Assembly: GCA_002838815.1 (NCBI GenBank)
Contig: LQGW01000053.1
Location: forward strand, 1-64,000
From: Clostridiaceae bacterium JG1575
Lineage (GTDB): Bacteria; Bacillota; Clostridia; Clostridiales; Clostridiaceae
Direction: 5' to 3'
DNA length: 64,000 nt
Below, in pieces: positions 1 through 64,000 of the stretch. The notes below the pieces were generated by a model. The model worked only from the letters and a program-made list of their open reading frames with translations. It ran no database searches and had not been told where the DNA came from. A program made the position numbers and the translations under genes. Each line of letters begins with the position of its first letter. Within the stretch, counting starts at the first letter, position 1.

Positions 1-44
1 ACGGTTTAACCATTAGCACAATTCATTTTACAGACTCAAAGCAT

Positions 45-112
45 TGCAAGAAGGCACCCATATCCTGACATACTTCTTGGTCAGAATATAGGGGCCTTTA
101 TTCAGCGCTTAC
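45..112 (-). mobile_element. IS66 terminal-end remnant (tnpC-side end)
   Basis: The reverse complement of this stretch matches the tnpC-side terminus of the IS66 element at 6599-6665 over about 67 bases with roughly seven mismatches, including the terminal repeat (here 97-112, one mismatch against the copy at 6599-6614). The 19-bp hairpin that is perfect in the 6614-6661 copy is mismatched here, so this is an old decayed end. No transposase sequence remains on its inner side at 1-44. Confidence 0.75.
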
Positions 113-211
113 CCATAAGCGGTAATAGACGCCCTGTTTAAACGCGCCTTTAGCAATGACTCGATTGTAGTTATCGCTTGTCATAAGGAGCGTAGGTCAG
201 CACGTCTTTTT

Positions 212-240
212 TTGAAGGGGTGGTTTTTTTGTACTATACT
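212..240 (+). promoter_or_regulatory. Sigma-A promoter of the signal peptidase gene
   Basis: -35 TTGAAG at 212-217, 17-base spacer, -10 TATACT at 235-240. Transcription would begin near 247, 11 bases before the TTG codon at 258 and about 60 before the ATG at 309. Confidence 0.6.
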
Positions 241-257
241 GTAAAGAACGGATTTTT

Positions 258-791
258 TTGAAAGACACGAAACAGTCCCCCCGAAAATGGGGGCGAAAGG
301 GGAAAACGATGGATGCGTTGCTGGCCGTTTTCGCAGGACTATTTGCCTTGACGCTGGTGCTTTTTGTGCTGCGTAGGACCGTACTTATTCCAGTGAAGGT
401 GCCCACGGCGTCCATGGTCCCTGCGATCATGCCTGGGGACATGCTGTTGGCCGTACGCCTCTATCGTCCGCTGAATGTTCGAAAAGGTCAAATTCTGCTT
501 TTCTATAAAATGGATCGACTGCTCATTAAACGCCTGCACGGCGGCCCTGGAGATGTGGTGGTTTTGCCGTGCCCTTCAAAGGGGCCGCAGGCAAAAGCTG
601 TGAAAGAGGGGTCGGAAGGTCCATCCCTTATTTTTCGGGTTCCGGTGGATTCTTATCTTTTTCTAGGCGATCATAAAGCGTGTTCGGAAGATGCCAGACA
701 CTGGACAGACCCCTATGTGCGAAGCGCGGATGTTTTGGCGCGAGCTCAATGGGTTCTTTGGCCCTTGCGGCGCTTCGGGAAACTTCAGTAA
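258..791 (+). CDS. lepB: Signal peptidase I (type I leader peptidase)
   Basis: Membrane-anchored serine protease that removes signal peptides from exported proteins. One N-terminal membrane helix (about residues 20-38) is followed by the catalytic serine in TASMVP (S52) and the general-base lysine in LIKRL (K91); the GDHKACSEDARHW stretch matches the conserved GD-N-x-S-x-D-S-R box of the family. The protein has 177 residues from TTG 258, short for a signal peptidase but normal for compact Gram-positive forms. The TTG has no clear ribosome site and lies only 11 bases from the predicted transcript start; ATG 309, preceded by GAAAGGGG, gives 160 residues and is a serious alternative. The lysine/arginine-rich residues 2-16 look like a genuine cytoplasmic N-terminus, so the longer form is listed. 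Confidence 0.9.
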   Translation: MKDTKQSPRKWGRKGKTMDALLAVFAGLFALTLVLFVLRRTVLIPVKVPTASMVPAIMPGDMLLAVRLYRPLNVRKGQILLFYKMDRLLIKRLHGGPGDVVVLPCPSKGPQAKAVKEGSEGPSLIFRVPVDSYLFLGDHKACSEDARHWTDPYVRSADVLARAQWVLWPLRRFGKLQ

Positions 792-897
792 TTTTTAATA
801 TATTCTTGGTATTATAGGAAGATGAATTCTATAAGGGCTGCGCAGAGCGTGCGCAACCCATGGCGGACACCTTGCAATGGAAACGAAAGGAACCTAT

Positions 898-2202
898 ATG
901 ATGGATTTAAATGAACGAATTGACAGCTACCGCGAAGAGATGATCCAAGCCCTTCGTCGAATACTTGCGCATCCTTCCGTGGCCGAAGAACCGGTTCCCG
1001 GAGCCCCATGTGGCCCTGCTGTGGCGGCTTGCTTGGAGGATTTTTTAAGCTTGGGTCGCGCCATGGGTTTTCATGCAGAAAACCTCGAAGGCTGGGTGGG
1101 CGAGCTCACGTACGGATCCGCTGAGGATTACGTCGCTGTCTTAGGCCATCTGGATATTGTCCCCGTTGGCAGCGGCTGGGTTCACGATCCCTTTGCGGGA
1201 GAGATTGAAGACGGAAAAATGTATGGGCGAGGCACCAACGACGATAAAGGCCCATTACTGGCCGCTCTTTTCGCGCTGAAGGCCATCAAGGAGAGCCATC
1301 TCAAGACTGGCTCCTCCATTCGCATCATCGCTGGAACCTGCGAGGAGACGGGGGGACCAGATATCGAAACCTACCTTCGTCATCGCAAGCAGCCCCGCGC
1401 CGGATTTACGCCGGATGCAAATTTTCCAGCCATCAATGCGGAAAAAGGGATTTTGAATGTTCGCTTGCAAAAAAAGATCGGGGATGAATCTTTTACCATT
1501 CTTCACCTAGAGGGGGGCAATGCGCCCAACATGGTGCCCGATGCAGCTCGCGCTGTGTTTTTACAAAACGGAGAAGAGAAAACCCTTCAAACAAAAGGAA
1601 TCTCTGCCCACGGCTCCACGCCGGAAAAAGGAGAAAATGCAATTTTGTCCTTATTCCGGCAGCTGGAGGATCAAGGCGAACCATGGCGTGAGATGATGAA
1701 CCCTCTTATTGCGGCCTTTGAAGACGTTCATGGTACCGGCTTGGGCTTGGGCTTGAGCGATGAGCCTTCGGGCAAGCTGTCGGCGAACCTTGGCCAAATG
1801 AGCTATGAAGAGGGCATTTTGTCCCTCATCGTCAATTTGCGGGTTCCCGTGACCTTTGGTCTTGAAGAGGTAGAGGCGCCTCTTCGAAAAACCTTTGAGC
1901 CTAAGGGCTTCACCGTTACCTTGGGCGAATTTACTCCGCCCCTTTACTATCCCAAGGATCTGCCCATGATCGAGACCTTGATGAAGGTCTATCGGCAGCA
2001 TACGGGAGAGGAGCGTGCGCAGCCCCTGGCCATCGGGGGAGGCACCTACGCTAAAACCATGGAAAATGTGGTGGCCTTTGGCCCGTCCTTACCCGGACGG
2101 CCCGATGTAGACCACATCGCAGACGAATACATTCACCTCTCAGATTTTATGCTCTGGACAAAGATTTACGCCCAAGCCATGCTTGAGCTCTCTGCGTTAT
2201 AA
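898..2202 (+). CDS. pepV: M20 family dipeptidase, PepV/Sapep type
   Basis: Cytoplasmic zinc dipeptidase that finishes peptide breakdown; 434 residues. Metal and catalytic motifs are in order: GHLDIVPVG (first zinc histidine and following aspartate), GRGTNDDKGP (bridging aspartate), and GTCEETGG (catalytic glutamate and zinc glutamate), with a lid domain between. The start is placed at ATG 898 because GAAAGG at 885-890 sits seven bases upstream; ATG 877 would use that ribosome site as coding sequence, and ATG 901 is also possible. It stands 56 bases before ftsH on the same strand. It fits with the M18 and M42 peptidases elsewhere in the window as part of peptide utilisation. Confidence 0.9.
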   Translation: MMDLNERIDSYREEMIQALRRILAHPSVAEEPVPGAPCGPAVAACLEDFLSLGRAMGFHAENLEGWVGELTYGSAEDYVAVLGHLDIVPVGSGWVHDPFAGEIEDGKMYGRGTNDDKGPLLAALFALKAIKESHLKTGSSIRIIAGTCEETGGPDIETYLRHRKQPRAGFTPDANFPAINAEKGILNVRLQKKIGDESFTILHLEGGNAPNMVPDAARAVFLQNGEEKTLQTKGISAHGSTPEKGENAILSLFRQLEDQGEPWREMMNPLIAAFEDVHGTGLGLGLSDEPSGKLSANLGQMSYEEGILSLIVNLRVPVTFGLEEVEAPLRKTFEPKGFTVTLGEFTPPLYYPKDLPMIETLMKVYRQHTGEERAQPLAIGGGTYAKTMENVVAFGPSLPGRPDVDHIADEYIHLSDFMLWTKIYAQAMLELSAL

Positions 2203-2257
2203 GAGCGGACGATCCAATGAGGATGGCAAGAAAAAGAGCCTAGGGAGGCGATGACGC

Positions 2258-4249
2258 TTGAATCAGGATAATAATAAACGACCCGGAGTCCCGGAACCGC
2301 CGCGTCCGGATGGACGCAGCCTCATCATGCTGGTACTGTTTTTGCTGGCTATGATGTTTATGTACTTCAACATCCGCAACATGACCAGTCCACGCACGGT
2401 GGAGTCCACCTACACGGACTTAACGAAGAACCTGGAAAAAGACAACGTCAAGGCCCTGGATTTTGATACGGGCAGCAACGAGGTTCTCTTCCAGCTTAAA
2501 AGCGGGGAAGCGCGCTATCGCATTAAGGTCAACAGCGAACTTGGCTCCGGCCTCGTGCAAGAAGCCGCCAAGCGCCAGATTCCCAGCAATGTGACAACCT
2601 CTACGGATTTTCTCACCATTTTGCTGAACATCCTGCCGGTGCTATTTATGGTGGTATTCTTTGTGTTCATGTTCCGCATGATCACTCGCACTATGAACAG
2701 TAAAGGCGGCATCATGGGTCTTGGCAAGAACACCGCCAAGCTGTATGAAAAAAGCACGGGAGTGAGCTTCAAGGATGTGGCGGCTCAAGAAGAAGCGAAG
2801 GAGTCCTTAACGGAGATTGTGGATTTTCTTCACAATCCGCAAAAATACGCCGACATTGGCGCAAGGCTCCCCAAGGGAGCACTCCTTGTTGGCCCACCAG
2901 GAACCGGAAAAACCCTCCTGGCCAAAGCCGTGGCCGGAGAGGCCAATGTGCCCTTTTTCTCCCAGTCGGGATCGGCGTTCGTGGAGATGTTTGTGGGGAT
3001 GGGGGCCGCTCGAGTCCGAGATATTTTCAAAGAGGCTGAGCAAAAAGCGCCCTGCATTATTTTCATCGATGAGATTGACGCCATTGGAAAAAGTCGTGAG
3101 AACGGCGGCCTTCCGGGCGGCAACGATGAGCGGGAGCAAACCCTCAACCAATTACTGGCGGAGATGGACGGTTTTGATTCCACCAAGGGTGTCGTCATGC
3201 TTGCCGCCACGAACCGACCGGAAGTGCTGGACAAAGCCTTGCTGCGTCCAGGGCGCTTTGATCGGCGCATCATTGTTGATGCTCCCGATCTTCGCGGGCG
3301 GGAAGCCATTTTGCGCGTCCATTCCAAGGACGTGAAGATGGGGGACGATGTCAATTTGAAGGAACTGGCCCAAGCCACTCCCGGAGCCGTGGGTGCGGAT
3401 CTTGCAAACATCATCAATGAAGGCGCGTTGCGCGCTGTGAAGAACGGGCGTCAGTACGTCAAGCAAGAAGATCTCATGGAAGCCATCGAGGTGGTCATTG
3501 CCGGTCAGCAAAAGAAGGACCGCATCATGAGCCCGAAGGAAAAACGCATCGTCTCCTTCCACGAAATCGGCCACGCTTTGGTGGCGGCGCTGCAAAAGAA
3601 CACCGACCCCGTGGTGAAAATCACCATCATTCCAAGAACCATGGGCAGTTTAGGCTATACCCTCCAGGTTCCCATGGATGATAAATACCTTATGAGTAAG
3701 GAAGAAATTTTGACGGAGATCAGCATTCTTTTGGGCGGGCGGGCCGCGGAAGAAGTGGAGTTTGGCTCCATCACCACCGGCGCCGCCAACGATATTGAGC
3801 GGGCAACAGCCATGGCCCGGAAAATGATTTCCATGTACGGCATGAGCGATACCTTCGATATGATGGCTTTGGAATCCGCCACCAATGCGTATCTGGACGG
3901 GCGTCCCGTCTCCAACGTCAGCCCGGAGACACAGACGAAGCTTGATCTTGAGACGAAGGAAATCATCAAAAAGTGCCACGAGCGGGCCGTCGCTCTGCTT
4001 CGAGCCAATCGAGACCTCTTGACGAAGGCCTCGGAGAAGCTTTTGGAAAAGGAGACCCTCAGCGGCCAAGAACTGGTGGACATCATTAAGGAATTTAAAG
4101 GCGAAGACTTTATAAAAGAAAGTCATGAGAACGACCCGAAGGACAAGCAATCTGGGGAAGGGATCCGCAATTTAGGCGGGGAGGACCAGTTGGCCCCTCC
4201 CGTTGTCGACGAGCCGAAGGCTCCGCAGGGACCCGAAGAAGAGTCTTAA
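2258..4249 (+). CDS. ftsH: ATP-dependent zinc metalloprotease FtsH
   Basis: Hexameric inner-membrane AAA+ protease that degrades misfolded membrane proteins and some soluble regulators. 663 residues: membrane helices near 24-40 and 119-143, Walker A GPPGTGKT at 212-219, Walker B FIDEIDA, the second region of homology around [18 protein letters not shown], and the zinc motif HEIGH at 435-439. The C-terminal tail is acidic and proline-rich, as in other Gram-positive FtsH proteins. Translation starts at TTG 2258 after AGGGAGG; an ATG at 2251 opens only a six-codon frame. It lies between pepV and a HelD-like gene with short gaps, probably one transcript. Confidence 0.97.
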
Positions 4250-4288
4250 ACAAGGGATCTTCAAAAGGGTCAGGAGGAAGCAGAAAAA

Positions 4289-6418
4289 TTGTCAAAAGAA
4301 GAAATACAGCTGGACCGGATCCAGCCGGAGGTGGCCAAGGAAGAGGCACACCTCCGGTGGGTCATCGAGTCCCTAACTAAAAAAAGAAATCAAGACATCA
4401 GTCTTCAAGGGGATTTGGCCAATTATTTGGTGGAATACCGTAAGCAGATCATTGAAGAGCATAAGTTTGACGAAGATCAGCCCCTGGATGCCTTCGACCA
4501 AGAAATGTTTGCCAAGGAGGCCCGCTACAGCGCGGTGTTGACGCGGCTCAGAGAATATCAGGAGCTCCTGGATGTGCCGTATTTTGGCAAAATCACCTAC
4601 CAAGGGGTGGAAGGCATCGATCCGGAGCTGGATGAATGCTACATCGGGAAATACAGCTTTGTGGATCAGCAGACCTTTGACCGCATCATCGTGGATTGGC
4701 GCGCGCCCATTGCCTCCTTGTTCTATCACGGAGCTCTGGGCGAAGCTTCTTTTCAGGCGCCTTTGGGCACCATTCGAGTGGACATCAAAAACCGACGCCA
4801 ATTCTTAATTTCCGGTGGGCTTCTTGAGGGAATGTTTGATTCGGAGCGAGAAGTGCGGGACGAAATCCTGCAGCATGTGCTGTCCTCCCCGGCGTCGGAG
4901 AAGCTTAAAGACATCATTATGACCATCCAGCAAGAGCAAGACGAGATCATTCGTCTGCCTTGGCAGGGGACGGCTGTGGTCAACGGCGTGGCGGGATCTG
5001 GAAAGACCACCATTGCCCTACACCGTGTCGCCTGGCTTTTGTACAATCACCGGGAGGACCTTGAGGGCAACGTACTGATCCTCGGTCCCAACAACATCTT
5101 TATGGAATACATTTCCCAGGTACTCCCCTCCCTCGGGGAAACCGGGGTGCGGCAAAATACCGTACAGGACTTTATGATGGAGTGGCTCGACATTCCTTCG
5201 CAGCTGTTTTTGCCCCAAGAGGATCTTTATGAAGCCTTGGCCGAGGGAGATGAGGAGCTCAAGCAGGATCTGGAGTGGAAACGCTCCGAGGATTGGCTGC
5301 AAAAAATGGACGACTACGCAAACCAGCTCAACTATGATCTGTATCCGTTCCGCTCCTATACCTTTTTAGGGGAAGAACTGATGAGCCGGCAGGAGATGGA
5401 AAAGGCGCTGCTGGAGGACTTTGCTCGAATTCCCTTGATTAAGCGGGGCGAGCGGCTCAAGCGCATTCTGGTTCAGCGGATGCGGATGGTTCGCAATAAG
5501 GAATTAAAGCAAATCAACCGGCGCTACAAAACCATGGCCAAACGCATTGAGGCAGGGGAAATCTTGACGGAGGAAACGGCGCAAAGCCGAATGGATGAAA
5601 TCCGTGCCCTCATTGGAAAGGTGCTAGCCTTTCGGGATGAAATCCGTCCCTTGGGCAAGGGCAGTCCTGAGGAGCTTTACCAGCGCATCAACACCCTGCG
5701 CATTCTGACGCCAGAGGATCTGGCCCCCATGCTTTATTTAAAGCTCCGTATTGCTGGAATTCGCCTGCCTTACAAGGTCCGCCATTTGGTGGTGGATGAG
5801 GCGCAGGACTTATCCTTGAATACCTTCCGAGTCCTACGGGAGATGACCCGGTGCAACAACGCCACCGTCGTGGGTGACATCAATCAGCGCCTGGTGCTTT
5901 ATGCTGGACCGAGCTTCTTGGATTTGTCTTCCGTCTTTCCTGCGGTGCGCACCTTCCACTTGGAGAAAAGCTACCGATCCACGGATGAAATCGTCCATTA
6001 CGCCAACCAGTTCTTGCCGGCGGGACGCGCGCATTCACTGCGCGAAGGGGCCCCCGTGGCCTTCCTTCACCCCTTGGATTCAAAAGAACTCAAGGAGGCC
6101 CTGATCCGGACCCATCAAGAACTGAAAGCCGATGGGATTCAAACCATTGCCATCTTGACCCGGGATGGAGAAGCGGCCCAAAAAGTACACGATCTTCTGG
6201 GGGCGGATCTGCCCCATAAGTTTATTCGGGGAGAAAATGGGGTGTATTCGGCCCATACGCTCCTCTTGTCGGCCCTCTTGGCCAAAGGCTTGGAATTTGA
6301 TGCGGTGCTTCTCGTGGACTCTGCGCCTCAAAAAACCACGCCGGACCTTATGAAATACATCATGGCGACTCGGGCGCTTCATCGTCTGACGGTCTTCGAC
6401 TTCGAGGGGCCTCTCTAG
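4289..6418 (+). CDS. helD: UvrD/HelD-like superfamily 1 helicase
   Basis: 709-residue superfamily 1 ATPase of the HelD type, which in Bacillus clears stalled RNA polymerase. The long N-terminal arm (about residues 1-200, charged and helical) precedes Walker A GVAGSGKT at 233-240; Walker B is VVDEAQDLS near 500, and late helicase motifs appear as EKSYRST and AKGLEFDAVLL, ending in ATRALHRLTV. The arm-before-Walker-A arrangement separates it from plain UvrD/PcrA. Start is TTG 4289 with AGGAGG at 4272-4277. The gene ends 57 bases before IS66 debris; no convincing terminator was seen there. Confidence 0.85.
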   Translation: MSKEEIQLDRIQPEVAKEEAHLRWVIESLTKKRNQDISLQGDLANYLVEYRKQIIEEHKFDEDQPLDAFDQEMFAKEARYSAVLTRLREYQELLDVPYFGKITYQGVEGIDPELDECYIGKYSFVDQQTFDRIIVDWRAPIASLFYHGALGEASFQAPLGTIRVDIKNRRQFLISGGLLEGMFDSEREVRDEILQHVLSSPASEKLKDIIMTIQQEQDEIIRLPWQGTAVVNGVAGSGKTTIALHRVAWLLYNHREDLEGNVLILGPNNIFMEYISQVLPSLGETGVRQNTVQDFMMEWLDIPSQLFLPQEDLYEALAEGDEELKQDLEWKRSEDWLQKMDDYANQLNYDLYPFRSYTFLGEELMSRQEMEKALLEDFARIPLIKRGERLKRILVQRMRMVRNKELKQINRRYKTMAKRIEAGEILTEETAQSRMDEIRALIGKVLAFRDEIRPLGKGSPEELYQRINTLRILTPEDLAPMLYLKLRIAGIRLPYKVRHLVVDEAQDLSLNTFRVLREMTRCNNATVVGDINQRLVLYAGPSFLDLSSVFPAVRTFHLEKSYRSTDEIVHYANQFLPAGRAHSLREGAPVAFLHPLDSKELKEALIRTHQELKADGIQTIAILTRDGEAAQKVHDLLGADLPHKFIRGENGVYSAHTLLLSALLAKGLEFDAVLLVDSAPQKTTPDLMKYIMATRALHRLTVFDFEGPL

Positions 6419-6474
6419 GAGGACTCCCTGGGGGCCGTTTCAAATAAAAAACAACGTAAGCGGTAAATGGTAAG

Positions 6475-6598
6475 CTAAGCGCTAAATAAATACCACATAG
6501 CAAAACAAGCTGAACCTCAATACCATTAGGGTATGTCTAAAATAGGAGGTTCAGCTTGTCTAATGATCATGGTTATAAGCCGGAGAAGCAGATTTATC
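6475..6598 (+). mobile_element. Solo IS66 tnpB-side end with truncated tnpB start
   Basis: This 124-base segment matches, at roughly 90% identity, the reverse complement of the tnpB-side terminus of the neighbouring element (8741-8849). It includes the terminal repeat, the hairpin over the tnpB start (6510-6560) and about 14 codons of tnpB from TTG 6558, breaking off exactly where the next element begins at 6599. It faces away from the main element, so two tnpB-side ends flank the region in inverted orientation. A related degenerate repeat (GTAAGCGGTAAATGG, 6456-6470) lies just outside. Confidence 0.8.
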
Positions 6599-6613
6599 GT
6601 AAGCGCTAAATAA

Positions 6614-6661
6614 AGGCACCTATCTCCTGACCAAGAAGTATGTCAGGAGATAGGTGCCTTC
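6614..6661 (-). terminator. Hairpin at the tnpC end of the IS66 element
   Basis: A perfect 19-bp stem (arms 6613-6631 and 6643-6661) follows the tnpC stop at 6665 on the minus strand and is followed by TTTATTT inside the terminal repeat. It can end tnpC transcription and block read-through into or out of the element. Confidence 0.7.
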
Positions 6662-6664
6662 TTG

Positions 6665-8319
6665 CTATGCTTTTTTCTTTACTCGGATCTCTTCTGGAAT
6701 TTTCTCTGACCAGGGCATGACGTCTTCTAATTTCTCGTCCGTTTGCCTATTTTGGCTTAGCTCTTCCATGAGATAGGCAATATAACCTGTTGGGTTCAGA
6801 TCGTTAGCTTTTGCAGTTTCTACGATGCTAAAGAGGATTCCACAGGAATCGCCCCCCTTACTGAGTCGCTGAAAAGATCGTTCTTTCGGCCGATGACGAA
6901 TTGTTTTATGCCACGTTCTGCCCGATTATTGGACCGTTCTAAATCTCCATCAACAAGAAACCTCGTCAGGTTCTCCCAGTGATTCAGGCTGTAGGCAATG
7001 GCCTCCCCCAGCTTGCTTTTCGGGGTGACCATCATTCGCTCTTTTCTCAGCCATTCCTGTAGCGCCTCAACCTTGGGTTTCACCAGGTCCAGGCGTCGTT
7101 CATATCTTTCATTTCCTCGTAAGTGTGCTATCTTTTTCTCCAGATAGAACAGCTCATCAAAGCGACGCACCCCTTCATGGGCTGCGGTGTTCCGCCCCTT
7201 GGCGTTCTCCGGAATGGCCGTCACGCCGTCGGTAAACTTTCGCCTAGCATGAGCTAGGCAGCCAACCCTGGTAATTCCCGGCACCAGGTTGTATCCGGCA
7301 TACTCATCGGTCTGCAGATAGCCCTCAAATCCTGCCAGGAATTCTGCTGCATATTTGCCGTGGCGTCCCGGTCGGTACATGTACAAAGAGACTTGCCGAC
7401 CCTCCACTGCTGCTGAGGAGAAATGCCACATGTAGGATTTACTTTTGGCACTTTTACCATCCTTTTTCAGGACTTGGAAAGGTGTTTCATCCCCGTGGAT
7501 GATCCTCTGCTTCATGAGATGCTCCCTCAGTCGTTTGTAGACTGGTTCTAGGTATTTCTCAGAAGCTGAAATCGACCAGTTGGCCATGGTGGCTCGGGAT
7601 ATATAGATCCCTTCATCGGCCAGCAATTTTTCATACCGATAAAAGGGTACTTTTTCACAGTATTTCTTTGCAAGAATATGGGCGACCAAAGACACCGATC
7701 CAAACCCGCCCGGAAAAGCGGGGATAGGGGCCGGTGCTTTCTTAATAGGAGACCCTTCGGTATTGGTCTTTTCACAGCTCTGGCAGCTATAGATCTTTGT
7801 GATGTGTTTTTTAACAATGAAGCGCGGACGGATCACTTCAATCTCTTCACGGACTTCATCTTTGAGAAATCTGAGTGGGGAACCACAGGCATCACAAACC
7901 TTGCTCTCAATATCATGAATGACTTCAACCACCTCAAGGTCAGCAAAACACTCTTTCTTTGCTCCTACATTTCCCTTGGTTCTGCGAGCCGCTCTTTTCT
8001 CTTTGAGCTCTTCTACCGTAGGTTCCTCAATGGGGTTTTCTGCTTCTTCGACGATGGCAACCGCTTCATCGAACCCTTCGAACTTCAACTGGTTCGGATC
8101 TGTCTTTTCGCTGGAGCGACCAAAGCGCTTTTGAGCAGCCAAGCGATAGTACTCTTTGAATTTCTCCAATTCAGCTCTAAGCGTTTCATTTTCGCTTGAG
8201 GAAGCTTGAATTTGCTCCTGCAGTTTTAGGATGAGTTCTATGAGTTGATCCTGGTCAAGAAGCTGGAGTGTCTGCGTGTTATTCGGTTGGTTTTTTGAGG
8301 TGTATGTTGCTTTTTCCAT
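6665..8319 (-). pseudogene. tnpC: IS66 transposase TnpC, -1 frameshifted
   Basis: DDE transposase of IS66. The main frame runs from ATG 8319 to a stop at 6820 (499 residues): coiled N-terminus with a leucine-rich stretch, zinc-finger-like CDACGSPL and CQSC cysteines, and the catalytic core with HGDETPFQV, YAGYN and the ERGIKQFVIGRKN region. The last 13 residues are out of frame. Slipping back one base in the run of six C (plus strand) at 6852-6857 restores the usual C-terminus, which continues ILFSIVETAKANDLNP to a stop at 6665. So it is either a one-base loss in a homopolymer, a sequencing error there, or a -1 slippage site. Given the tnpB nonsense codon, decay is the simplest reading. Confidence 0.88.
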
Positions 8320-8345
8320 CCCTTAATATTACCACATTTTACACT

Positions 8346-8396
8346 TCAAAAAAAGCCTTAGAACCCTGATTTTATCAGTATTCCAAGGCTTTTTTG
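8346..8396 (-). terminator. Terminator-like hairpin between tnpB and tnpC
   Basis: Arms containing AAAAAAGCCTT and AAGGCTTTTTT form a strong stem with a U-run on either strand. It sits between tnpB and tnpC, so it could keep tnpC expression low or stop transcription from outside. Confidence 0.65.
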
Positions 8397-8405
8397 AATC
8401 TCTTT

Positions 8406-8768
8406 CTAGACCACTTTTGACTGTAGAACTTCCCTAAAACCATCGCGTTGATTGATGCTTAATCCATTCATCAACCAATCGTATTGCGACCTGATTCATT
8501 CATAGGGTTCTACCCGTTGATCGGGCCAGACGAACCGACCAGTTTCCAGTCGCTTGTAGTGGAGCCAAAACCCATTAAAATCCCAATGGACAATCTTGAT
8601 CTTATCCTTGGCCTTATTACAAAAGAGAAAGCAACTACCGCAAGATGGGCTGACCCGTAGGACTTCCTGAACATATGCGGTAAGTCCATTGATGGACAAA
8701 CGGAAATCCACAGGTTTGGAGATGAGATAAATCTTTTTCTCCATCTTATAACCATGATCATTAGACAA
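8406..8768 (-). pseudogene. tnpB: IS66 TnpB accessory protein with premature stop
   Basis: IS66 Orf2 (TnpB). From TTG 8768 the frame encodes the family core (PVDFRLSINGL, FLFCNKAKDKIKIVHWD, KRLETGRFVWP) but meets TGA at 8496-8498 after 90 residues. Reading through that single codon in the same frame gives 30 further residues with the expected QYDWLMNGLSI ending and a TAG at 8406-8408, for 120 residues in all, the normal TnpB length. The TGA is therefore a nonsense mutation. The start codon and ribosome site lie in a hairpin (8765-8819). Confidence 0.85.
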
Positions 8769-8819
8769 GCTGAACCTCTCATGTGAGACATCCCCTAATG
8801 GGGTTGAGGTTCAGCTTGT
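8765..8819 (-). promoter_or_regulatory. Hairpin masking the tnpB ribosome site and start
   Basis: Perfect 14-bp arms (8765-8778 and 8806-8819) enclose a smaller CCCC/GGGG stem. On the minus strand the 3' arm contains the GAGG ribosome site region and the TTG start at 8768-8766, so a transcript entering from outside would fold and hide the start. The solo end at 6510-6560 keeps the same arms while its loop has diverged, which argues the fold is selected. Confidence 0.6.
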
Positions 8820-8855
8820 TTTGCCATGTGGTATTTATTTAGCGCTTACCTTGTT

Positions 8856-9446
8856 TTAAAGAGGCCTTTGGGTCTTTAGGGGAAGCAACACCGTAAAGGC
8901 CGCAAACCATTTGCCTGAGAGCAGGGCCTCCCCGGGCTCCTTATGGAAGGCCCCCCAAGAACTCATGCCTAAGGTGAAGGTCTCTTCTTCTTCCCAAAGA
9001 TCCGTAATAAGCACCCAGTGATTGGAGAAATCCCGTCGGTGCGCTCTTCGGGAGCGATTTGGGCCAAGGAGCAGGGCCACAGGATGGCCGGCGGACAGAC
9101 ACTCCCGAACAAAGGCGCGCACTTTTTGCGACTGGATATTGGGGCCGAAACACCAAAGGGTTTCGGATCCGATGCTTAGGCCGTGGGCACGAAAGAGCGA
9201 ACGGGCGCCGCGACAAAAGCTTAAAGGGGAGAGGACCGGGCCTCGCAAATGGGCTAAGGTCTCTTCTTGTAGCGCCTGAAAGGCCTCCCTAGAAAAAGGC
9301 TTTCCTAGGGCATAGACCAAAAGATTGGTCAGCGCTACAGGGCCACAGCCTGTGGCAACGTCTCGTTTTTTAGAAAACCAACTTTGGTCGCCGCCAAAAT
9401 AGGGAGCGGCGCACTCAAAGGGACGAGGCAACGCCGTGTGTTTCAT
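8856..9446 (-). CDS. C39-like papain-fold protein, function unknown
   Basis: 196 residues. TGCGPVALTNLL (C34) matches the active-site cysteine context of C39-type peptidases and related papain-fold proteins, and NHWVLITD (histidine near residue 142) matches their catalytic histidine. No membrane helix or signal peptide is evident, so it is not a full bacteriocin exporter. Its ATG overlaps the stop of the upstream cation transporter (ATGA at 9443-9446), implying coupled translation. The 3' end lies seven bases from the IS66 element but looks intact. Proteolytic activity is inference from motifs only. Confidence 0.7.
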   Translation of the reverse strand: MKHTALPRPFECAAPYFGGDQSWFSKKRDVATGCGPVALTNLLVYALGKPFSREAFQALQEETLAHLRGPVLSPLSFCRGARSLFRAHGLSIGSETLWCFGPNIQSQKVRAFVRECLSAGHPVALLLGPNRSRRAHRRDFSNHWVLITDLWEEEETFTLGMSSWGAFHKEPGEALLSGKWFAAFTVLLPLKTQRPL

Positions 9447-10606
9447 CGGCGATGCTGCACGAGAATCTTTTCTTTTTCCACGCTAATTTCGGGGGTCAGA
9501 CCGTGGGCAAGAATGATGGATTCTACTGTTTTTTGAAGCTCCTGCGCATCGGACTTGGGCAGGAGGACCACTTCGGCGATGAAGCGAGTGCCTTCTTCGC
9601 GCAAGCGCACATCGTGTAGGGAGACGATTCCCTCCACGGCCATGAGTTTTTTGGTCATGCTGCGAATGAGAGCTGCCTGTTGAGGATCCTTAATGTGGAT
9701 GGGGTCCAGGTGGGACACCAAGTCCACCCCCAGGGACCGTTTGACCTTTTTCTCCAAATCGTCCACGATGTCGTGGATGGAGAGGATGGAGATGTCGTCG
9801 CGGACCTCCACATGAATGGTGGCCATGACGGTATTTGGGCCGTAATTGTGCGTCACCGTGTCGTGGACGCCGTAAATTTCATCACTTTCCAGCATCGTCT
9901 GCTCAATGGCTCGCACAAGTTCAGGATCTTGCTTGTCGCCGATGAGGGGGTTGATGGTTTCCTGAATCAGTTCAAAGGCGCTCTTTAAGATCATGACAGC
10001 CACAAAAAGACCGATGAATCCATCGATTTGCCAATTCATCCAATGAGAAATCAATAGCCCCACCACCACCGTGGAGGAAATCATCACATCGCCCCGGGCG
10101 TCGAGGGCCGTGGCTTTCAGGGCGGTGGAATGGATTCGCTTGCCCAGCTGATGATTGAAGGAAGCCATCCATACCTTGGCTAAAATGGAAGCCGTCAATA
10201 ACACGATGGGGATCCATTGAAAGGACAGAGGCTCGGGATGAAGAATTCGTCGCAAGGAAGAAAACAAAAATTGAAACCCCACGTAGAGGACCAGAACGCT
10301 GACGATCAGCCCAGAGAAGTATTCCAAGCGCCCGTGACCGTAGGGGTGACCTTCATCGGCGGGCATGTTTCCGAGCTTGAACCCCAAAAGGGTGATCACG
10401 GAGGAGGCCGTGTCGGAAAGGTTGTTGAAGGCATCGGCGGTGACGGAGATGCTTCTCATGAGAAGGCCCACCGTTAGTTTCATGGCAAAGAGCGATAGGT
10501 TCACGATGATGCCGACGAAGGCTCCTAAATATCCGTATTTTTCTCGGATGAGCGGATCCTCGGTGTCTTGGCTTTTGATGAATGTTTTAATCAGAAAATC
10601 AGTCAT
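9443..10606 (-). CDS. Cation diffusion facilitator family efflux transporter
   Basis: Proton- or K+-coupled exporter of Zn2+, Mn2+, Fe2+ or similar ions. 387 residues from ATG 10606 (GAGGGAG just upstream): six membrane segments, the metal-site motifs NNLSD and HPYGHGR in helices 2 and 3, a second HxxxD-type pair later, and a cytoplasmic C-terminal domain (VTHNYG, IHVEVR, SHLDPI) that senses metal by dimerisation. It is longer at the C-terminus than most members, with a second ferredoxin-like repeat (LHDVRLREEG...). The frame stays open upstream to 10873, but that part lacks family similarity. It is translationally coupled to the C39-like gene. Confidence 0.88.
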   Translation of the reverse strand: MTDFLIKTFIKSQDTEDPLIREKYGYLGAFVGIIVNLSLFAMKLTVGLLMRSISVTADAFNNLSDTASSVITLLGFKLGNMPADEGHPYGHGRLEYFSGLIVSVLVLYVGFQFLFSSLRRILHPEPLSFQWIPIVLLTASILAKVWMASFNHQLGKRIHSTALKATALDARGDVMISSTVVVGLLISHWMNWQIDGFIGLFVAVMILKSAFELIQETINPLIGDKQDPELVRAIEQTMLESDEIYGVHDTVTHNYGPNTVMATIHVEVRDDISILSIHDIVDDLEKKVKRSLGVDLVSHLDPIHIKDPQQAALIRSMTKKLMAVEGIVSLHDVRLREEGTRFIAEVVLLPKSDAQELQKTVESIILAHGLTPEISVEKEKILVQHRR

Positions 10607-10876
10607 AGCTCCCTCGTTTGGTGCATCGGATTCCTCCATTCTACAAAAGGACATAAGGAGGATCCTTGAATGTATCCTCATACTATACCATAGGCAGGAG
10701 GCTTCGAGGGAGTCTCTCCAAAACTTTTGAGCGTCCCTTGAAAAAGCAGCGCGCGGTATGGAAAAGACAACGGGTGAAAAAGTGGGGTATACTAGGGGAG
10801 AATGAAAACAAGGGGATCCAAAAGGTGGGTTCTTTTTAGGAACGCTCCTTTTTAGCGCCCCAGGAGGAGGCAACGA

Positions 10877-12163
10877 GTGAACGCAAAAGACTTTGCATTG
10901 GATTTAATCGAATTTTTGCACCAGGGCTCCAGCGCGTATCAGGCGGTGGAGGAGACGGCTCGGCAGCTGAAAGAAAATGGCTACCGGGAACTTACTTCAG
11001 GGGAAGAGTGGACCCTTCAAGAAGGCGACAAGGTCTACTTCATCAAAAACGGCACCGCGCTTTTTGCGGCGCGAATAGGGGAAGGCAGCTACCAAAAGGG
11101 GTTCCACATCATTGGGTCTCATTCGGATTCTCCGGGCTTTCGCATCAAGCCCAACTGTGAAATGCTGCAAGATGGGTATATGAAGCTCAACACCGAAGTC
11201 TACGGTGGCCCCATCTTAAACACTTGGCTGGATCGTCCCTTATCTGCGGCGGGTCGTGTTTCGTTAAAAGGCGAACATCCCATGACCCCTAAGATGCAAT
11301 GCGTGGATTTCAAACGGCCGTTAGTTTATATCCCCAACGCCGCCATCCATATGAACCGCGAGGTCAATAAAGGCTTTGAACTCAACCGTCAACAGCATGT
11401 GTTGCCCGTTATGGGACTTACGGAGGAAAAGCAAGTCAAAGACTTCTTTCGAACCCTTTTGGCCAAGGAGCTTGCCGTCTCGCCCGAAGATATCTTAGAC
11501 TACGAGCTCTACCTCTATGAAACCGCCAAGGGAGAGCTTGTGGGGGTGCAGGAGGAATTCATCAGCTCCAAGCGCATGGACAACCTATCCATGGCGCATG
11601 CGTCCCTAAAAGCCCTCACCGAAACCCAGGGCACGGGCATCAAGGTCTTTGCGTTGTACGACAATGAAGAGGTGGGGTCCCGCACCAAGCAAGGCGCCGG
11701 GTCTTTGACGCTGGCTCATTTCCTAGAGCGCCTCGTCTTGGGTCTGGGCGCAGATCGCAAGGATTATCTGGAGGCCTTGGACCGCTCCTTCTTAATTTCA
11801 GCGGATTTGGCCCATGCGGTGCATCCCAATTTCACCGAATATGCGGACCCCACCAACCGCCCCCGGATGAATCAAGGTCCCGTGATCAAGATTGCCGCCA
11901 ACCAAAGCTACACCTCCGATGCTTCCTCCACTGCAGTCTTCATGGGCCTTTGCCAAGCGGCGCAGGTCCCCTGCCAGACCTTCGTCAACCGCTCGGACAA
12001 ATCGGGAGGGTCCACCATTGGCCCCATCAGCGCTCAATTCTTGCCCATTGCTTCCGTGGACATCGGCAACGCCATTTTAGGAATGCACTCCATCCGGGAA
12101 TTCGCAGGGGTCCAGGATCATTTTGATGTTTACCGGGTGTTCAAGATTTTTTACGATCTTTAG
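10877..12163 (+). CDS. apeB: M18 family aminopeptidase
   Basis: Cytoplasmic, dodecameric, dizinc aminopeptidase (aspartyl aminopeptidase class) releasing N-terminal residues from peptides. 428 residues; zinc-site motifs GSHSDSPGFRIKP, YDNEEVGS (catalytic and metal glutamates) and VHPNFTEYADP are all present, with the final histidine in LGMHSIREF. Start is GTG 10877 with a long AGGAGGAGG ribosome site. A TATACT at 10788-10793 may be the -10 of its promoter, though the -35 is poor. Confidence 0.92.
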   Translation: MNAKDFALDLIEFLHQGSSAYQAVEETARQLKENGYRELTSGEEWTLQEGDKVYFIKNGTALFAARIGEGSYQKGFHIIGSHSDSPGFRIKPNCEMLQDGYMKLNTEVYGGPILNTWLDRPLSAAGRVSLKGEHPMTPKMQCVDFKRPLVYIPNAAIHMNREVNKGFELNRQQHVLPVMGLTEEKQVKDFFRTLLAKELAVSPEDILDYELYLYETAKGELVGVQEEFISSKRMDNLSMAHASLKALTETQGTGIKVFALYDNEEVGSRTKQGAGSLTLAHFLERLVLGLGADRKDYLEALDRSFLISADLAHAVHPNFTEYADPTNRPRMNQGPVIKIAANQSYTSDASSTAVFMGLCQAAQVPCQTFVNRSDKSGGSTIGPISAQFLPIASVDIGNAILGMHSIREFAGVQDHFDVYRVFKIFYDL

Positions 12164-12216
12164 GGCTATAATGGCTTTGTAGGGTAATACCAATCCAAAT
12201 ACAAGGAGGAACTATT

Positions 12217-12603
12217 ATGGCAAAACTCAATGAAATTTACAAATGTGAAGCCTGTGGCAACGTAGTGGAAGTGCTCTTCGGCGGGGATGGAGAACTGGTC
12301 TGCTGCGGCGAACCCATGAAGCTCATGGAAGAAAATACGGTGGACGCAGCCAAAGAAAAGCACGTGCCCGTCATCGAGGACATGGGGGAAGAGAGCGTCC
12401 GGGTGAACGTAGGCTCGGTGCCGCATCCTATGGAAGAAAAGCACTGGATCGTTATGATCGAAGTCGTCACCGACTGTGGTCGGGTGTTGAGAAAAACACT
12501 CAAACCCGGCGACGCGCCCCAGGCTGAATTCTGCGTAAAGAAGGAAAATATCGCCAAAGTGCGTGAGTATTGCAACCTTCACGGAGTATGGGCCAACAAA
12601 TAG
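12217..12603 (+). CDS. dfx: Desulfoferrodoxin (superoxide reductase, two-iron type)
   Basis: Reduces superoxide to peroxide without making oxygen, an anaerobe's defence. 128 residues. The rubredoxin-like centre I has C10, C13, C29 and C30; centre II has the histidines in HPMEEKHW, plus the C-terminal cysteine and histidine in [16 protein letters not shown] at 12167-12172, overlapping the end of the M18 gene, can serve as its -10 but no good -35 is visible. AAGGAGG precedes ATG 12217 and a terminator follows, so it is probably monocistronic. Confidence 0.96.
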
Positions 12604-12634
12604 GCTTCTCGAAACCCGTAACAATGAATCAAAG

Positions 12635-12687
12635 GCAGCTCCTTGATTTTCAGCGCATCCGCTGGAGACCAGGAGCTGCTTTTTTTA
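12635..12687 (+). terminator. Terminator after desulfoferrodoxin
   Basis: GCAGCTCCT at 12635-12643 pairs with AGGAGCTGC at 12671-12679, followed by a run of T. Confidence 0.8.
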
Positions 12688-12840
12688 TTGTTGAAATTTC
12701 GTGCCCCCGCGAAAAGCGGACCTTCAATCCCGTGTGAAAAAATACTGGATTCCAAATAACGACGTTCAGATGAAAAAGAGGTTAAATTCGGGCATAAGGG
12801 CTTCTTCTTTGGGCCAAGCCCAAAAGAATCCGCCCGAAGA

Positions 12841-12849
12841 TGGTATAAT
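12841..12849 (+). promoter_or_regulatory. Extended -10 promoter
   Basis: TGGTATAAT, a TGn extended -10, 33 bases before the start of the 12882 gene. No recognisable -35, which extended -10 promoters can lack. Confidence 0.5.
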
Positions 12850-12881
12850 GGTCTCAATTAAAAAAGAGGAGAGGTTGGTCG

Positions 12882-13430
12882 ATGCCCACAATTTTCATCA
12901 TCTTTATTATTTTTATTGGGATCAGTGCCGCGCTCAATGGAGCTAAAAGCGCGAATCAGGGAAAAGGAGAGCTGTCCTACAAGGACGGCAACTTCCACTG
13001 GAATCGAAACGGCTCATCTCAAAACTCCGCTGAGCAGTCCTCCCGCAAATCGTCGACTTCAAACACGGGTGGCCGCTTCTACGAGATGATGAAGCGCTCC
13101 GTCTATGAATCCTTGGATGAGACCACCAAGGTCGAATTTGAGGAACGGTTCGGCAAACCCGAAAAAACGCAAGCAAATAGACCAATGGCTTACAATAAAA
13201 ACACCACAGAGCGCCGCCGGCCCGAGCGTTCAGGCAGTGAGGGCTCAAGCTTCAGCGATCATCGCGAAGCCCGTTCCGCCATGCGTGCTGAAACGACCGA
13301 GTCCAAGCTCCTTTGGGCGCGCAACCGAGAACAGATGAGCCACATCAACCGTAAGTTTCGGGAAGAAATCGCCCGTCAGCATGCGGAAAATCGACGCATG
13401 ATGAAGGAAGTCCAAAACATCAACCGATAA
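12882..13430 (+). CDS. Hypothetical membrane-anchored or exported protein
   Basis: 182 residues with no family recognised. Residues 3-18 (IFIIFIIFIGISAALN) form a hydrophobic segment without preceding positive charges, giving a short N-terminal anchor or uncleaved signal. The rest is hydrophilic, Ser/Asn/Arg/Glu-rich, and the last 50 residues look helical and strongly charged (NREQMSHINRKFREEIAR). It has a good ribosome site (AGAGGAGAGG), its own promoter and a terminator, so it is probably a real single-gene unit. Confidence 0.65.
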   Translation: MPTIFIIFIIFIGISAALNGAKSANQGKGELSYKDGNFHWNRNGSSQNSAEQSSRKSSTSNTGGRFYEMMKRSVYESLDETTKVEFEERFGKPEKTQANRPMAYNKNTTERRRPERSGSEGSSFSDHREARSAMRAETTESKLLWARNREQMSHINRKFREEIARQHAENRRMMKEVQNINR

Positions 13431-13442
13431 TAAAATCTGCGA

Positions 13443-13500
13443 AAAAACCCCCGAACCTTGCAACGTCTCTCATGAAGACGTTGCGAGATTCGGGGGTTTT
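13443..13500. terminator. Bidirectional terminator between convergent genes
   Basis: A long interrupted stem (AAAACCCCCGAA with TTCGGGGGTTTT, inner GCAACGTCT with AGACGTTGC) lies between the 12882 gene and prfC, which converge. Confidence 0.85.
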
Positions 13501-13516
13501 GCATGGGGCGTTGAAT

Positions 13517-15100
13517 TTAGCCAAGGGCCGCCAAGACCAAACCGTTATTGTGGTCTAAAGCCCAAGAGATGCCCCATTCGTTGGAGAAAATAATGACGTT
13601 TCGCCCCTTGCGGTCCACGAGGCGACGGCTGTCGGAGGTTAAGGATAGATTCTCCAAAGAGCCTTCATACGATTCAATCCAGCGGACGTACCGGTAGGAG
13701 AGGCGGTCCATGCGGATCTCCACCCCATACTCTTGCCGCAGCCGATACTCCAAGACGTCGAATTGCAGGACGCCCACCACCCCGGCAATGATTTCTTCCA
13801 TCCCGGCGTAGTCTTCCTTGTAGACCTGAATGGCCCCTTCTTGGGCGATCTGGGAGACGCCTTTGACAAATTGCTTGCGTCGCATGGTGTCCACAGGTCG
13901 GATTCTTGCGTAATGCTCCGGGGCAAAGGCAGGGATGGGATCGAAGGTAAATTTGTCCAAAGCCGGGCAAAGCGTATCCCCGATGGAAAAGATGCCTGGA
14001 TCAAAAACGCCGATGATGTCCCCTGCGTAGGCGGTGTCGACAATTTCCCGATCCTGAGCTAAAAACTGCTGGGGTTGGGCCAATTTGATCTTGCCGTGAC
14101 CTTCCATATGGTAGACTTCCATGCCGCGGCGAAATTCTCCCGAGACGATGCGCATAAAGGCAATGCGGTCGCGGTGCGCCGGGTTCATGTTGGCCTGTAT
14201 TTTAAATACAAACGCAGAAAAGTAGGGATCCAAGGGCTGAATTTGGCCCTTGGAGCTTCCTCGGGAGCGGGGGGCTTGGGTAAGGTTTAAAAAGTGCGCC
14301 AAGAAGGGTTCCACGCCGAAATTGGTGAGAGCGGACCCGAAAAACACCGGAGAGAGTTCTCCGCGTTCCACCGCGGCACGATCAAAGGAATCTCCGGCAA
14401 TATCCATCAATTCAATGTCTTCCGTAAGCTTTGCGTATTGGGCCGGATCCAAATGATCCCGAGCGCAAGGATCCTTCAAATCCACCAGCTCTACTTGGGC
14501 GGCCGTGGCGCCATGGCGGCCGCCGGAAAATAAGAGGACTTCATCGGTTTCTCGCTGGTAGACGCCGGAGAAGGCTTTGCCCGAGCCCAAGGGCCAGTTC
14601 ATGGGGTAGGTTCGGATGCCCAGCACGTCTTCAATTTCCTGCATTAGTTCAAAGGGATCCCGCGCTTCGCGATCCATTTTATTGACAAAGGTGAAGACGG
14701 GGATCCCCCGCAAAGAACAGACCTGAAAGAGCTTTTTTGTCTGCTCCTCCACGCCCTTTGCGCCATCAATCACCATGACGGCGGAGTCGGCAGCCATCAG
14801 GGTTCGGTAGGTGTCTTCAGAAAAGTCTTGGTGACCGGGGGTATCCAAAATATTGATGCAATACCCGTCGTATTGGAATTGCATCACTGAGGAAGTGACG
14901 GAAATTCCCCGCTGTTTTTCAATTTCCATCCAGTCGCTCGTGGCGTGATGGGCCGCTTTTCGCGCCTTGACGGAACCGGCTTCGCGGATGGCGCCTCCGT
15001 AAAGGAGTAATTTCTCGGTGAGGGTGGTTTTTCCCGCATCCGGGTGCGATATGATGGCGAACGTTCTTCGCCGTTGGATTTCTTCTGGAATGCTCAGCAA
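13517..15100 (-). CDS. prfC: Peptide chain release factor 3
   Basis: Translational GTPase that recycles RF1/RF2 after termination. 527 residues from TTG 15100, matching the family length. The G domain has SHPDAGKTTLTEKLL (G1), DTPGHQDF (G3) and NKMDREARDP (G4), followed by domain II and the RF3-specific C-terminal domain. The TTG is chosen because GGGAGG lies six bases upstream and the protein then begins LSIPEEIQRRRTFAI, as other RF3 proteins do; the frame is open further to 15193 but without similarity. Confidence 0.95.
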   Translation of the reverse strand: MLSIPEEIQRRRTFAIISHPDAGKTTLTEKLLLYGGAIREAGSVKARKAAHHATSDWMEIEKQRGISVTSSVMQFQYDGYCINILDTPGHQDFSEDTYRTLMAADSAVMVIDGAKGVEEQTKKLFQVCSLRGIPVFTFVNKMDREARDPFELMQEIEDVLGIRTYPMNWPLGSGKAFSGVYQRETDEVLLFSGGRHGATAAQVELVDLKDPCARDHLDPAQYAKLTEDIELMDIAGDSFDRAAVERGELSPVFFGSALTNFGVEPFLAHFLNLTQAPRSRGSSKGQIQPLDPYFSAFVFKIQANMNPAHRDRIAFMRIVSGEFRRGMEVYHMEGHGKIKLAQPQQFLAQDREIVDTAYAGDIIGVFDPGIFSIGDTLCPALDKFTFDPIPAFAPEHYARIRPVDTMRRKQFVKGVSQIAQEGAIQVYKEDYAGMEEIIAGVVGVLQFDVLEYRLRQEYGVEIRMDRLSYRYVRWIESYEGSLENLSLTSDSRRLVDRKGRNVIIFSNEWGISWALDHNNGLVLAALG

Positions 15101-15201
15101 AAGGGACCTCCCGATCTGTTCCGTAGGATTCTCTTTCCAAGGCTCTAGCTCAAGGAAAGGAAGGCGCCCGAAGGCGCACTGTAAAAATAGCAAACACTCC
15201 C

Positions 15202-15230
15202 AGTATAAAGCATGGGCTTCATAGGTTCAA
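15202..15230 (-). promoter_or_regulatory. Sigma-A promoter of prfC
   Basis: Minus strand: -35 TTGAAC (15225-15230), 17-base spacer, -10 TATACT (15202-15207), about 100 bases upstream of the prfC start. Confidence 0.75.
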
Positions 15231-15505
15231 GGGCAGTGATGGTCTGTGATCATGCCCCTTTGTCTGGGACCTGTGATGGGGTCACCCCCAAGGGGATCTT
15301 TGGCGGATGCCTCCTCACTAAAGGGCTCAAGAAAAGCAAGGGGTATCTTTTTATGGGAGAGCCTTCCTAAGCAGTCCCGGCCCATGGGAAGGCGTCTGAG
15401 CGATGCTCAAAAAGCGGCAACAGAAGCTTCAAAAGGAGAAACACCCCTAAGCGAAGATTTTTCGCCTAGGGGTGTTTTGGAACCTCACTTGGTTATGGAA
15501 GAGCG
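15231..15505. other. Intergenic region with a long hairpin
   Basis: Between the prfC promoter and the 15506 gene. It holds only the palindrome at 15439-15478 (AAACACCCCTA...TAGGGGTGTTTT), placed to end the minus-strand 15506 transcript. An open frame on the plus strand here has no ribosome site and no similarity. Confidence 0.5.
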
Positions 15506-15814
15506 TTACGGAAGATCCGATAGTTTTTTTAGGGGAGCAGGGACGTCCTCGCCGTAGCGGTCCTTCTCAAAATCATAAAAATCGTCCTCCGGGCTGGGCA
15601 CGGGATCGGATTCTTCGGGAGGAGCAGGCGTTTCTTCCCGAAGGAGCTCCTCGGGATCCTCCTGCAAAAGCTCTGCCTTATAAGGATCCATGGAAGTAGG
15701 CAACGGGTCCGCGGGGGAGCCGCCTCCTAAGCCCAATTCCTTGACGCTGGGATCCTGGGGGTTGGCTTTGGGCTCCGGCGGGGCCGTCTGAGGGTTCTTT
15801 TTGCACTCGTTCAT
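15506..15814 (-). CDS. Hypothetical acidic proline-rich protein
   Basis: 102 residues, rich in Pro, Glu and Asp, with no hydrophobic core, signal peptide or known domain; probably disordered. GAGGAGG sits eight bases before ATG 15814, and a hairpin follows the gene, so it is likely expressed. No function proposed. Confidence 0.6.
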   Translation of the reverse strand: MNECKKNPQTAPPEPKANPQDPSVKELGLGGGSPADPLPTSMDPYKAELLQEDPEELLREETPAPPEESDPVPSPEDDFYDFEKDRYGEDVPAPLKKLSDLP

Positions 15815-16158
15815 AGAAAAACCTCCTCATATACATGCGCTGGAGAAGTAGGAAGTACGAGGCATCCTCAAAGCGAATGCCTCCTTACGTTGATCCTATC
15901 ATAGGTGCGAAACGAAAGTATCGACACTTTGTAACCAATGTTTGAACGATCCAAAGGGCGCAACGTCTCGTGGTTTAAACCAGGGATTCGAAGCCTTGGC
16001 CGCCCTTGGAATTATGGCTATTGATTGAATTTTCGCCTTCTCCTTTGAGTCCGGGGACTTCCTGTACTAAGATATCTATAAGGGAGGCTTGCTTTTGGAA
16101 AACCAAGGGCGGACTATGGCCCCTCCCATCAATCAGGCCGCAGGGGCCAAAGGTGGTG
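15815..16158. other. Divergent intergenic region
   Basis: Separates the minus-strand acidic protein from the plus-strand DUF2207 gene and must hold both promoters. A minus-strand TATGAT (15897-15902) is a possible -10; neither promoter is convincing. The DUF2207 frame stays open back to 16006 but that part lacks similarity. Confidence 0.35.
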
Positions 16159-18165
16159 ATGACTGTCGTGTTCAAAAAGAACACCATTCGATGGATCGGC
16201 TTCGCGGTGCTGGCGTTGATGCTCTTTCTCTTTTTTCCAACGCAACGGGCGCTGGCAGCACCCAGCCATGAGATTTTACGCTGGCAGGCCAGCTACGACG
16301 TCCAGGCCAATGGATCCGTCCTAGTGGAGGAGCGATTGGAGTATCATCTGCTCAACCGGGTCAATGGCATTTTGCGTGAGGTGGATTTGACGCCGGAGCG
16401 GGCGCCACAAGTCTCCTTTGCCCCCAATTTGCAACTTCGTTTGCAAGAGCCCAGTCTCTCCTTATTAGACGCCCAAGGGGAACACCCTTTGCGGGCAATT
16501 CCCCAAGGTACGGGGGAAAAGGGGATGAAGGGCGTCTACGAAATGGGAACCGTTGGAAAACTTGTACAGTTCAAGGTTTTCGAGCCGTCTCGAAAGGGCG
16601 ATCGCAAAACCTTTATCTTCCGCTATCGCCTCACCAACGCCGTGGTGGTGTATCAGGATGTGGCGACCTTCAACCGAGTTTTGGTGGATCGGGCGCGTAC
16701 CGATATTAAAGGGGTGGACCTTTCGTTGCGCATCCCCTCAGGCGCTGAGAAATCGGAACTGCACATTTTTACCAAGGGGCCCCTCATCGGTTACGATGAG
16801 ATATTGTCCCCCAATACTTTTGCGGTGAAGATTCCCAAGCTTGAGCCAGGGGAGAGCATCGAAACGCTCTTAATGTTCCCACCTCGGCTGGTGCCCACCG
16901 TCCAAAAGCGCGTCGACCGGGAAGAGCTCGCTACCATTTTGGCGCGCGAGAAACAAGCGGCCGATGCGGCCAACGAAGAACGGGAGAAGGCGAAAGCGCA
17001 ATGGGACCAGGAGCTTCAACGAAGAAAGCGCCTGGAAGAGCGTAAGGCCTTGGGCCGTACACTCAATCCCCTTTTGGGCGTTTTGGGCGCTTCGGCCGTC
17101 GCTTGCTTTATCTTTATGGGGCGTCGTTTCGGACGGGAGCGAAAGCCTTCTTTTGAAGGAGATTATTATCGCGAACTCCCCGGAGATTATACGCCGGCGG
17201 TTATGAGTTCGCTGTTGAAAAAGGGGCAGATCGACAGCCCCGATGTCATGGCTACGGTGTTAGATTTGGCCCGTAAAGGACTTTGGACCATTGAGCCCAC
17301 CGTGAGGGAGCGCAAGACGTTCTTTAAAACCTTGGAGCAAGAAGATTTCATTCTCGTGCGAAAAGAGGGATCTGCGGACAAATTAGAGGGGCTCATGCGC
17401 CATGAGCGTCATTTGTTTCAGTGGTTCATCGAAAAGCTCGGCGATGGAAGGAGCTTAGTGATGGGCGATCTGGAACGCATCCTCAAAAAGACCGCCAACG
17501 CCTACAAGTTCCAAAGAGATTACGATACTTTTAAAGGGTACGTGCTCAATGAGGACAAGCGCTTGAAGTTCCGTGAGGGCAACAACACGAAAGGATCCGG
17601 CATTTTTTATGGCGTCGGGCTCTTCCTCATGGCCTGCGGTGCTTTTTTCCTCTTCTATTTTCAGAATTTCCTTGGAATCCCTTTGGGGATCCTCGGACTC
17701 TTGCTGATCAGCTATAACGTCTTTTTGGCCAACAAGCAGGTGCTCACGCAGTTTGGGGCGGAGGAGACCGCTAAGTGGAAAGCTTTCAAACGCTTTTTGT
17801 TGGACTTTTCCAATTTGAGTCAGGCAGAGGTTCCCTCCTTGGTTCTTTGGAATCACTACCTGGTGTATGCGACGAGCCTTGGCGTGGCCAAGGAGGTGTT
17901 GGAGCAGCTGCCGAAGGTGTATTCGCCTCAGGAACTTCAGGATCCAACCTTTACCCGCACCTTCTATCCGGACTTCTACTACGGACGCGGCTTCGTCTCC
18001 ATGGATCAGTCCATGCAACGGGCTTTGTCCACGGCAACCTCCACCATCCACAGGGCCGAGGAAATCGCGTCCTCGCGGAGCTCTTCAGGCTCCGGCGGTG
18101 GCGGTGGATTCTCCGGCGGGTCCACGGGAGGCTCGGGCGGAGGAGGCGGAACGGGAACGTTCTAA
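16159..18165 (+). CDS. DUF2207 membrane protein
   Basis: 668 residues from ATG 16159. A signal peptide/anchor (about 8-32, ending in ALAAPS) leads into the extracytoplasmic DUF2207 beta domain (about 35-260), then a charged coiled stretch (265-300), a membrane helix (near 310-325), a cytoplasmic winged-helix-like part, and two more helices (near 490-535). The tail is a Ser/Gly-rich stretch from about 640, typical of DUF2207 and TPM-domain proteins. Function unknown; the family commonly neighbours lemA, as here (63 bases downstream). Start choice is uncertain by a few codons. Confidence 0.85.
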   Translation: MTVVFKKNTIRWIGFAVLALMLFLFFPTQRALAAPSHEILRWQASYDVQANGSVLVEERLEYHLLNRVNGILREVDLTPERAPQVSFAPNLQLRLQEPSLSLLDAQGEHPLRAIPQGTGEKGMKGVYEMGTVGKLVQFKVFEPSRKGDRKTFIFRYRLTNAVVVYQDVATFNRVLVDRARTDIKGVDLSLRIPSGAEKSELHIFTKGPLIGYDEILSPNTFAVKIPKLEPGESIETLLMFPPRLVPTVQKRVDREELATILAREKQAADAANEEREKAKAQWDQELQRRKRLEERKALGRTLNPLLGVLGASAVACFIFMGRRFGRERKPSFEGDYYRELPGDYTPAVMSSLLKKGQIDSPDVMATVLDLARKGLWTIEPTVRERKTFFKTLEQEDFILVRKEGSADKLEGLMRHERHLFQWFIEKLGDGRSLVMGDLERILKKTANAYKFQRDYDTFKGYVLNEDKRLKFREGNNTKGSGIFYGVGLFLMACGAFFLFYFQNFLGIPLGILGLLLISYNVFLANKQVLTQFGAEETAKWKAFKRFLLDFSNLSQAEVPSLVLWNHYLVYATSLGVAKEVLEQLPKVYSPQELQDPTFTRTFYPDFYYGRGFVSMDQSMQRALSTATSTIHRAEEIASSRSSSGSGGGGGFSGGSTGGSGGGGGTGTF

Positions 18166-18228
18166 CCGTTTGACCACTGCACCCCGCCCTCAAACTACGA
18201 CCTATCATCGAAAGGAAGGGATCAATTT

Positions 18229-18900
18229 ATGCCCCAATTGTTTTGGATTCTCCTAGTCATCATTTTGGTTTTGGCCGCGATTTTAGTCATGATGTACAAT
18301 GGCTTGGTGTCGCTTCGCAACCGAGTGAAAAATGCCTACGCCCAAATGGATGTTCAGATGAAGAACCGTGCCGACCTCATTCCGGGTCTCGTGGAAACGG
18401 TCAAAGGCGCTGCCGGCCATGAACGGGGCGCTTTGGAGGCCGTCATCAAGGCTCGGTCCGCGGTGATGAATGCTCAAACTCCCGAGCAGTCCATGGCCGC
18501 CAACGAACAACTGACCTCCACCCTCAATCGCTTGATGCTTTTGGTGGAAAGCTATCCGGATCTAAAAGCCAACGCCAACTTCCAGCAGCTCATGAGCGAA
18601 TTAAAAAGCGCTGAGGAGAAAATTCGTTACTCCCGCCAGTTCTACAACGACACCGTGATGAAATACAACAACAAGATTCAGGTGTTCCCCTCCAATCTCG
18701 TAGCGGGTCTCTTCGGCTTCCATGCAGAAAAGTTCTTTGAGATCACCGAATCGGAACGGCAGGTTCCCAAAGTGGATTTCTCTGGAATGTACGACGCCAA
18801 CTACAATAAAAACGACGCCTACCGTCAAAAAGCGCCTCAGAGCAGTGACGGCGCCAAAGATCCTCAAAGTCTGGACGATTTAAGAGCCGGCAGACCCTAA
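18229..18900 (+). CDS. lemA: LemA family protein
   Basis: 223 residues: one N-terminal membrane helix (4-22), then the helical LemA domain with NRVKNAYAQMDVQMKNRADLIPGLV and the YNNKIQVFPSNLVAGLFGF motif. Family role is not settled; it is often paired with DUF2207/TPM membrane proteins, suggesting a shared envelope function. AAAGGAAGG precedes ATG 18229. Confidence 0.95.
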   Translation: MPQLFWILLVIILVLAAILVMMYNGLVSLRNRVKNAYAQMDVQMKNRADLIPGLVETVKGAAGHERGALEAVIKARSAVMNAQTPEQSMAANEQLTSTLNRLMLLVESYPDLKANANFQQLMSELKSAEEKIRYSRQFYNDTVMKYNNKIQVFPSNLVAGLFGFHAEKFFEITESERQVPKVDFSGMYDANYNKNDAYRQKAPQSSDGAKDPQSLDDLRAGRP

Positions 18901-19319
18901 GAGGCGCCCGATCGCTTTGCCCGACGGTAGCTCCATCTCTTGAACGTTGGAGGACAGCTTGGAAGCGCTTCGTCCCATCGCCGGTACAAAGTTTTTTGTG
19001 CCGGCTTCTCTTTTCATTCCTCGCCCCCCTGGTCCTTGGGCGGCCCAAAAGGTGTTAATTGTATTTTTTTTTTTTTTTGAAAAAGAGTCCAGTTTTTAGA
19101 CGCTCTTTTTTTAAATTCCCTCTAATCCGACCGAGGGCTCAAGAGCCCTTGGGGCCTTGCTTTGCCCGAGCTTTTGTGGTTGGCAAAGAGCCATTTTTTT
19201 AGGCGGACCATTGGTTTTTGCTCCGCGCCTTCAGGCGAGGATTTGCCTTTTCGTCTTCCAAAAGCCGCCCCATCGGCTATAATTGAAAGTGTTATCAATC
19301 CAAACTGTGAGGTCTTATT
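18901..19319 (+). other. Intergenic region upstream of the NQR operon
   Basis: Contains a 15-T run (19064-19078), a terminator (19079-19113), and TATAAT at 19278-19283 that can be the -10 of the nqr operon, with no good -35. No trace of nqrA was found in any frame here. Confidence 0.5.
19079..19113 (+). terminator. Terminator between lemA and nqrB
   Basis: AAAAAGAG-TC pairs with GA-CGCTCTTTTT (two-base bulge) and ends in a T-run; it isolates the nqr operon from lemA. Confidence 0.65.
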
Positions 19320-20330
19320 ATGCAGCTATCGAAGGTTTTCACCAAACAGAAAATGATGCGTACGGTCTTATGGTCCATGTTGCCCATCTATTTGTTCTCC
19401 ATTTACTTGTTCGGCTGGCGGGTGCTTCTCGTGCTCCTTGCCTCCCTCATCGCCGCTTGCGTGGGTGAATGGTTGATCATGAGAATGATTCAAGGCGACA
19501 AGGCCAAGGTCTCGGAAGCCGCATTGGTGACTGCGGCGCTCTTTACGCTCACCTTGCCCCCAACCATCCCCCTCTGGATTGCCGTGGTGGGAACGCTCTT
19601 TGGGATTATCTTTGGAAAGGCCATCTTTGGCGGCTTTGCCAAAAACATCTTTAACCCCGCCTTGGTGGGGCGGGCGTTTATTTACGTGTGCTTTCCCATT
19701 CCCATGACGGTCACTTGGGCCAATCCTTTTTCGGGCGTTCCCGGAGGGTTTGCTCACTACGCACCGGGCGTTGATCTTGCGACCCGGGCTACGCCCATCA
19801 TCAATATGGAAATGAATGGCCAAGGTACCCCCTTAGCTCAAATGTTTTTAGGCAACACGGCAGGGTCTTTGGGCGAAACCTCAGGCTTGTTGATTGTTTT
19901 GGCTGCGGTTTATCTCATTTACACCAAAACAGCCTCTTGGAAGATTATGGCCTCCACCTTGGCCTCCGGCCTTTTGATGAGTTTTGTGGTCTGGCAGGCG
20001 GGCGCCGCCAAGGGAGACCCCTTCTTTGCCATTGCCTCGGGCGGCTTCCTCTTTGGGTGCGTATTCATGGCCACAGATCCCGTTTCCGCCCCCACGAAGG
20101 ATCCAGCGAAGATCCTCTACGGCGTCCTCATCGGTGCCGTGACGGTCATCATCCGAACCTTCTCGCTTTTTACGGAAGGCATGATGTTTGCCATTCTCAT
20201 CGCCAACTCCTTTGCGCCCCTCATGGACCTTAATGTGAAAAAATGGCAAGCCCGCCGCAAGGCCAAGGAGGCCAGCCCCGCGCTTCCCGCTCAAAAAGCC
20301 GCTTCGGCGGTGTCCAAGGAGGCCAAATAA
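19320..20330 (+). CDS. nqrB: NQR-type Na+-translocating NADH dehydrogenase subunit B
   Basis: Membrane subunit carrying covalent FMN in the sodium channel of Na+-NQR. 336 residues, shorter than Vibrio NqrB (about 410) mainly at the N-terminus. The stretch LTLPPTIPLWIAVVGTLFGI..GKAIFGGFAKNIFNPALVGRAF is closer to NqrB than to RnfD; RATPI holds the threonine expected to bind FMN (TRAT in place of SGAT), and FMATDPVSAPT is the late signature. The highly charged tail (about 305-336) is unusual. First gene of a tight nqrBCDEF operon that lacks nqrA. Confidence 0.88.
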   Translation: MQLSKVFTKQKMMRTVLWSMLPIYLFSIYLFGWRVLLVLLASLIAACVGEWLIMRMIQGDKAKVSEAALVTAALFTLTLPPTIPLWIAVVGTLFGIIFGKAIFGGFAKNIFNPALVGRAFIYVCFPIPMTVTWANPFSGVPGGFAHYAPGVDLATRATPIINMEMNGQGTPLAQMFLGNTAGSLGETSGLLIVLAAVYLIYTKTASWKIMASTLASGLLMSFVVWQAGAAKGDPFFAIASGGFLFGCVFMATDPVSAPTKDPAKILYGVLIGAVTVIIRTFSLFTEGMMFAILIANSFAPLMDLNVKKWQARRKAKEASPALPAQKAASAVSKEAK

Positions 20331-20927
20331 ATGAAAAAGAGTTATCAGTATACCTTGGTCTTTATGATTCTTGTGGCCAGCGTCTTCACCGCCATATTGG
20401 CGACAGCGCAGACCACCATGAAGCCCATCATTTTGGACAACCGTCTGGTGGCGGAGCAGCGGGCTATTTTAGAGGCTTTCAATCTTAAGCCGGGTTCCGA
20501 TGATGAAGTCAAAAAAGTCTTTTCCTCGAAGATCAAGCCGGATGTCCGCACGATCAAAGGACAAGAGATTAAGGGCTATCGCTGGGAAGAGGGTGGCGAG
20601 ATCAAAGGGTACGCCATCCCCTTTGCAGGCTCTGCGCTCTGGGGAACCGTGCGAGGCTATTTGGCCCTCAACCAGAACTTAGGGGAACTGCTCGGCATCA
20701 CCTTCACCGAGCAAAATGAAACCCCGGGATTGGGCGGGCGTATTGATGAGGCTCCCTACAAAGAACAGTGGCGCGGGCTTAAGATGCCCAAGGGTCCCTT
20801 AAGCTATGGCCCCATGGGCGATCAAAAAATTGATGCCATCTCCGGGGCCACCTTGACCTCGAATTCGGTCATGCGAATCCTCAATGAACTGAAAACCAAC
20901 GTACTGAGCCAGTGGGAGGTGAAATAA
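20331..20927 (+). CDS. nqrC: NQR-type Na+-translocating NADH dehydrogenase subunit C
   Basis: 198 residues: one N-terminal helix (about 7-27) then an extracytoplasmic FMN-binding domain. The flavinylation motif SGATLTS (threonine near 176) and TFTEQNETPGLGGRI are intact; ALWGTVRGYLAL is the NqrC/RnfG core. It starts immediately after the nqrB stop and its stop overlaps the nqrD start. Covalent FMN needs an ApbE flavin transferase, which is not in this window. Confidence 0.9.
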   Translation: MKKSYQYTLVFMILVASVFTAILATAQTTMKPIILDNRLVAEQRAILEAFNLKPGSDDEVKKVFSSKIKPDVRTIKGQEIKGYRWEEGGEIKGYAIPFAGSALWGTVRGYLALNQNLGELLGITFTEQNETPGLGGRIDEAPYKEQWRGLKMPKGPLSYGPMGDQKIDAISGATLTSNSVMRILNELKTNVLSQWEVK

Positions 20928-21589
20928 TGGCGACTGAAACCCCAAAACAAATTGCCATACGAAATATCTGGCTGGACAACCAAGTCCTGCGTCAAATCCT
21001 TGGCATCTGTTCGTCCCTTGCGGTGACCAACCGGATGCAAAACTCCCTCGTGATGGGTCTTGGCGTGGTGTTTACCACGGCCATCTCCTCACTCATTCTC
21101 TCTGCGCTTCGCTCCTACATCCCGCAAAGAATCCGCATGATTGTGCAGGTTTTGGTCATCTCCTTTTGCGTGATCTTGGTGAATATTTCCCTTCAGGCAT
21201 TCTTCCCCAGCGTGTCCAAACAGCTGGGTCCTTATGTCGGATTGATCATCACCAACTGCATCATCATGGGCCGCGCTGAAGCGTATGCGGCCAAAAATCC
21301 GCCCTTGGCTTCTTTGTTGGATGGCTTGTTTGCGGGCCTTGGGTACACCATTGTCCTTTTGATGATTTCCTTGATCCGTGAAGTTTTGGGCTTTGGCACC
21401 ATCTTTGGCGTGGCGCTTCCCTTCACCTTCACGACTTGGACGCTCATGGTCATGCCGCCGGCAGCTTTCTTCATCATCGGAACCTTTGTTTGGGCCGTGA
21501 ACAACTATCAGGCCCGCCGGGAAGAAAAGCAAGGCATCGTTCGTTCCGGCGATCTGACGATTCAAAAGAAAGAAGGAGGGGCTCAGTAA
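20927..21589 (+). CDS. nqrD: NQR-type Na+-translocating NADH dehydrogenase subunit D
   Basis: 220-residue integral membrane protein, six helices. LRQILGICSSLAVTNRM matches NqrD; C28 and the cysteine in ITNCIIMGRAEAYA are those that, with two in NqrE, hold the intramembrane iron site. ATG 20927 overlaps the nqrC stop (TAATG), with GGGAGG upstream. Confidence 0.92.
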   Translation: MATETPKQIAIRNIWLDNQVLRQILGICSSLAVTNRMQNSLVMGLGVVFTTAISSLILSALRSYIPQRIRMIVQVLVISFCVILVNISLQAFFPSVSKQLGPYVGLIITNCIIMGRAEAYAAKNPPLASLLDGLFAGLGYTIVLLMISLIREVLGFGTIFGVALPFTFTTWTLMVMPPAAFFIIGTFVWAVNNYQARREEKQGIVRSGDLTIQKKEGGAQ

Positions 21590-22191
21590 TGGCTCAGCAG
21601 GCACCCAACATCAGTCCCATTGTGATCTTTTTCGCCTCCATCTTCACCTCCAACATGATTTTGTCCAACTTCTTGGGCATGTGCTCCTACCTTTCGGTCT
21701 CCAGTGAATTCAAGACCGCCAATGGCCTAGGAAAAGCCGTGGTGGTGGTTTTGGTCATTACAAACACTGTGAACTGGTTTTTGAACAAATACCTGATTCA
21801 ACCGAGAAATCTTGAATTCCTTTCCTTCATCATCTACATCATGGTGATTGCCGCCATTGTTCAGATTTTGGAGATGGCGCTGGATCGATACCTGCCGGAT
21901 CTTCACGCAAAGCTTGGCATTTTCTTGCCCCTCATCACCGTGAACTGCGCCGTATTGGGCGCCACGCTCTTTCAGGACATTAGAAACTACAACCTGCCCC
22001 AGACCATTTTATTCAATCTGGGCTCCGGCCTTGGATGGTGGATGGCCATAAGCATGCTGGCGGCCATTAAGGAAAAAATAGCCAAAAACAAGATGCCCCG
22101 GGGACTTCAAGGGGTCGGCATTTCCTTTATCATTACCGGAATTATGGCCTTGGCGTTCATCGGCTTTTCCGGCATTTTCACCATTCAATAA
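21589..22191 (+). CDS. nqrE: NQR-type Na+-translocating NADH dehydrogenase subunit E
   Basis: 200-residue integral membrane protein. LGMCSYLSVS (C32) and FLPLITVNCAVLGATLF carry the two cysteines of the iron site shared with NqrD. AAIKEKIAKNKMPRGLQGVGI and the FSGI ending are NqrE rather than RnfA features. ATG 21589 overlaps the nqrD stop (TAATG). Confidence 0.93.
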   Translation: MAQQAPNISPIVIFFASIFTSNMILSNFLGMCSYLSVSSEFKTANGLGKAVVVVLVITNTVNWFLNKYLIQPRNLEFLSFIIYIMVIAAIVQILEMALDRYLPDLHAKLGIFLPLITVNCAVLGATLFQDIRNYNLPQTILFNLGSGLGWWMAISMLAAIKEKIAKNKMPRGLQGVGISFIITGIMALAFIGFSGIFTIQ

Positions 22192-22203
22192 GGAGGATCC
22201 GAC

Positions 22204-23313
22204 ATGTTAGGGGAAATCTTAAACGCGACCATCAGCATCACGCTCATCGCTGCCGTATTGGCCATCATCATTTCCATTTCTGAGCGCTACTTGAACAATT
22301 ATGGGGAATGCAAGCTCACCATCAACGATGGGGCGAAGGAAATGGTGGTGGAAGGCGGATCCAGTTTGTTAACCACCCTTGCCGGCCAAAAGCTGTTCAT
22401 CCCTTCGGCTTGTGGCGGAAAGGCGACCTGCGGTCTTTGCAAAGTCCAAGTCTTTGAAGGGGCTGGACCGATCCTGCCCACGGAGGAACCATACCTGACG
22501 GCCAAAGAGCGCGAGAATCATTATCGACTCGCCTGTCAAATCAAAGTCAAATCCAACATGCGCCTGGGTATTCCAGAGGAACTTTTCAACATCAAGGAGT
22601 TCATCACTACCGTGGAGCGCTTGGACGATCTGACTTACGACATCAAGGGCGTTCGCCTGGCCCTGCCAGAAGGAGAAACCATTTCTTTTAAAGCCGGACA
22701 ATTCATGCAGTTTTACAGCAAGCCCTACGACAAGGTCACGGAAGAAGTGTTCCGCGCCTATTCCATCTCATCGCCCCCCTCGGACAACGGGCACGTGGAA
22801 TTTTGCATCCGCCAAGTTCCAGATGGCTTATGCACCACTTGGGTTCATAAGCACCTCAAAGTTGGCGATCAAGTGCGGCTGTCGGGTCCCTACGGGGATT
22901 TCTACTATCGCGGCAACTGCGACACCATGATTATGGTGGCCGGAGGATCAGGCCTTGCACCGATGCGCTCCCTCACCTATGACAACCTCAATAAAAACGT
23001 CGACGTGAAGATGATCTTCTACTTCGGCGCTCGGACCGAGGAGGACTTATACTACATCGATGAAATGAGGGCGATTGAAAAAGAGCACGACAACTTTACC
23101 TTCATTCCCACCCTTTCGCATCCTAAAGGGGAGTGGAAGGGCCATGTGGGAAGAATCACCGACCTTTTGGAATCTGCCTTAGAAGACGGTACGGCGGGAG
23201 CCGGCAAGGAAGCGTATCTTTGCGGATCTCCGGGATTTTTGAAAGCCGTCAACGAACTGCTGAAACGAAAGGGCTTTGATAAAGAAACGCAAATCTTCTA
23301 CGACGAATTTTAG
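22204..23313 (+). CDS. nqrF: NQR-type Na+-translocating NADH dehydrogenase subunit F
   Basis: NADH-oxidising entry subunit, unique to NQR and absent from Rnf. 369 residues: N-terminal helix (about 5-25), [2Fe-2S] ferredoxin domain with CGGKATCGLC and the fourth cysteine in RLACQ, FAD domain (RAYSISSPP), and NADH domain (GGSGLAPMRSL, YLCGSPGF). It settles the operon as NQR-like. Slightly shorter than the roughly 407-residue Vibrio protein. AGGAGG precedes ATG 22204. Confidence 0.95.
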   Translation: MLGEILNATISITLIAAVLAIIISISERYLNNYGECKLTINDGAKEMVVEGGSSLLTTLAGQKLFIPSACGGKATCGLCKVQVFEGAGPILPTEEPYLTAKERENHYRLACQIKVKSNMRLGIPEELFNIKEFITTVERLDDLTYDIKGVRLALPEGETISFKAGQFMQFYSKPYDKVTEEVFRAYSISSPPSDNGHVEFCIRQVPDGLCTTWVHKHLKVGDQVRLSGPYGDFYYRGNCDTMIMVAGGSGLAPMRSLTYDNLNKNVDVKMIFYFGARTEEDLYYIDEMRAIEKEHDNFTFIPTLSHPKGEWKGHVGRITDLLESALEDGTAGAGKEAYLCGSPGFLKAVNELLKRKGFDKETQIFYDEF

Positions 23314-23325
23314 GAGGGCCAATAG

Positions 23326-23814
23326 ATGAAAGTTCGACCAGAAATGAAATCCATCGAAGAGGACATGCAGCCCGGGCGTCTGTCCCTCGAAGGCTATTTG
23401 GGAGAGGATTCCCGTTCCTTAGAGACCATCATTCGTGAAGATGAGGAAGTCTTGAAAGAGCTCGGCACCACAGCTAAGGAAATGGGCCGGGTCATGCGCC
23501 GCATCACCTTGGCGGGCATGGAGGCTGAGGGAGAGCCCATTCCTTTTGATGGATATGAAGTGGAGGTATCGGAGTATCGCGGCTGGATCGGCTGTCCCTT
23601 CAAAGACAATCGCAAGGCCGGCAAGCGCATCACCAACGTGACAAGTCTTGAGACGGGCGAGCATTTTTGCTGGACCGACATCGGCATTCATTTGGTCCGT
23701 GATCACGGTTTTTTCCAGGGGAAGGGATCGTCCTTCCGCTTGGATCCTGCTGCTTTGGCGAAGTTTTTGAGAATGAGCGAACGGACCCTTGCGCCCCTTA
23801 CGGAAGATGAATAA
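23326..23814 (+). CDS. Unknown soluble protein co-transcribed with nqrBCDEF
   Basis: 162 residues, 12 bases after nqrF with its own GGAGGGCC ribosome site, so part of the operon. No membrane segment. Features visible: an acidic helical N-terminal half, a GCPFKDN loop, and a C-terminal block with cysteine and histidines (HFCWTDIGIHLVRDHGFFQGKGSSFRLD). No family could be named. Its position where an NQR operon lacks NqrA makes it a candidate accessory or acceptor-side partner, but that is inference from position only. Confidence 0.75.
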   Translation: MKVRPEMKSIEEDMQPGRLSLEGYLGEDSRSLETIIREDEEVLKELGTTAKEMGRVMRRITLAGMEAEGEPIPFDGYEVEVSEYRGWIGCPFKDNRKAGKRITNVTSLETGEHFCWTDIGIHLVRDHGFFQGKGSSFRLDPAALAKFLRMSERTLAPLTEDE

Positions 23815-23834
23815 CCCCTGGGGGATCGAAGGCT

Positions 23835-24056
23835 ATGGACAATAAAAACCGACCCATTCATTCCATCTTGCAGCTTTTGAAGGAGCGGTGGCTGACCGTG
23901 GTTTTACTGGTCATCCTCCTCGTCCTTTTGGTCCTGAGCCGACGCGTTCAAACCCAAGGGCCCAAGCGAGCGTTGGCGATGATTCTCCTGCTACTTCCCA
24001 TCAAGCGACGCGCTTCTTTGCAAGTGCTGCGTGGGGAGACCCCTTCATCGCTTTAA
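23835..24056 (+). CDS. Possible small single-pass membrane protein
   Basis: 73 residues: basic N-terminus, one strong helix (about 19-34, LTVVLLVILLVLLVLS), and a second moderately hydrophobic stretch. GAAGG lies close to ATG 23835, and a terminator follows. It may be the last gene of the nqr operon. Coding status is uncertain; no homologue recognised. Confidence 0.45.
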   Translation: MDNKNRPIHSILQLLKERWLTVVLLVILLVLLVLSRRVQTQGPKRALAMILLLLPIKRRASLQVLRGETPSSL

Positions 24057-24110
24057 ACGAGAACTACAAGCCTTCGCGGCGCCCTATGAATGAGGACGTA
24101 GCGAATCATA

Positions 24111-24163
24111 AAACCCCCCGATTGGATCCCGTGCAGTCAGCACATCGTCCAATCGGGGGGTTT
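24111..24163. terminator. Bidirectional terminator
   Basis: AAACCCCCCGATTGGA pairs with TCCAATCGGGGGGTTT across a 21-base loop; serves the nqr side and the convergent nitroreductase operon. Confidence 0.85.
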
Positions 24164-24202
24164 GTTTGCGCCCTTTATTCGTGCCAAGGCACGGCCAGGG
24201 GA

Positions 24203-24946
24203 TTATTTTTCGTTGGTGTATCCTTGCTTTTTCAGGGTCGGAAGCACTTCGGGGAAGTAGACCTTGGAATACACGGCGCCTACGGTTTCGCTCCAAGTCC
24301 GGACGTCTTGACCCTTCGTACGCTCGTCCATGTAGGAGCGCACGGTTTCATCATAAGCGGCCCGTTCTTCTTGGGAAGCGACCCGGTAGGTTTCCCGATG
24401 AATCATCATCTCTTCGGGAAAGCGGGGTTTCAAGGCCGGATCTTCGGCGGGGACGCCAAGGCACATCCCGACGATGGGGTAGACGTATTCGGGAAGGTCC
24501 AACAAATCAATGATGGCTTGGGGATCTCTCCGAACGCTGCCGATGGGGACGATGCCGTAGCCTTTAGATTCGGCCACCGTCATAGCGTTGCTAAAGGCGA
24601 TGCCGCAGTCCACTGCCCCCACGAGAGTTGCTTCAATGCTTTGGATGTTTTCAAAGGGAAGGTTTTGCTCCTTCAATGCCGCAGCCACCCGTTGATAATC
24701 GGAAACGAAAACCAAGAAAACAGGGGCTTTGGCAATCCAGGGCTGGTTGCCGCAAAGAGCGGCCAAGGTTTCCTTTTTCTTGGGATCTTTCACCACAATG
24801 ATGCTAAACTGCTGACCGTTGATGGAAGAGGGGGCATGAATGGCCGCCTCCAAGATTTCATTCAAATCATGTTCGGCGATGGGTTGGTCTTTGTAGGCAC
24901 GGATGCTGCGGTGCGCGGTCATGATTTCATATGGGGTTTGGTTCAT
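24203..24946 (-). CDS. NfsA/NfrA-type flavin nitroreductase
   Basis: FMN-dependent NAD(P)H oxidoreductase of the oxygen-insensitive nitroreductase group; 247 residues. HRSIRAYKDQPI near the N-terminus and APSSINGQQFSIIVV are the FMN-binding signatures, and YVYPIVGMCLGVP..PRFP is typical of the NfsA/Frp branch. Physiological substrate unknown (quinones, nitro compounds or flavin). Last gene of an operon behind an OhrR-like regulator, 18 bases downstream of it. Confidence 0.88.
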   Translation of the reverse strand: MNQTPYEIMTAHRSIRAYKDQPIAEHDLNEILEAAIHAPSSINGQQFSIIVVKDPKKKETLAALCGNQPWIAKAPVFLVFVSDYQRVAAALKEQNLPFENIQSIEATLVGAVDCGIAFSNAMTVAESKGYGIVPIGSVRRDPQAIIDLLDLPEYVYPIVGMCLGVPAEDPALKPRFPEEMMIHRETYRVASQEERAAYDETVRSYMDERTKGQDVRTWSETVGAVYSKVYFPEVLPTLKKQGYTNEK

Positions 24947-24964
24947 AGTAGATCTCCTTTGCCA

Positions 24965-25396
24965 TTACTTCATGGCGATGATGATTTTATCGAGGATCCT
25001 CGTGAGCGCGCTGGCTTCGTCGGGATCCAGGCTCACTTGATCGTAGATTTCCTTGGGGATGGGGGTTATTTTGGCACGTAGAAGGGCTCCGGCCTCCGTT
25101 AGGGACACAATGAGTCTGCGTTTATCCTTCTCGCCGCGTTCCTTGGTCAATAAGCCCTTTTCCACCAGACGGTTGAGGAGCGGGGTCAGGGTGCGTGAAT
25201 CCAGCATCAAGCGTTTGCCCAGCTCCTTCATATCCATTTTTTGTTGCTCCCACAAGACCAGCATGACTAGGTACTGGGTATAGGTTAGATCTTCCTTGGC
25301 TAAGCGGGTGTTGTAGGCAAAGACAATTTTACGGACGGCCAGATACATGCGAAAGCAGATTTGCTGCTCAAGGGTAATGCTTTGTGTTGAATTCAT
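24965..25396 (-). CDS. MarR family regulator, OhrR-like
   Basis: 143 residues with a MarR winged helix (MKELGKRLMLDSRTLTPLLNRLVEKGLL, wing at GEKDKRRLIVSLT). LEQQICFRMYLAVRKI and LTYTQYLVMLVLWEQ are close to OhrR, and C14 is where OhrR carries its peroxide-sensing cysteine. So a one-cysteine organic-peroxide sensor is likely, with the downstream nitroreductase rather than an ohr gene as its visible target. ATG 25396 follows AAAGGAGG and overlaps the stop of the upstream DUF2834 gene. Confidence 0.85.
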   Translation of the reverse strand: MNSTQSITLEQQICFRMYLAVRKIVFAYNTRLAKEDLTYTQYLVMLVLWEQQKMDMKELGKRLMLDSRTLTPLLNRLVEKGLLTKERGEKDKRRLIVSLTEAGALLRAKITPIPKEIYDQVSLDPDEASALTRILDKIIIAMK

Positions 25397-25788
25397 GGAC
25401 GCCTCCTTTGGATGGGGGCTGGGCCTTTTAAAACACTTTGCCGCTCCAGGGTTCGCTGACGAAGAGCCAAGAAGAGTGGAAAGGAAAAGGCCAAGGCGAT
25501 CAAGACAGCGGCAATGAGGTACAGCACGGCGCCCTTCATGTGAAGTCTTCGACATTCACAGATGACGAAAACCGCGAACATGAGGGTGACGACCAGTAGG
25601 TCCACGGTGAAGGAAGAGCTTGCCGGATTGGCGAACAAATCGGAGAAGAGAGAGGCGGAGAAAAAGGAGTGCCCCTGCTTTATGTAGCGAAGGTTGTAAC
25701 TCCAAGTGCCGATGGCACCGGCGATTGCCAAAAGGCCGTACAAGACCGTCGCAAGGGAAAGGGATTGCTTTTGAGGGGATTGCTGCAT
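25393..25788 (-). CDS. DUF2834 family membrane protein
   Basis: 131 residues from ATG 25788, three predicted helices (about 10-28, 53-75, 83-108). TWSYNLRY, the NPASSSFTVDLLV stretch and the following helix are typical of DUF2834. Function unknown. First gene of the operon with the OhrR-like regulator and nitroreductase (ATGA overlap). A GGAG lies 12 bases upstream. Confidence 0.7.
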   Translation of the reverse strand: MQQSPQKQSLSLATVLYGLLAIAGAIGTWSYNLRYIKQGHSFFSASLFSDLFANPASSSFTVDLLVVTLMFAVFVICECRRLHMKGAVLYLIAAVLIALAFSFPLFLALRQRTLERQSVLKGPAPIQRRRP

Positions 25789-25972
25789 GGGAAAGGTCAC
25801 TCCTTTTTCGCTACGGGCTCCTGAATAAGGTTCAGAAGCATCCAAGGGCACAAGCAATTCAATCACGCGAGATTGATCTTGCAAGACTGATTATGACCCA
25901 AGGCGGATGCTTTGTCAATCCATCGGGATGAGAACATTTTGTTACGGAGGGGGCGTGTCTTGGGGCATAAGC

Positions 25973-26003
25973 AAAACCCCTCTTGCGGCTGAGGCAAGAG
26001 GGG
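25973..26003 (-). terminator. Terminator after the CmpB-like gene
   Basis: Stem CCCTCTTGC/GCAAGAGGG; on the minus strand it is followed by TTTTGC. It ends the 26017 transcript. Confidence 0.7.
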
Positions 26004-26016
26004 AGGCATCTAGGGG

Positions 26017-26847
26017 CTAGGGATTTTTGTCTGATCGTTTTTTGTGATGTTTTGCTGCACGCCGTGCCCGCCTAGCGCTCTCTTTGACGCTTTGGAAGCG
26101 TCCTTTTAACTTGTCGACCACTTCAGGGTGCCTCAGGGAGCGGAAATGGGTTCCCGGGCTCAAGAGGATGCGTTCCTTCAAGTTGAGGTTTGAGACTGCG
26201 CTTTGCAAGCTCTGCCCCTCCGAGAGGTCCTTGCGTACCTTGGACAAGTCCTCCTCGAGCGCGCTCTTCCGTTCTTCAAGGCTGGTGAGCCCGTCGTAGA
26301 GCCGCTGATTGAGGGAGGATTCCAAAGCCGCCAGCTTTTTATTGAAGAAGCGCAGCTGAGCCACCGTCGTCACGGTATCGATGGACAGCAAAGTGACGAT
26401 GCCGCCGATGAGCATGTAATAAACCGCAGGATTGAGGGAGGTAGTCCACTCAATCACGGCGGGATGGACCCAGCGGATGACCCCCAAAGACATAACCCCA
26501 AAGCCGAAAAAGCCCAATAAGAACACCCGGCCGTTGAGGTTCATGAATTGCCCCGTATAATCCCACCAACGGGCATGGAAGAGTTTTTCCAAAAGCCACG
26601 AAGTAAAATATTCGATGCTGCAGGCGCAAAAGGCGCTGGCAAGAAATAAGAGCAACGGATTGGTCAGGGAATGGAACAGGGCATAATTGACGACGGCGCC
26701 GACGCCGTAGATGGGGCAATAGGGTCCCGTGAGAAACCCTCGGTTGACGATTTTTTTCTCTTCGATGGAGACGAGGATCGTCTCATAGATCCAGCCAATG
26801 ACGCTGTAGAGAAAAAACCAAAGGAGGTAATCGGTGATGGGGTTCAA
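26017..26847 (-). CDS. Putative ABC-transporter type IV (CmpB-like) membrane protein
   Basis: 276 residues. The N-terminal 160 contain four to five helices with the family signature FFLYSVIGWIYETILVS and RGFLTGPYCPIYGVGA; the rest is a charged, partly coiled-coil cytoplasmic region with a very basic tail (ARRARRAAKHHKKR). Named for a Pfam family (PF06541) of uncertain function; no ABC ATPase lies nearby. Confidence 0.8.
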   Translation of the reverse strand: MNPITDYLLWFFLYSVIGWIYETILVSIEEKKIVNRGFLTGPYCPIYGVGAVVNYALFHSLTNPLLLFLASAFCACSIEYFTSWLLEKLFHARWWDYTGQFMNLNGRVFLLGFFGFGVMSLGVIRWVHPAVIEWTTSLNPAVYYMLIGGIVTLLSIDTVTTVAQLRFFNKKLAALESSLNQRLYDGLTSLEERKSALEEDLSKVRKDLSEGQSLQSAVSNLNLKERILLSPGTHFRSLRHPEVVDKLKGRFQSVKESARRARRAAKHHKKRSDKNP

Positions 26848-26880
26848 AAAAATCAGCTCCTTCCTGCATTGCGGACCAAG

Positions 26881-27900
26881 CTAGCCCAAAGGCGGAATAA
26901 GTCCTACTTTCTTATACACCTTACGCAGGGTTTTTTGGGCCATAAAATGCGCCTTTTGTGCCCCTTTGGCCAAAATTTCTTCCAATTCCCCACGCTCTTT
27001 GGTCAACAAAGTGTTGACTCGTTGCTGAACTGGGGCCAATTCGTCGATGATTGTCTGAGCGCAGGCCTCTTTAAAGGCCTTATAGCCGCAGTGTTGATAC
27101 TCCTTGGCCAGCTCTTCGGGCGCCCGATTGCTAATGGCGGCCATGATGTCCAAAAGGTTCATGATGCCCGGCTGCTCTGGGCTGTAGGCGACAACGCCTA
27201 AGGAGTCGGTCACCGAGCGGCTGATTTTTCGTTTGATGTCCTCAGGAGGATCCATGATGCGGATAAACGAATTGGGGTTGTCGCTGGATTTGCTCATTTT
27301 CTTCATGGGATCGCTCAAATCCATGATTTTGGCTCCGGCCTTAGGCAGTAGGGCCTTGGGGATGGTAAAGGTAGGGGAGTAGGCATTGTTAAAGCGCAGC
27401 GCTAAATCCCGCGTCAGCTCCACGTGCTGCACTTGGTCTTGCCCTACAGGAACAAACTCGGTCTGGTATAAGAGGATGTCGGCGGCCATGAGGATGGGGT
27501 AGGTGAAGAGCCCAGCTTCAATGGCTTCTCCTTCTTTATTCTGGCTCTTGGTTTTGTATTGGGTCATCCGAGAGAGCTCCCCCATATACGAATTACACGT
27601 TAAAATCCAAGAAAGCTGTGTGTGCTCTGGAACATGGGATTGCAAAAAGATGGCGGACTCTTTGGGGTTGATGCCGGAGGCAAGATAGATTGCCGCCACC
27701 TCAAGGCTTCTTTTGCGCAGCTCTGCGGGGTTTTGCCGCAGCGTGATGGCGTGAAGATCCACGACGCAAAATAAATTCTCAAACGCCTCTTGATGCTGGA
27801 CCCAATTTTTGATGGCGCCTAAGTAGTTGCCCAAGGTTAAGTTGCCCGTGGGCTGAATTCCTGAAAAAACAATGCTTTTCTTGATTGGTTGATCCGTCAT
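26881..27900 (-). CDS. trpS: Tryptophanyl-tRNA synthetase
   Basis: Class I synthetase charging tRNA-Trp; 339 residues. GIQPTGNLTLGNYLGA is the HIGH-motif region (TLGN) and KKMSKSSDNPNS the KMSKS loop. ATG 27900 follows AAGGAGG. It is preceded by a T-box leader, so it should respond to uncharged tRNA-Trp. Confidence 0.97.
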   Translation of the reverse strand: MTDQPIKKSIVFSGIQPTGNLTLGNYLGAIKNWVQHQEAFENLFCVVDLHAITLRQNPAELRKRSLEVAAIYLASGINPKESAIFLQSHVPEHTQLSWILTCNSYMGELSRMTQYKTKSQNKEGEAIEAGLFTYPILMAADILLYQTEFVPVGQDQVQHVELTRDLALRFNNAYSPTFTIPKALLPKAGAKIMDLSDPMKKMSKSSDNPNSFIRIMDPPEDIKRKISRSVTDSLGVVAYSPEQPGIMNLLDIMAAISNRAPEELAKEYQHCGYKAFKEACAQTIIDELAPVQQRVNTLLTKERGELEEILAKGAQKAHFMAQKTLRKVYKKVGLIPPLG

Positions 27901-27962
27901 GGGGATCCCTCCTTACTGGATGTTGGGTGGCGCGATCCACGCCCCCTCCGGAACGTAGCGAC

Positions 27963-28233
27963 AAAAAAGCCCCGTGTGCAATCTTGCACACAGGGCGTAA
28001 ATACGCGGTACCACCTGTCTTCAAAGGCTGAAGCCTTCCTCGTTGGATTCCTTTAAATCCCGGCGAAGGGTAACGGCCCGCCACGGCCGCTGAATCATAA
28101 TGGCCCTAGGAGCGTTCCGATTCAGAACATGGAAGAATCCATTGGGATCGGGCCGGCTGCTTTCTTTTCAGCACCGAAAACTCTCTTAAAGCCGGGGAAC
28201 CGTTCTTACTTACTTTCTTCTCATTGCGTCGAT
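27963..28233 (-). promoter_or_regulatory. T-box riboswitch leader of trpS
   Basis: The conserved T-box core AGGTGGTACCGCG lies at 28004-28016 (minus strand), followed by a 13-bp terminator stem and six U (27963-27996). Upstream sequence contains a GGTGCTGAAA-type stem I element, and TGG at 28139-28141 is the candidate specifier codon for tryptophan. Uncharged tRNA-Trp should stabilise the antiterminator. Confidence 0.92.
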
Positions 28234-28239
28234 ATCCTC

Positions 28240-28268
28240 AGTATAGCGAGGTTTTTTTGCGCTGACAA
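28240..28268 (-). promoter_or_regulatory. Sigma-A promoter of trpS
   Basis: Minus strand -35 TTGTCA (28263-28268), 17-base spacer, -10 TATACT (28240-28245), just upstream of the T-box. Confidence 0.85.
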
Positions 28269-28310
28269 GGGTTCGGCTTGCGCTTTGGGAGAAGCATCTT
28301 GGGGCAAAAA

Positions 28311-28338
28311 ATAAAAAAAAGCAGGAGCCCAGGCTCCC
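28311..28338 (-). terminator. Terminator after the zinc-ribbon gene
   Basis: Short stem GGAGCC/GGCTCC followed on the minus strand by eight T. Confidence 0.65.
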
Positions 28339-28347
28339 ACTTCCTCC

Positions 28348-28509
28348 TTAGAAGGAACGGTTGTTTTTTTGCTGTTTGCGAGCTCTTCTGCAGTCGGGGC
28401 AGCGAACGGGATCGTTCTCGAAGCCTTTTTCTTTGTAGAATTCTTGCTCGCCAGTGGTAAACGTAAATTCTTGTCCGCAGTCTTTGCAGGTAAGGGTCTT
28501 ATCTTCCAT
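28348..28509 (-). CDS. Small zinc-ribbon domain protein
   Basis: 53 residues from ATG 28509 (AGGAGG five bases upstream). Two cysteine pairs, CKDCG and CPDCR, enclose QEFTFTTGEQEFYKEKGFEN, matching the 'probable zinc-ribbon' family (PF13451 type), whose role is unknown. The gene is too short for default length cut-offs. A TACAAT with TGT before it (28613-28621) is a possible extended -10. Confidence 0.85.
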   Translation of the reverse strand: MEDKTLTCKDCGQEFTFTTGEQEFYKEKGFENDPVRCPDCRRARKQQKNNRSF

Positions 28510-28735
28510 GGTATCCTCCTGTGGCAACAGATCAATAAAACCTTCGGATCACCACAAGGGGGAATAGGACCGTTTTTAATCTGTAGAATAGAACCCAAAT
28601 GGGCTCAAATAGATTGTAACATAAGCGCTTCAGAAAAGAAACGGGTAAGTTATAGGTTTGTCAATAAACAATTCATACTTTATTAATGATTGGGGACAAG
28701 CGCTGAAAATCTTTTACGAAAAAGGCGCTAAACGT

Positions 28736-28764
28736 TTGTAATGTGCCCTTGCGTTGCTTATAAT
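28736..28764 (+). promoter_or_regulatory. Promoter of the P-loop protein gene
   Basis: -35 TTGTAA (28736-28741), 17-base spacer, -10 TATAAT (28759-28764). Confidence 0.65.
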
Positions 28765-28808
28765 AAAGGAAACCACCAATACCAATAAATGAAAAGGGCG
28801 TGATTCTC

Positions 28809-29225
28809 ATGATAAAGGTATTTATGAGCAAGAGAGGTTCAGGAAAAAGTAAGCATATGATCTCTCATGCCAATGGATCGTTGGCGGAAACCAAGGGGAG
28901 CATTGTCTTCATTGACGACGACAGCCGACCCATTCTGGAACTGGATCGAGAGATTCGGTTCATCAACACGGAACATTTTGAAATTCGGGATCTCAATTCC
29001 CTCTATGGCTTCATCTGCGGTTTGATGTCCCAAGACTATGATTTGGATGTCGTTTATGTAGATGGCATGATGAGTAAAATGAACTTTAAGAAAGAGGATG
29101 CGGAAGAGGAGTTCCAAAAGCTCTGTAAAGTCTCCGATGATGCCCAGATTACCATCTATTTTGCATTAAATGACACGCCGGAGGTTCCAGATTATCTAAG
29201 AGAGTACAAAGTAGCAATCGAATAG
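28809..29225 (+). CDS. Small P-loop nucleotide-binding protein, function unknown
   Basis: 138 residues from ATG 28809. VFMSKRGSGKSKHM carries a Walker A-like loop at residues 7-14 (SKRGSGKS), and VVYVDGM is a plausible Walker B strand. It belongs to a group of short P-loop proteins of Bacillota often mislabelled as PilT-like; no pilus genes are near. Monocistronic, with promoter upstream and a strong terminator downstream. Confidence 0.75.
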   Translation: MIKVFMSKRGSGKSKHMISHANGSLAETKGSIVFIDDDSRPILELDREIRFINTEHFEIRDLNSLYGFICGLMSQDYDLDVVYVDGMMSKMNFKKEDAEEEFQKLCKVSDDAQITIYFALNDTPEVPDYLREYKVAIE

Positions 29226-29296
29226 AACGGGAGAGGCCGTTGGCCCCAGCTTCTTGAGGAACGGTTGAAGCTTCCCGATGAAACGCAATAGATTCT

Positions 29297-29333
29297 ATTG
29301 AAAAGGGACGGGAAAAACCTGTCCCTTTTCAAT
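29297..29333 (+). terminator. Terminator after the P-loop gene
   Basis: Perfect 13-bp stem (ATTGAAAAGGGAC / GTCCCTTTTCAAT) with an 11-base loop; the T-rich part lies in the 3' arm. Confidence 0.7.
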
Positions 29334-30100
29334 GGGAGAGTCTAAGACAGACTCTGCGGTGGGGTTATGAATGGGGCGCCGTCTCCAAAAATAGTTTTTT
29401 TGAAAAATCGGCATCCCGAAGAGAGCCAAGAGCCATACGGGTTGATGGATTGGGCCTCTTTTTTCCAGACGGTGCGTGGGAATCGTGACGTCAACATTAT
29501 GAATGCTATCGTTACCGAACAAGATCCTTTGAAAAAGGATCCTTGGTTTGAATAGTATTGATCAAGAATAAGAGGGAAGGATCTCCAAAAGGGCCCTTTG
29601 GGGGTCCCCTCCATACCGTTGCGGCGTTCATCGCCACATCTTAGGAGTAGGGTGGGGGCTGATGGCTCCCAGGCCATCAAAGAAGCAAGTACAAAAAGAG
29701 GTACGTCCCCAGGACATCGCGTTCAAATCCCTTAAAAAAAAACGGCATCGCTTCGGCTCGGCCGTTTTTTTATGGGCCAAATCTGCCGACGAATCTTAAA
29801 ACAGTTCCAGGGAACGAAATCTAAAGCAGTCGGGGTTTGCATAAACTGGTGAAGGTTCGTCCAGAGAGGATGCTTCATTGGAAGAAGGGGGGAGAAACGA
29901 TTCCTTGGACCACTGGGGGAGGATCTGGGCAAGGGTTGCGAGCGACTTCTTCAAAGAGATTGGTGTCTTTTTTTAGTAAAACAAGTAAACTATCAGAAAA
30001 GCGGGATCGTCGTTGAAAATGTATTCGTTCTTTATGGTTTTTCAATGCAGTACTGATGGATCTATGAATTCCATAAAGTTTGGCCGGTAGAAACGGGAAG
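29334..30100. other. Long region without a clear gene
   Basis: About 770 bases. A plus-strand frame at 29367-29555 ends like a protein C-terminus (NIMNAIVTEQDPLKKDPWFE) but has no ribosome site. A hairpin with eight T at 29738-29773 looks like a real terminator. A minus-strand frame (29875-30126) faintly recalls a PRD-type antiterminator domain, not enough to call. Probably degraded coding sequence. Confidence 0.4.
29738..29773 (+). terminator. Intrinsic terminator in a gene-poor region
   Basis: AAACGGC pairs with GCCGTTT around a 14-base loop, followed by a T-run. The transcript it ends is unknown. Confidence 0.6.
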
Positions 30101-30103
30101 ATT

Positions 30104-30112
30104 TGATATAAT
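30104..30112 (+). promoter_or_regulatory. Extended -10 promoter of the PTS gene
   Basis: TGATATAAT. The 5' leader (30119-30163) can fold through GGTGC/GCACC and TTGGG/CCCAA stems, which may matter for control. Confidence 0.5.
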
Positions 30113-30178
30113 AAAGATGGTGCCACGTTGGGTTTACTCCCAATAATAAACGAAACTTTGCACCAAGGAGGTATTATC

Positions 30179-31657
30179 TTGAAACGTTTCCTTCAAAAAC
30201 TCGGCAAATCCTTCATGTTGCCGGTCGCCATCCTCCCGGTGGTCTCTATCCTGTTCGGCATTGGGTATTCCATTGACTTTAAAGGATGGGGCGCCAACAA
30301 TCTAGTGGCTGCCTTCTTAATTCGAGCAGGACTTGCCATTATCGACAACATTCCGTTGCTCTTTGCCGTGGGAATTCCTGTGGGTCTTTCCAAGGAGCGC
30401 GATGGAGCGGCCGCTTTGTCTGGATTGGCCGGATTCTTAGTTGTGCGCAACCTTTTAAACGCCGACGCCATTGCTCTTTATCAGAAAATTAATGTTAAAG
30501 ACGTGCCCCTAGCCTTTACTAAAATCGACAACGTCTTTATCGGAATCCTCGTCGGAATCATGGTGGCCTATCTTTACAATCGGTTCTCTCGCACGGAACT
30601 GCCTGCGGCGTTGTCCTTCTTCTCTGGACGCCGCTTGGTTCCCATCATGACGGTGTTTTGTTCCATCCTCTTAGCTGTTGTTCTCTACTTTGTCTGGCCC
30701 TTGGTCTTTGGAGCCCTTATCGCTTTGGGGGAAAACATCGTCAAGGCCGGCGCTGCGGGCGCTGGAATTTACGGGTTCTTCAACCGTCTGCTCATTCCTA
30801 CAGGACTTCACCACGCCCTCAATGCCGTCTTCTGGTTTGATACCATCGGCATCGGCGATCTCAATAAGTTCTGGGCCAACGAAGGCGTCAGAGGCATCAC
30901 GGGCATGTATATGGGCGGATTCTTCCCCATCATGATGTTTGGACTGCCCGGAGCGGCTTTGGCCATGTACCACACGGCGAAGAAAGACCGCAAGCAAGTT
31001 GTGGGCTCCATGCTCTTAGGGGGCGCCATCGCAGCCTTTGTCACAGGCCTGACCGAGCCTTTGGAGTTCCTTTTCATGTTCCTTTCTCCGCTGCTTTATC
31101 TCGTCCATGCCGTGCTGACCGGAATTTCCCTGGCCATCGCTGCAGCCTTCCATTGGACGGCCGGATTCACCTTCTCAGCCGGGCTCATTGACTTGATCTT
31201 CTCCTCTCGTGTGCCCATTGCCAATCAACCGTTTATGTTGGTGATCATGGGTCTGATCTTCTTTGCCCTCTACTATTTCGTCTTCAAGTTTTTCATCCTG
31301 AAGTTTAATCTGAAGACTCCGGGCCGGGAAGATGAATATGTGGAATACCGCGACATCGCCGGGGACGATCATGCCCCTACAGCGCCCAGCAATGAAGGCG
31401 CAGCGCTCACGGCTTATGATAAGATGGCGCAAAACATCTATCAGGGCCTCGGCGGCAAAGAGAACATCGTGTCCTTTGATTACTGCGCCACGAGAATCCG
31501 GACGGAAGTCAAGGACACCGCACGCATTGATCAAAAGAAAATCAAGGAAGCCGGCGCGGTGAACATCCTCATCAACGGAAAGGAAAATGCCCAAGTCATC
31601 ATCGGGCCTAAGGTTCAGTTTGTTGTGGATGCCATGCATAAAATCCATGGAGCCTAA
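30179..31657 (+). CDS. PTS glucose/N-acetylglucosamine-family EIICB
   Basis: Sugar phosphotransferase transporter, 492 residues from TTG 30179 (AAGGAGG upstream). The IIC domain (about 1-380) has some ten helices with KSFMLPVAILPVVSILFGIG and GLTEPLEF; the IIB domain (about 415-492) has the phosphocysteine in FDYCATRIRTEV (C436). There is no IIA domain, so phosphate must come from a separate EIIA. Family members carry glucose, maltose or GlcNAc; which one cannot be read from the sequence. Single-gene unit. Confidence 0.9.
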   Translation: MKRFLQKLGKSFMLPVAILPVVSILFGIGYSIDFKGWGANNLVAAFLIRAGLAIIDNIPLLFAVGIPVGLSKERDGAAALSGLAGFLVVRNLLNADAIALYQKINVKDVPLAFTKIDNVFIGILVGIMVAYLYNRFSRTELPAALSFFSGRRLVPIMTVFCSILLAVVLYFVWPLVFGALIALGENIVKAGAAGAGIYGFFNRLLIPTGLHHALNAVFWFDTIGIGDLNKFWANEGVRGITGMYMGGFFPIMMFGLPGAALAMYHTAKKDRKQVVGSMLLGGAIAAFVTGLTEPLEFLFMFLSPLLYLVHAVLTGISLAIAAAFHWTAGFTFSAGLIDLIFSSRVPIANQPFMLVIMGLIFFALYYFVFKFFILKFNLKTPGREDEYVEYRDIAGDDHAPTAPSNEGAALTAYDKMAQNIYQGLGGKENIVSFDYCATRIRTEVKDTARIDQKKIKEAGAVNILINGKENAQVIIGPKVQFVVDAMHKIHGA

Positions 31658-31710
31658 GCTCCAGAACTAACGATCCAACCACTGAGTCCTTGAAATCAGT
31701 GGATCCATGT

Positions 31711-31746
31711 GGGAGCCTCCTCGTGCGAGGAAGCTCCCTTTTTTTT
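31711..31746 (+). terminator. Terminator after the PTS gene
   Basis: GGGAGC..CCTCG pairs with CGAGG..GCTCCC, followed by eight T. Confidence 0.85.
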
Positions 31747-31776
31747 CGTTTTTTGCTTTTTTTTAAAACCAGTACC

Positions 31777-31805
31777 TTGTAAAACGGCTTGGGATCGTGT
31801 ATAAC
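31777..31805 (+). promoter_or_regulatory. Promoter of tRNA-Val
   Basis: -35 TTGTAA (31777-31782), 17-base spacer, -10 TATAAC (31800-31805), ten bases before the tRNA. Confidence 0.75.
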
Positions 31806-31815
31806 ATACCTACAG

Positions 31816-31891
31816 GGGATGTTAACTCAGCTGGGAGAGTGTTGCCATCACAAGGCAGAAGTCGTAGGTTCGAGTCCTATACGTCCCACCA
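31816..31891 (+). tRNA. tRNA-Val(CAC)
   Basis: 76 bases folding as a cloverleaf: acceptor GGGATGT/ACGTCCC, D arm ACTC..GAGT, anticodon stem TTGCC/GGCAG with loop ATCACAA (anticodon CAC, reads GUG), T arm GTAGG/CCTAT with TTCGAGT, and encoded CCA. Own promoter upstream and terminator downstream; no other tRNA adjoins. Confidence 0.95.
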
Positions 31892-31901
31892 TTTCCTGAG
31901 A

Positions 31902-31929
31902 AGTCGGCCCAGCGCCGGCTTTTCCTATT
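31902..31929 (+). terminator. Terminator after tRNA-Val
   Basis: GTCGGC/GCCGGC stem, five-base loop, then TTTTCCTATTTTTT. Confidence 0.65.
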
Positions 31930-32068
31930 TTTTGGCACCCGAGGTCGCGGGAGGCTCACCGTTTGTAGGCGTTCCTGTTGATGCGTTTAAAAGCCTCTTT
32001 AGACGCTACGTACAAGAACCATTACTGGTCGAAAAAGAGCCTTGAGCCCATTTTGTTGGGAGCGTGCC

Positions 32069-32695
32069 ATGAGAACCCCCAAAATTGACCTCGCTGCGTG
32101 GATCCTTTTTACCAGCGCTTGTACCACGGCCCCCAAAAACACGACATCAGCCACCAATTCTTCAATCACTCCCTCGAACCCTCGCACAAAGTCACGGAAA
32201 ACCCCGTAAAAAAGGAGGTATTTCAGGGGATTGTCGGGGATCCTATGGTTACGATCTCCAAGCATCAAATCTTGAACGCCTCACTGACTGTTCGAATGCT
32301 TTCATCCACCCCCTTGCCCAAGGATGGGAAAGCGCAAATGAAATTGCCTTAAAGCAGTCTTTGGGCGGTACGCCTGGACGGATCCTTCAAGAGTTTTTGT
32401 TGGAAGCCTCGCAAATTATGGGGGCTGGCATAGTGCTGTCGCTTTTGTTGGTGCCCCATGCGATGCTGGGGGATCGCCGATCCCTATTTTGGCAAAAGGG
32501 AAGTTGTTCACGCCCTTTTTAAAATCCACCAGCAGGATCCTACTGGCGATCCTGTGTTTTTCTCTTTTGTTAGTTTGGGCCATTTCCTTTTCGAGCAAAG
32601 CGTTGCAGACCAACATCGTTTCGACACTTCAAGGAGCAGGGGAGGAAATCAACGAGAAAAGGATCCGTATCTTGTTGGGCGGATTAAAAATCTGA
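32069..32695 (+). other. Decayed or unrecognised coding stretch
   Basis: Between tRNA-Val and tyrS. Short frames follow one another in different phases: a 46-codon frame from ATG 32069 (Thr/Ser/Asn/Pro-rich after a cysteine), a frame around 32215-32352, one around 32260-32480, and one from TTG 32489 to 32695 with a good membrane helix (ILLAILCFSLLLVWAI). The last stops inside a strong terminator, which suggests a real former gene end. No family is recognisable. Confidence 0.35.
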
Positions 32696-32728
32696 AGGGT
32701 TCACAAAAAAGAATCCTTCAGATTTTTT
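32686..32728 (+). terminator. Strong intrinsic terminator
   Basis: AAAAATCTGAAGG (32686-32698) pairs with CCTTCAGATTTTT (32715-32727), ending in a T-run. Confidence 0.8.
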
Positions 32729-32837
32729 GGGGCAGGCGCTTTTTATTTTGGGGAAGTCTTCGGCAAAAAAAAAACGAGGAAAGGGCCCCTAAGGCGTGCA
32801 ACTGGGCTTTTGAGGAAAAGCAATCTCCCGGGCTCTA

Positions 32838-32846
32838 TGCTACAAT
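32838..32846 (+). promoter_or_regulatory. Extended -10 promoter of the tyrS operon
   Basis: TGCTACAAT, about 85 bases before the tyrS start. No T-box core is present in the leader. Confidence 0.5.
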
Positions 32847-32932
32847 AAGTTGAAATGGGGTGAAGGGAAGAATGCTCCCTTCGGGCGGCGCCTTGGCGTG
32901 AGGCCACCCCTTGGGCAAGGAGGAATCATGCG

Positions 32933-34159
32933 ATGACTATTTTTGAAGAACTGACGCGCAGAGGCTACATCAAGCAATTGACGCATCCAGAGGACATTAA
33001 GCGGATGATCGACCAAGAGAAGGTCACTTTCTATATCGGCTTTGACCCAACGGCAGACTCCCTGCACGTGGGGCATTTCATCACGTTGATGTTCATGGCG
33101 CACATGCAGCGGGCGGGGCATCGTCCCATTGCCTTGCTGGGGGCTGGAACCGCCTTGATTGGTGACCCTTCGGGCAAGACCGATATGCGAACCATGATGA
33201 TGAAGGAAACCGTGGCGGAAAACGGACGCTGTATAAAAAAACAGATGGAGCGCCTGGTGGATTTTTCCCAAGGTCGAGCCATTATTGCGAATAATGCCGA
33301 TTGGCTGATGCAGTTAAATTATCTGGATTTTTTGCGGGAAGTTGGGGTTCATTTTTCCGTAAACAACATGCTTCGGGCCGAATCCATTCGGCTTCGGTTG
33401 GAAAAAGGACTCTCGTTCTTGGAATTTAACTATATGTTGATGCAAAGCTACGACTTTTGGGTACTTTACAAAAAATACGGCTGCACCATGCAGTTGGGCG
33501 GAGACGATCAATGGTCCAACATGCTGGGCGGTATGGATTTGATCCGGAGAAAGGAAGGCGAGAGCGCCTACGCCATGACCTGTGCGCTGCTTACCAATTC
33601 TGAAGGAGAAAAAATGGGCAAGACCGTGTCGGGGGCGCTTTGGCTGGATTCTGAAAAGACCCCGGTGCATGAGTTCTACCAATACTGGCGTAATGTGGAT
33701 GACAAGGACGTCATCAAATGCCTGAAGCTGATGACCTTCTATCCCATAGAAGAAATCGAGCGCATGGAGCAGACGCTTTCAGGGCAAGACCTCAATGAAG
33801 CAAAGAAGATTTTGGCGTATGAAGTCACAAAGCTCATTCATGGAGAACAAGCGGCAACCGAGGTTCAAGAGGCCGCCCGGGCGCTCTTTGAAGGAGGCGG
33901 GGATCTTTCGGCCGTGCCGACGATCGCGCTGAGCGCCGCGGATTTGGACGGCCCCTTAGTGGATCTTTTGATCAAAGGGGGCGTCTTCCCCAGTAAGTCC
34001 GAAGGGCGGCGCACCGTCACCCAAGGGGGCTTGACCCTCAATGATGAGCGCGTAATGGACCCTCAGCGGTTGATTGCCAGAGGGGATTTTCACGAAGGAA
34101 GTGCCATGGTGAGAAAGGGCAAAAAGAAGTTCTACCGCCTCGTGCTGGATAAGGAGTAG
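32933..34159 (+). CDS. tyrS: Tyrosyl-tRNA synthetase
   Basis: Class I synthetase charging tRNA-Tyr; 408 residues. [15 protein letters not shown] gives the HIGH motif at 45-48 (HVGH), KMGKT at 227-231 is the KMSKS loop, and the C-terminal S4 RNA-binding domain (about 340-405) is present. AAGGAGG lies 11 bases before ATG 32933. Followed closely by a phosphoesterase and a VOC gene, likely one operon. Confidence 0.97.
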
Positions 34160-34162
34160 CCA

Positions 34163-34861
34163 GTGGCCCTATATGCATTGAGTGATCTGCACTTGTCCTT
34201 TACCGACGACAAGCCCATGGGGATTTTTGGGCCCATTTGGGAGAATCACGATCAAAAGATCCACGAGCATTGGATGGCTAAAATCAAGGATACGGACACG
34301 GTGCTTTTGGGCGGAGATCTCTCCTGGTCCATGACCCAGGAAGAAGCCTATCGCGAACTGGACTACATCGCGAGTCTGCCGGGACGAAAGATTGCCATCA
34401 AAGGCAATCACGATTATTGGTGGACCTCCATTACCACCTTGAATCGTCGCTACGACAACTTTGATTTCATCCAGAATAATTTCTTTCTTTGGGAGCGCAC
34501 GGCCATCTGCGGCACGAGGGGCTGGGTGAGTGAGGGCTCCGACAAATTCACCAAAGAGGATGAAAAAATATACCGGCGGGAAGGACTTCGGCTGGAAAAT
34601 AGCCTGAAGGCTGCCCGCGGGGCAGGGTATCAGGACATCATCGCCATGATCCATTACCCGCCCACGAATGAGCGGGGAGAAGATTCGGTTTTTACGACAC
34701 TCTTGGAAGCCTATGGGGTTCGAAAAGTGATCTACGGACACCTGCACGGCAACGCATTAAAGAACGTATTTCAGGGGATGCGCAATGGGGTGGAATACCT
34801 TATGACCTCGGGTGATTTTCTGCACTTTGATCCCCTATTGATTGAGGAGAGCTCCTTATGA
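34163..34861 (+). CDS. Calcineurin-like metallophosphoesterase
   Basis: 232 residues from GTG 34163, four bases after tyrS. Dimetal motifs in order: LSDLHLS (D-x-H), LGGDLSW (GD), KGNHDYWW (GNHD), and the late YGHLHG. This branch (COG1768 type) is cytoplasmic and its substrate is unknown. Confidence 0.9.
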   Translation: MALYALSDLHLSFTDDKPMGIFGPIWENHDQKIHEHWMAKIKDTDTVLLGGDLSWSMTQEEAYRELDYIASLPGRKIAIKGNHDYWWTSITTLNRRYDNFDFIQNNFFLWERTAICGTRGWVSEGSDKFTKEDEKIYRREGLRLENSLKAARGAGYQDIIAMIHYPPTNERGEDSVFTTLLEAYGVRKVIYGHLHGNALKNVFQGMRNGVEYLMTSGDFLHFDPLLIEESSL

Positions 34862-35238
34862 TTGAAGCAGTTCAGTTGGTGTTATTTTCCAAAGAAGCAA
34901 CAAAAGCCAGGGATTACCTGAAAAAAGTATTGGGGCTAAAGTTCGTGCATCCGCCCAAAGCGGCGTCGGACGAGGCGTGGACGAATTTTGATCTTGGTCC
35001 CAGCGAATGGGCCGTGCACGATGAAGTGACGGTGTATGGGGACGGAAAGACTTTTACGGCGCCTCATCCTTTTGCAATGTCTTTGCAGGTGGCGGACTTC
35101 TCCGCCGCCTATGAGCAAATCCTCGCGCGCGGGGGGCGCTTTGAAGAAGAACCTAAGGATCTGGGGTTTGGCTATGGCGCCATGCTTTGCATCCCCGGTG
35201 CGCCGTCCCTTTTGATGTTTGAACCCAAAAAGAAGTAA
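34858..35238 (+). CDS. VOC (glyoxalase/bleomycin-resistance) family protein
   Basis: 126 residues, two beta-alpha-beta-beta-beta modules (about 1-60 and 70-124), ending in PGAPSLLMFEP as VOC proteins do. Family members bind metal or small molecules; the usual metal residues are not clear here, so no reaction is assigned. Its ATG overlaps the upstream stop (ATGA). A GCCCCC/GGGGGC terminator follows at 35246-35270. Confidence 0.8.
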   Translation: MIEAVQLVLFSKEATKARDYLKKVLGLKFVHPPKAASDEAWTNFDLGPSEWAVHDEVTVYGDGKTFTAPHPFAMSLQVADFSAAYEQILARGGRFEEEPKDLGFGYGAMLCIPGAPSLLMFEPKKK

Positions 35239-35322
35239 AGCCGGCGCCCCCAATGGGGGCTCCTTTCTTTGCTGCGGGTTCTTGTCGGGAGCTCTTTGGG
35301 GGCGGGAAAACCAAAAGATTCG

Positions 35323-35351
35323 TTTACTTTCGGACCAATATATCGTAATAT
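35323..35351 (+). promoter_or_regulatory. Promoter/operator of the arsR-CoADR operon
   Basis: -35 TTTACT (35323-35328), 17-base spacer, -10 TAATAT (35346-35351). An AT-rich imperfect dyad (ATATATCGTAATAT, 35338-35351) overlaps the -10 and is a candidate operator for the downstream ArsR protein. Confidence 0.5.
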
Positions 35352-35373
35352 CCAGATAAAAGGAGAAACGCTC

Positions 35374-35658
35374 GTGGACAATCAGTACGAGAAATATGAA
35401 CAAACGGCACAGCTATTAAAACACATCGCTCACCCGGTGCGCATCTGCATCATCCTGGGGCTCCATCGATGCGGCGGATGCAACGTCACCAAAATGCAGT
35501 GCGGATTGGAATTGCCCCAATCCACTGTTTCGACACATCTAGCCGTGCTTCGGGAACTCGGAGTGGTGGAGGCTACTCGACAAGGAACGGAGCTTACCTA
35601 TCGCTTGGCGGACCTGCGGCTGGTGGAGGTGCTGCGCCTATTGGGCGAAACCATCTAA
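35374..35658 (+). CDS. ArsR/SmtB family repressor, cysteine-rich
   Basis: 94 residues from GTG 35374 (AAAGGAG upstream). ArsR winged helix: HPVRICIILGL, then LPQSTVSTHLAVLRELGVV and the wing QGTELTYRL. Cysteines C25, C33, C36 and C43 cluster at the start of the DNA-binding region. Either metal or persulfide could be the signal; the CoA-disulfide reductase-rhodanese fusion 14 bases downstream favours reactive sulfur or thiol stress. Confidence 0.88.
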   Translation: MDNQYEKYEQTAQLLKHIAHPVRICIILGLHRCGGCNVTKMQCGLELPQSTVSTHLAVLRELGVVEATRQGTELTYRLADLRLVEVLRLLGETI

Positions 35659-35671
35659 GAGGAGAATTATT

Positions 35672-37321
35672 ATGGGAAAGAAGATCGTGATTGTGGGCGG
35701 CGTAGCCGCTGGAGCAACGGCAGCCGCAAGACTTCGTCGTTTGGATGAGGAAGCATCGATTGTGATTTTGGAAAAGGGACCCTACGTCAGTTTTGCCAAC
35801 TGCGGTCTACCATACTACATAGGGGGCATCATCCAAGAGCGAGATGCGCTTTTGGTGACCACGGCCGAAAAGCTATGGACGCGCTTTCGCATTGAGGTTG
35901 CGGAAGAGTCTGAAGTGGTGCGGGTGGATCCCGAACATCAATTGGTCGAGGTGCGCCGGGGCCAGGAACTCGTGACCTATGCCTATGATGAATTGATCTT
36001 GGCGCCCGGGGCCAAGCCCATGACGCCCCCCATCCCGGGCATTGAGTTGCCGAAGGTCCGGGTGCTGCGCAGCGTTCCCGACACCGATGCCATCAAAGCC
36101 ATGGTGGATGATGGCATTCAAAGCGCCACAGTCATTGGCGGGGGCTTTATTGGTTTGGAGGTCTGCGAAAATCTCATGCACCGCGGCGTCACGGTCACTT
36201 TGGTGGAGGCGGCACCCCACATTCTGGCGCCCTTGGATACTGAGATGGCCCTCATCTGCGAAAATGAACTGCGCGCCCATGGGGTCCGATTGATTTTAAA
36301 CGACGGCGTCACGTCCTTTGAGGAAGAGGGCCCCCACATCACGACCACGACGAAAAGCGGGGAAAAAATAACAGCGGACCTCGTCGTGGCGGCCATTGGG
36401 GTCGCTCCGGACACGGCATTTTTGATGGATTCTGGGATAGCGCTCAACGAAAAAGGCTACATCCTTGTGGATCCATATATGGCGACAAATCAACCCCATA
36501 TCTGGGCGGCCGGGGATGCGGTATCCACCTTCGATGCGGTGGGTGGGGGGCGCGCGCAAATTGCGTTAGCCGGTCCGGCCAATCGGCAGGGGCGTCTGTT
36601 GGCGGACAACATTTATGGAGCTCAAAAGGCTTATTGTGGTGCCTTGGGCACCTCCATCCTCAAGCTCTTTGATTTGACGGCGGCCTCTGCCGGCCACAAT
36701 GCAAGAAGACTGCAAAAAGATGGCATCGCCTATCGGGAAGCCTTTGTGCATCCCCACAACCATGCCGGCTATTACCCGGGAGCGCAGCAGATGTGCGCCA
36801 AAATTCTTTTCGCCCCAGACGGAACGCTTTTGGGGGCCCAGGTCGTGGGTCAAAAAGGGACGGACAAGCTCATCGATGTGCTGGCCACTGCCCTGCATTT
36901 CGGCGGTACCGTCGAGGATCTAGAGGAACTGGATTTAGCCTACGCGCCCCCTTATCTTTCGGCCAAATCGCCGGCCAACCTTTTGGGCTACGTCGCGGCC
37001 AATCAGCAGGAGGAATTGGTTCAGACCATGACGATTGAAGAATGGCAGCATTGTGAGACGCCCCAAAACGATCTTCTTTTGGACGTGCGCAATCCCGAGG
37101 AAGTTGCCCAGGGGGCATTGCCGGGCGCGTTGAATATTCCATTGGATTCTTTGAGGGATCGGCTGGGCGAGCTGCCCAAGGATCGGCGCATCGTGGCGTA
37201 TTGTCAAGTGGGGCTGCGCGGGTACCTGGCGTGCCGCATCCTAACTCAATACGGCTTTGACTGCGTCAATCTTCAAGGCGGGTACCGCCTCTTCCACCTG
37301 GGGGATCCCCAGCAAAGCTAA
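35672..37321 (+). CDS. CoA-disulfide reductase with C-terminal rhodanese domain
   Basis: 549 residues: FAD/NAD(P)H pyridine-nucleotide oxidoreductase (about 1-445) plus a rhodanese domain (about 460-545). GGVAAGATAAARLRR binds FAD; FANCGLPYYIGG holds the single redox cysteine C44 of the CoADR family; the second Rossmann motif is VIGGGFIGLEV. The rhodanese part has LLDVRNPEE and its active cysteine C511 in YCQVGLRG. Such fusions reduce CoA-disulfide and CoA-persulfide in anaerobes. Co-transcribed with the ArsR regulator. Confidence 0.93.
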   Translation: MGKKIVIVGGVAAGATAAARLRRLDEEASIVILEKGPYVSFANCGLPYYIGGIIQERDALLVTTAEKLWTRFRIEVAEESEVVRVDPEHQLVEVRRGQELVTYAYDELILAPGAKPMTPPIPGIELPKVRVLRSVPDTDAIKAMVDDGIQSATVIGGGFIGLEVCENLMHRGVTVTLVEAAPHILAPLDTEMALICENELRAHGVRLILNDGVTSFEEEGPHITTTTKSGEKITADLVVAAIGVAPDTAFLMDSGIALNEKGYILVDPYMATNQPHIWAAGDAVSTFDAVGGGRAQIALAGPANRQGRLLADNIYGAQKAYCGALGTSILKLFDLTAASAGHNARRLQKDGIAYREAFVHPHNHAGYYPGAQQMCAKILFAPDGTLLGAQVVGQKGTDKLIDVLATALHFGGTVEDLEELDLAYAPPYLSAKSPANLLGYVAANQQEELVQTMTIEEWQHCETPQNDLLLDVRNPEEVAQGALPGALNIPLDSLRDRLGELPKDRRIVAYCQVGLRGYLACRILTQYGFDCVNLQGGYRLFHLGDPQQS

Positions 37322-37364
37322 AGAAAAGGAGCAACCCTAGGGATGCGGGCGGGTGGCGAAAATC

Positions 37365-37373
37365 TGCTATAAT
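37365..37373 (+). promoter_or_regulatory. Extended -10 promoter of the alarmone synthetase
   Basis: TGCTATAAT, 49 bases before ATG 37422. Confidence 0.55.
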
Positions 37374-37421
37374 GGATTGCGTGGGACAATCGCTGCGTGC
37401 TTTAAAAAAGGGGATGATACG

Positions 37422-38219
37422 ATGGCGAATAATGACTGGGGTACGTTTTACGTCCCCTATGAGCAAGCCATTGAAGAGCTGAAGATCAAGCTTCGAGGCA
37501 TCCGAAAAGAATATCGCAAACGCAAGGAATATTCGCCCATTGAGTTCATCACTGGGCGGGTGAAGGAACTCTCCAGCATGCTGGAGAAGGCCAATAAGTT
37601 CAACATTCCCCACAATCGACTGCGCTTTGAATTGGAGGATATTGCGGGCATTCGCATCATGGTTCAGTTCGTCGACGACATTTGGACCGTGGTGGACCTT
37701 ATGAGAAAGCGCAAGGACATGACGGTGATGTATGAGAAAGACTACGTGACCAACGTCAAGCCCAGCGGCTATCGCTCCTACCATATGGTGGTGCAATACC
37801 CGGTCTACATGGCCGAAGAAGTGGTGGACATTTTGGTGGAAATTCAGATTCGCACCCTCGCCATGAATTTTTGGGCCACTGCCGAGCACTCCCTCAACTA
37901 TAAATATAAACAGCAAATTCCTCCGGCGATTCGCCAAAAGCTTAAAGAATCGGCCGAATCCGCGCATCAGCTGGATGAAGTCATGATGGACATTAAAGAT
38001 GAAATCAAAGACGCTCAGTTGCTCTTTGAAGTGAAATCCGATCTTGTGAGCAACATCATGGGCCAAATTCTCCTGCTCTCCTCCATGGATCGAGGGCGGG
38101 AAGCTTCGAATTATCAGCAGCAGCTCAACCGCCTGGCCGAAAATGCGAACGTCCAGCAGCTCCAAGCACTTTTGGAAGAAGTGAGACGGGACGTCCGCCG
38201 CTTTCGAAACCTCACATAA
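37422..38219 (+). CDS. Small alarmone synthetase (RelQ-type GTP pyrophosphokinase)
   Basis: Makes (p)ppGpp from ATP and GTP/GDP; lacks a hydrolase domain. 265 residues. RFELEDIAGIRIMVQF, KPSGYRSYHMVV and VEIQIRTLAMNFWATAEHSLNYKY are the synthetase core of RelQ/YjbM proteins; the C-terminal 90 residues are helical as in the tetramer-forming family. ATG 37422 follows AAGGGG; the frame is open to 37353 without similarity. Single gene with terminator at 38233-38259. Confidence 0.93.
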   Translation: MANNDWGTFYVPYEQAIEELKIKLRGIRKEYRKRKEYSPIEFITGRVKELSSMLEKANKFNIPHNRLRFELEDIAGIRIMVQFVDDIWTVVDLMRKRKDMTVMYEKDYVTNVKPSGYRSYHMVVQYPVYMAEEVVDILVEIQIRTLAMNFWATAEHSLNYKYKQQIPPAIRQKLKESAESAHQLDEVMMDIKDEIKDAQLLFEVKSDLVSNIMGQILLLSSMDRGREASNYQQQLNRLAENANVQQLQALLEEVRRDVRRFRNLT

Positions 38220-38232
38220 ATCGATCCCGAAG

Positions 38233-38259
38233 AGGCACCCCGATGATCGAGGTGCCTTT
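38233..38259 (+). terminator. Terminator after the alarmone synthetase
   Basis: AGGCACC pairs with GGTGCCT, followed by TTGTTGGGATTTTATT; moderate strength. Confidence 0.6.
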
Positions 38260-38288
38260 GTTGGGATTTTATTGGAAAGGACCCCTCT

Positions 38289-38930
38289 ATGTTGGATGAA
38301 AAACAAAAAGAAGCCATCCGGAAAACTCCGTCCGCCCTGGCCGGCTCTGAGCCCTCGGAAGAGGAGATGCTTTATGCCGTTCAGTGCGCATGGAATAATT
38401 TAAAATACCTGAACAATCCGCCCCCTTCGGTGCGAACCCTCGCGTTGAAAGAAAAAGGCTGGGCGATCCAATACCTCAAAGAGCCGACCCAAGAGGAAGC
38501 CCTCTTGGCCGTGGGGCGTGATGCCGACGCCATCCAATTCCTTTCAAACCCATCGCCCGAGGTGCAGGTGGCGGCGGTGCGGACCTCCTGGCGCGCGCTT
38601 CGCTACATCAGCGATCCCTCGCCCGAAGCAAGACGCTTGGCCGTAGCGCAAAGCGAGCAAGCCATCGGCTATTTAAAGGACGTCAGTGAAGAGGATCTTC
38701 GGGTCTACTTAAAAGAAAACATCAACGTTCTAAAATACCTCCACGATTCCGTGGAGCCGGACTTTTTGAGCGAAGTGCTTCAAGAGGTCTTCTCCGGCGA
38801 TCCTTCAGCGCAGTACATCGGGCAGTTTATGGATCTGGAAGTTTTGAGCATGGATCGCATCGCTTTCGTAGACCGCTACGGCAGCAAAAACGCGAAGATG
38901 CGTCTGGCTGATTACGTCTTGGGGAGGTAG
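38289..38930 (+). CDS. DUF4116-like tandem-repeat protein
   Basis: 213 residues. From about 25 to 155 it is made of six helical repeats of 20-23 residues with the pattern A..x..W..AI.YL..P (for example ALKEKGWAIQYLKEPTQEEA and AAVRTSWRALRYISDPSPEA), close to DUF4116 repeats. Such solenoids bind proteins. It starts the operon with the MoxR ATPase (4 bases downstream) and the VWA/metallopeptidase protein, so a partner or adaptor role is likely. Confidence 0.75.
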   Translation: MLDEKQKEAIRKTPSALAGSEPSEEEMLYAVQCAWNNLKYLNNPPPSVRTLALKEKGWAIQYLKEPTQEEALLAVGRDADAIQFLSNPSPEVQVAAVRTSWRALRYISDPSPEARRLAVAQSEQAIGYLKDVSEEDLRVYLKENINVLKYLHDSVEPDFLSEVLQEVFSGDPSAQYIGQFMDLEVLSMDRIAFVDRYGSKNAKMRLADYVLGR

Positions 38931-38934
38931 GCCA

Positions 38935-40008
38935 ATGAATTTTACACAAACCTATGAGGCCGTGGCTCTGACCGTGGCCAGCGGGGCCGTGCCCCTCATC
39001 ATCGGAGAATCGGGCATCGGAAAAACCGCCCTCATCCGAAGCTTTTCCCAAGATATGGGTCTTTTTTTGGTGACGGTGGACGCCAATCTTCTCAAGGAAG
39101 GGGAGATCGGGGGCCTGCCCACGGTGACGGCAGGGAAAACCTTCTACGCCACCCATCATAAGCTTGCTCAAATTGAAGAATATTTGGAGGCGCACGAAAA
39201 CGGCTGCCTGTTATTCATCGATGAAATCAACCGATGCGATCATGCGGTGCAGCAGGAGTTGATGAATCTAATCCTCAACCGAGAAATCAACGGGTACCAG
39301 CTCTCGCCGCGCGTGGTGGTGGCTGCGGCTATGAATCCGCCGCCCCGCATGGATTCTTTGGGGGAGACCCGCTATCAAGTGGTGGAAATGGATCCGGCTC
39401 AGGAAAATCGGTTTGTATGGCTGCCCATGGATTCCGATCCCAAAGAGTGGATCGTCTGGGGCATGGGGGAAGGCGCCATTCATCCACAAGTGCTGGAATT
39501 TATCGGCATGTTTCCAGAGAGTCTGCATGAAGTCTCCAAGGAAGAAGGCCGCTACGCGACGCCCCGCAGCTGGGAGCGCATCTCCCGCGCGCTTTGGACT
39601 TTGGAAGATAGCGCCTTCAAAGAAGAGGCGCTCTACCACTTTGTGCGCGGAAACGTCGGTCCGGCGCGGGCCCAGGATTTCTTAGGCTTTCGAGCGGATC
39701 AAAAAAACGCCCTGCCTTCCGCGCAAGAGGTTTTAGGGGAAGAACAAATCAGCCAGTGGACCAAAGACGCCTTGGCTCAAGCCTCTCATTCCAGACGCTG
39801 GATCTTTGTCATGAACCTCTTTCGGGCGGCGCAAGAAAAGCCAACCCCGCAAACGCTGCAACGCGTGGCTCAGGTGCTGCTGTTGATGCCCAAGGATTTG
39901 CGCCTCTCGCTGATGCGGGATCTTCGCCGCTCCTTCTATGAGGATTTGTACCCTGCGCTTTTGGCCCAGGAGCTGTTCTTGGAGGCCTTCTATGAGTCCT
40001 TTCGATAA
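38935..40008 (+). CDS. MoxR-type AAA+ ATPase
   Basis: 357 residues. Walker A GESGIGKTA (about 23-31), Walker B CLLFIDEINRC, sensor 1 AAAMNPP. MoxR ATPases act as chaperones that load metals or remodel targets with VWA-domain partners; the partner is the next gene, which overlaps this one by 17 bases. The C-terminal 120 residues form a helical lid without named domain. Confidence 0.88.
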   Translation: MNFTQTYEAVALTVASGAVPLIIGESGIGKTALIRSFSQDMGLFLVTVDANLLKEGEIGGLPTVTAGKTFYATHHKLAQIEEYLEAHENGCLLFIDEINRCDHAVQQELMNLILNREINGYQLSPRVVVAAAMNPPPRMDSLGETRYQVVEMDPAQENRFVWLPMDSDPKEWIVWGMGEGAIHPQVLEFIGMFPESLHEVSKEEGRYATPRSWERISRALWTLEDSAFKEEALYHFVRGNVGPARAQDFLGFRADQKNALPSAQEVLGEEQISQWTKDALAQASHSRRWIFVMNLFRAAQEKPTPQTLQRVAQVLLLMPKDLRLSLMRDLRRSFYEDLYPALLAQELFLEAFYESFR

Positions 40009-41353
40009 GGAACAAGGGGGATCTTTGGGAGAGGCGCCCACCCGATTTGAAACCATGCGGCGCGCTCTTTTGGACAAAGTGGTGGCGTATACCCAAAGTG
40101 GGGTGCTGGATCCTTCCTTCCAGGGAGAATTTCAGCATTTTTTTGAAGAAATTCAGTTTAACCTCGTGCGCCACGGACAGGATTTTTATGCCGTCTTTAC
40201 CCAAGAGATGAAAAAAGAAGTGGATTTTCATTTGAGTTGGCCCTTGGCTGCCGTGGCTGAAGGGGGACTTTGGCGCCTCCTCATCAACCCCATATCCTTT
40301 TTGTTTTGCAGCGAGCGGGAAGTTGCGGCGCTTTTGCGCCACGAAATATTTCACCTCATGTTGGATCATCCCGCAAGAGCCAAAGCGCTGTCGGGTCGCT
40401 TGAGCCCCCTGGCCATTTCCTTGGCCATGGATGTGGCCGTCAATCAGCACCTCACCCATTTGCCGGCTTTTTGTCCGCGGTTGGCTTTCGTCAACCGCAG
40501 TTTGGATCTGGATTTAAAGCTCAACGAGCCCTTGGAGAGCTATGCCCAAGAGATCGAAGCGGCCTTGGCGGAAAAGCCCGAGGCCAAAAGCCTTTTTGTC
40601 TTTCCCAGGGGCATTGAATTGGAAGGGGCTCATGCGCCTTGGCAACAGTACGGCAGCGATGGCGCCGAGCGGCAAAAGGATGCCCTGCATCGCCTGAGGA
40701 ACCGCGCCGAACAAAAGGGGCTGCCCCAGGAGATGCAGGAGCTCGTACGCCCTGGTGGGGGGCAAATCCCCTGGCAAAAAGCCCTGCACGAGGCCCTCTA
40801 CACGCAAAGTGCGGGCCTGCGCAAGACCGTGGCGCGACGCAACCGGCGTCAGCCCGATCGTCTGGATTTAAAAGGAGAACTGCGGGATCATGCGCCCAAG
40901 GTCGTTGTGGCTTTGGATGTGTCTGCCTCCATCACGAAGGAGCACCTGCAACGGAGCCTGGCCGAAATTTTTCCCCTGGCCCGGGCCCTGGGACGCGAGA
41001 TGCGCTTGATTCAATGCGATGACGTCATCCGCTCGGATCGGAAGGTGAAAAGCCTCCAGAAGCTTCCCCCCTTGGAAGAGCGCCGCGGCGCCACGGCCTT
41101 TTCTCCGGTCTTTGAACGCCTGGCCCTTGAAGGAGAGGATCATTGTCTTTTAATCTACTTCACCGATGGAGCGGGCGAACAGGACCTAACGGTGGTTCCG
41201 CGCCACCATACCCTTTGGGTGATCACTGGAGAGTCCTTAAGCTTGCGGCGCCCTTATGGGCGCGTCATCGTCCTTGGAACAGGAGCCAAAGGGGACAATC
41301 ATACTTATGGCCTTCAAGCGATGCGGGAACTGCTGCACGAGTGGGCCCGCTGA
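39992..41353 (+). CDS. VWA-like domain protein with N-terminal metallopeptidase-like domain (DUF2201 type)
   Basis: 453 residues from ATG 39992 (GGAGG upstream). The N-terminal domain has RHEIFHLMLDH, a zincin-type HExxH at 117-121; the C-terminal part is VWA-like with the MIDAS-type DVSAS at 309-313 and a second acidic site at YFTDGAGE. This architecture commonly pairs with a MoxR ATPase. Whether it cleaves proteins is untested. Terminator follows at 41354. Confidence 0.85.
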   Translation: MSPFDKEQGGSLGEAPTRFETMRRALLDKVVAYTQSGVLDPSFQGEFQHFFEEIQFNLVRHGQDFYAVFTQEMKKEVDFHLSWPLAAVAEGGLWRLLINPISFLFCSEREVAALLRHEIFHLMLDHPARAKALSGRLSPLAISLAMDVAVNQHLTHLPAFCPRLAFVNRSLDLDLKLNEPLESYAQEIEAALAEKPEAKSLFVFPRGIELEGAHAPWQQYGSDGAERQKDALHRLRNRAEQKGLPQEMQELVRPGGGQIPWQKALHEALYTQSAGLRKTVARRNRRQPDRLDLKGELRDHAPKVVVALDVSASITKEHLQRSLAEIFPLARALGREMRLIQCDDVIRSDRKVKSLQKLPPLEERRGATAFSPVFERLALEGEDHCLLIYFTDGAGEQDLTVVPRHHTLWVITGESLSLRRPYGRVIVLGTGAKGDNHTYGLQAMRELLHEWAR

Positions 41354-41399
41354 AAAACCCCCAGAAAACCCATATCGTTCCTGGGTTTTCTGGGGGTTT
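41354..41399. terminator. Bidirectional terminator
   Basis: AAACCCCCAGAAAACCCA pairs with TGGGTTTTCTGGGGGTTT around a nine-base loop; shared by the VWA operon and the convergent HesB-like gene. Confidence 0.9.
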
Positions 41400-41429
41400 G
41401 TGGTATTGATTCAAAGAATGGGGCAAAGA

Positions 41430-41768
41430 TTAGACGGCGCATCCTCCGGCGCAGCTGGCGCAGCCGCTGGCGGATTCATCGAGCTTCATGGGACGAAGGG
41501 ACATGCCACCGCCACCATTCTCCTCGTCGCTGAGGATGATAAAGCCCTCGTACTCGTCGATGAGCTCTTTTTCCACTACAAAGGTCAAATCCTGCACTTT
41601 TTCCGTGAGGTCGGATTCGGAAGGCTCGTCCACCATCAGGCCAAAGCGAGGGCCAGAGCACCCAAAGCCAGCCAGTGCAATGCGCACGGTGGTATCCTTG
41701 ATGTCGTTGGCGATCAAAAGGTCTCTGAACTCTTGATACGCGCTGTCGCTGATATTGATCATAGCCAT
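41430..41768 (-). CDS. HesB/IscA-like iron-sulfur protein
   Basis: 112 residues. ISDSAYQEFRDLL and IALAGFGCSGPRFGLMVDEP match the HesB-like group, with an extra C-terminal cysteine cluster (GCASCAGGC). Likely binds iron or an Fe-S cluster; not a canonical IscA. AAGGAG precedes ATG 41768. Promoter and a dyad sit upstream, and Fur-boxed units follow on the far side. Confidence 0.82.
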   Translation of the reverse strand: MAMINISDSAYQEFRDLLIANDIKDTTVRIALAGFGCSGPRFGLMVDEPSESDLTEKVQDLTFVVEKELIDEYEGFIILSDEENGGGGMSLRPMKLDESASGCASCAGGCAV

Positions 41769-41823
41769 TGAAATGTTCTCCTTAATTCATACTGGTTTTG
41801 TCAGGTATCGTATTCCATACCGT

Positions 41824-41852
41824 ATTATATCCCCTTTTTTCCCCTTATACAA
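41824..41852 (-). promoter_or_regulatory. Sigma-A promoter of the HesB-like gene, with nearby dyad
   Basis: Minus strand -35 TTGTAT (41847-41852), 17-base spacer, -10 TATAAT (41824-41829). Just downstream, GGTAT (41804-41808) and ATACC (41817-41821) form a dyad spanning the transcript start, a candidate operator for an unidentified regulator. Confidence 0.7.
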
Positions 41853-41892
41853 GGGAAGAACTCCAGGGGCGGGGGAGGGACCCCAAAGGAAA

Positions 41893-42008
41893 ATAAAAAA
41901 AGAAAGAGCAGTCGGGGTACTGCTCTTTGGAGTGGGGTAATGTACTAATCGTGTAAAAGGGGGAAATAAGAAAATGTGAAGGTTCGGGGAAACCTTGTGA
42001 TCTTCTGT
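41893..42008 (-). ncRNA. Candidate Fur-regulated small RNA, copy A
   Basis: A minus-strand unit of about 115 bases. An extended -10 (TGTTACTAT, 42015-42023) lies 15 bases below a Fur-type box; the 3' end is an intrinsic terminator with arms 41903-41912 and 41919-41928 plus a U-run. Between them, 41930-41990 carries a core shared almost base for base with copy B, including a C-rich stretch (TATTTCCCCCTTTTACACG) complementary to purine-rich ribosome sites. The one short frame inside (23 codons) is not kept in copy B, so RNA function is favoured. Confidence 0.68.
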
Positions 42009-42038
42009 GAATTCATAGTAACATACTCAGGATGCAAA

Positions 42039-42053
42039 TGATAGTCTTTATCA
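42039..42053 (-). promoter_or_regulatory. Fur-type box, copy A
   Basis: TGATA-N5-TATCA, the frame of the Gram-positive Fur 7-1-7 box TGATAATNATTATCA. Placed just upstream of the copy A extended -10. Confidence 0.7.
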
Positions 42054-42209
42054 ACTAGTTTATTGTTAATAATTTATGAACAAATGCCGCGACTCGGGAT
42101 GCGGGGTGTCCTTTTCCAAAAGGCGCTCAGCAAAAAGGCTCAAGATTTTTGGAAAAAAAGTCCTATTGCAATCTTTGCAGAAGGAAAAACCAGCGAACAA
42201 AAGAATTTG

Positions 42210-42325
42210 CAAAAAAGAGGGAAAGAGCAGTCGGGGTACTGCTCTTTCTTGGGGTAATGCACTAATCGTGTAAAAGGGGGAAATAGGAAAATGTGAAGGT
42301 TCGGGTTGTTCTTCATGTCTTCCGT
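42210..42325 (-). ncRNA. Candidate Fur-regulated small RNA, copy B
   Basis: Second copy of the unit, about 317 bases from copy A in the same orientation. Extended -10 TGGTATGAT at 42332-42340, terminator arms 42222-42231 and 42238-42247, U-run to about 42210. The distance from Fur box to -10 is the same as in copy A. The core (42250-42306) differs from copy A at only a few positions, while flanks have diverged, the pattern of a duplicated regulatory RNA. Confidence 0.68.
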
Positions 42326-42355
42326 GAACTGATCATACCACATCAAACACCTAAA

Positions 42356-42370
42356 TGATAGTAGTTATCA
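42356..42370 (-). promoter_or_regulatory. Fur-type box, copy B
   Basis: TGATAGTAGTTATCA on the plus strand; same TGATA-N5-TATCA pattern and same spacing to its -10 as copy A. Confidence 0.7.
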
Positions 42371-42565
42371 ACTAGAAAATAGTAAACAATATGTGAACGA
42401 AAAGAGGGGCGGCCAAATCATGAAGCTTGTCAACGCCGTTTCATTTTTCTACGAATTTCTCCTCCAATGGCCAAAATAATGGGAGCAAGGAAATAAAGTG
42501 TAAGAAGAACCCTAAAAGCAAGATGCTTTTGAATCCCTGGGCTCGACGGAAAAGGAGCATAAAGC

Positions 42566-43018
42566 ATGGCAAAAATACGTTGTTTGGGGGCGGATCTTTT
42601 TGACGAAAAAGAACTCGTTTACCCGGCCTTCGCCTCAAGGAGGCAGGCTTTGATGTCGAATTTGCCGGAAAAACTAAAGATGTTGTCTATAAGAGCAAGC
42701 ACGGCCTTTTGCAAAAAAAGCGGCTGGGCGTATGAATAGGTGGATGAAAAGAACTTTGCGGGTCTTTTCACTCCTGGGGGCTATGCGCCGGATCGCATTC
42801 GAACCCATGAAAAGGCTCTGGACTTGGTGGGCATTTCCGCAGGAGGGGTCAAAGGACGCACCCTCACCGCTACGCCCGTCATCCGTTGGAATCTGGAAAA
42901 CGCCGGGACGTATTGGGTCGATGAAGCGCCCACGGTGGACGCTCACTTGATCAGCGCCACAAGTCCGCAGGATCTGCCCGAATACGTCAAGGCCTATCGA
43001 AACGTCTTAAAAAATCCT
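42566..43018 (+). pseudogene. Broken DJ-1/PfpI family gene
   Basis: ATG 42566 follows AAAGGAG. The first frame gives a PfpI start; the match then shifts frame (RLKEAGFDVEFAGKTKDVVYKSKHG, near 42625-42700), meets a stop, and shifts again to NFAGLFTPGGYAPDRIRTHEKALDLV and VKGRTLTATPVIRWNLENAGTYWVDEAPTVDAHLIS. The segment between ALDLV and VKGRTL that should hold the nucleophile cysteine is missing. At least two frame changes plus an internal deletion: a dead gene. Confidence 0.8.
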
Positions 43019-43083
43019 AGAGTTGTTGTTGGGTGCCGGTGGAAAGCCCCGGGAGCAAAGGGCCATTCGCGCCTTGAAACAAT

Positions 43084-43132
43084 AAAAGGCCGTCCGTTCT
43101 TCACTATGAGAGAAGAACGGACGGCCTTTTTC
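43084..43132. terminator. Strong terminator hairpin
   Basis: AAAAGGCCGTCCGTTCTT pairs perfectly with AAGAACGGACGGCCTTTT, followed by TTC. Confidence 0.85.
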
Positions 43133-43252
43133 TTAGCCAGAGCTTTGAGCAAAAAAAAGATCAGGGGGAGATGAGTCAAAGGCTGGAAGAAAAAGGCTAA
43201 GGTTGGGCAGTGTGTTTCAAAGGACGAAGGAAGAAACACCAACAAAGGGTGT

Positions 43253-43336
43253 TTAAAGGCCCAAGACCTTCAGGGCCAGCAAAAGAAGCAGGACCAAAAG
43301 GTAGGGCAAGACGCTATGAAGCTTACGAACCATCAT
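43253..43336 (-). CDS. 27-residue hydrophobic peptide
   Basis: Starts at tandem ATG codons (43336 or 43333) behind GGGAGG and ends at TAA 43253. The peptide has a basic N-terminus (MMVRKLH) and a leucine-rich membrane helix to the end. A near-consensus promoter lies about 30 bases upstream and a small hairpin (43234-43254) overlaps the stop. The build resembles type I toxins or small membrane regulators; no antisense RNA promoter was recognised, so the role is open. Confidence 0.6.
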   Translation of the reverse strand: MMVRKLHSVLPYLLVLLLLLALKVLGL

Positions 43337-43371
43337 GGCCTCCCAAGGATTCTTAATACCCTCATGATCCT

Positions 43372-43400
43372 AGTGTACGAAGGCTTGTAATCCTTGTCAA
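43372..43400 (-). promoter_or_regulatory. Near-consensus promoter of the 27-residue peptide
   Basis: Minus strand -35 TTGACA (43395-43400, perfect), 17-base spacer, -10 TACACT (43372-43377). Confidence 0.75.
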
Positions 43401-43624
43401 GGAGGGCTCTTAGGCGCTCATTTTTAAAATTACGGGCCCAATGGCGTTGTCTTTGGGTCAACCGAAGAGACCTTGGAGGCTGAGGCGAAAGATCCAAGAG
43501 CTTTTGCAGGGGGAGAAAAAAATTTTACCGGCTGAAAATCCAAAAATCCAGCAGTCTCTAGGAGAAAAGAGAAATCCTAGGGAATAGTGGGTATTTTTTT
43601 TCACAAGGAACTTTCAAATTTGCC

Positions 43625-43680
43625 TTGATTTTCACTGAAAACTTGGTATGATGGGTATGCAGTTGATAATAAGTATCAAC
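43625..43680 (+). promoter_or_regulatory. Promoter and Fur box of the DUF3793-flavodoxin operon
   Basis: -35 TTGATT (43625-43630), 16-base spacer, extended -10 TGGTATGAT (43644-43652). The perfect 19-base palindrome GTTGATAATAAGTATCAAC (43662-43680) covers the transcript start and contains the same TGATA-N5-TATCA box as the two small RNA units. Fur should repress when iron is plentiful. Confidence 0.8.
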
Positions 43681-43691
43681 TGGAGGTGAAC

Positions 43692-44321
43692 ATGCAGCAA
43701 CGTACTCTTTATCCTTCGCACAAACGAGAACATCCATCCATCCCGCTTTTGACCAGAGATCCTTTGGATCGGCAAATTTGCCGCAGTGGTGCCCTGACTT
43801 TGGCCGGCTTGAAAACAGGCAGCTTATTTAATTGGCAGTGCGCCAAAAAAGCGCTCCTGGACGCCTGGATTGACCAGGTGAATCAAGAGCTTGCAGGACG
43901 TGGTCTTTGTTTTCGCCGTTTAGGGATGCGAGGGGATATCCACTTTCTGTACTTATACCGCCCTCGGCAATTGGGGGCAGACCTTTTGCATCCCGTGGCC
44001 GCACGGATTTTAACCCCTTTGGGGTATGCGGTGAGCGATCCTGAGGAATGCTTGACCCGATTGTTTCTCCGGCTGAACCAAAACGATGCGTATCCCCACG
44101 AGATTGGCTTATTTTTAGGCTTTGACCCCGAGGATGTGCTGGCGTATTTGCAGTGCGGGGGACGAGGCGGCCATTGCTCGGGATATTGGCAGGTCTACGG
44201 CGATGAAGAGAGCGCCCAGGCTTTGTTTCAACGGTATCGCAAGTGCCAGGAGTGTTACCGACGCCTTGCGGCCACTGGAAAACCCCTGCGGTTTTTGGCG
44301 GTGTCTGATGAGGCCAGCTGA
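43692..44321 (+). CDS. DUF3793 family protein
   Basis: 209 residues from ATG 43692 (GGAGG five bases upstream). The C-terminal part, YPHEIGLFLGFDPEDVLAYLQCGGRGGHCSGYWQVY, is the DUF3793 signature; cysteines there (CGGRGGHC, CQEC) may bind metal. The family recurs next to flavodoxin in Bacillota, and the Fur box here supports a role in iron limitation. Biochemical function unknown. Confidence 0.85.
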   Translation: MQQRTLYPSHKREHPSIPLLTRDPLDRQICRSGALTLAGLKTGSLFNWQCAKKALLDAWIDQVNQELAGRGLCFRRLGMRGDIHFLYLYRPRQLGADLLHPVAARILTPLGYAVSDPEECLTRLFLRLNQNDAYPHEIGLFLGFDPEDVLAYLQCGGRGGHCSGYWQVYGDEESAQALFQRYRKCQECYRRLAATGKPLRFLAVSDEAS

Positions 44322-44368
44322 TTATGAACTCCTCCAACGAAAAATTCACCCATGAAAGAGGTATGATT

Positions 44369-44794
44369 ATGAACATCGCAGTTGTTTATTGGAGTGGAAC
44401 CGGAAACACCGAGCAAATGGCTCAAAAAGTGCTTGAAGGCGCAGCGGCAAAGGGCGCATCCGCATCTTTATTTACTTCCGATGAATTTACCGCAGAAAAA
44501 GCCGCTGGTTTTGACGGTTTCTGCCTCGGCTGCCCGTCCATGGGCGCAGAGCAGCTGGAGGATGGATCCTTCGATCCCATGTACCAGTCCATCGCTTCCG
44601 AGCTTTCTGGAAAGCCCGTGGCTTTGTTTGGCTCCTACGGTTGGGGAGACGGCGAATGGATGAGAACCTGGGCTCAAGACGCCAAAGATAAAGGAGCTCG
44701 TTTGGTCTCTGAAGGCCTGATGTGCCACGAAACCCCCGATGACGAAGTCTTGGCCCAATGCGTTGCCTTAGGAGAAGCTGTCGCCACCGCATAA
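44369..44794 (+). CDS. Flavodoxin
   Basis: FMN electron carrier that replaces ferredoxin when iron is scarce; 141 residues. The phosphate loop is SGTGNTEQMA, preceded by MNIAVVYW; aromatic and glycine loops PSMGAEQLED and GSYGWGDGEW complete the FMN site. ATG 44369 is chosen for spacing to AGAGG; ATG 44363 is possible. Co-transcribed with DUF3793 under a Fur box. Confidence 0.95.
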   Translation: MNIAVVYWSGTGNTEQMAQKVLEGAAAKGASASLFTSDEFTAEKAAGFDGFCLGCPSMGAEQLEDGSFDPMYQSIASELSGKPVALFGSYGWGDGEWMRTWAQDAKDKGARLVSEGLMCHETPDDEVLAQCVALGEAVATA

Positions 44795-44800
44795 GAACGA

Positions 44801-44855
44801 CGCCCCCCCTTCGGGATCCTTTCTCGGATCCCCTCCAATGCGGGGGGCTTTTTAT
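44801..44855 (+). terminator. Terminator after flavodoxin
   Basis: Outer GCCCCCC/GGGGGGC with inner GGGATCC/GGATCCC pairing, then TTTTTATTATTTTTT. Confidence 0.85.
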
Positions 44856-44933
44856 TATTTTTTGTTATTTTTTCGTTTGAGTTGGCCTTTTTATTCCAGC
44901 GCGCCTACTTATGGGATGAAAGGAAGTGATACG

Positions 44934-45155
44934 ATGTCGAATTTGACTGCAAAAACTGCATCTTTGGAATTGATTTACGTAAAGGAGAAGAGCCCTGCTG
45001 GGAAGGAATCCTTGGAAAGACGACGGTTTCCCAACATCAAGGGGACGGCACTGCCTGAGGACATTCATGCGGTGGCGAAAGCGCTGGCTGCAATTTCTCT
45101 TGGACAATTCAAGGCGTTCGAACTGACCCAGGCCTCCGTTTTGGACGGCGAATAG
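44934..45155 (+). CDS. DUF1659 family protein
   Basis: 73 residues from ATG 44934 (AAAGGAAG upstream). Small soluble protein of the DUF1659 family, nearly always followed by a DUF2922 gene, as here 11 bases downstream. Function unknown. The frame is open upstream to 44838 but that part overlaps the flavodoxin terminator. Confidence 0.8.
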   Translation: MSNLTAKTASLELIYVKEKSPAGKESLERRRFPNIKGTALPEDIHAVAKALAAISLGQFKAFELTQASVLDGE

Positions 45156-45166
45156 GAGGAATCTGA

Positions 45167-45370
45167 ATGAATCAATTGGTGCTTAAATTTAAAACCAAGG
45201 GCGGAAAATCCGCTTCCTTGCGCGTACCCAACGTGAAGGATGTTCTGACGTCTGAAGAGGTCCAGAGTCTAATGCAGCTGATCCTTGAAAAGAATATCTT
45301 CCGCGAAGCGGATCAAGAGTTCAAGGAACTAGGGGGCTGCCAAATGGTCACCACGAAGAACATTTTCTAA
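45167..45370 (+). CDS. DUF2922 family protein
   Basis: 67 residues; LVLKFKTKGGKSASLRVPNVKDVLTSEEV is the family pattern. Second gene of the DUF1659-DUF2922 pair, AGGAGG before ATG 45167. Function unknown. Confidence 0.82.
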   Translation: MNQLVLKFKTKGGKSASLRVPNVKDVLTSEEVQSLMQLILEKNIFREADQEFKELGGCQMVTTKNIF

Positions 45371-45456
45371 GAGTTTGGTCCGTTCCATGAAAAGTCGCTA
45401 AGGAAAAGCGCCGGGGGCCAGAGCACCCCCGACGCCTACCCCTGGCTCCTTTGACA

Positions 45457-45498
45457 AAAGCGCCCCAAAAAGATGCGGTCTTTTTGGGGCGCTTTTTT
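45457..45498. terminator. Bidirectional terminator
   Basis: AAAGCGCCCCAAAAAGA pairs with TCTTTTTGGGGCGCTTT; lies between the DUF2922 gene and convergent leuS. Confidence 0.9.
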
Positions 45499-45531
45499 GC
45501 GTTTTTCATGAGAAGCTTTGGTGCACCGAGT

Positions 45532-47937
45532 TTATCCGCGCACGACGATGTTGACGATACGGCCTTTAATGACAATCACTTTGACGAGGGATTTGCCCGC
45601 CAAGTGCTTTTGAACTTTCTCATCGGCCAAGGCTTTTTCTTTGATGGAGTCTTCGGAGTCGTCCAGCCGAACCATTAAGGTGGAGCGCACCTTGCCGTTG
45701 ATCTGAACGGCAATTTCTTTGACTTCATCGATGGTTTTTGCCTCATCAAAGACGGGCCAGCTGGAGCGGGCGAATTCTTCGCCCAAACCATGCACTTCGT
45801 TGAGTTCTTCCGTGAGGTGCGGGCAAAAGGGGTTCAAAAGGTGCAAGAAGTCGCGATAGTCCTTTTGGGTCAAGGCATTTTGTTGATCCATTTCGTTCAA
45901 AAGGATCATGACGCTTGAGATTGCGGTGTTGAACTTCATCTCATCAATATCCTTTGAAACCTTTTGAATGGTCTTATGAAAAAGGGTCTCAAGGCTTGGG
46001 CTGTACGAAGCGCCTTTTTGGACGCGCCCTCCCGCGCGGATCACCCGGTCGAGGAAGCGGCGCGCGCCACCCACGGCCCGATCGTTCCAAGAAACTTCCT
46101 TTTCATAATCACCCATGAACATCATATAGCAGCGCAGGGTATCGGCGCCTTCTTTTTTGATGATGCGGTCCGGGTTAATGACGTTGCCCTTGGATTTGCT
46201 CATCTTTTCGCCGTCTTCGCCCAGAACCATTCCATGAGCCACGCGCACGTTAAAGGGTTCTTTTTCAGGGATGAGCCCTTGATCATAGAGGAAGTGGTTC
46301 CAAAAGCGGGCGTACAAAAGGTGCCTCGTCGCATGCTCCATGCCTCCGTTGTACCAATCCACCTTGCCCCAGTACTTCATGGCGTCCCATCCGACGAATT
46401 CTTCTTCATTTTTTGGGTCCATATAGCGTAAGAAGTACCAAGAGGAACCGGCCCAGTTGGGCATGGTGTCGGTTTCGCGATGCGCTGGGCCGCCGCATTT
46501 GGGGCAGACGGTGTGCACGAAGGAATCAATGTTGGCCAAAGGGCTTTCGCCATCCTTTGTCGGTTCGTATTCGGCAATGTCGGGCAACCTCACCGGCAGC
46601 TCTTCGTAGGGAACGGGAACCCAGCCGCACGTTTCACAATGCACGAGGGGAATCGGCTCGCCCCAAAACCGCTGCCGAGAAAAGACCCAATCTTGCAACT
46701 TGAAATTGGTTTTTGCCTCGCCCAGGTGGCGCTCGCCGATGTAGGCGAGGATCCGTTCAATGGCTTCTTTGCGGTCCGTGAGCCCATTGATGAGGGGGGA
46801 GTGGATGCTTTCGCCTTCTCCGCTGTAGGCTTCCTTTTCGAGGTCGCCGCCAGCGATGACGGCCTTGATGGGGATCTGGTACTTTTGAGCGAACTCATAG
46901 TCTCTTTGGTCGTGGGCCGGGACGGCCATGATGGCTCCCGTACCGTAACCCATCATGACGTAATCGGAGATGAAGATGGGGATGAGCTCCTCGGAGAGGG
47001 GGTTTTTGGCGAGGAGGCCTTGGAGGCGGACTCCAGTCTTGTCCTTGGTCAACTGGGTGCGCTCAAACTCGGATTTTCGGGTGGCTTCCGTTTGATAGGC
47101 GGTGACTTCCTCCAGATTTTCGATGCGCTGTCGCATGGCATGGAGCAAGGGGTGCTCCGGGGCGATGACCATAAAGGTGGCCCCATAAATGGTGTCGGGG
47201 CGTGTGGTGAACACGCGCAACGACTGATCCGACCCTTCGATGGGAAAGTCGATTTCTGCCCCCACGGATTTGCCGATCCAGTTGATCTGCGCCGTTTTGA
47301 TGCGCTCTTGGAAGTGGGTGTCCGACAATCCGTCCAAAAGCGCTTGGGCATCGCTTTGCATGCGGAGCATCCACTGGGCTTTGGATTTTTGCACCACGGG
47401 AGTGCCGCAACGCTCGCAAACACCGCCTGAAGCATCTTCATTGGAGAGCCCAGTCAAGCAAGAGGGACACCAGTTGATGTTTTTTTCAGCCTTATAGGCC
47501 ATGCCTGCATCAAAAAACTTCAAAAATTGCCACTGGGTCCACTTGTAGTATTCGGGATCCGTTGTGGAAAACTCGCGGGACCAATCAAAGGAGATGCCCA
47601 TGGATTGCACTTGACCTTTGAAGGTTTTGATGTTTTCGGCTACGGCGGTTTTGGGATGGATTTTGTTTTTGATGGCGTACTGCTCGGCGGGCGCCCCAAA
47701 GGCATCCCAGCCGATGGGGAAAAGGACGTTGTAGCCCATCATCCGTTTTTTTCGGGCCATGACATCCAGGGCCACGTAGGAGCGGCAGTGCCCCACATGG
47801 AGGCCGGCCCCTGAAGGGTAAGGGAACTCAATGAGGTAGTAATATTTGGGACGGTCGTCCAGGTTGGGGGCTTCAAAGGTTTTTTGCTGTTGCCAATGGG
47901 CCTGCCATTTTTGATCGATTTGTTGAATGTTGTGCAT
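45532..47937 (-). CDS. leuS: Leucyl-tRNA synthetase
   Basis: Class I synthetase charging tRNA-Leu; 801 residues from ATG 47937 (AGGAGG four bases upstream). HIGH motif as GLHVGHCRSY near residue 49, CP1 editing domain in the middle (TTRPDTIYG, MGYGTGAIMAVPAHD), KMSKS near 578, C-terminal anticodon-binding helices. Preceded by a T-box leader. Confidence 0.97.
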   Translation of the reverse strand: MHNIQQIDQKWQAHWQQQKTFEAPNLDDRPKYYYLIEFPYPSGAGLHVGHCRSYVALDVMARKKRMMGYNVLFPIGWDAFGAPAEQYAIKNKIHPKTAVAENIKTFKGQVQSMGISFDWSREFSTTDPEYYKWTQWQFLKFFDAGMAYKAEKNINWCPSCLTGLSNEDASGGVCERCGTPVVQKSKAQWMLRMQSDAQALLDGLSDTHFQERIKTAQINWIGKSVGAEIDFPIEGSDQSLRVFTTRPDTIYGATFMVIAPEHPLLHAMRQRIENLEEVTAYQTEATRKSEFERTQLTKDKTGVRLQGLLAKNPLSEELIPIFISDYVMMGYGTGAIMAVPAHDQRDYEFAQKYQIPIKAVIAGGDLEKEAYSGEGESIHSPLINGLTDRKEAIERILAYIGERHLGEAKTNFKLQDWVFSRQRFWGEPIPLVHCETCGWVPVPYEELPVRLPDIAEYEPTKDGESPLANIDSFVHTVCPKCGGPAHRETDTMPNWAGSSWYFLRYMDPKNEEEFVGWDAMKYWGKVDWYNGGMEHATRHLLYARFWNHFLYDQGLIPEKEPFNVRVAHGMVLGEDGEKMSKSKGNVINPDRIIKKEGADTLRCYMMFMGDYEKEVSWNDRAVGGARRFLDRVIRAGGRVQKGASYSPSLETLFHKTIQKVSKDIDEMKFNTAISSVMILLNEMDQQNALTQKDYRDFLHLLNPFCPHLTEELNEVHGLGEEFARSSWPVFDEAKTIDEVKEIAVQINGKVRSTLMVRLDDSEDSIKEKALADEKVQKHLAGKSLVKVIVIKGRIVNIVVRG

Positions 47938-48054
47938 AGGACCTCCTAAGAACCGACGACCCCCTGTCGGTTGCGTAATGGATGGATTCAATGGGCCATG
48001 GAAGGGGGGCTTTCCATGGGAATCGAAAACGGGAGGAGATCGGCGCGCGCCCAT

Positions 48055-48328
48055 AAAAAAACTTCGTCTCTTATTCTAGAGACGAAGAACTTCGCGGTAC
48101 CACTCTGCTTCGCAAAAAAGAGCCTTTTACGGCTGTTTTTTTGCGCACTTTCTTCCCTTCACGCGGGGGACGGATTCCCATTGCCTGGAATCATCTCCGT
48201 CGGCGAGTTCACATCAAGCGGCCTCTGATTTGACTTTCAGCATCTTCTTTCAAATCTCTCTGTTGAACATGGAGGCCTCGCTCATTGCTACTACTCCGAT
48301 TTCTTCGATGTTTCATTGGATTCATTTG
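48055..48328 (-). promoter_or_regulatory. T-box riboswitch leader of leuS
   Basis: Minus strand: T-box core GTGGTACCGCG near 48093-48103, then terminator stem CTTCGTCTCT/AGAGACGAAG with seven U (48055-48088). Stem I region includes GCTGAAAGTC; CTC at 48205-48207 is the candidate leucine specifier. Confidence 0.92.
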
Positions 48329-48334
48329 ACTGAC

Positions 48335-48363
48335 ATTTTACAGAACAATTCGCGCCTCGTCAA
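48335..48363 (-). promoter_or_regulatory. Sigma-A promoter of leuS
   Basis: Minus strand -35 TTGACG (48358-48363), 17-base spacer, -10 TAAAAT (48335-48340). Confidence 0.8.
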
Positions 48364-48396
48364 TGGGGAGCGCCCAAGGATCCCTTCAACCCCTTT

Positions 48397-48858
48397 CTAG
48401 GCAAACCCCGTCCGCTCCATAAAAATAAACCCATCCTTTCGGTGCGTCTCCAAAAACCCCTCGGACTGATAAAACGCTACAGCATTCTGGGTGTCGGTTT
48501 TTAAGTAAAGCGTGGCCGTGGGCGAGGGGAGGTGGTTTGTCAGCGCGCGCAGTAGGGCCCTACCGACACCGCGCCTGCGGCTCTTGGGGTGCACGTAGAA
48601 GCGGCGTAGGATCGCCCGTCCCTCCTTGCATCGAAGCGCCGCGCAGCCTAAAACAGTCCCGGCTTCATCGTGAGCCACGAGCAGCGCTTCGCCCTTCCCA
48701 TCGTAGCGGCAATGGCCCTGCGTATAATCCGCCAGGAGCTTTTTTAGCATGCCAAAACCCTCCGCATGGGCGGCCGCCGCCAAGGGCGAGAGATCGCATG
48801 GGACAAAGGGATAGGGTTCAATAACCCAAGCAAGGCTCTTTTCTTTACAGGCGGTCAT
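48397..48858 (-). CDS. GNAT family N-acetyltransferase
   Basis: 153 residues. The acetyl-CoA loop is RRRGVGRALL, after the FYVHPKS strand; NAVAFYQSEGF is the late GNAT motif. Substrate unknown. Its start overlaps the end of the CYTH gene by 14 bases, with AGGAGG inside that gene, so the two are probably coupled. Confidence 0.87.
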   Translation of the reverse strand: MTACKEKSLAWVIEPYPFVPCDLSPLAAAAHAEGFGMLKKLLADYTQGHCRYDGKGEALLVAHDEAGTVLGCAALRCKEGRAILRRFYVHPKSRRRGVGRALLRALTNHLPSPTATLYLKTDTQNAVAFYQSEGFLETHRKDGFIFMERTGFA

Positions 48859-49405
48859 GGCGGGCGACCTCCTGGCTGTGGCGAGCTAAAATTTCCGTCA
48901 TCGTGAGGGAGGTGGTGTCCTCCTCTTGAAAGTCAAGGAACTCAAGAATCCGATGCAGGGTCTGGGGATTGGTCGTTTCAATTTCCAAAAGAGGAAAGGG
49001 ATACTCTTTTTGGGCCACATCATCGATTTCAATTAACGCATCCTCGAAGCGGTAACTGATGCGGTCTTTGATGAGGGTCTTGCGCACCTTAAGTCCCAGG
49101 CTTACAAAAAGACCGTGTCCTGCCTTGGCATCCTCAATGCGGGTTTCATTTTCCTCCATGATCTTATACTTTTCCTGGCTGATCATGGTTTTAACCGTCA
49201 TGAAGGTTTTGGCTTCGCCACTGTCGCGGTCGACCACCTCACGGATTCTCGCATAGCCTTTTTTCGCTAAAAGCCGAAGATCGGGGAAATCATAAATGGT
49301 GTTCACCTGATGCTCGTTTTTTACCCGGGGCCAGGCTAGGGAAGCCAGGCGAGCGAGGATGGCCGCTTTGTCGATGGAGAGAATCTTCACTTCAATTTCG
49401 TTCAT
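48845..49405 (-). CDS. CYTH domain protein
   Basis: 186 residues. NEIEVKI is the N-terminal ExExK motif; later charged strands (YARIREV, FMTVKT, ISYRFEDALIEIDDV) complete the triphosphate tunnel. The family includes class IV adenylate cyclases, thiamine triphosphatases and tripolyphosphatases; which applies is not determinable here. Confidence 0.85.
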   Translation of the reverse strand: MNEIEVKILSIDKAAILARLASLAWPRVKNEHQVNTIYDFPDLRLLAKKGYARIREVVDRDSGEAKTFMTVKTMISQEKYKIMEENETRIEDAKAGHGLFVSLGLKVRKTLIKDRISYRFEDALIEIDDVAQKEYPFPLLEIETTNPQTLHRILEFLDFQEEDTTSLTMTEILARHSQEVARHDRL

Positions 49406-49442
49406 GGGAGCCTCCTTGAAAGAGCGGGGAGTGGGGCCGGAA

Positions 49443-49490
49443 AAAAGGAGCCCGCACCCCGAAAGATTTTGTTTCTTTGGGGCGAAGCTC
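49443..49490 (-). terminator. Terminator after fba
   Basis: On the minus strand GGAGC..CCCC pairs with GGGG..GCTCC, followed by TTTTTT. Confidence 0.75.
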
Positions 49491-49498
49491 CGGGGGCG

Positions 49499-50428
49499 TT
49501 ATTTTTTTGCGGATCCTTCTGAGCCAAGAACCCATTGGATCTTTTCTTCTACGAGGCGCTGCACGTTGCTGCGGGCCTCACCGAGGTATTTTCTTGGATC
49601 AAATTCCGCGGGCTTATCGTGAAAGACCTTGCGGATGGTTCCCGTCATGCAAAGGCGCAGATCGGTGTCCATATTGATCTTGCAGACCGCGAGGGAGGCC
49701 GCCTTTCGCAGCAGGTCCAAAGGAATGCCCCGTGCTCCTTGAATGGCCGCTCCGTTTTCATTGGCCATGGCCACGTAGTGGGGATCGACGCTGGAGGCTC
49801 CGTGCAGCACAATGGGGAATCCGGGCAAAAGCGCTCCGATTTCCTCTAAGATGTCGAATTTTAGATGGGGTTCTCCAGAAAACTTAAAGGCGCCGTGGGA
49901 GGTGCCGATGGCGATTGCCAGAGAATCGCAACCCGTACGCTGGACAAATTCCTTGGCTTGCAACGGTTCGGTATAGGTGTGGGTGGCGGAAGAAACCTCG
50001 TCCTCAACGCCGGCCAAGACCCCGAGTTCTGCCTCCACGACCACGCCGCGGGCATGGGCGTATTCCACCACTTCCCGGGTCACTCGCACGTTGGTTTCAA
50101 AATCCTCGTGGGAGCCGTCGATCATCACGGAGGTGAATCCGCTATCGATGGCCAGCTGGACCGTCTTGAGGTCCGGACCGTGATCTAGGTGAAGGGCCAT
50201 GTCCACCCCGGCTTCCTCGCAGGCGGCTTCCACTAAAGCCTTTAAATAACCCGGGCCCATATAAGTGAGGGCTGAGGAAGAGACTTGCAAAATAACGTGG
50301 GATTGCTGGGCCTTGGCGGCCCGAGCCACGGCCTGTACGATTTCCATATTATTAATGTTGAATGCGCCGATGGCGTACCCGCCTTCATATGCTTTTTGAA
50401 ACATTTCTTTGGTGCTGACCAATGCCAT
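49499..50428 (-). CDS. fba: Class II fructose-bisphosphate aldolase
   Basis: Zinc-dependent glycolytic aldolase, 309 residues. AIGAFNINNMEIVQA, the zinc histidines in ALHLDHGPD and GTSHGAF and VLHGASS, and VVVEAELGVLAGVEDE are all typical. AAGGTGG precedes ATG 50428. An extended -10 (TGATACAAT, 50498-50506) is its likely promoter. Confidence 0.95.
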   Translation of the reverse strand: MALVSTKEMFQKAYEGGYAIGAFNINNMEIVQAVARAAKAQQSHVILQVSSSALTYMGPGYLKALVEAACEEAGVDMALHLDHGPDLKTVQLAIDSGFTSVMIDGSHEDFETNVRVTREVVEYAHARGVVVEAELGVLAGVEDEVSSATHTYTEPLQAKEFVQRTGCDSLAIAIGTSHGAFKFSGEPHLKFDILEEIGALLPGFPIVLHGASSVDPHYVAMANENGAAIQGARGIPLDLLRKAASLAVCKINMDTDLRLCMTGTIRKVFHDKPAEFDPRKYLGEARSNVQRLVEEKIQWVLGSEGSAKK

Positions 50429-50497
50429 AAATAAACTACCACCTTTTCGTTGGGGATGATTTCCAGAAAAAGGGGACATTGCCCCCGCTTCTTTTCT

Positions 50498-50506
50498 ATT
50501 GTATCA
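50498..50506 (-). promoter_or_regulatory. Extended -10 promoter of fba
   Basis: Minus strand TGATACAAT. A TATAAT at 50607-50612 on the plus strand is the matching -10 for the divergent kinase operon; neither has a good -35. Confidence 0.5.
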
Positions 50507-50643
50507 CTAGATGGGATGGTTTTTGAAGATCCGTTAACGAAACGCCCATGGACCCCAAGGGAGCTCGGGAGAAGGGCGAACAGGTGAGTCCGCTCCGGGC
50601 ATGGGGTATAATACAATGGACGGACGAAAAAGGAGGATGGGAC

Positions 50644-52227
50644 ATGACGTATCGTGACTTTTTAAAAGAAAAGGGCAAAGGCCCGATGCCCATGCTGGTT
50701 CGCGTGGGCGAAGAATATTTGGAACTGACCCAAGAGATGAGAAGCGAAGCCTTCGAAGTGATCTCCACGGATCAAAGTGCAGGCAATCGGGTCTATGAGC
50801 GCACCCTTTGTTTTCTTTTGGTGCGGGCCCTTTATTCTCTGGATCAGAAGGCTCGGGTGCATATTGAGCACTCCATTTCCCGCGGTCTTTTTTGTGAACT
50901 TCATGGCCTGGAGGCGAATGAAGAAACCCTGGGTCAGATTAAAAATAAGATGCACGAGCTGGTTTTGAAGAATCATCCCATTCGCCCCAAATGCCTCTCC
51001 AAGCGCGAAGCCATGGCCGTCTTCGGGGCACAGGGCCAGGACGAAATCGTGACGCTGCTTGCCCATGCAAAGGTGGAGGAAGTAAAGGCCTATGAATTGG
51101 CGGGCCTTGTGGGATATTTTTATGGTCCCTTGGCGGCGCAGACGGCGGATGTCCCGCTCTTTGATCTTGTGGGGTTTGGCTCCGGGTTTGTGTTGATGTA
51201 CCCGTCGCTTTCCATACCAGATCGCGTCCCGCGCTTTTCACCTCAAGAAAAGCTCTATGAAATCTTTCGCGAGACCGGGGAGTGGGACCGCATTCTTGGC
51301 GTCTCCACCGTGGGAGCGCTCAATGAAGTGATTGATGAGGGCGGCGGCAAGAGAATCATGGCCGTTGCGGAAGCTTTGCATGAGAAAAAAGTGGCGGAGA
51401 TTGCCGATGCCATAAAAAAACGGGGGGACGTTCGGGTTGTCTTAATGGCCGGTCCTTCCTCTGCAGGAAAAACCACCTCATCCAAGCGCTTGGCCGTGCA
51501 GCTTATGGTCAACGGCCTAAGGCCCTTCCCCATTGAGATGGACAATTATTTCGTGGACCGGGACAAAACCCCCTTGGGCCCTGACGGTACCTTTGATTTT
51601 GAATCCCTTCATGCCATCAATTTGGAACGCTTCAATGAGGACATCAAAAGGCTCATGGCGGGAGAGACCGTGACGCCGCCCATTTTTGATTTTCAAAGCG
51701 GGTTATCGGTTCCCGGGCGCGAGGTCATCACCATTCCTAAGGACGGCATCATCATCCTTGAGGGCATCCATGGCCTAAACCCCGAGCTGCTTTGCGCCAT
51801 CCCAGAGCGAAATAAGTTCAAGATTTACATCAGCGCCTTGACCCAGCTCAATATGGACGATCACAACCGCATCTCCACCACCGATGTGCGAAAGCTCCGG
51901 CGCATCGTGCGGGATCACCGAAAACGCGGTTGGAAGCCCGAGGAAACTCTGGCGCTGTTCAATAAAGTCATGCAAGGGGAGAAAAAGAACATCTTCCCTT
52001 ATCAAGAGCAGGCCGACATGATGCTCAATACCACCTTGGTCTATGAATTGGCCGTGCTTAAAAAGCATGCACTTCCACTGCTTTTGGACATCCCAAGAAC
52101 CTCGCCGGTCCGATTTGAAGCGGATCGTCTGATTACTCTCCTGCGCTTTGTCCGGGAGCTGCCCGATGAGGCGGTGCTCTCCAACTCTATTTTGCGTGAA
52201 TTCATAGGAGGAAGTTTTTTCGATTGA
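50644..52227 (+). CDS. Uridine kinase-like nucleoside kinase with N-terminal TGS-like region
   Basis: 527 residues. The N-terminal third resembles the TGS/second domain of threonyl-tRNA synthetase (ARVHIEHSISRGLFCEL); the C-terminal kinase has Walker A GPSSAGKTTSSKR and DNYFVDRDKTP with ILEGIHGLNPEL, as in uridine kinases. A common fusion in anaerobic Bacillota whose true substrate is unclear. GGAGG precedes ATG 50644; the stop overlaps the sdaAB start. Confidence 0.9.
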   Translation: MTYRDFLKEKGKGPMPMLVRVGEEYLELTQEMRSEAFEVISTDQSAGNRVYERTLCFLLVRALYSLDQKARVHIEHSISRGLFCELHGLEANEETLGQIKNKMHELVLKNHPIRPKCLSKREAMAVFGAQGQDEIVTLLAHAKVEEVKAYELAGLVGYFYGPLAAQTADVPLFDLVGFGSGFVLMYPSLSIPDRVPRFSPQEKLYEIFRETGEWDRILGVSTVGALNEVIDEGGGKRIMAVAEALHEKKVAEIADAIKKRGDVRVVLMAGPSSAGKTTSSKRLAVQLMVNGLRPFPIEMDNYFVDRDKTPLGPDGTFDFESLHAINLERFNEDIKRLMAGETVTPPIFDFQSGLSVPGREVITIPKDGIIILEGIHGLNPELLCAIPERNKFKIYISALTQLNMDDHNRISTTDVRKLRRIVRDHRKRGWKPEETLALFNKVMQGEKKNIFPYQEQADMMLNTTLVYELAVLKKHALPLLLDIPRTSPVRFEADRLITLLRFVRELPDEAVLSNSILREFIGGSFFD

Positions 52228-52901
52228 AGACGTATTTATTATCCGACATCATCGGGCCCACCATGATCGGACCGTCAAGTTCTCATACGGCGGGGGCCGT
52301 GAAATTGGGCCAAGTGGCCCGTGCTTTGGTTTTGGGCGATGTGGCCCGGGTGGAGTTTCTATTGCATGGATCCTTTGCCATGACCTATCGCGGCCACGGA
52401 ACGGATCGAGCGCTCCTAGCAGGACTTATGGGCATGACGCCCTCTTCTGGAGACATTAAAAATGCTCTGGAAATCGCAACGGAGCGAGGGATCGAGTATC
52501 ATTTCATCCCCACGGACTTAGGGGATGTGCATCCCAATACCGTGCGCATCGTCATCACGCGCCATGATGGGGTCAAGCGCAGCGTTACGGGCTGCTCCGT
52601 GGGCGGCGGCAACATCCGCATCACCGCCCTCAATGAAGACGAAGTGGACTTCACCGGGGATTATCCGACCCTCCTCATCAAATACACGGATGTGCCGGGG
52701 ATGATCGCCACGGTGACTAAGGCCCTGGCGGAGTGTCGGATCAATATTGCCTTTATGCGGGTGTTCCGTTCCTCCAAGGGGCGAACCGCCACCATGGTCT
52801 TCGAAACCGATGAAAGCGTTCCGGATGAAGTGGTGGAGCGCCTGCGCCACCTAAGTGGGGTCCATTTGGTTATTTTCTTAAAGCTCATGGAGGTGCAATA
52901 G
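52224..52901 (+). CDS. sdaAB: L-serine dehydratase, beta subunit
   Basis: 225 residues from TTG 52224, which overlaps the kinase stop. IGPSSSHTAGAVKLG is the family signature, and a C-terminal ACT domain (about 148-220) may sense serine. Works with the alpha subunit two bases downstream to convert L-serine to pyruvate and ammonia. Confidence 0.95.
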   Translation: MKTYLLSDIIGPTMIGPSSSHTAGAVKLGQVARALVLGDVARVEFLLHGSFAMTYRGHGTDRALLAGLMGMTPSSGDIKNALEIATERGIEYHFIPTDLGDVHPNTVRIVITRHDGVKRSVTGCSVGGGNIRITALNEDEVDFTGDYPTLLIKYTDVPGMIATVTKALAECRINIAFMRVFRSSKGRTATMVFETDESVPDEVVERLRHLSGVHLVIFLKLMEVQ

Positions 52902-52903
52902 CG

Positions 52904-53863
52904 ATGTTTCCGCGTACCGCAAAAGAAGTGGCCCAAATGGCCGAAGAACAACACACACATCTTGGAACGTTTGCCATCCGCCATGAGTCGGAAGAAACGG
53001 GAGCGTCTGAAGAGGCGGTGCGCGCCGCCTTGGCCGAGCAGATCCGCATCATGAAGGTTTCAGCGACCGAAGGACGCCGGCGGCTGGTCTTTTCCCTGTC
53101 GGGACTCATTGGGGGGGACTCGACGAAGGTGTCTGCTTACGCCAAGCGGGGCACCGCCATCTCCGGCGAAGTGATGGTGGACGCGGTGGCTTACGCCATG
53201 AGCTCCTCTGAAGTCAACGCCTCCATGGGCCGTATTGTGGCGGCGCCCACGGCCGGCGCCTGCGGTATTTTGCCGGCCGTGCTCAAGACGTTTTCGGATC
53301 GCCGGGGGACGTCGGAGGAGGAGCTTGTGGATGCCTTGGCGGTGGCGGGGGCCATGGGGATCATCATCGGGCAAAACGCCACCATTTCCGGAGCCGAGGG
53401 GGGGTGCCAGGCGGAGACGGGAGCGGCGGCCGCCATGGCGGCTGGCGCCGCCGTCCATCTGCTGGGCGGTACGCCCAGTCAGTGCCTAGACTCGGGAGCC
53501 ATTGTCTTGATGAATATGCTGGGCCTGGTGTGCGACCCTGTGGCCGGGCTGGTTGAGATCCCGTGCGTTTATCGAAACGCTCAAGGGGCCGTGAACGCAC
53601 TGACCACCGCTGATATGGTGATGGCCGGAGTGCGCTCGCGCATTCCCTTTGACGAGGCGGTGACGGCCATGTATGAAGTCGGCCGCTCTCTCTCCGAGGC
53701 GCTTCGCGAAACAGGAATCGGCGGCATTGCCGGAACCCCTACGGGGCAGCGACTCAAGCGTCAGGTCTTTGGGGATGCGCCCATCACAGAAGTCCATAAA
53801 GACTACAAGCAGCCCCGAGAAGAGGAGGAGTCCTCGGGGACTGGCTTTGAAAAAGGGTTGTAG
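52904..53863 (+). CDS. sdaAA: L-serine dehydratase, iron-sulfur alpha subunit
   Basis: 319 residues. Oxygen-sensitive [4Fe-4S] catalytic subunit with cysteines in TAGACGILPA, GAEGGCQAE and LVCDPVAG; SMGRIVAAPTAGA and IPCVYRNAQGA are typical. The Fe-S cluster makes it an obvious candidate for iron-sparing control. Terminator follows. Confidence 0.96.
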   Translation: MFPRTAKEVAQMAEEQHTHLGTFAIRHESEETGASEEAVRAALAEQIRIMKVSATEGRRRLVFSLSGLIGGDSTKVSAYAKRGTAISGEVMVDAVAYAMSSSEVNASMGRIVAAPTAGACGILPAVLKTFSDRRGTSEEELVDALAVAGAMGIIIGQNATISGAEGGCQAETGAAAAMAAGAAVHLLGGTPSQCLDSGAIVLMNMLGLVCDPVAGLVEIPCVYRNAQGAVNALTTADMVMAGVRSRIPFDEAVTAMYEVGRSLSEALRETGIGGIAGTPTGQRLKRQVFGDAPITEVHKDYKQPREEEESSGTGFEKGL

Positions 53864-53884
53864 TGCAACTGCGCCAAAGGATCA

Positions 53885-53938
53885 GCCCCTGAACGCTTCA
53901 AAAAACCTTTGGTTCTTTTGAAGCGTTCAGGGGCTTTT
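53885..53938. terminator. Bidirectional terminator
   Basis: GCCCCTGAACGCTTCAAAA pairs with TTTTGAAGCGTTCAGGGGC, then TTTTTAATT; lies between sdaAA and convergent pssA. Confidence 0.92.
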
Positions 53939-53979
53939 TAATTGGTATAAGGGGGGGCGCCTCAAGGCGAGGGGAGTCG

Positions 53980-54516
53980 TCAGCGTTTTTTAAAATGAAC
54001 GCTGCTGACCATGAGCCAGCCCAAAAAGACGGCCAAGGCCATGAGGAAAAAGACGTAATAGGGTCCCGGGGCTTGATTGATGATGGCAAAAATCGTCAAG
54101 GTGGGGCCGGCGATGGTGATGGGAACCCCGGTGAAGGTTCCGTCAAAGACTACGGAATTGTAGCGGGCCAGACGGAAGGTGCCGCAAAGGCAGAATACCA
54201 CGATGATGAGGTACCCCAAAAAGCCGAATCGGTCAAAATGGTGCATTTGATAAACCAAAATAGCAGGAGCCACCCCGAAGGACACATTGTCGGCCAAAGA
54301 ATCCAATTCCCGGCCCAAGGTGGACTCTGCGCCGATCATTCGTGCGATGCGCCCGTCGTAGCGATCCACGATGCCGGCTGCAAGAATGAAGAGTCCGGCA
54401 TTGAGGTAATGGCCTCGGATGGTATCGAGGATCGCCAAAATACCCAAGGCCAGATTCAAAAAGGTGAAGCCATTGGGGACCATGGATTTTTTAAAAGGGT
54501 TTCGTTTAATAGCCAT
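53980..54516 (-). CDS. pssA: CDP-diacylglycerol-serine O-phosphatidyltransferase
   Basis: Makes phosphatidylserine from CDP-diacylglycerol and serine. 178 residues, five to six helices; the CDP-alcohol phosphotransferase motif is VDRYDGRIAR..GRELDSLAD. ATG 54516 follows AAAGGAG. Specificity for serine is inferred from VPNGFTFLNL and RLARYN, typical of PssA. Confidence 0.88.
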   Translation of the reverse strand: MAIKRNPFKKSMVPNGFTFLNLALGILAILDTIRGHYLNAGLFILAAGIVDRYDGRIARMIGAESTLGRELDSLADNVSFGVAPAILVYQMHHFDRFGFLGYLIIVVFCLCGTFRLARYNSVVFDGTFTGVPITIAGPTLTIFAIINQAPGPYYVFFLMALAVFLGWLMVSSVHFKKR

Positions 54517-54879
54517 AAAGCATCTCCTTTGGCCCCATTGTAGCAAAAAGCCGCCTTGGCGTCACCTCTTTCACGCCTCATGGCAAAGCCCCGCACCTTC
54601 TTGAAGAGGCTTGAAGATATGCGAGGCAAAAGCGCCCAAGCATTCGCCCCAGGCAGGAACGGTCGTAAAGAACGTCTCTTCCTCATGGGGCGGGCGAGAA
54701 GGGGTGGGGCGCAGTGACTTTTGTTTTTGGGCTCCCAGAGGCAAGGCATCCCCTGGCCTCTTCTTGCTTGGGCCTAAAGGGTCTGCCGATCCCGGGAAAC
54801 ATGGTGTAGAATAGGGAGAGGATGAAGCCTCCAGGATGAACCATCGGGGGCGGTCCTCAGACCTGGCTTAGGAGAATGG
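54517..54879 (+). other. Divergent intergenic region
   Basis: Between pssA and the lipid kinase gene. TAGAAT at 54807-54812 with TGCCGA 17 bases upstream is a weak plus-strand promoter. Nothing else convincing. Confidence 0.35.
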
Positions 54880-55776
54880 ATGATGAAACGAGTCTTATTT
54901 TTTTATAACCCCGGATCCGGGGATGGCCGCATCAAGCAGCAACTGGATGCAGTCCATAGTCTTTATCAGAGGTATGGTTACGTGGTGGATGTGCGCCGTT
55001 TGGATGATTCCTTGCGCTCCTTGCCTCAGTTTACGGAGCCTGAAGGGTTTTACGATCACGTCTTGGTGGCTGGCGGCGACGGAACAGCGCAAACAATGGT
55101 TCAGCAGATGAAAGATCATGGCTGGTCGGTGCCCTTGGGCATTCTCCCCATGGGCACGGCCAATGATTACGCCACCTATATCGGCATGCCCCAGGATTTG
55201 GAAGAGGGCCTGCGCCAGATCCTGACGTTGCCCGCGCAGGAAATGGACTTGGGACACGCCAACAACTCCGTATTCATCAATGTCTTTTCCTGTGGGTATT
55301 TTGTGGATATTTCCCAGAAAACCGACAAAGATCTGAAAAACAGCATCGGCTGGCTGGCGTATTTTCTAAAGTCCATCGAAAAAATCCGAGATCTTCGGCC
55401 CAATCACGTGCGCCTAAAGTCCAAAGAATTCTCTTACGAAGGGGATATGCTGATGCTTTTGGTGTTTAATGGCAACAGCGCCGGGGGCATGAAGGTGGCC
55501 TTAAAATCCCGCGGCAACGACGGGGTGTTGGACGTTCTGATGCTCAAAGGAGGCAATTGGACGGAGTCGGTTCCCGCGGTGGTGCGTCTATTGCGCGGAG
55601 ATATGACCGTGCTCAACGATCCGGCGCTGGTGTGGTTTCAGACGGATCACTTGGTGGTCGAAGCCGCCTCGGAGGTCCCGACGGACATCGACGGCGAAAA
55701 GGGGCCCTCCTTCCCGGTGGATATTCGTTGTGAGCGCGCAGGAATGCAAGTGCTGGGCGTTCGGGGAACGCTTTGA
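54880..55776 (+). CDS. YegS/DagK-type diacylglycerol (lipid) kinase
   Basis: 298 residues. FFYNPGSGDGR, VAGGDGTAQTMVQ and LPMGTANDYAT are the nucleotide-binding and catalytic motifs. Likely phosphorylates diacylglycerol or a related lipid. TTAGGAG precedes ATG 54880; ATG 54883 is equally usable. The stop overlaps the MFS start (TGATG). Confidence 0.9.
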   Translation: MMKRVLFFYNPGSGDGRIKQQLDAVHSLYQRYGYVVDVRRLDDSLRSLPQFTEPEGFYDHVLVAGGDGTAQTMVQQMKDHGWSVPLGILPMGTANDYATYIGMPQDLEEGLRQILTLPAQEMDLGHANNSVFINVFSCGYFVDISQKTDKDLKNSIGWLAYFLKSIEKIRDLRPNHVRLKSKEFSYEGDMLMLLVFNGNSAGGMKVALKSRGNDGVLDVLMLKGGNWTESVPAVVRLLRGDMTVLNDPALVWFQTDHLVVEAASEVPTDIDGEKGPSFPVDIRCERAGMQVLGVRGTL

Positions 55777-56978
55777 TGACGCAAAAACGTTCCATGACGC
55801 TGCGCTATTCGCTCTTGCAGGCGCTTTTTTGGATGATGTTCGGCGTCGTGGTGGCCTTTGGGACGCTCTATCTTTTGTCTCGAGGATTTGGGGAGGCACA
55901 AATTGGCGGTCTCATGGCCTTGGCCAATATTTTGGGCGCACTCCTTCAGCCGATCTTGGGCAGTTTCTCCGATCGCACCGAACGCTTCAGCCTCAGTCAA
56001 CTTTTGGCGGGACTGGCGTTTCTAAGCCTTATTTGCGCAGTTTCTTTGCCTTTTTGTGCTGGGCTTATCACGGCGGTCTTGTATGTTTTATTGATTTCCT
56101 TAGCCTACCTCATGATGCCCCTGGTGAATGCTTTAGGAATGTATTTCGTCAATCGCGGTCACGCGTGTGATTATGGGATTGCTCGGGGGATCGGCTCGCT
56201 GTTTTTTGCCCTGATGTCCAACGTTCTGGGGTATGCGATTGTTCGCTACGGCGCACAGTTTTTGCCCTTTGTCTGCGGCGGCTTTTTGACGCTGATTCTG
56301 CTCTTTGCCCTTTTGACGCCCACTCAGCCGTCCAGCCTGGAACCCCTCGAGATCCTGGAGGAGCCCGTTGCCCTCGCCTCGACTTCGCTGCGAGACATGG
56401 CCAAGCGCTACCCGGGCTTTTTGTGGGTGCTCCTAGGGGTGCTTCTTATTTTTTCCTTCCACAACCTCTCCAACACCTACCTGATCCAGATTGTTCGGCG
56501 CTTGGGGGGGAATGAGGAAGCCATGGGGCGGATCTTGAGTCTCGCGGCCCTCTTGGAGTTGCCCGCCATGCTGACCTTCACGATCTACGCACGACGCTGC
56601 GGCGCTCAAAAGGTCATGGCCCTTTCGGGGGTTTTTTGGATCGTGAAGGCATCGGCCTATGTCCTGGCGCAAAGCATGGGGGCTCTCTATGGCGCCCAAA
56701 TCTTTCAAGGGCTTTCCTTTGCCCCCTTTATGCCGGCGTTGGTCTATTTTAGCAACGCCACCATGCGGGGCAAAGACCAGGTCAAAGGACAGGCATTGAT
56801 GACCACCGCCAACACCTTAGGCGGGGTTTTTGGCAATCTCTTTGGGGGCTTGCTCTTAGCACAAGCTGGGGTGGCCCCCATGCTGGGATCCGGTTTGGCC
56901 ATGGCGGCCCTTGGGGCGCTAAGTCTTTGGTTTGGCCTTTGGCGCCAAAAAACAGCGACCGTACAAAGGGCAGCCTAA
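55776..56978 (+). CDS. MFS transporter
   Basis: 400 residues from ATG 55776, twelve predicted helices. LGSFSDRTERFSLSQL is the loop 2-3 motif of the MFS_1-like group (nucleoside/phenylpropionate permease relatives). Substrate unknown. Coupled to the lipid kinase gene upstream. Confidence 0.83.
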   Translation: MTQKRSMTLRYSLLQALFWMMFGVVVAFGTLYLLSRGFGEAQIGGLMALANILGALLQPILGSFSDRTERFSLSQLLAGLAFLSLICAVSLPFCAGLITAVLYVLLISLAYLMMPLVNALGMYFVNRGHACDYGIARGIGSLFFALMSNVLGYAIVRYGAQFLPFVCGGFLTLILLFALLTPTQPSSLEPLEILEEPVALASTSLRDMAKRYPGFLWVLLGVLLIFSFHNLSNTYLIQIVRRLGGNEEAMGRILSLAALLELPAMLTFTIYARRCGAQKVMALSGVFWIVKASAYVLAQSMGALYGAQIFQGLSFAPFMPALVYFSNATMRGKDQVKGQALMTTANTLGGVFGNLFGGLLLAQAGVAPMLGSGLAMAALGALSLWFGLWRQKTATVQRAA

Positions 56979-57018
56979 GTCAGTAAAGGCGCCGTGCGTT
57001 TCCAAAGGAGGGGGACCC

Positions 57019-58071
57019 ATGAGGAAAGATCATGAACCAGAAAGAAATCAGGGGAACCCAAAGAACCCTGGCGAGCAGCAAAAGCTTTATTCCCTCTTAA
57101 ACGCCATGGGCTTAAAAGTTTTTGGCGTCACCACGAAGGAAGCCGTTTTAGCTCATGCAGCCTACTATAAAGAACGGCCGACGGATCAGAAAACCGAATT
57201 CGAAGCGTCCAGCGGAGATTTGGCCAAGGATCTTCAAGCGGTGGTCCCAGACGGGTCCAAGATTCTCAGCATTGCGTTTCCCTACGCTCACGATCTGAAT
57301 TGGGAGGAGAGTCACTTCAGCATTTACGCCCGAAGCCTCGATTATCATGAAGTGCTCACCGCTTACTTGGCGCGCATCGCGCAATGGATCACGGACGAAG
57401 GATATTGCGCGCAGACCTTCCGAGATTCAAATCCTTTGCCCGAGCGCCTCATCGCTTGCCTGGCCGGGGTGGGCTATGTGGGGCGCAACAACACCCTCAT
57501 CACAAAAGACTATGGAAGCTTTGTCTTTTTGGGAGAGGTGGTGACCGATTATCCGCTGCGTCCCTCGAGCGTCGGTAGGCTTCCAGGCGATCACAGCCTC
57601 TGTGGCTCCTGCCGAGCTTGTCAAAAAGCCTGCCCTGCGGGCATCTTGATCGATGGCTTCACCGATTCCTCCCGCTGCTTATCTTACGTGAGTCAAAAAA
57701 AGGAGCTGGCGGAAGAGGAGATTCAAAAGCTCCAGGGGCGGCTCTTTGGTTGTGATACCTGTCTTAGGGTCTGCCCCAAAAACCAGGGCCGCTCAGGTAC
57801 GGGTCTCCCGGAATTTCAAGTGTTGGAATACATGGCACATCCGGATCTTTTAGAGCTGGCCCAACTGTCCCGAGCGACGTTTCGCGAAAAGTACGCCATC
57901 ACCTCGGCGGGCTGGCGCGGCAAAACCGTCCTGGCGCGCAACGCCCTCATTGCCTTGTCGGCAACCGGAAAGTTGCCCGAGGATCTGAGGTTTTCATCCC
58001 CCGTCTTGCAGCGGGAATATGATAAGATTAAGAAGTTGTCCAAGGAAAAAACGAAGGGTCGCTCCCGGTGA
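57019..58071 (+). CDS. queG: Epoxyqueuosine reductase QueG
   Basis: Last step of queuosine synthesis on tRNA, cobalamin-dependent with two [4Fe-4S] clusters. 350 residues from ATG 57019 (AAAGGAGG). Ferredoxin motifs CGSCRACQKACP and CDTCLRVCPKN, preceded by GVGYVGRNNTLIT; C-terminal helical repeat region. First of a queG-plsC-nth cluster. Confidence 0.92.
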   Translation: MRKDHEPERNQGNPKNPGEQQKLYSLLNAMGLKVFGVTTKEAVLAHAAYYKERPTDQKTEFEASSGDLAKDLQAVVPDGSKILSIAFPYAHDLNWEESHFSIYARSLDYHEVLTAYLARIAQWITDEGYCAQTFRDSNPLPERLIACLAGVGYVGRNNTLITKDYGSFVFLGEVVTDYPLRPSSVGRLPGDHSLCGSCRACQKACPAGILIDGFTDSSRCLSYVSQKKELAEEEIQKLQGRLFGCDTCLRVCPKNQGRSGTGLPEFQVLEYMAHPDLLELAQLSRATFREKYAITSAGWRGKTVLARNALIALSATGKLPEDLRFSSPVLQREYDKIKKLSKEKTKGRSR

Positions 58072-58111
58072 GGCGGCGGTCCTGGTCGAAGAGAGAAGAA
58101 GGAGGATTCCC

Positions 58112-58831
58112 ATGAAACTCATGGATCTTTTGATTCGGCTGCCTCAGCCGCTTCAAACCAAACTGGCCCAGCTGTATTTGAATCAAGAGCTGAAAAAAAA
58201 GGTACGGGTAACCCTTCGCGGCACCGAACACCTTCGGGAGGTGAAACGTCCTTGCATCTTCGTAGCCAATCATCTGTCCAACATTGATGGGGTGTTGATT
58301 TCTCGGCTTTTAAAAGAGTCCTTTGACCCTTATTTTGTCGCAGGGATCAAGCTTAGCTGCGATCCCTTCACCAACCTCTTCAAAAGCCTTTTAAAAACCA
58401 TCAACATCAAGCCCAACAGCGCGGATTTGGAGTCCATGCGCTCCATTCTCAATACCTTAAAGCAAGGCCACTCCATTATGATTTTTCCAGAGGGAACCCG
58501 CTCACGCAGCGCCTCCATGAATGAGGCGAAAAAGGGCATTTTGCTCATGGCTCGGCTCTCCGGGGCTCCCATCGTACCCATCGGACTTATGGGGACGGAA
58601 AAAGTCATGCCCATTAATGATGCGGGGAAGATGAATGAGGAGCGGCTCTTGAAGGGGGAAGTTACCCTTCAAGTGGGGCCCGCCTTCACCCTATTGCCCA
58701 AGGCGCCCGGGGAAGCCAAGCATGATTATGAGGATCGAGCGCTGCGGGATCTCATGGAACATATTGCGCGTCTCGTGGCGGAACCCTATCGCGGCGTGTA
58801 CGCCACGGCATCCTCAAAGGATCGCTCATGA
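58112..58831 (+). CDS. plsC: 1-acylglycerol-3-phosphate acyltransferase
   Basis: 239 residues from ATG 58112 (AAGGAGG). NHLSNID is the NHxxxxD catalytic motif, FPEGTRSRS the substrate motif, and APIVPIGLMG motif IV. Makes phosphatidic acid from lysophosphatidic acid. The stop overlaps the nth start (ATGA). Confidence 0.92.
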   Translation: MKLMDLLIRLPQPLQTKLAQLYLNQELKKKVRVTLRGTEHLREVKRPCIFVANHLSNIDGVLISRLLKESFDPYFVAGIKLSCDPFTNLFKSLLKTINIKPNSADLESMRSILNTLKQGHSIMIFPEGTRSRSASMNEAKKGILLMARLSGAPIVPIGLMGTEKVMPINDAGKMNEERLLKGEVTLQVGPAFTLLPKAPGEAKHDYEDRALRDLMEHIARLVAEPYRGVYATASSKDRS

Positions 58832-59544
58832 ACGCAAAAAACCGGCGGATTTTTGAGGTCTTGGCCCAGCGGTATCCGGATGCTCACTGTGAGCTGCTTC
58901 ACGAAACGCCCTTTCAACTGTTGATTTCCACGGTCTTGTCTGCGCAAACCACCGACGTTCAAGTCAATAAGGTCATGCCGGCGGTGTATGAACGCCTGCC
59001 CGATGCCAAGGCCTGGCTTTCGCTGAGCCTTGGAGAGATTGAAGAAACGATTAAAAGCATCGGGCTTTATAAAAGCAAGGCGCGTCATATTTATGCCCTG
59101 GTGCGCATGCTCCTAGAGGAGTGGGGAGGAGAGGTTCCGCGGACCTTGGAGGAACTGACCAAGCTTCCTGGCGTGGGCCGAAAAACCGCCAACGTCGTTT
59201 TAGCCAATGCCTACGGGGTTCCCTCCATTGCCGTGGATACCCATGTGTTTCGCTTGGCCAATCGCATCGGCATCGCCCATGAGAAGAATGTGGCGAAAAC
59301 GGAGGCGGCCCTGCAAAAGGCCTTGGATCCAGATCTTTGGATCCAAGCGCATCACCTGCTGATTTTTCATGGTCGCGCGCTTTGTACGGCCCGCTCCCCC
59401 AAGTGTGATCTTTGCCCCATCCGCGACGATTGCGACTACGATAAAAGCCAGCGAGCTCTGGCTCGGGCGGCCCTGAGACAAAAAGCCAAAAAGTCCAAGG
59501 AACCCTCGCCCCGCGTCCCAAGCAGGGAAAAGGGACGCCCCTAA
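58828..59544 (+). CDS. nth: Endonuclease III
   Basis: Base-excision DNA glycosylase/AP lyase for oxidised pyrimidines; 238 residues. LPGVGRKTANVV holds the helix-hairpin-helix and catalytic lysine, VDTHVFR the catalytic aspartate, and C-x6-C-x2-C-x5-C (CTARSPKCDLCPIRDDC) the [4Fe-4S] cluster. The basic tail after 208 is longer than in E. coli. Confidence 0.95.
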   Translation: MNAKNRRIFEVLAQRYPDAHCELLHETPFQLLISTVLSAQTTDVQVNKVMPAVYERLPDAKAWLSLSLGEIEETIKSIGLYKSKARHIYALVRMLLEEWGGEVPRTLEELTKLPGVGRKTANVVLANAYGVPSIAVDTHVFRLANRIGIAHEKNVAKTEAALQKALDPDLWIQAHHLLIFHGRALCTARSPKCDLCPIRDDCDYDKSQRALARAALRQKAKKSKEPSPRVPSREKGRP

Positions 59545-59683
59545 GAGACGTTTCCTTTTCCAAAGGAACCAAAGGATTGTAGGGTTCACCAATTTTTATT
59601 TTTAACGACAAAAAAGCACGCCGGCTGTTCAAGGATCCATGGAATGGGCAATAAGGCAGAGACGGCAAAAAAGAGAGGATTTC

Positions 59684-60640
59684 ATGAAAATAGGCGTATT
59701 AATGGGTGGGGTGTCCACGGAACGGGAGATTTCCCTGCGGACGGGAGAAAATCTCTATGAGAGCGTGGATTCTTCCCGCCATGAGAAAGTCCGCATCGTT
59801 CTCAATGAGAAAAAAGATGTTTTTGAGGCTTGCAAGGACTTGGATTTTGCACTCTTGGCCTTACACGGCCAGTTCGGGGAGGATGGTCGGGTCCAGGGGA
59901 TTTTGGAAGCCATGGGCATCCCCTATTCGGGGTCGGACGTGAAGAGCTCGGCCTTGGCCATGGATAAGGACCTCTCCAAAAAGGTTCTCGCTCAGTCGGG
60001 TCTCCCGGTGGCTGATTGGGTGATGGTTCATTCCTTGGAGGAAGCGCAGCGGATCGCAGGGCCCTTCTTAAAGGAAAAAGGGAAAGTATGCGTCAAGCCC
60101 AACAGCGGCGGCTCTTCGGTGATGACGTTTCTTTGCGAAACCACTGAGGAATTGGCCCATGCCGTCCAGGAAGCCCTCACGGTGGATTGGGAGGTTATGG
60201 TGGAGGAATTTATTTGTGGGGATGAAATTACCGTGCCCATCTTGGGCGGGCGGGTCTTGCCCACCTTATTGATCCGCGCTCAATCGGGATTCTTTGACTA
60301 TACGGCCAAATATCAGGACGAAGCGCACGGCGGCGCCAAAGAAGAGGTTATTGACCTGCCCGAGCCGTTAAAGCAACGCGTGGAGGACTTGGCGCTGGCC
60401 ACCTACCATACGCTGAAATGTTCCGTATATGGCCGAGTGGATTTCATCTTGCGCGAGGGGGTGCCCTACCTGCTCGAGATCAATACGCTGCCGGGTATGA
60501 CGGCCACTTCTTTAATTCCTCGCAGTGCAAAGGCCGCGGGAATGGATTACGCCCAGTTGGTGGAACGGATCATTGAACTATCCTTGGCGCAGCGTCGCCG
60601 GGAAGGGGAGAAAACCGGAACCCCCGCTGAAATAGGGTAG
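59684..60640 (+). CDS. ddl: D-alanine-D-alanine ligase
   Basis: ATP-grasp ligase making D-Ala-D-Ala for peptidoglycan; 318 residues from ATG 59684 (AGAGAGGA). MGGVSTEREISL, LHGQFGEDG, KPNSGGSSV, EINTLPGMT are intact. A tyrosine in the omega-loop region (FDYTAKYQ) is consistent with a D-Ala-D-Ala rather than D-lactate enzyme. Confidence 0.95.
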   Translation: MKIGVLMGGVSTEREISLRTGENLYESVDSSRHEKVRIVLNEKKDVFEACKDLDFALLALHGQFGEDGRVQGILEAMGIPYSGSDVKSSALAMDKDLSKKVLAQSGLPVADWVMVHSLEEAQRIAGPFLKEKGKVCVKPNSGGSSVMTFLCETTEELAHAVQEALTVDWEVMVEEFICGDEITVPILGGRVLPTLLIRAQSGFFDYTAKYQDEAHGGAKEEVIDLPEPLKQRVEDLALATYHTLKCSVYGRVDFILREGVPYLLEINTLPGMTATSLIPRSAKAAGMDYAQLVERIIELSLAQRRREGEKTGTPAEIG

Positions 60641-60668
60641 GATTCAGCGCTTGCCTACACTAAAAAGA

Positions 60669-60716
60669 CCAAAGCCCCGAGGCCCTCTTTCGTTAAAGAG
60701 GATCTCGGGGCTTTGG
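60669..60716. terminator. Bidirectional terminator
   Basis: CCAAAGCCCCGAG pairs with CTCGGGGCTTTGG with an inner CCTCTTT/AAAGAGG stem; between ddl and the convergent M42 gene. Confidence 0.88.
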
Positions 60717-60732
60717 CTTCGCTCAAACGAAG

Positions 60733-61761
60733 CTAGGGCATGCCGGCTTTGGCGTAGGCGAGGACCAGATTCAAGGTGGCTTCCATGGAGTCACAGTGGG
60801 TTCGCTCATAGCCGTGGCTGGCAAAAACGCCGGCACCGATGAGGCCCGTACGGACATCCGCTCCGGCCCGAAGGGCTGCGGAGGCGTCGGAGCCATAGAA
60901 GTTGTAAATATCTTGGCGGTAGGGGATGTCCAGTTCTTCGCACAGCGCGACGAGACGTTCTTTGACGTCGAAGTGGTAAGGACCCGAGGAATCTTTGGCG
61001 CAGATGTTCACCGCAAACTCCGAGGAGTTTTGACCGTTGCCCGGCGCGCCCATATCCACCGCAATGAATTCTTCGACGTGCGCTGGAATCCCTGCGCAGG
61101 CACCATGACCGACTTCTTCATAGGTGGAGAGAAAGAAGTAGAGGGTGTTTTTCAAGGGGGCGTCTTTTAGGTCGGCCATGGCTTCCAGGAGCACCGCCAC
61201 CGAAGCCTTATCGTCCAAATAGCGAGTTTTGATGAAGCCGGTGTCGGTGAGTTGAAAGCGCGGGTCCACAAAAATAAAATCCCCCACGTCAATGCCCAGC
61301 GCGCGAACATCGTCTGCGGATTGGACCTTGGCATCCAAGATGACTTCGGTGGTGTCTTGAGAGCGTTCAGTTTTCGCAACGTCTGCGCCGTCAATATGCA
61401 CCGAGGGCTTAGTGCCTTGGAAGGTACCGCTGATGAGATCGCCTTTTCGGGTGCGCACCTGGCAGTTCTCGGCATCCAGACTGATCCAAGGGCAACCGCC
61501 GATCATGGCGATTTTTAAGCGCCCGTTGCTTTTGATTTCCTTAACCATGGCCCCGAGGGTGTCCATGTGGGCGGAAAAAAGAATGGCTTCTGGTCGCTCG
61601 CCGGGCAATACGGCGAGGATGCCGCCTTTTTTGAGCAGCTGATGCTCGATGCCCAAGTTGCGGAGCCGTTGGGAGACAAAGGGCTGAATCTCCTTATGGT
61701 AGCCTGTGGGGCTGTGGATTTCGATGAGTTCCCGAAGGGTTTGGATGAGTGATTGATTCAT
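60733..61761 (-). CDS. M42 family metallopeptidase
   Basis: 342 residues from ATG 61761. Dizinc aminopeptidase forming tetrahedral dodecamers. Motifs: SAHMDTLG, RYLDDKASVAVLLEAM, STYEEVGHGA, and the last zinc histidine in THCDSMEA. Third peptidase family in the window. Confidence 0.92.
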   Translation of the reverse strand: MNQSLIQTLRELIEIHSPTGYHKEIQPFVSQRLRNLGIEHQLLKKGGILAVLPGERPEAILFSAHMDTLGAMVKEIKSNGRLKIAMIGGCPWISLDAENCQVRTRKGDLISGTFQGTKPSVHIDGADVAKTERSQDTTEVILDAKVQSADDVRALGIDVGDFIFVDPRFQLTDTGFIKTRYLDDKASVAVLLEAMADLKDAPLKNTLYFFLSTYEEVGHGACAGIPAHVEEFIAVDMGAPGNGQNSSEFAVNICAKDSSGPYHFDVKERLVALCEELDIPYRQDIYNFYGSDASAALRAGADVRTGLIGAGVFASHGYERTHCDSMEATLNLVLAYAKAGMP

Positions 61762-61899
61762 GAAGCACCTCGTTTGGTTCAGTGAGAGAGGGTGGAGGCT
61801 GGGCGGGTCCTTTTTTTGGCCCGACGGCCCAAGCTGCATTCATTATATCAAAGCTTGGAGGCGCAGAGGATCCCTAAGGCGGATCCCTTTTGGGGAACC

Positions 61900-61908
61900 T
61901 GATATAAT
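61900..61908 (+). promoter_or_regulatory. Extended -10 promoter of the moxR-DUF58 operon
   Basis: TGATATAAT, 66 bases before ATG 61974. Confidence 0.55.
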
Positions 61909-61973
61909 AACAGCAAGACAAATCCTGCGACGTTTATGTCGTCCGTTCTTACTGTTTTTCAAGGAGAAACGAG

Positions 61974-62903
61974 ATGGGACAACCAATCATCCAACGAATC
62001 ATGGATAACGTCCGCCGAGTAATCGTGGGCAAGGATCCAGAGATTTTGCACATCGTTAAGGGCATGCTCTGTGGCGGCCACATTCTCATTGAGGATCTGC
62101 CGGGTTTAGGCAAAACCACCCTTGTCAAAGCGCTGGCCAAAACCATGGATTTATCCTTTGCAAGAATTCAGTTTACCCCGGACCTGCTCCCCTCGGACAT
62201 TTTAGGGGTTTCCGTATACAATCAGCGGGATATGACGTTTGAATTTCGCCAAGGCCCGGTGTTTGCCCATGTGATCTTGGCGGATGAAATCAACCGGACT
62301 TCGCCCAAAACCCAGTCGGCCCTTCTAGAAGTCATGGAAGAGGCCCAGGTTTCCGAAGGCGCCATCTCCTACCAATTGGAGCGGCCCTTTTTCGTTTTGG
62401 CCACACAAAACCCCATTGAATATGAAGGCACCTTCACCTTGCCCGAAGCCCAGCTGGATCGTTTTTTGATGCGCCTATCCATCGGCTACCCCACCAAGGG
62501 AGACGAAATGGATATCTTGAAGCATTTTCGTACGAGCAATCCTTTGGAGGAGCTGGAAAGCGTGGTTTCCCGGCGAGAGGTGTTGGCACTTATGGAGCAG
62601 GTCCAAGGGGTCCTTGTGGAAGACGCCATTTATGACTACATTGTCCGACTCGCACAAGCCACGCGTCATTGCGAGCTATTGACCCTCGGGGTCAGCCCCC
62701 GGGCTTCTTTGGGCCTGATGCGTCTTGCGCAGGCGGAGGCCTTGGCGGCAGGACGAAACTACGTCATCCCCGATGACGTCAAGGGCAATACCGTCCTTTG
62801 TTTTTCTCACCGCGTGAAGCTCTCGCCCATGGCTCGCAGCCAAAAGCATGTGGATCGGGATATTATTGCGGCTCTATGTGAAGATACCCGCGCCCCTCGC
62901 TAA
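61974..62903 (+). CDS. MoxR family AAA+ ATPase
   Basis: 309 residues, AAGGAG before ATG 61974. Walker A DLPGLGKTTLVKALA, Walker B VILADEINRTSPKTQSALLE, sensor ATQNPIEYEGTFTLPEAQLDRF. This is the standard MoxR type paired with DUF58, distinct from the MoxR-like protein at 38935. Confidence 0.95.
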   Translation: MGQPIIQRIMDNVRRVIVGKDPEILHIVKGMLCGGHILIEDLPGLGKTTLVKALAKTMDLSFARIQFTPDLLPSDILGVSVYNQRDMTFEFRQGPVFAHVILADEINRTSPKTQSALLEVMEEAQVSEGAISYQLERPFFVLATQNPIEYEGTFTLPEAQLDRFLMRLSIGYPTKGDEMDILKHFRTSNPLEELESVVSRREVLALMEQVQGVLVEDAIYDYIVRLAQATRHCELLTLGVSPRASLGLMRLAQAEALAAGRNYVIPDDVKGNTVLCFSHRVKLSPMARSQKHVDRDIIAALCEDTRAPR

Positions 62904-62926
62904 GACCCTAGGGGGTCTTTTTCGTC
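62902..62926 (+). terminator. Small hairpin between moxR and DUF58
   Basis: AGACCC pairs with GGGTCT and is followed by TTTTTC, overlapping the moxR stop. It may attenuate expression of the DUF58 gene. Confidence 0.45.
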
Positions 62927-62939
62927 AAAGGAGCTCTTC

Positions 62940-64000
62940 ATGAAACTCAAAGTTGAGGGTCTGATTTTTGTTGCAGTCACCTTCACCGCTTGGCGGGTGT
63001 ACGGAGGCTGGGTCGCTTCGTCTTTATGGTGGATGAGCCTTTTTTTGCTGCTCTTTTCCTTCGTAATGAGTTGCTACTACCGCTGGCGCTGTCAGGTGCG
63101 GGTGGAGATTTCCGCTGGGCGCATTGAGGCCGGGGATGAGGTGCCCATCACCTGGACCTTCGCCAACAATGGTCTTGTGGGCGTGCCCTTTATCGATCTT
63201 TTGCTCCTGGACCGCCAGGAGGGCATCAGCCTCAGCGTGGGCGCCCAGGATGAGGAGCGCGTGGTGGATTTAAAGCATCCCCGCGTGCGAGGCTTGCAAA
63301 AAGGGGAGCGCGCCAAGGTGTTGATGGAGGATGCCTTAGGCTTTGCCACGCAGGGAAAAATCCTCTCTTCCCCAGACTATATGGTTTATCCGAAACTCAA
63401 AGAGGGGCCGACGCCCTTTTTGAACGCTCAAACGCTGGGCGAGGGGCAACGGTTTCGGTTTTTCACTCGAGAGAATCCCTATGAAGTACGAGAGATGAGA
63501 AAGTATCGCTCCGGGGACAACATCCGCAGAATCCATTGGAAGATATCTGCAAAAACCGGGGAGCTCTTTGTCAAGCGCGGCGATGCCTTGGTGTCGTGGG
63601 AAGTGCTGATCTGCTTGGATGCCAGCGCTTCACTTTGGACCAAGGACCCCACGGGCGTCTTTGAAAACCAGTTGGTCACCGATGCACTTTCCTTGTCCCA
63701 GTCTCTGATACATCAAGGCATCGCCCATGCCTTTTGGGTTGCGGATCGGGAATCCGTGTTCGCTCCCGTGGCCTCTAAAGAGCAAGGGGAGGCGCTTACG
63801 GAGTATTTCCTGACGCATTTTTGCGGGCGGGAAGAGCCTCTTTTTTTGCCCATTGAAGCGCATCGGGAGGTGCTCTTGGATGCCTCGGCGCTGTTCTTTT
63901 TCACCAAGGGGGACGCTCAAGATTTGAGCGCCATTGAATCCCTCGTTCGCCGAGGCAATGAAGTCTGCGTCTTCGCGCCTCATTTGTCGAGGCGTCCGGA
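62940..64000 (+). CDS. DUF58 family protein (partial, runs off the window)
   Basis: AAAGGAG precedes ATG 62940; 353 codons are present without a stop. Two membrane helices (about 8-45), then a beta-rich region and the DUF58 signature MRKYRSGDNIRRIHWKISA followed by a VWA-like fold (LICLDASAS). Partners with the upstream MoxR; function in cell-envelope or protein maturation is not established. Confidence 0.9.
   Translation, partial: MKLKVEGLIFVAVTFTAWRVYGGWVASSLWWMSLFLLLFSFVMSCYYRWRCQVRVEISAGRIEAGDEVPITWTFANNGLVGVPFIDLLLLDRQEGISLSVGAQDEERVVDLKHPRVRGLQKGERAKVLMEDALGFATQGKILSSPDYMVYPKLKEGPTPFLNAQTLGEGQRFRFFTRENPYEVREMRKYRSGDNIRRIHWKISAKTGELFVKRGDALVSWEVLICLDASASLWTKDPTGVFENQLVTDALSLSQSLIHQGIAHAFWVADRESVFAPVASKEQGEALTEYFLTHFCGREEPLFLPIEAHREVLLDASALFFFTKGDAQDLSAIESLVRRGNEVCVFAPHLSRRP

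Follow-up and report, generated by a model that had tools for sequence, protein, structure and literature searches.

A six-gene nqr operon with gene X and no nqrA: a possible third type of NQR

Introduction

The closest described relative of the operon reported here is the Na+-NQR of the Vibrio cholerae type (NqrABCDEF), with which it shares the B-C-D-E-F gene order, the NqrF input module, the cysteines of NqrD and NqrE, the flavin threonines and most riboflavin-site residues. It differs in lacking NqrA, the N-terminal stretch of NqrB and the quinone-contact residues G141 and F159, and in carrying a further gene, here called X. In the accessible parts of PMC10643135 and PMC9325719, which treat the roles of NqrB residues, the N-terminal stretch is used by NqrA and by quinone-site inhibitors, and E157 of V. 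cholerae NqrB is critical for inhibitor binding.

An NqrA-less arrangement had already been reported: NqrBCDEF without NqrA is described for Pseudothermotoga thermarum, Pseudothermotoga lettingae and Clostridium ultunense, with locus tags Theth_1137-1141, Tlet_0865-0869 and CUESP_0375-0379, in the available text of PMC4148951 and PMC5924567, whose authors already asked about the acceptor. These operons have the same five genes and, compared by description only, no sixth gene is named in that text. Rnf (RnfCDGEAB) has a homologous core, and the NqrB studied here resembles RnfD in its length and in what it has at positions 141 and 159; however, NqrF replaces RnfB, the operon has no RnfC, the proteins form a separate clade, and the genome holds a true Rnf besides. 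The two-subunit NQR/RNF-like systems, as presented in excerpts of PMC8238504 and PMC10979944, also combine NAD(P)H input with an NqrB/RnfD-like membrane part, but there the RnfD-like part is fused to the NAD domain, whereas this operon has a gene of its own for each of B, C, D, E and F.

We consider the chances even that the operon represents a third NQR type, "NQR-X" (B, C, D, E, F, X), in which electrons do not exit at the usual quinone site.

Results

The window (the whole 64,000-nucleotide stretch of DNA that was analysed) holds six genes at 19320-23814, namely nqrB, C, D, E, F and X, and no nqrA among them.

18980..19005, forward strand: terminator-like hairpin 3' of a lemA-like gene; 11 pairs, 6 of them G-C, with a T-rich tail; consensus match only
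19320..20330, forward strand: nqrB; 336 residues, RnfD-length; Pfam NQR2_RnfD_RnfE; FMN threonine T158 present
20331..20927, forward strand: nqrC; Pfam FMN_bind; SGAT motif with flavin threonine T174
20927..21589, forward strand: nqrD; Pfam Rnf-Nqr; cluster cysteines C28 and C111
21589..22191, forward strand: nqrE; Pfam Rnf-Nqr; cluster cysteines C32 and C120
22204..23313, forward strand: nqrF; N-terminal helix; Pfam Fer2, FAD_binding_6 and NAD_binding_1
23326..23814, forward strand: gene X; 162 residues; no known family; the operon's sixth gene

Gene calls and Pfam domains bear out the set nqrB to nqrF given by the original prediction, which overlooked the sixth gene, 12 bp past nqrF. The cluster cysteines and flavin threonines that it described as kept are all present, and they persist in the other operons of this composition (X-type loci): the NqrD/NqrE cysteines in 26/26, the NqrB threonine in 25/25, and the NqrC threonine in 24/25, with serine in 1/25. 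NqrF also retains the [2Fe-2S] cysteines (C70/C76/C79/C111), the FAD motif RAYS (184-187) and the NAD-binding domain. The hairpin is probably the operon's upstream boundary, as had been proposed; the promoter proposed with it is at chance level (2 promoter-like sites near nqrB vs 3.6 expected, the nqrB-proximal one overlapping the start codon).

Against NCBIfam, NqrC (97.9, cut-off 144), NqrE (233.4, cut-off 247.55) and NqrF (276.9, curated cut-off 295) each had their namesake as top model, below its cut-off. NqrD scored best as NqrD (230.9, cut-off 235) and passed the RsxE subfamily cut-off (188.5 vs 184), and NqrB passed the rnfD cut-off (241.6 vs 207.05) and missed that of nqrB (211.7 vs 349.9). 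The lineage was resolved by phylogeny. Placement in Rnf had been set beforehand as the refutation test; like the V. cholerae-type enzyme, the operon groups with NQR and not with Rnf in a tree of B+D+E, where the X-type operons form one clade with support of 100/100 and for which the program warned of one long Rnf branch. The NqrF tree agrees (SH-aLRT 88, not starred).

The claimed absence of NqrA held: profile TIGR01936 found no nqrA in the window's genome, in the closed same-genus genome G002 or in G001. Three NqrA/RnfC queries (tblastn) had no hit at E≤1 anywhere along the 97.5-kb contig. That nqrA was simply not assembled, or sits elsewhere in the genome, might be suggested by the draft state of the window's genome (64 contigs, 97% completeness), but it is scarcely credible given the one-contig G002. 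Moreover, the same three queries revealed no nqrA before nqrB in the 22 of 26 X-type loci that extend at least 600 bases upstream of that gene, as the Ilyobacter locus also does, the one match, in L040, being at chance level (E 0.58), and no A lies within 5.1 kb before nqrB on the Ilyobacter plasmid pILYOP01. For the X-type clade this reading is refuted.

An NqrA/RnfC-type protein does exist in the genome: a complete rnfCDGEAB operon, with RnfB and RnfC, lies on another contig (C55) of the window's genome, separate from the nqr operon. TIGR01936 missed this RnfC, so the profile is no proof of RnfC absence. With rnfC and rnfD also present in four other X-type genomes (G454, G456, G461 and G464), one RnfC could be imagined to serve both complexes in place of NqrA. 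We regard this as very improbable: NADH would then be coupled to NAD+, the X-type operon itself gives no hint of such sharing, and the N-terminus of the window's NqrB is shorter than that of RnfD in the same genome.

A survey of relatives, proposed earlier for the nqrA-less arrangement, found that it recurs, as B-C-D-E-F-X with the sixth gene; the loss of NqrA is thus not a bare one, since X accompanies the B-F unit. The unit occurs in Clostridia-type MAGs, genomes of the Victivallaceae phylum (PVC) and Ilyobacter polytropus, whose X is WP_013388434.1, and its surroundings are unlike among 12 contig loci, closed G002, G297, the PVC genomes and Ilyobacter. No A was found in the 26 X-type loci, 22 of them with a visible upstream side, and X adjoins nqrF in 25 of the 26, likewise in Ilyobacter. 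The other nqr loci (A-type and canonical) have A in 11/11 and X in 0/11, as do three more canonical plasmid operons (A 3/3, X 0/3). These counts exclude an F-X fragment (G535, L223), a second G001 copy with F only (L033) and the G547 cluster (L211). Among the loci examined, X and NqrA never occur in one operon. Because the X-type loci form one clade, this exclusion is a single evolutionary change and not many.

X was found in 12 of 194 PVC genomes and in no genome of the 28 whose NqrF is canonical (E<1e-160); the 54 NqrF-matching genomes comprise these 28, the 12 with X and 14 with neither, of which G547 was examined and has an odd cluster. X adjoins nqrF in 11 of the 12 PVC X-type genomes, loci that were found via X itself; in the exception, G532, X stands alone on a different contig of the same genome. 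In G119, from the genus of G297, the flanking genes are those seen in G297, but B-F are gone from between them and X has decayed to a remnant.

Could X belong to a known family or fold? This was rejected, as all matches were weak: 0.091 at best in Pfam (searched down to E 10), 0.011 and for one member only in NCBIfam (down to E 5), E 0.18 to a designed protein among PDB sequences, E 0.11 with Foldseek, and Z 2.7 with VIA-align, where mainly residues 50-139 were tested, so X may still have a known fold. X was not found in phages. Correlations of the X tree with those of B, D, E and F (mirror-tree r 0.79-0.85, 22 operons) lack a background control and are discounted as evidence.

Two properties of X touch on its role: it has no cofactor motif, and its slot directly 3' of nqrF is that of nqrM in Klebsiella. 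Both count against the NQR-X reading, and the second suggests a different role, in which X serves assembly or iron-sulphur maturation (as an NqrM analogue) and a five-subunit pump still reduces menaquinone at a changed NqrB site. C90, D118, H122 and H127, invariant in 15 rows of X, are a possible metal site in keeping with such a role. When 15 X proteins were compared with Pfam (to E 10) and NCBIfam (to E 5), no NqrM model was among the matches, though X may be an analogue of unrelated sequence.

The NqrB sequences bear on both readings. The window's NqrB has C47 and A68 at the V. cholerae quinone-contact positions G141 and F159, and its N-terminal stretch is absent. Neither residue is retained in any of the 25 X-type rows; each is present in 6/7 rows from RnfC-like A-type operons, and position 141 is L in one canonical row (G468) and V in one A-type row. 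The flavin sites are largely kept, with FMN T236 and riboflavin N200, N203 and A205 in 25/25 each and D346 in 24/25, such that the carriers from NADH to riboflavin are retained in sequence, in line with the expectation that NADH-side electron flow is intact. E157 persists in 19/25 rows, and two riboflavin-site residues vary, T162 in 10/25 rows and G198 in 5/25; these three observations and the L and V exceptions at position 141 count against the NQR-X reading, and the retained E157 favors the maturation-factor reading. The uniform loss of both contacts and of the N-terminal stretch nevertheless makes the latter rather unlikely in our view. A final acceptor other than quinone, raised earlier as a possibility, becomes more likely because the quinone contacts are gone from NqrB.

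Host quinone genes gave a mixed picture. The original prediction supposed that the host might lack quinones, but its genome encodes a MenA-like UbiA protein. It has no MenD match, which says little: MenD was over cut-off in 0/20 genomes, including four A-type genomes with strong UbiA, and was dropped as a quinone test. UbiA was over cut-off in 4/4 A-type vs 4/15 X-type genomes on the Clostridia side, suggesting quinone-free hosts, but 11/12 PVC X-type genomes have a UbiA-family match, which contradicts this as a general rule. Overall, 15/27 X-type genomes carry a UbiA-family gene and 12/27 have none over cut-off; the former, with the MenA-like protein of the window's genome, fit the maturation-factor reading and the latter speak against it. 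The PVC matches and the MenA-like protein also count against NQR-X.

Alternatively, the FMN of NqrC or NqrB might pass electrons, at the outer face, to flavinylated reductases that are secreted, such that NqrA and the quinone pocket are unneeded; extracytosolic flavin routes are surveyed in the accessible part of PMC8238504. ApbE is encoded in the window's genome, as are lipoprotein-like proteins that combine FMN_bind with a fumarate-reductase-like FAD domain (L162, L163/L164), with which L161 is grouped by its FMN_bind match and FAD domain. FMN_bind matches number 2-23 in sixteen X-type vs 2-6 in four A-type genomes, but these figures count matches rather than proteins, and kinship confounds them. 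A general link to such reductases is weakened by G463 and G457, with 2 matches each; G463 has no UbiA and one of its two matches is NqrC. Furthermore, NqrB keeps invariant riboflavin residues at its cytoplasmic end that would be superfluous on such a route, and we hold the route to be improbable.

Discussion

Returning to NQR-X, the sequences show that the operon retains the NADH entry of NqrF, the membrane [2Fe-2S] ligands of NqrD/NqrE, the FMN sites of NqrC and NqrB and most of the riboflavin site of NqrB. It has lost NqrA, the N-terminal stretch of NqrB and the contacts G141 and F159, and has X instead. The core would still carry NADH electrons across the membrane as far as the NqrB riboflavin, coupled to pumping, and would then hand them to some acceptor in place of quinone at the usual site. 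Judged by the missing NqrA, the two missing quinone residues and the presence of X, the pump probably passes electrons to something other than quinone. With less confidence, X may be a soluble cytoplasmic protein at the output side, in NqrA's place, where it could close or stabilise the riboflavin end of NqrB or dock the acceptor. The conserved X, the X-type clade and the dismantled pocket were not found in the accessible text of PMC4148951 and PMC5924567.

Tentatively, and with somewhat more doubt than belief, we propose that NQR-X pumps ions at the expense of NADH with no need for quinone, and that it is widespread among anaerobes, spanning at least three phyla. In this view NqrA was lost along with the quinone contacts, and X, as a new soluble subunit, links the riboflavin of NqrB to another electron acceptor, perhaps one in the cytoplasm. 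Because this NQR lineage lost NqrA together with quinone contacts and carries a different protein in its stead, it is a natural experiment on the role of NqrA and on how the RNF/NQR core switches acceptors. Both questions are testable because Ilyobacter polytropus DSM 2926, a culture-collection strain, carries the system. If the acceptor is not quinone, NQR-X would add to the NADH oxidases that pump ions in anaerobes.

An nqr operon with a sixth gene and without nqrA

The genome of Clostridiaceae bacterium JG1575 is a 2.38-Mb draft in 64 contigs (97% complete), and the window's contig measures 97.5 kb. The nqr genes and the reading frame behind them are as follows.

19320-23814, six co-directional genes: nqrB, nqrC, nqrD, nqrE, nqrF and X
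23835-24056 (+), possible 73-residue membrane ORF, 20 bases 3' of X

Clear Pfam domains were present in the five genes nqrB to nqrF, while gene X (162 codons, starting 12 bp after nqrF) matched no Pfam or NCBIfam family. NCBIfam labels were mixed: nqrB exceeded the RnfD cut-off, nqrD scored highest as NqrD, slightly below cut-off, and exceeded a RsxE cut-off, and nqrC, nqrE and nqrF scored highest as NqrC, NqrE and NqrF, each below cut-off. nqrB is preceded by a lemA-like gene, a hairpin resembling a terminator and a gap of 419 bp; the terminator originally predicted here corresponds to this hairpin, and the promoter to a promoter-like site at chance level only. Directly 3' of X in the closed genome of a congener (G002), no ORF of at least 70 residues of the membrane type is listed.

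The predicted absence of nqrA holds: an nqrA profile matched nothing in the window's genome or in two others of its genus (G001 and the one-contig G002), and tblastn of three NqrA/RnfC proteins against the whole 97.5-kb contig gave no match at E≤1. Weak profile matches, all below cut-off, lay away from the operon in six further genomes with X (G297, G455, G456, G457, G462 and G463). Contig C55 of the window's genome also bears an rnfCDGEAB operon, which is complete; because the profile missed its rnfC, we ruled the profile out as a test for RnfC. The RnfE of this operon (L166:3666-4478) has a cysteine-rich C-terminal tail.

NqrA and X share no operon among the loci compared

We compared loci of the window's kind (X-type, or NQR-X), loci with an RnfC-like first subunit (A-type) and canonical V. 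cholerae-type operons. X-type loci had A in 0/26 cases and a linked X in 25/26; at least 600 bases 5' of nqrB were visible in 22 of the 26, nqrB lying outside the fetched stretch in G001 and G578 and the contig ending 225 and 324 bases 5' of nqrB in G644 and G562. The seven A-type and four canonical loci had A in 11/11 and X in 0/11, and three further canonical plasmid operons likewise (A 3/3, X 0/3).

The first subunits of the seven A-type operons (L105, L106, L107, L108, L214, L216, L218) seem to stand midway from RnfC to NqrA, with both 4Fe-4S motifs in 7/7 and the RnfC-type GxGGxxFPxH motif in 0/7, versus 5/5 in Rnf. In two of these operons, both from PVC genomes, a NuoE-type [2Fe-2S] domain replaces the FNR/NADH part of NqrF (L216:5255-6742 (-) and L218:4119-5123 (+)) and a NuoF-like gene adjoins it, giving an NQR core with the input module of complex I.

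Distribution and phylogeny of the six-gene unit

Among 58 genomes (the window's own and near relatives), full NqrF was confined to the genus (3/3 genomes). Named genome contigs yielded 50 loci when scanned, and the first 15 listed (L037-L051) were examined. Two (L037, L038) are contigs of G001, the MAG 'Clostridium sp. isolate AS10tlH2TH_361' of the window's genus, hence our label Clostridia-type for this side; L051 has a distant NqrF only. The other twelve (L039-L050) have B-C-D-E-F-X behind different upstream genes; one is from Victivallaceae, whose phylum belongs to the PVC group, and 11 are from Clostridia-type MAGs, two of which bear the label Christensenella. The nqrA-less arrangement recurs in these genomes as B-C-D-E-F-X, and since flanks are mostly unlike between loci, the six genes seem to move as one unit.

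In the phylum sample, NqrF (E≤1e-25) occurred in 8/398 genomes. Two of them (the window's and G297) have X-type operons, in four (G096, G377, G437, G406) an RnfC/NqrA-like gene stands 5' of nqrB, and the matches in G383 and G104 were rejected as not nqr operons. X occurred in 3/398: the two X-type genomes and G119, where B-F are gone and a decayed X stands alone between neighbours as in G297. The PVC sample had NqrF (E≤1e-25) in 54/194 genomes, with 28 reaching E<1e-160. X occurred in 12/194, none (0/12) among those 28; it adjoined nqrF in 11/12 and lay alone on another contig in G532. X was absent from the other 14 PVC NqrF genomes, among which the locus of G547 alone was examined: an odd cluster nqrE-nqrF-B-C (L211:6535-10393) with a divergent NqrB (29% identity), A and X being absent from the fetched stretch. 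In three PVC genomes (G578, G632, G644) an X-type operon coexists with an A-type one, A and X being confined to separate operons. Across 72,556 plasmid records X appeared once, on Ilyobacter polytropus pILYOP01, annotated 'hypothetical protein' and in the order B-C-D-E-F-X.

In a concatenated B+D+E tree (42 rows; the program flagged one long branch in Rnf and, for two X-type rows, unusual composition), all NQR-type operons separated from Rnf (100/100), so the alternative that these proteins are Rnf falls away. The 26 X-type operons formed one clade (100/100) and six of the seven A-type operons another (100/99), the seventh (G578) grouping with the canonical ones (98/94). A quick NqrF tree again gave one X-type group, with weaker support (88). 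Because the X-type is one clade, the A/X exclusion rests on a single evolutionary change, retained since.

Cofactor sites are kept and quinone contacts are lost

The iron-site cysteines and flavin threonines predicted to be intact are so in all or nearly all X-type rows: the NqrD/E cysteines (26/26), FMN residue T236 of NqrB (25/25) and the NqrC flavin residue (T in 24/25 rows, S in 1/25), as are the four NqrF cysteines (26/26). In V. cholerae NqrB, G141 and F159 contact quinone, and G141 substitution would block it (accessible text of PMC10643135). In the X-type, where NqrB was compared across 24 loci and Ilyobacter (V. cholerae numbering), G141 occurs in 0/25 and F159 in 0/25 (V 20, A 5), G158 is A or S, and E157 is retained in 19/25. 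Each contact occurs in 6/7 A-type and in 6/7 canonical proteins, the canonical protein without F159 coming from Nitratireductor and being very divergent, whereas Rnf has neither (0/5, 0/5). X-type NqrB also starts near the first membrane helix, the N-terminal stretch being absent; the start may be longer at some loci, where the frame is open further 5', and these upstream frames showed no likeness to that stretch. Riboflavin residues N200, N203 and A205 (25/25), D346 (24/25), G198 (20/25) and T162 (15/25, S in 10) are largely present. Judged from these residues, the electron path to riboflavin looks kept, and the site where quinone accepts the electron looks lost. In the nqr operon of Nitratireductor pOM-1, the annotated NqrB (L238:4050-4826) has 258 residues only, with I replacing the FMN threonine, and the annotation splits apbE into two genes.

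Candidate electron acceptors

UbiA, the family holding prenyltransferases of quinone synthesis, served as marker. It exceeded cut-off in 4/4 A-type versus 4/15 X-type genomes on the Clostridia side, and matched in 11/12 PVC X-type genomes; 12/27 X-type genomes of both groups, several being incomplete MAGs, lacked UbiA over cut-off. A single MenA-like protein, below subfamily cut-off, is encoded by the window's genome. MenD exceeded cut-off in 0/20 genomes and is uninformative, because the four UbiA-bearing A-type genomes are among them. Electrons could possibly exit outward via secreted flavinylated reductases, since the window's genome encodes ApbE and flavinylated fumarate-reductase-like proteins resembling secreted lipoproteins; X-type G463, however, lacks UbiA and has only two FMN_bind matches, one being NqrC. 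The original proposal that the final acceptor could differ becomes more likely through the loss of quinone contacts in NqrB. No one acceptor suits every X-type genome, and the sequences speak against the usual quinone site only. Whether NQR-X uses an acceptor other than quinone is, to our judgement, evenly balanced.

Several redox proteins were met alongside. A 672-residue flavin reductase on contigs C28 and C33 of the window's genome (L163:484-2502 (-), L164:363-2381 (-)) has the same start sequence and following ORFs in both copies, possibly an assembly duplicate. In Rnf operons of X-type MAGs (L177, L178, L179, L180), the RnfG place is taken by FMN_bind proteins of very large size, up to about 1056 residues; the accessible text of PMC8238504 describes multi-flavinylated RnfG in Christensenellales. 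In G002, a cytochrome-b5-like, lipoprotein-like protein (L031:572-1378) and a small membrane protein lie 5' of the NQR-X neighbourhood.

Protein X and the standing of the variant

C90, D118, H122 and H127 are kept across 15 aligned X proteins. The AlphaFold model of X is confident (pLDDT 89.7, pTM 0.85) and matched no PDB structure at E≤0.001 (Z never >2.7); the sequence gave no weighty Pfam, NCBIfam or PDB match. Because no signal peptide or membrane helix was seen by eye, we take X to be probably cytoplasmic. X might be an output-side subunit, a role we judge less likely than not; the main rival is that it is an assembly factor.

'BCDEF without A' is already known, and prior work includes an Izimaplasma genome (accessible text of PMC6256511). 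The NQR/RNF-like type in the accessible text of two flavinylated-system studies (PMC8238504, PMC10979944) is two-subunit, unlike NQR-X. Within the literature covered, partly as accessible text and with subscription papers and most preprints outside, we found no description of the conserved sixth gene, lost contacts or clade. With the gene content, A/X exclusion, clade and residues observed here, the window's operon is a real, conserved NQR variant. What appears new is that protein X is linked to it, that NqrA and the quinone contacts were lost jointly, and that the variant extends across Clostridia-type, PVC and Fusobacteriota genomes.
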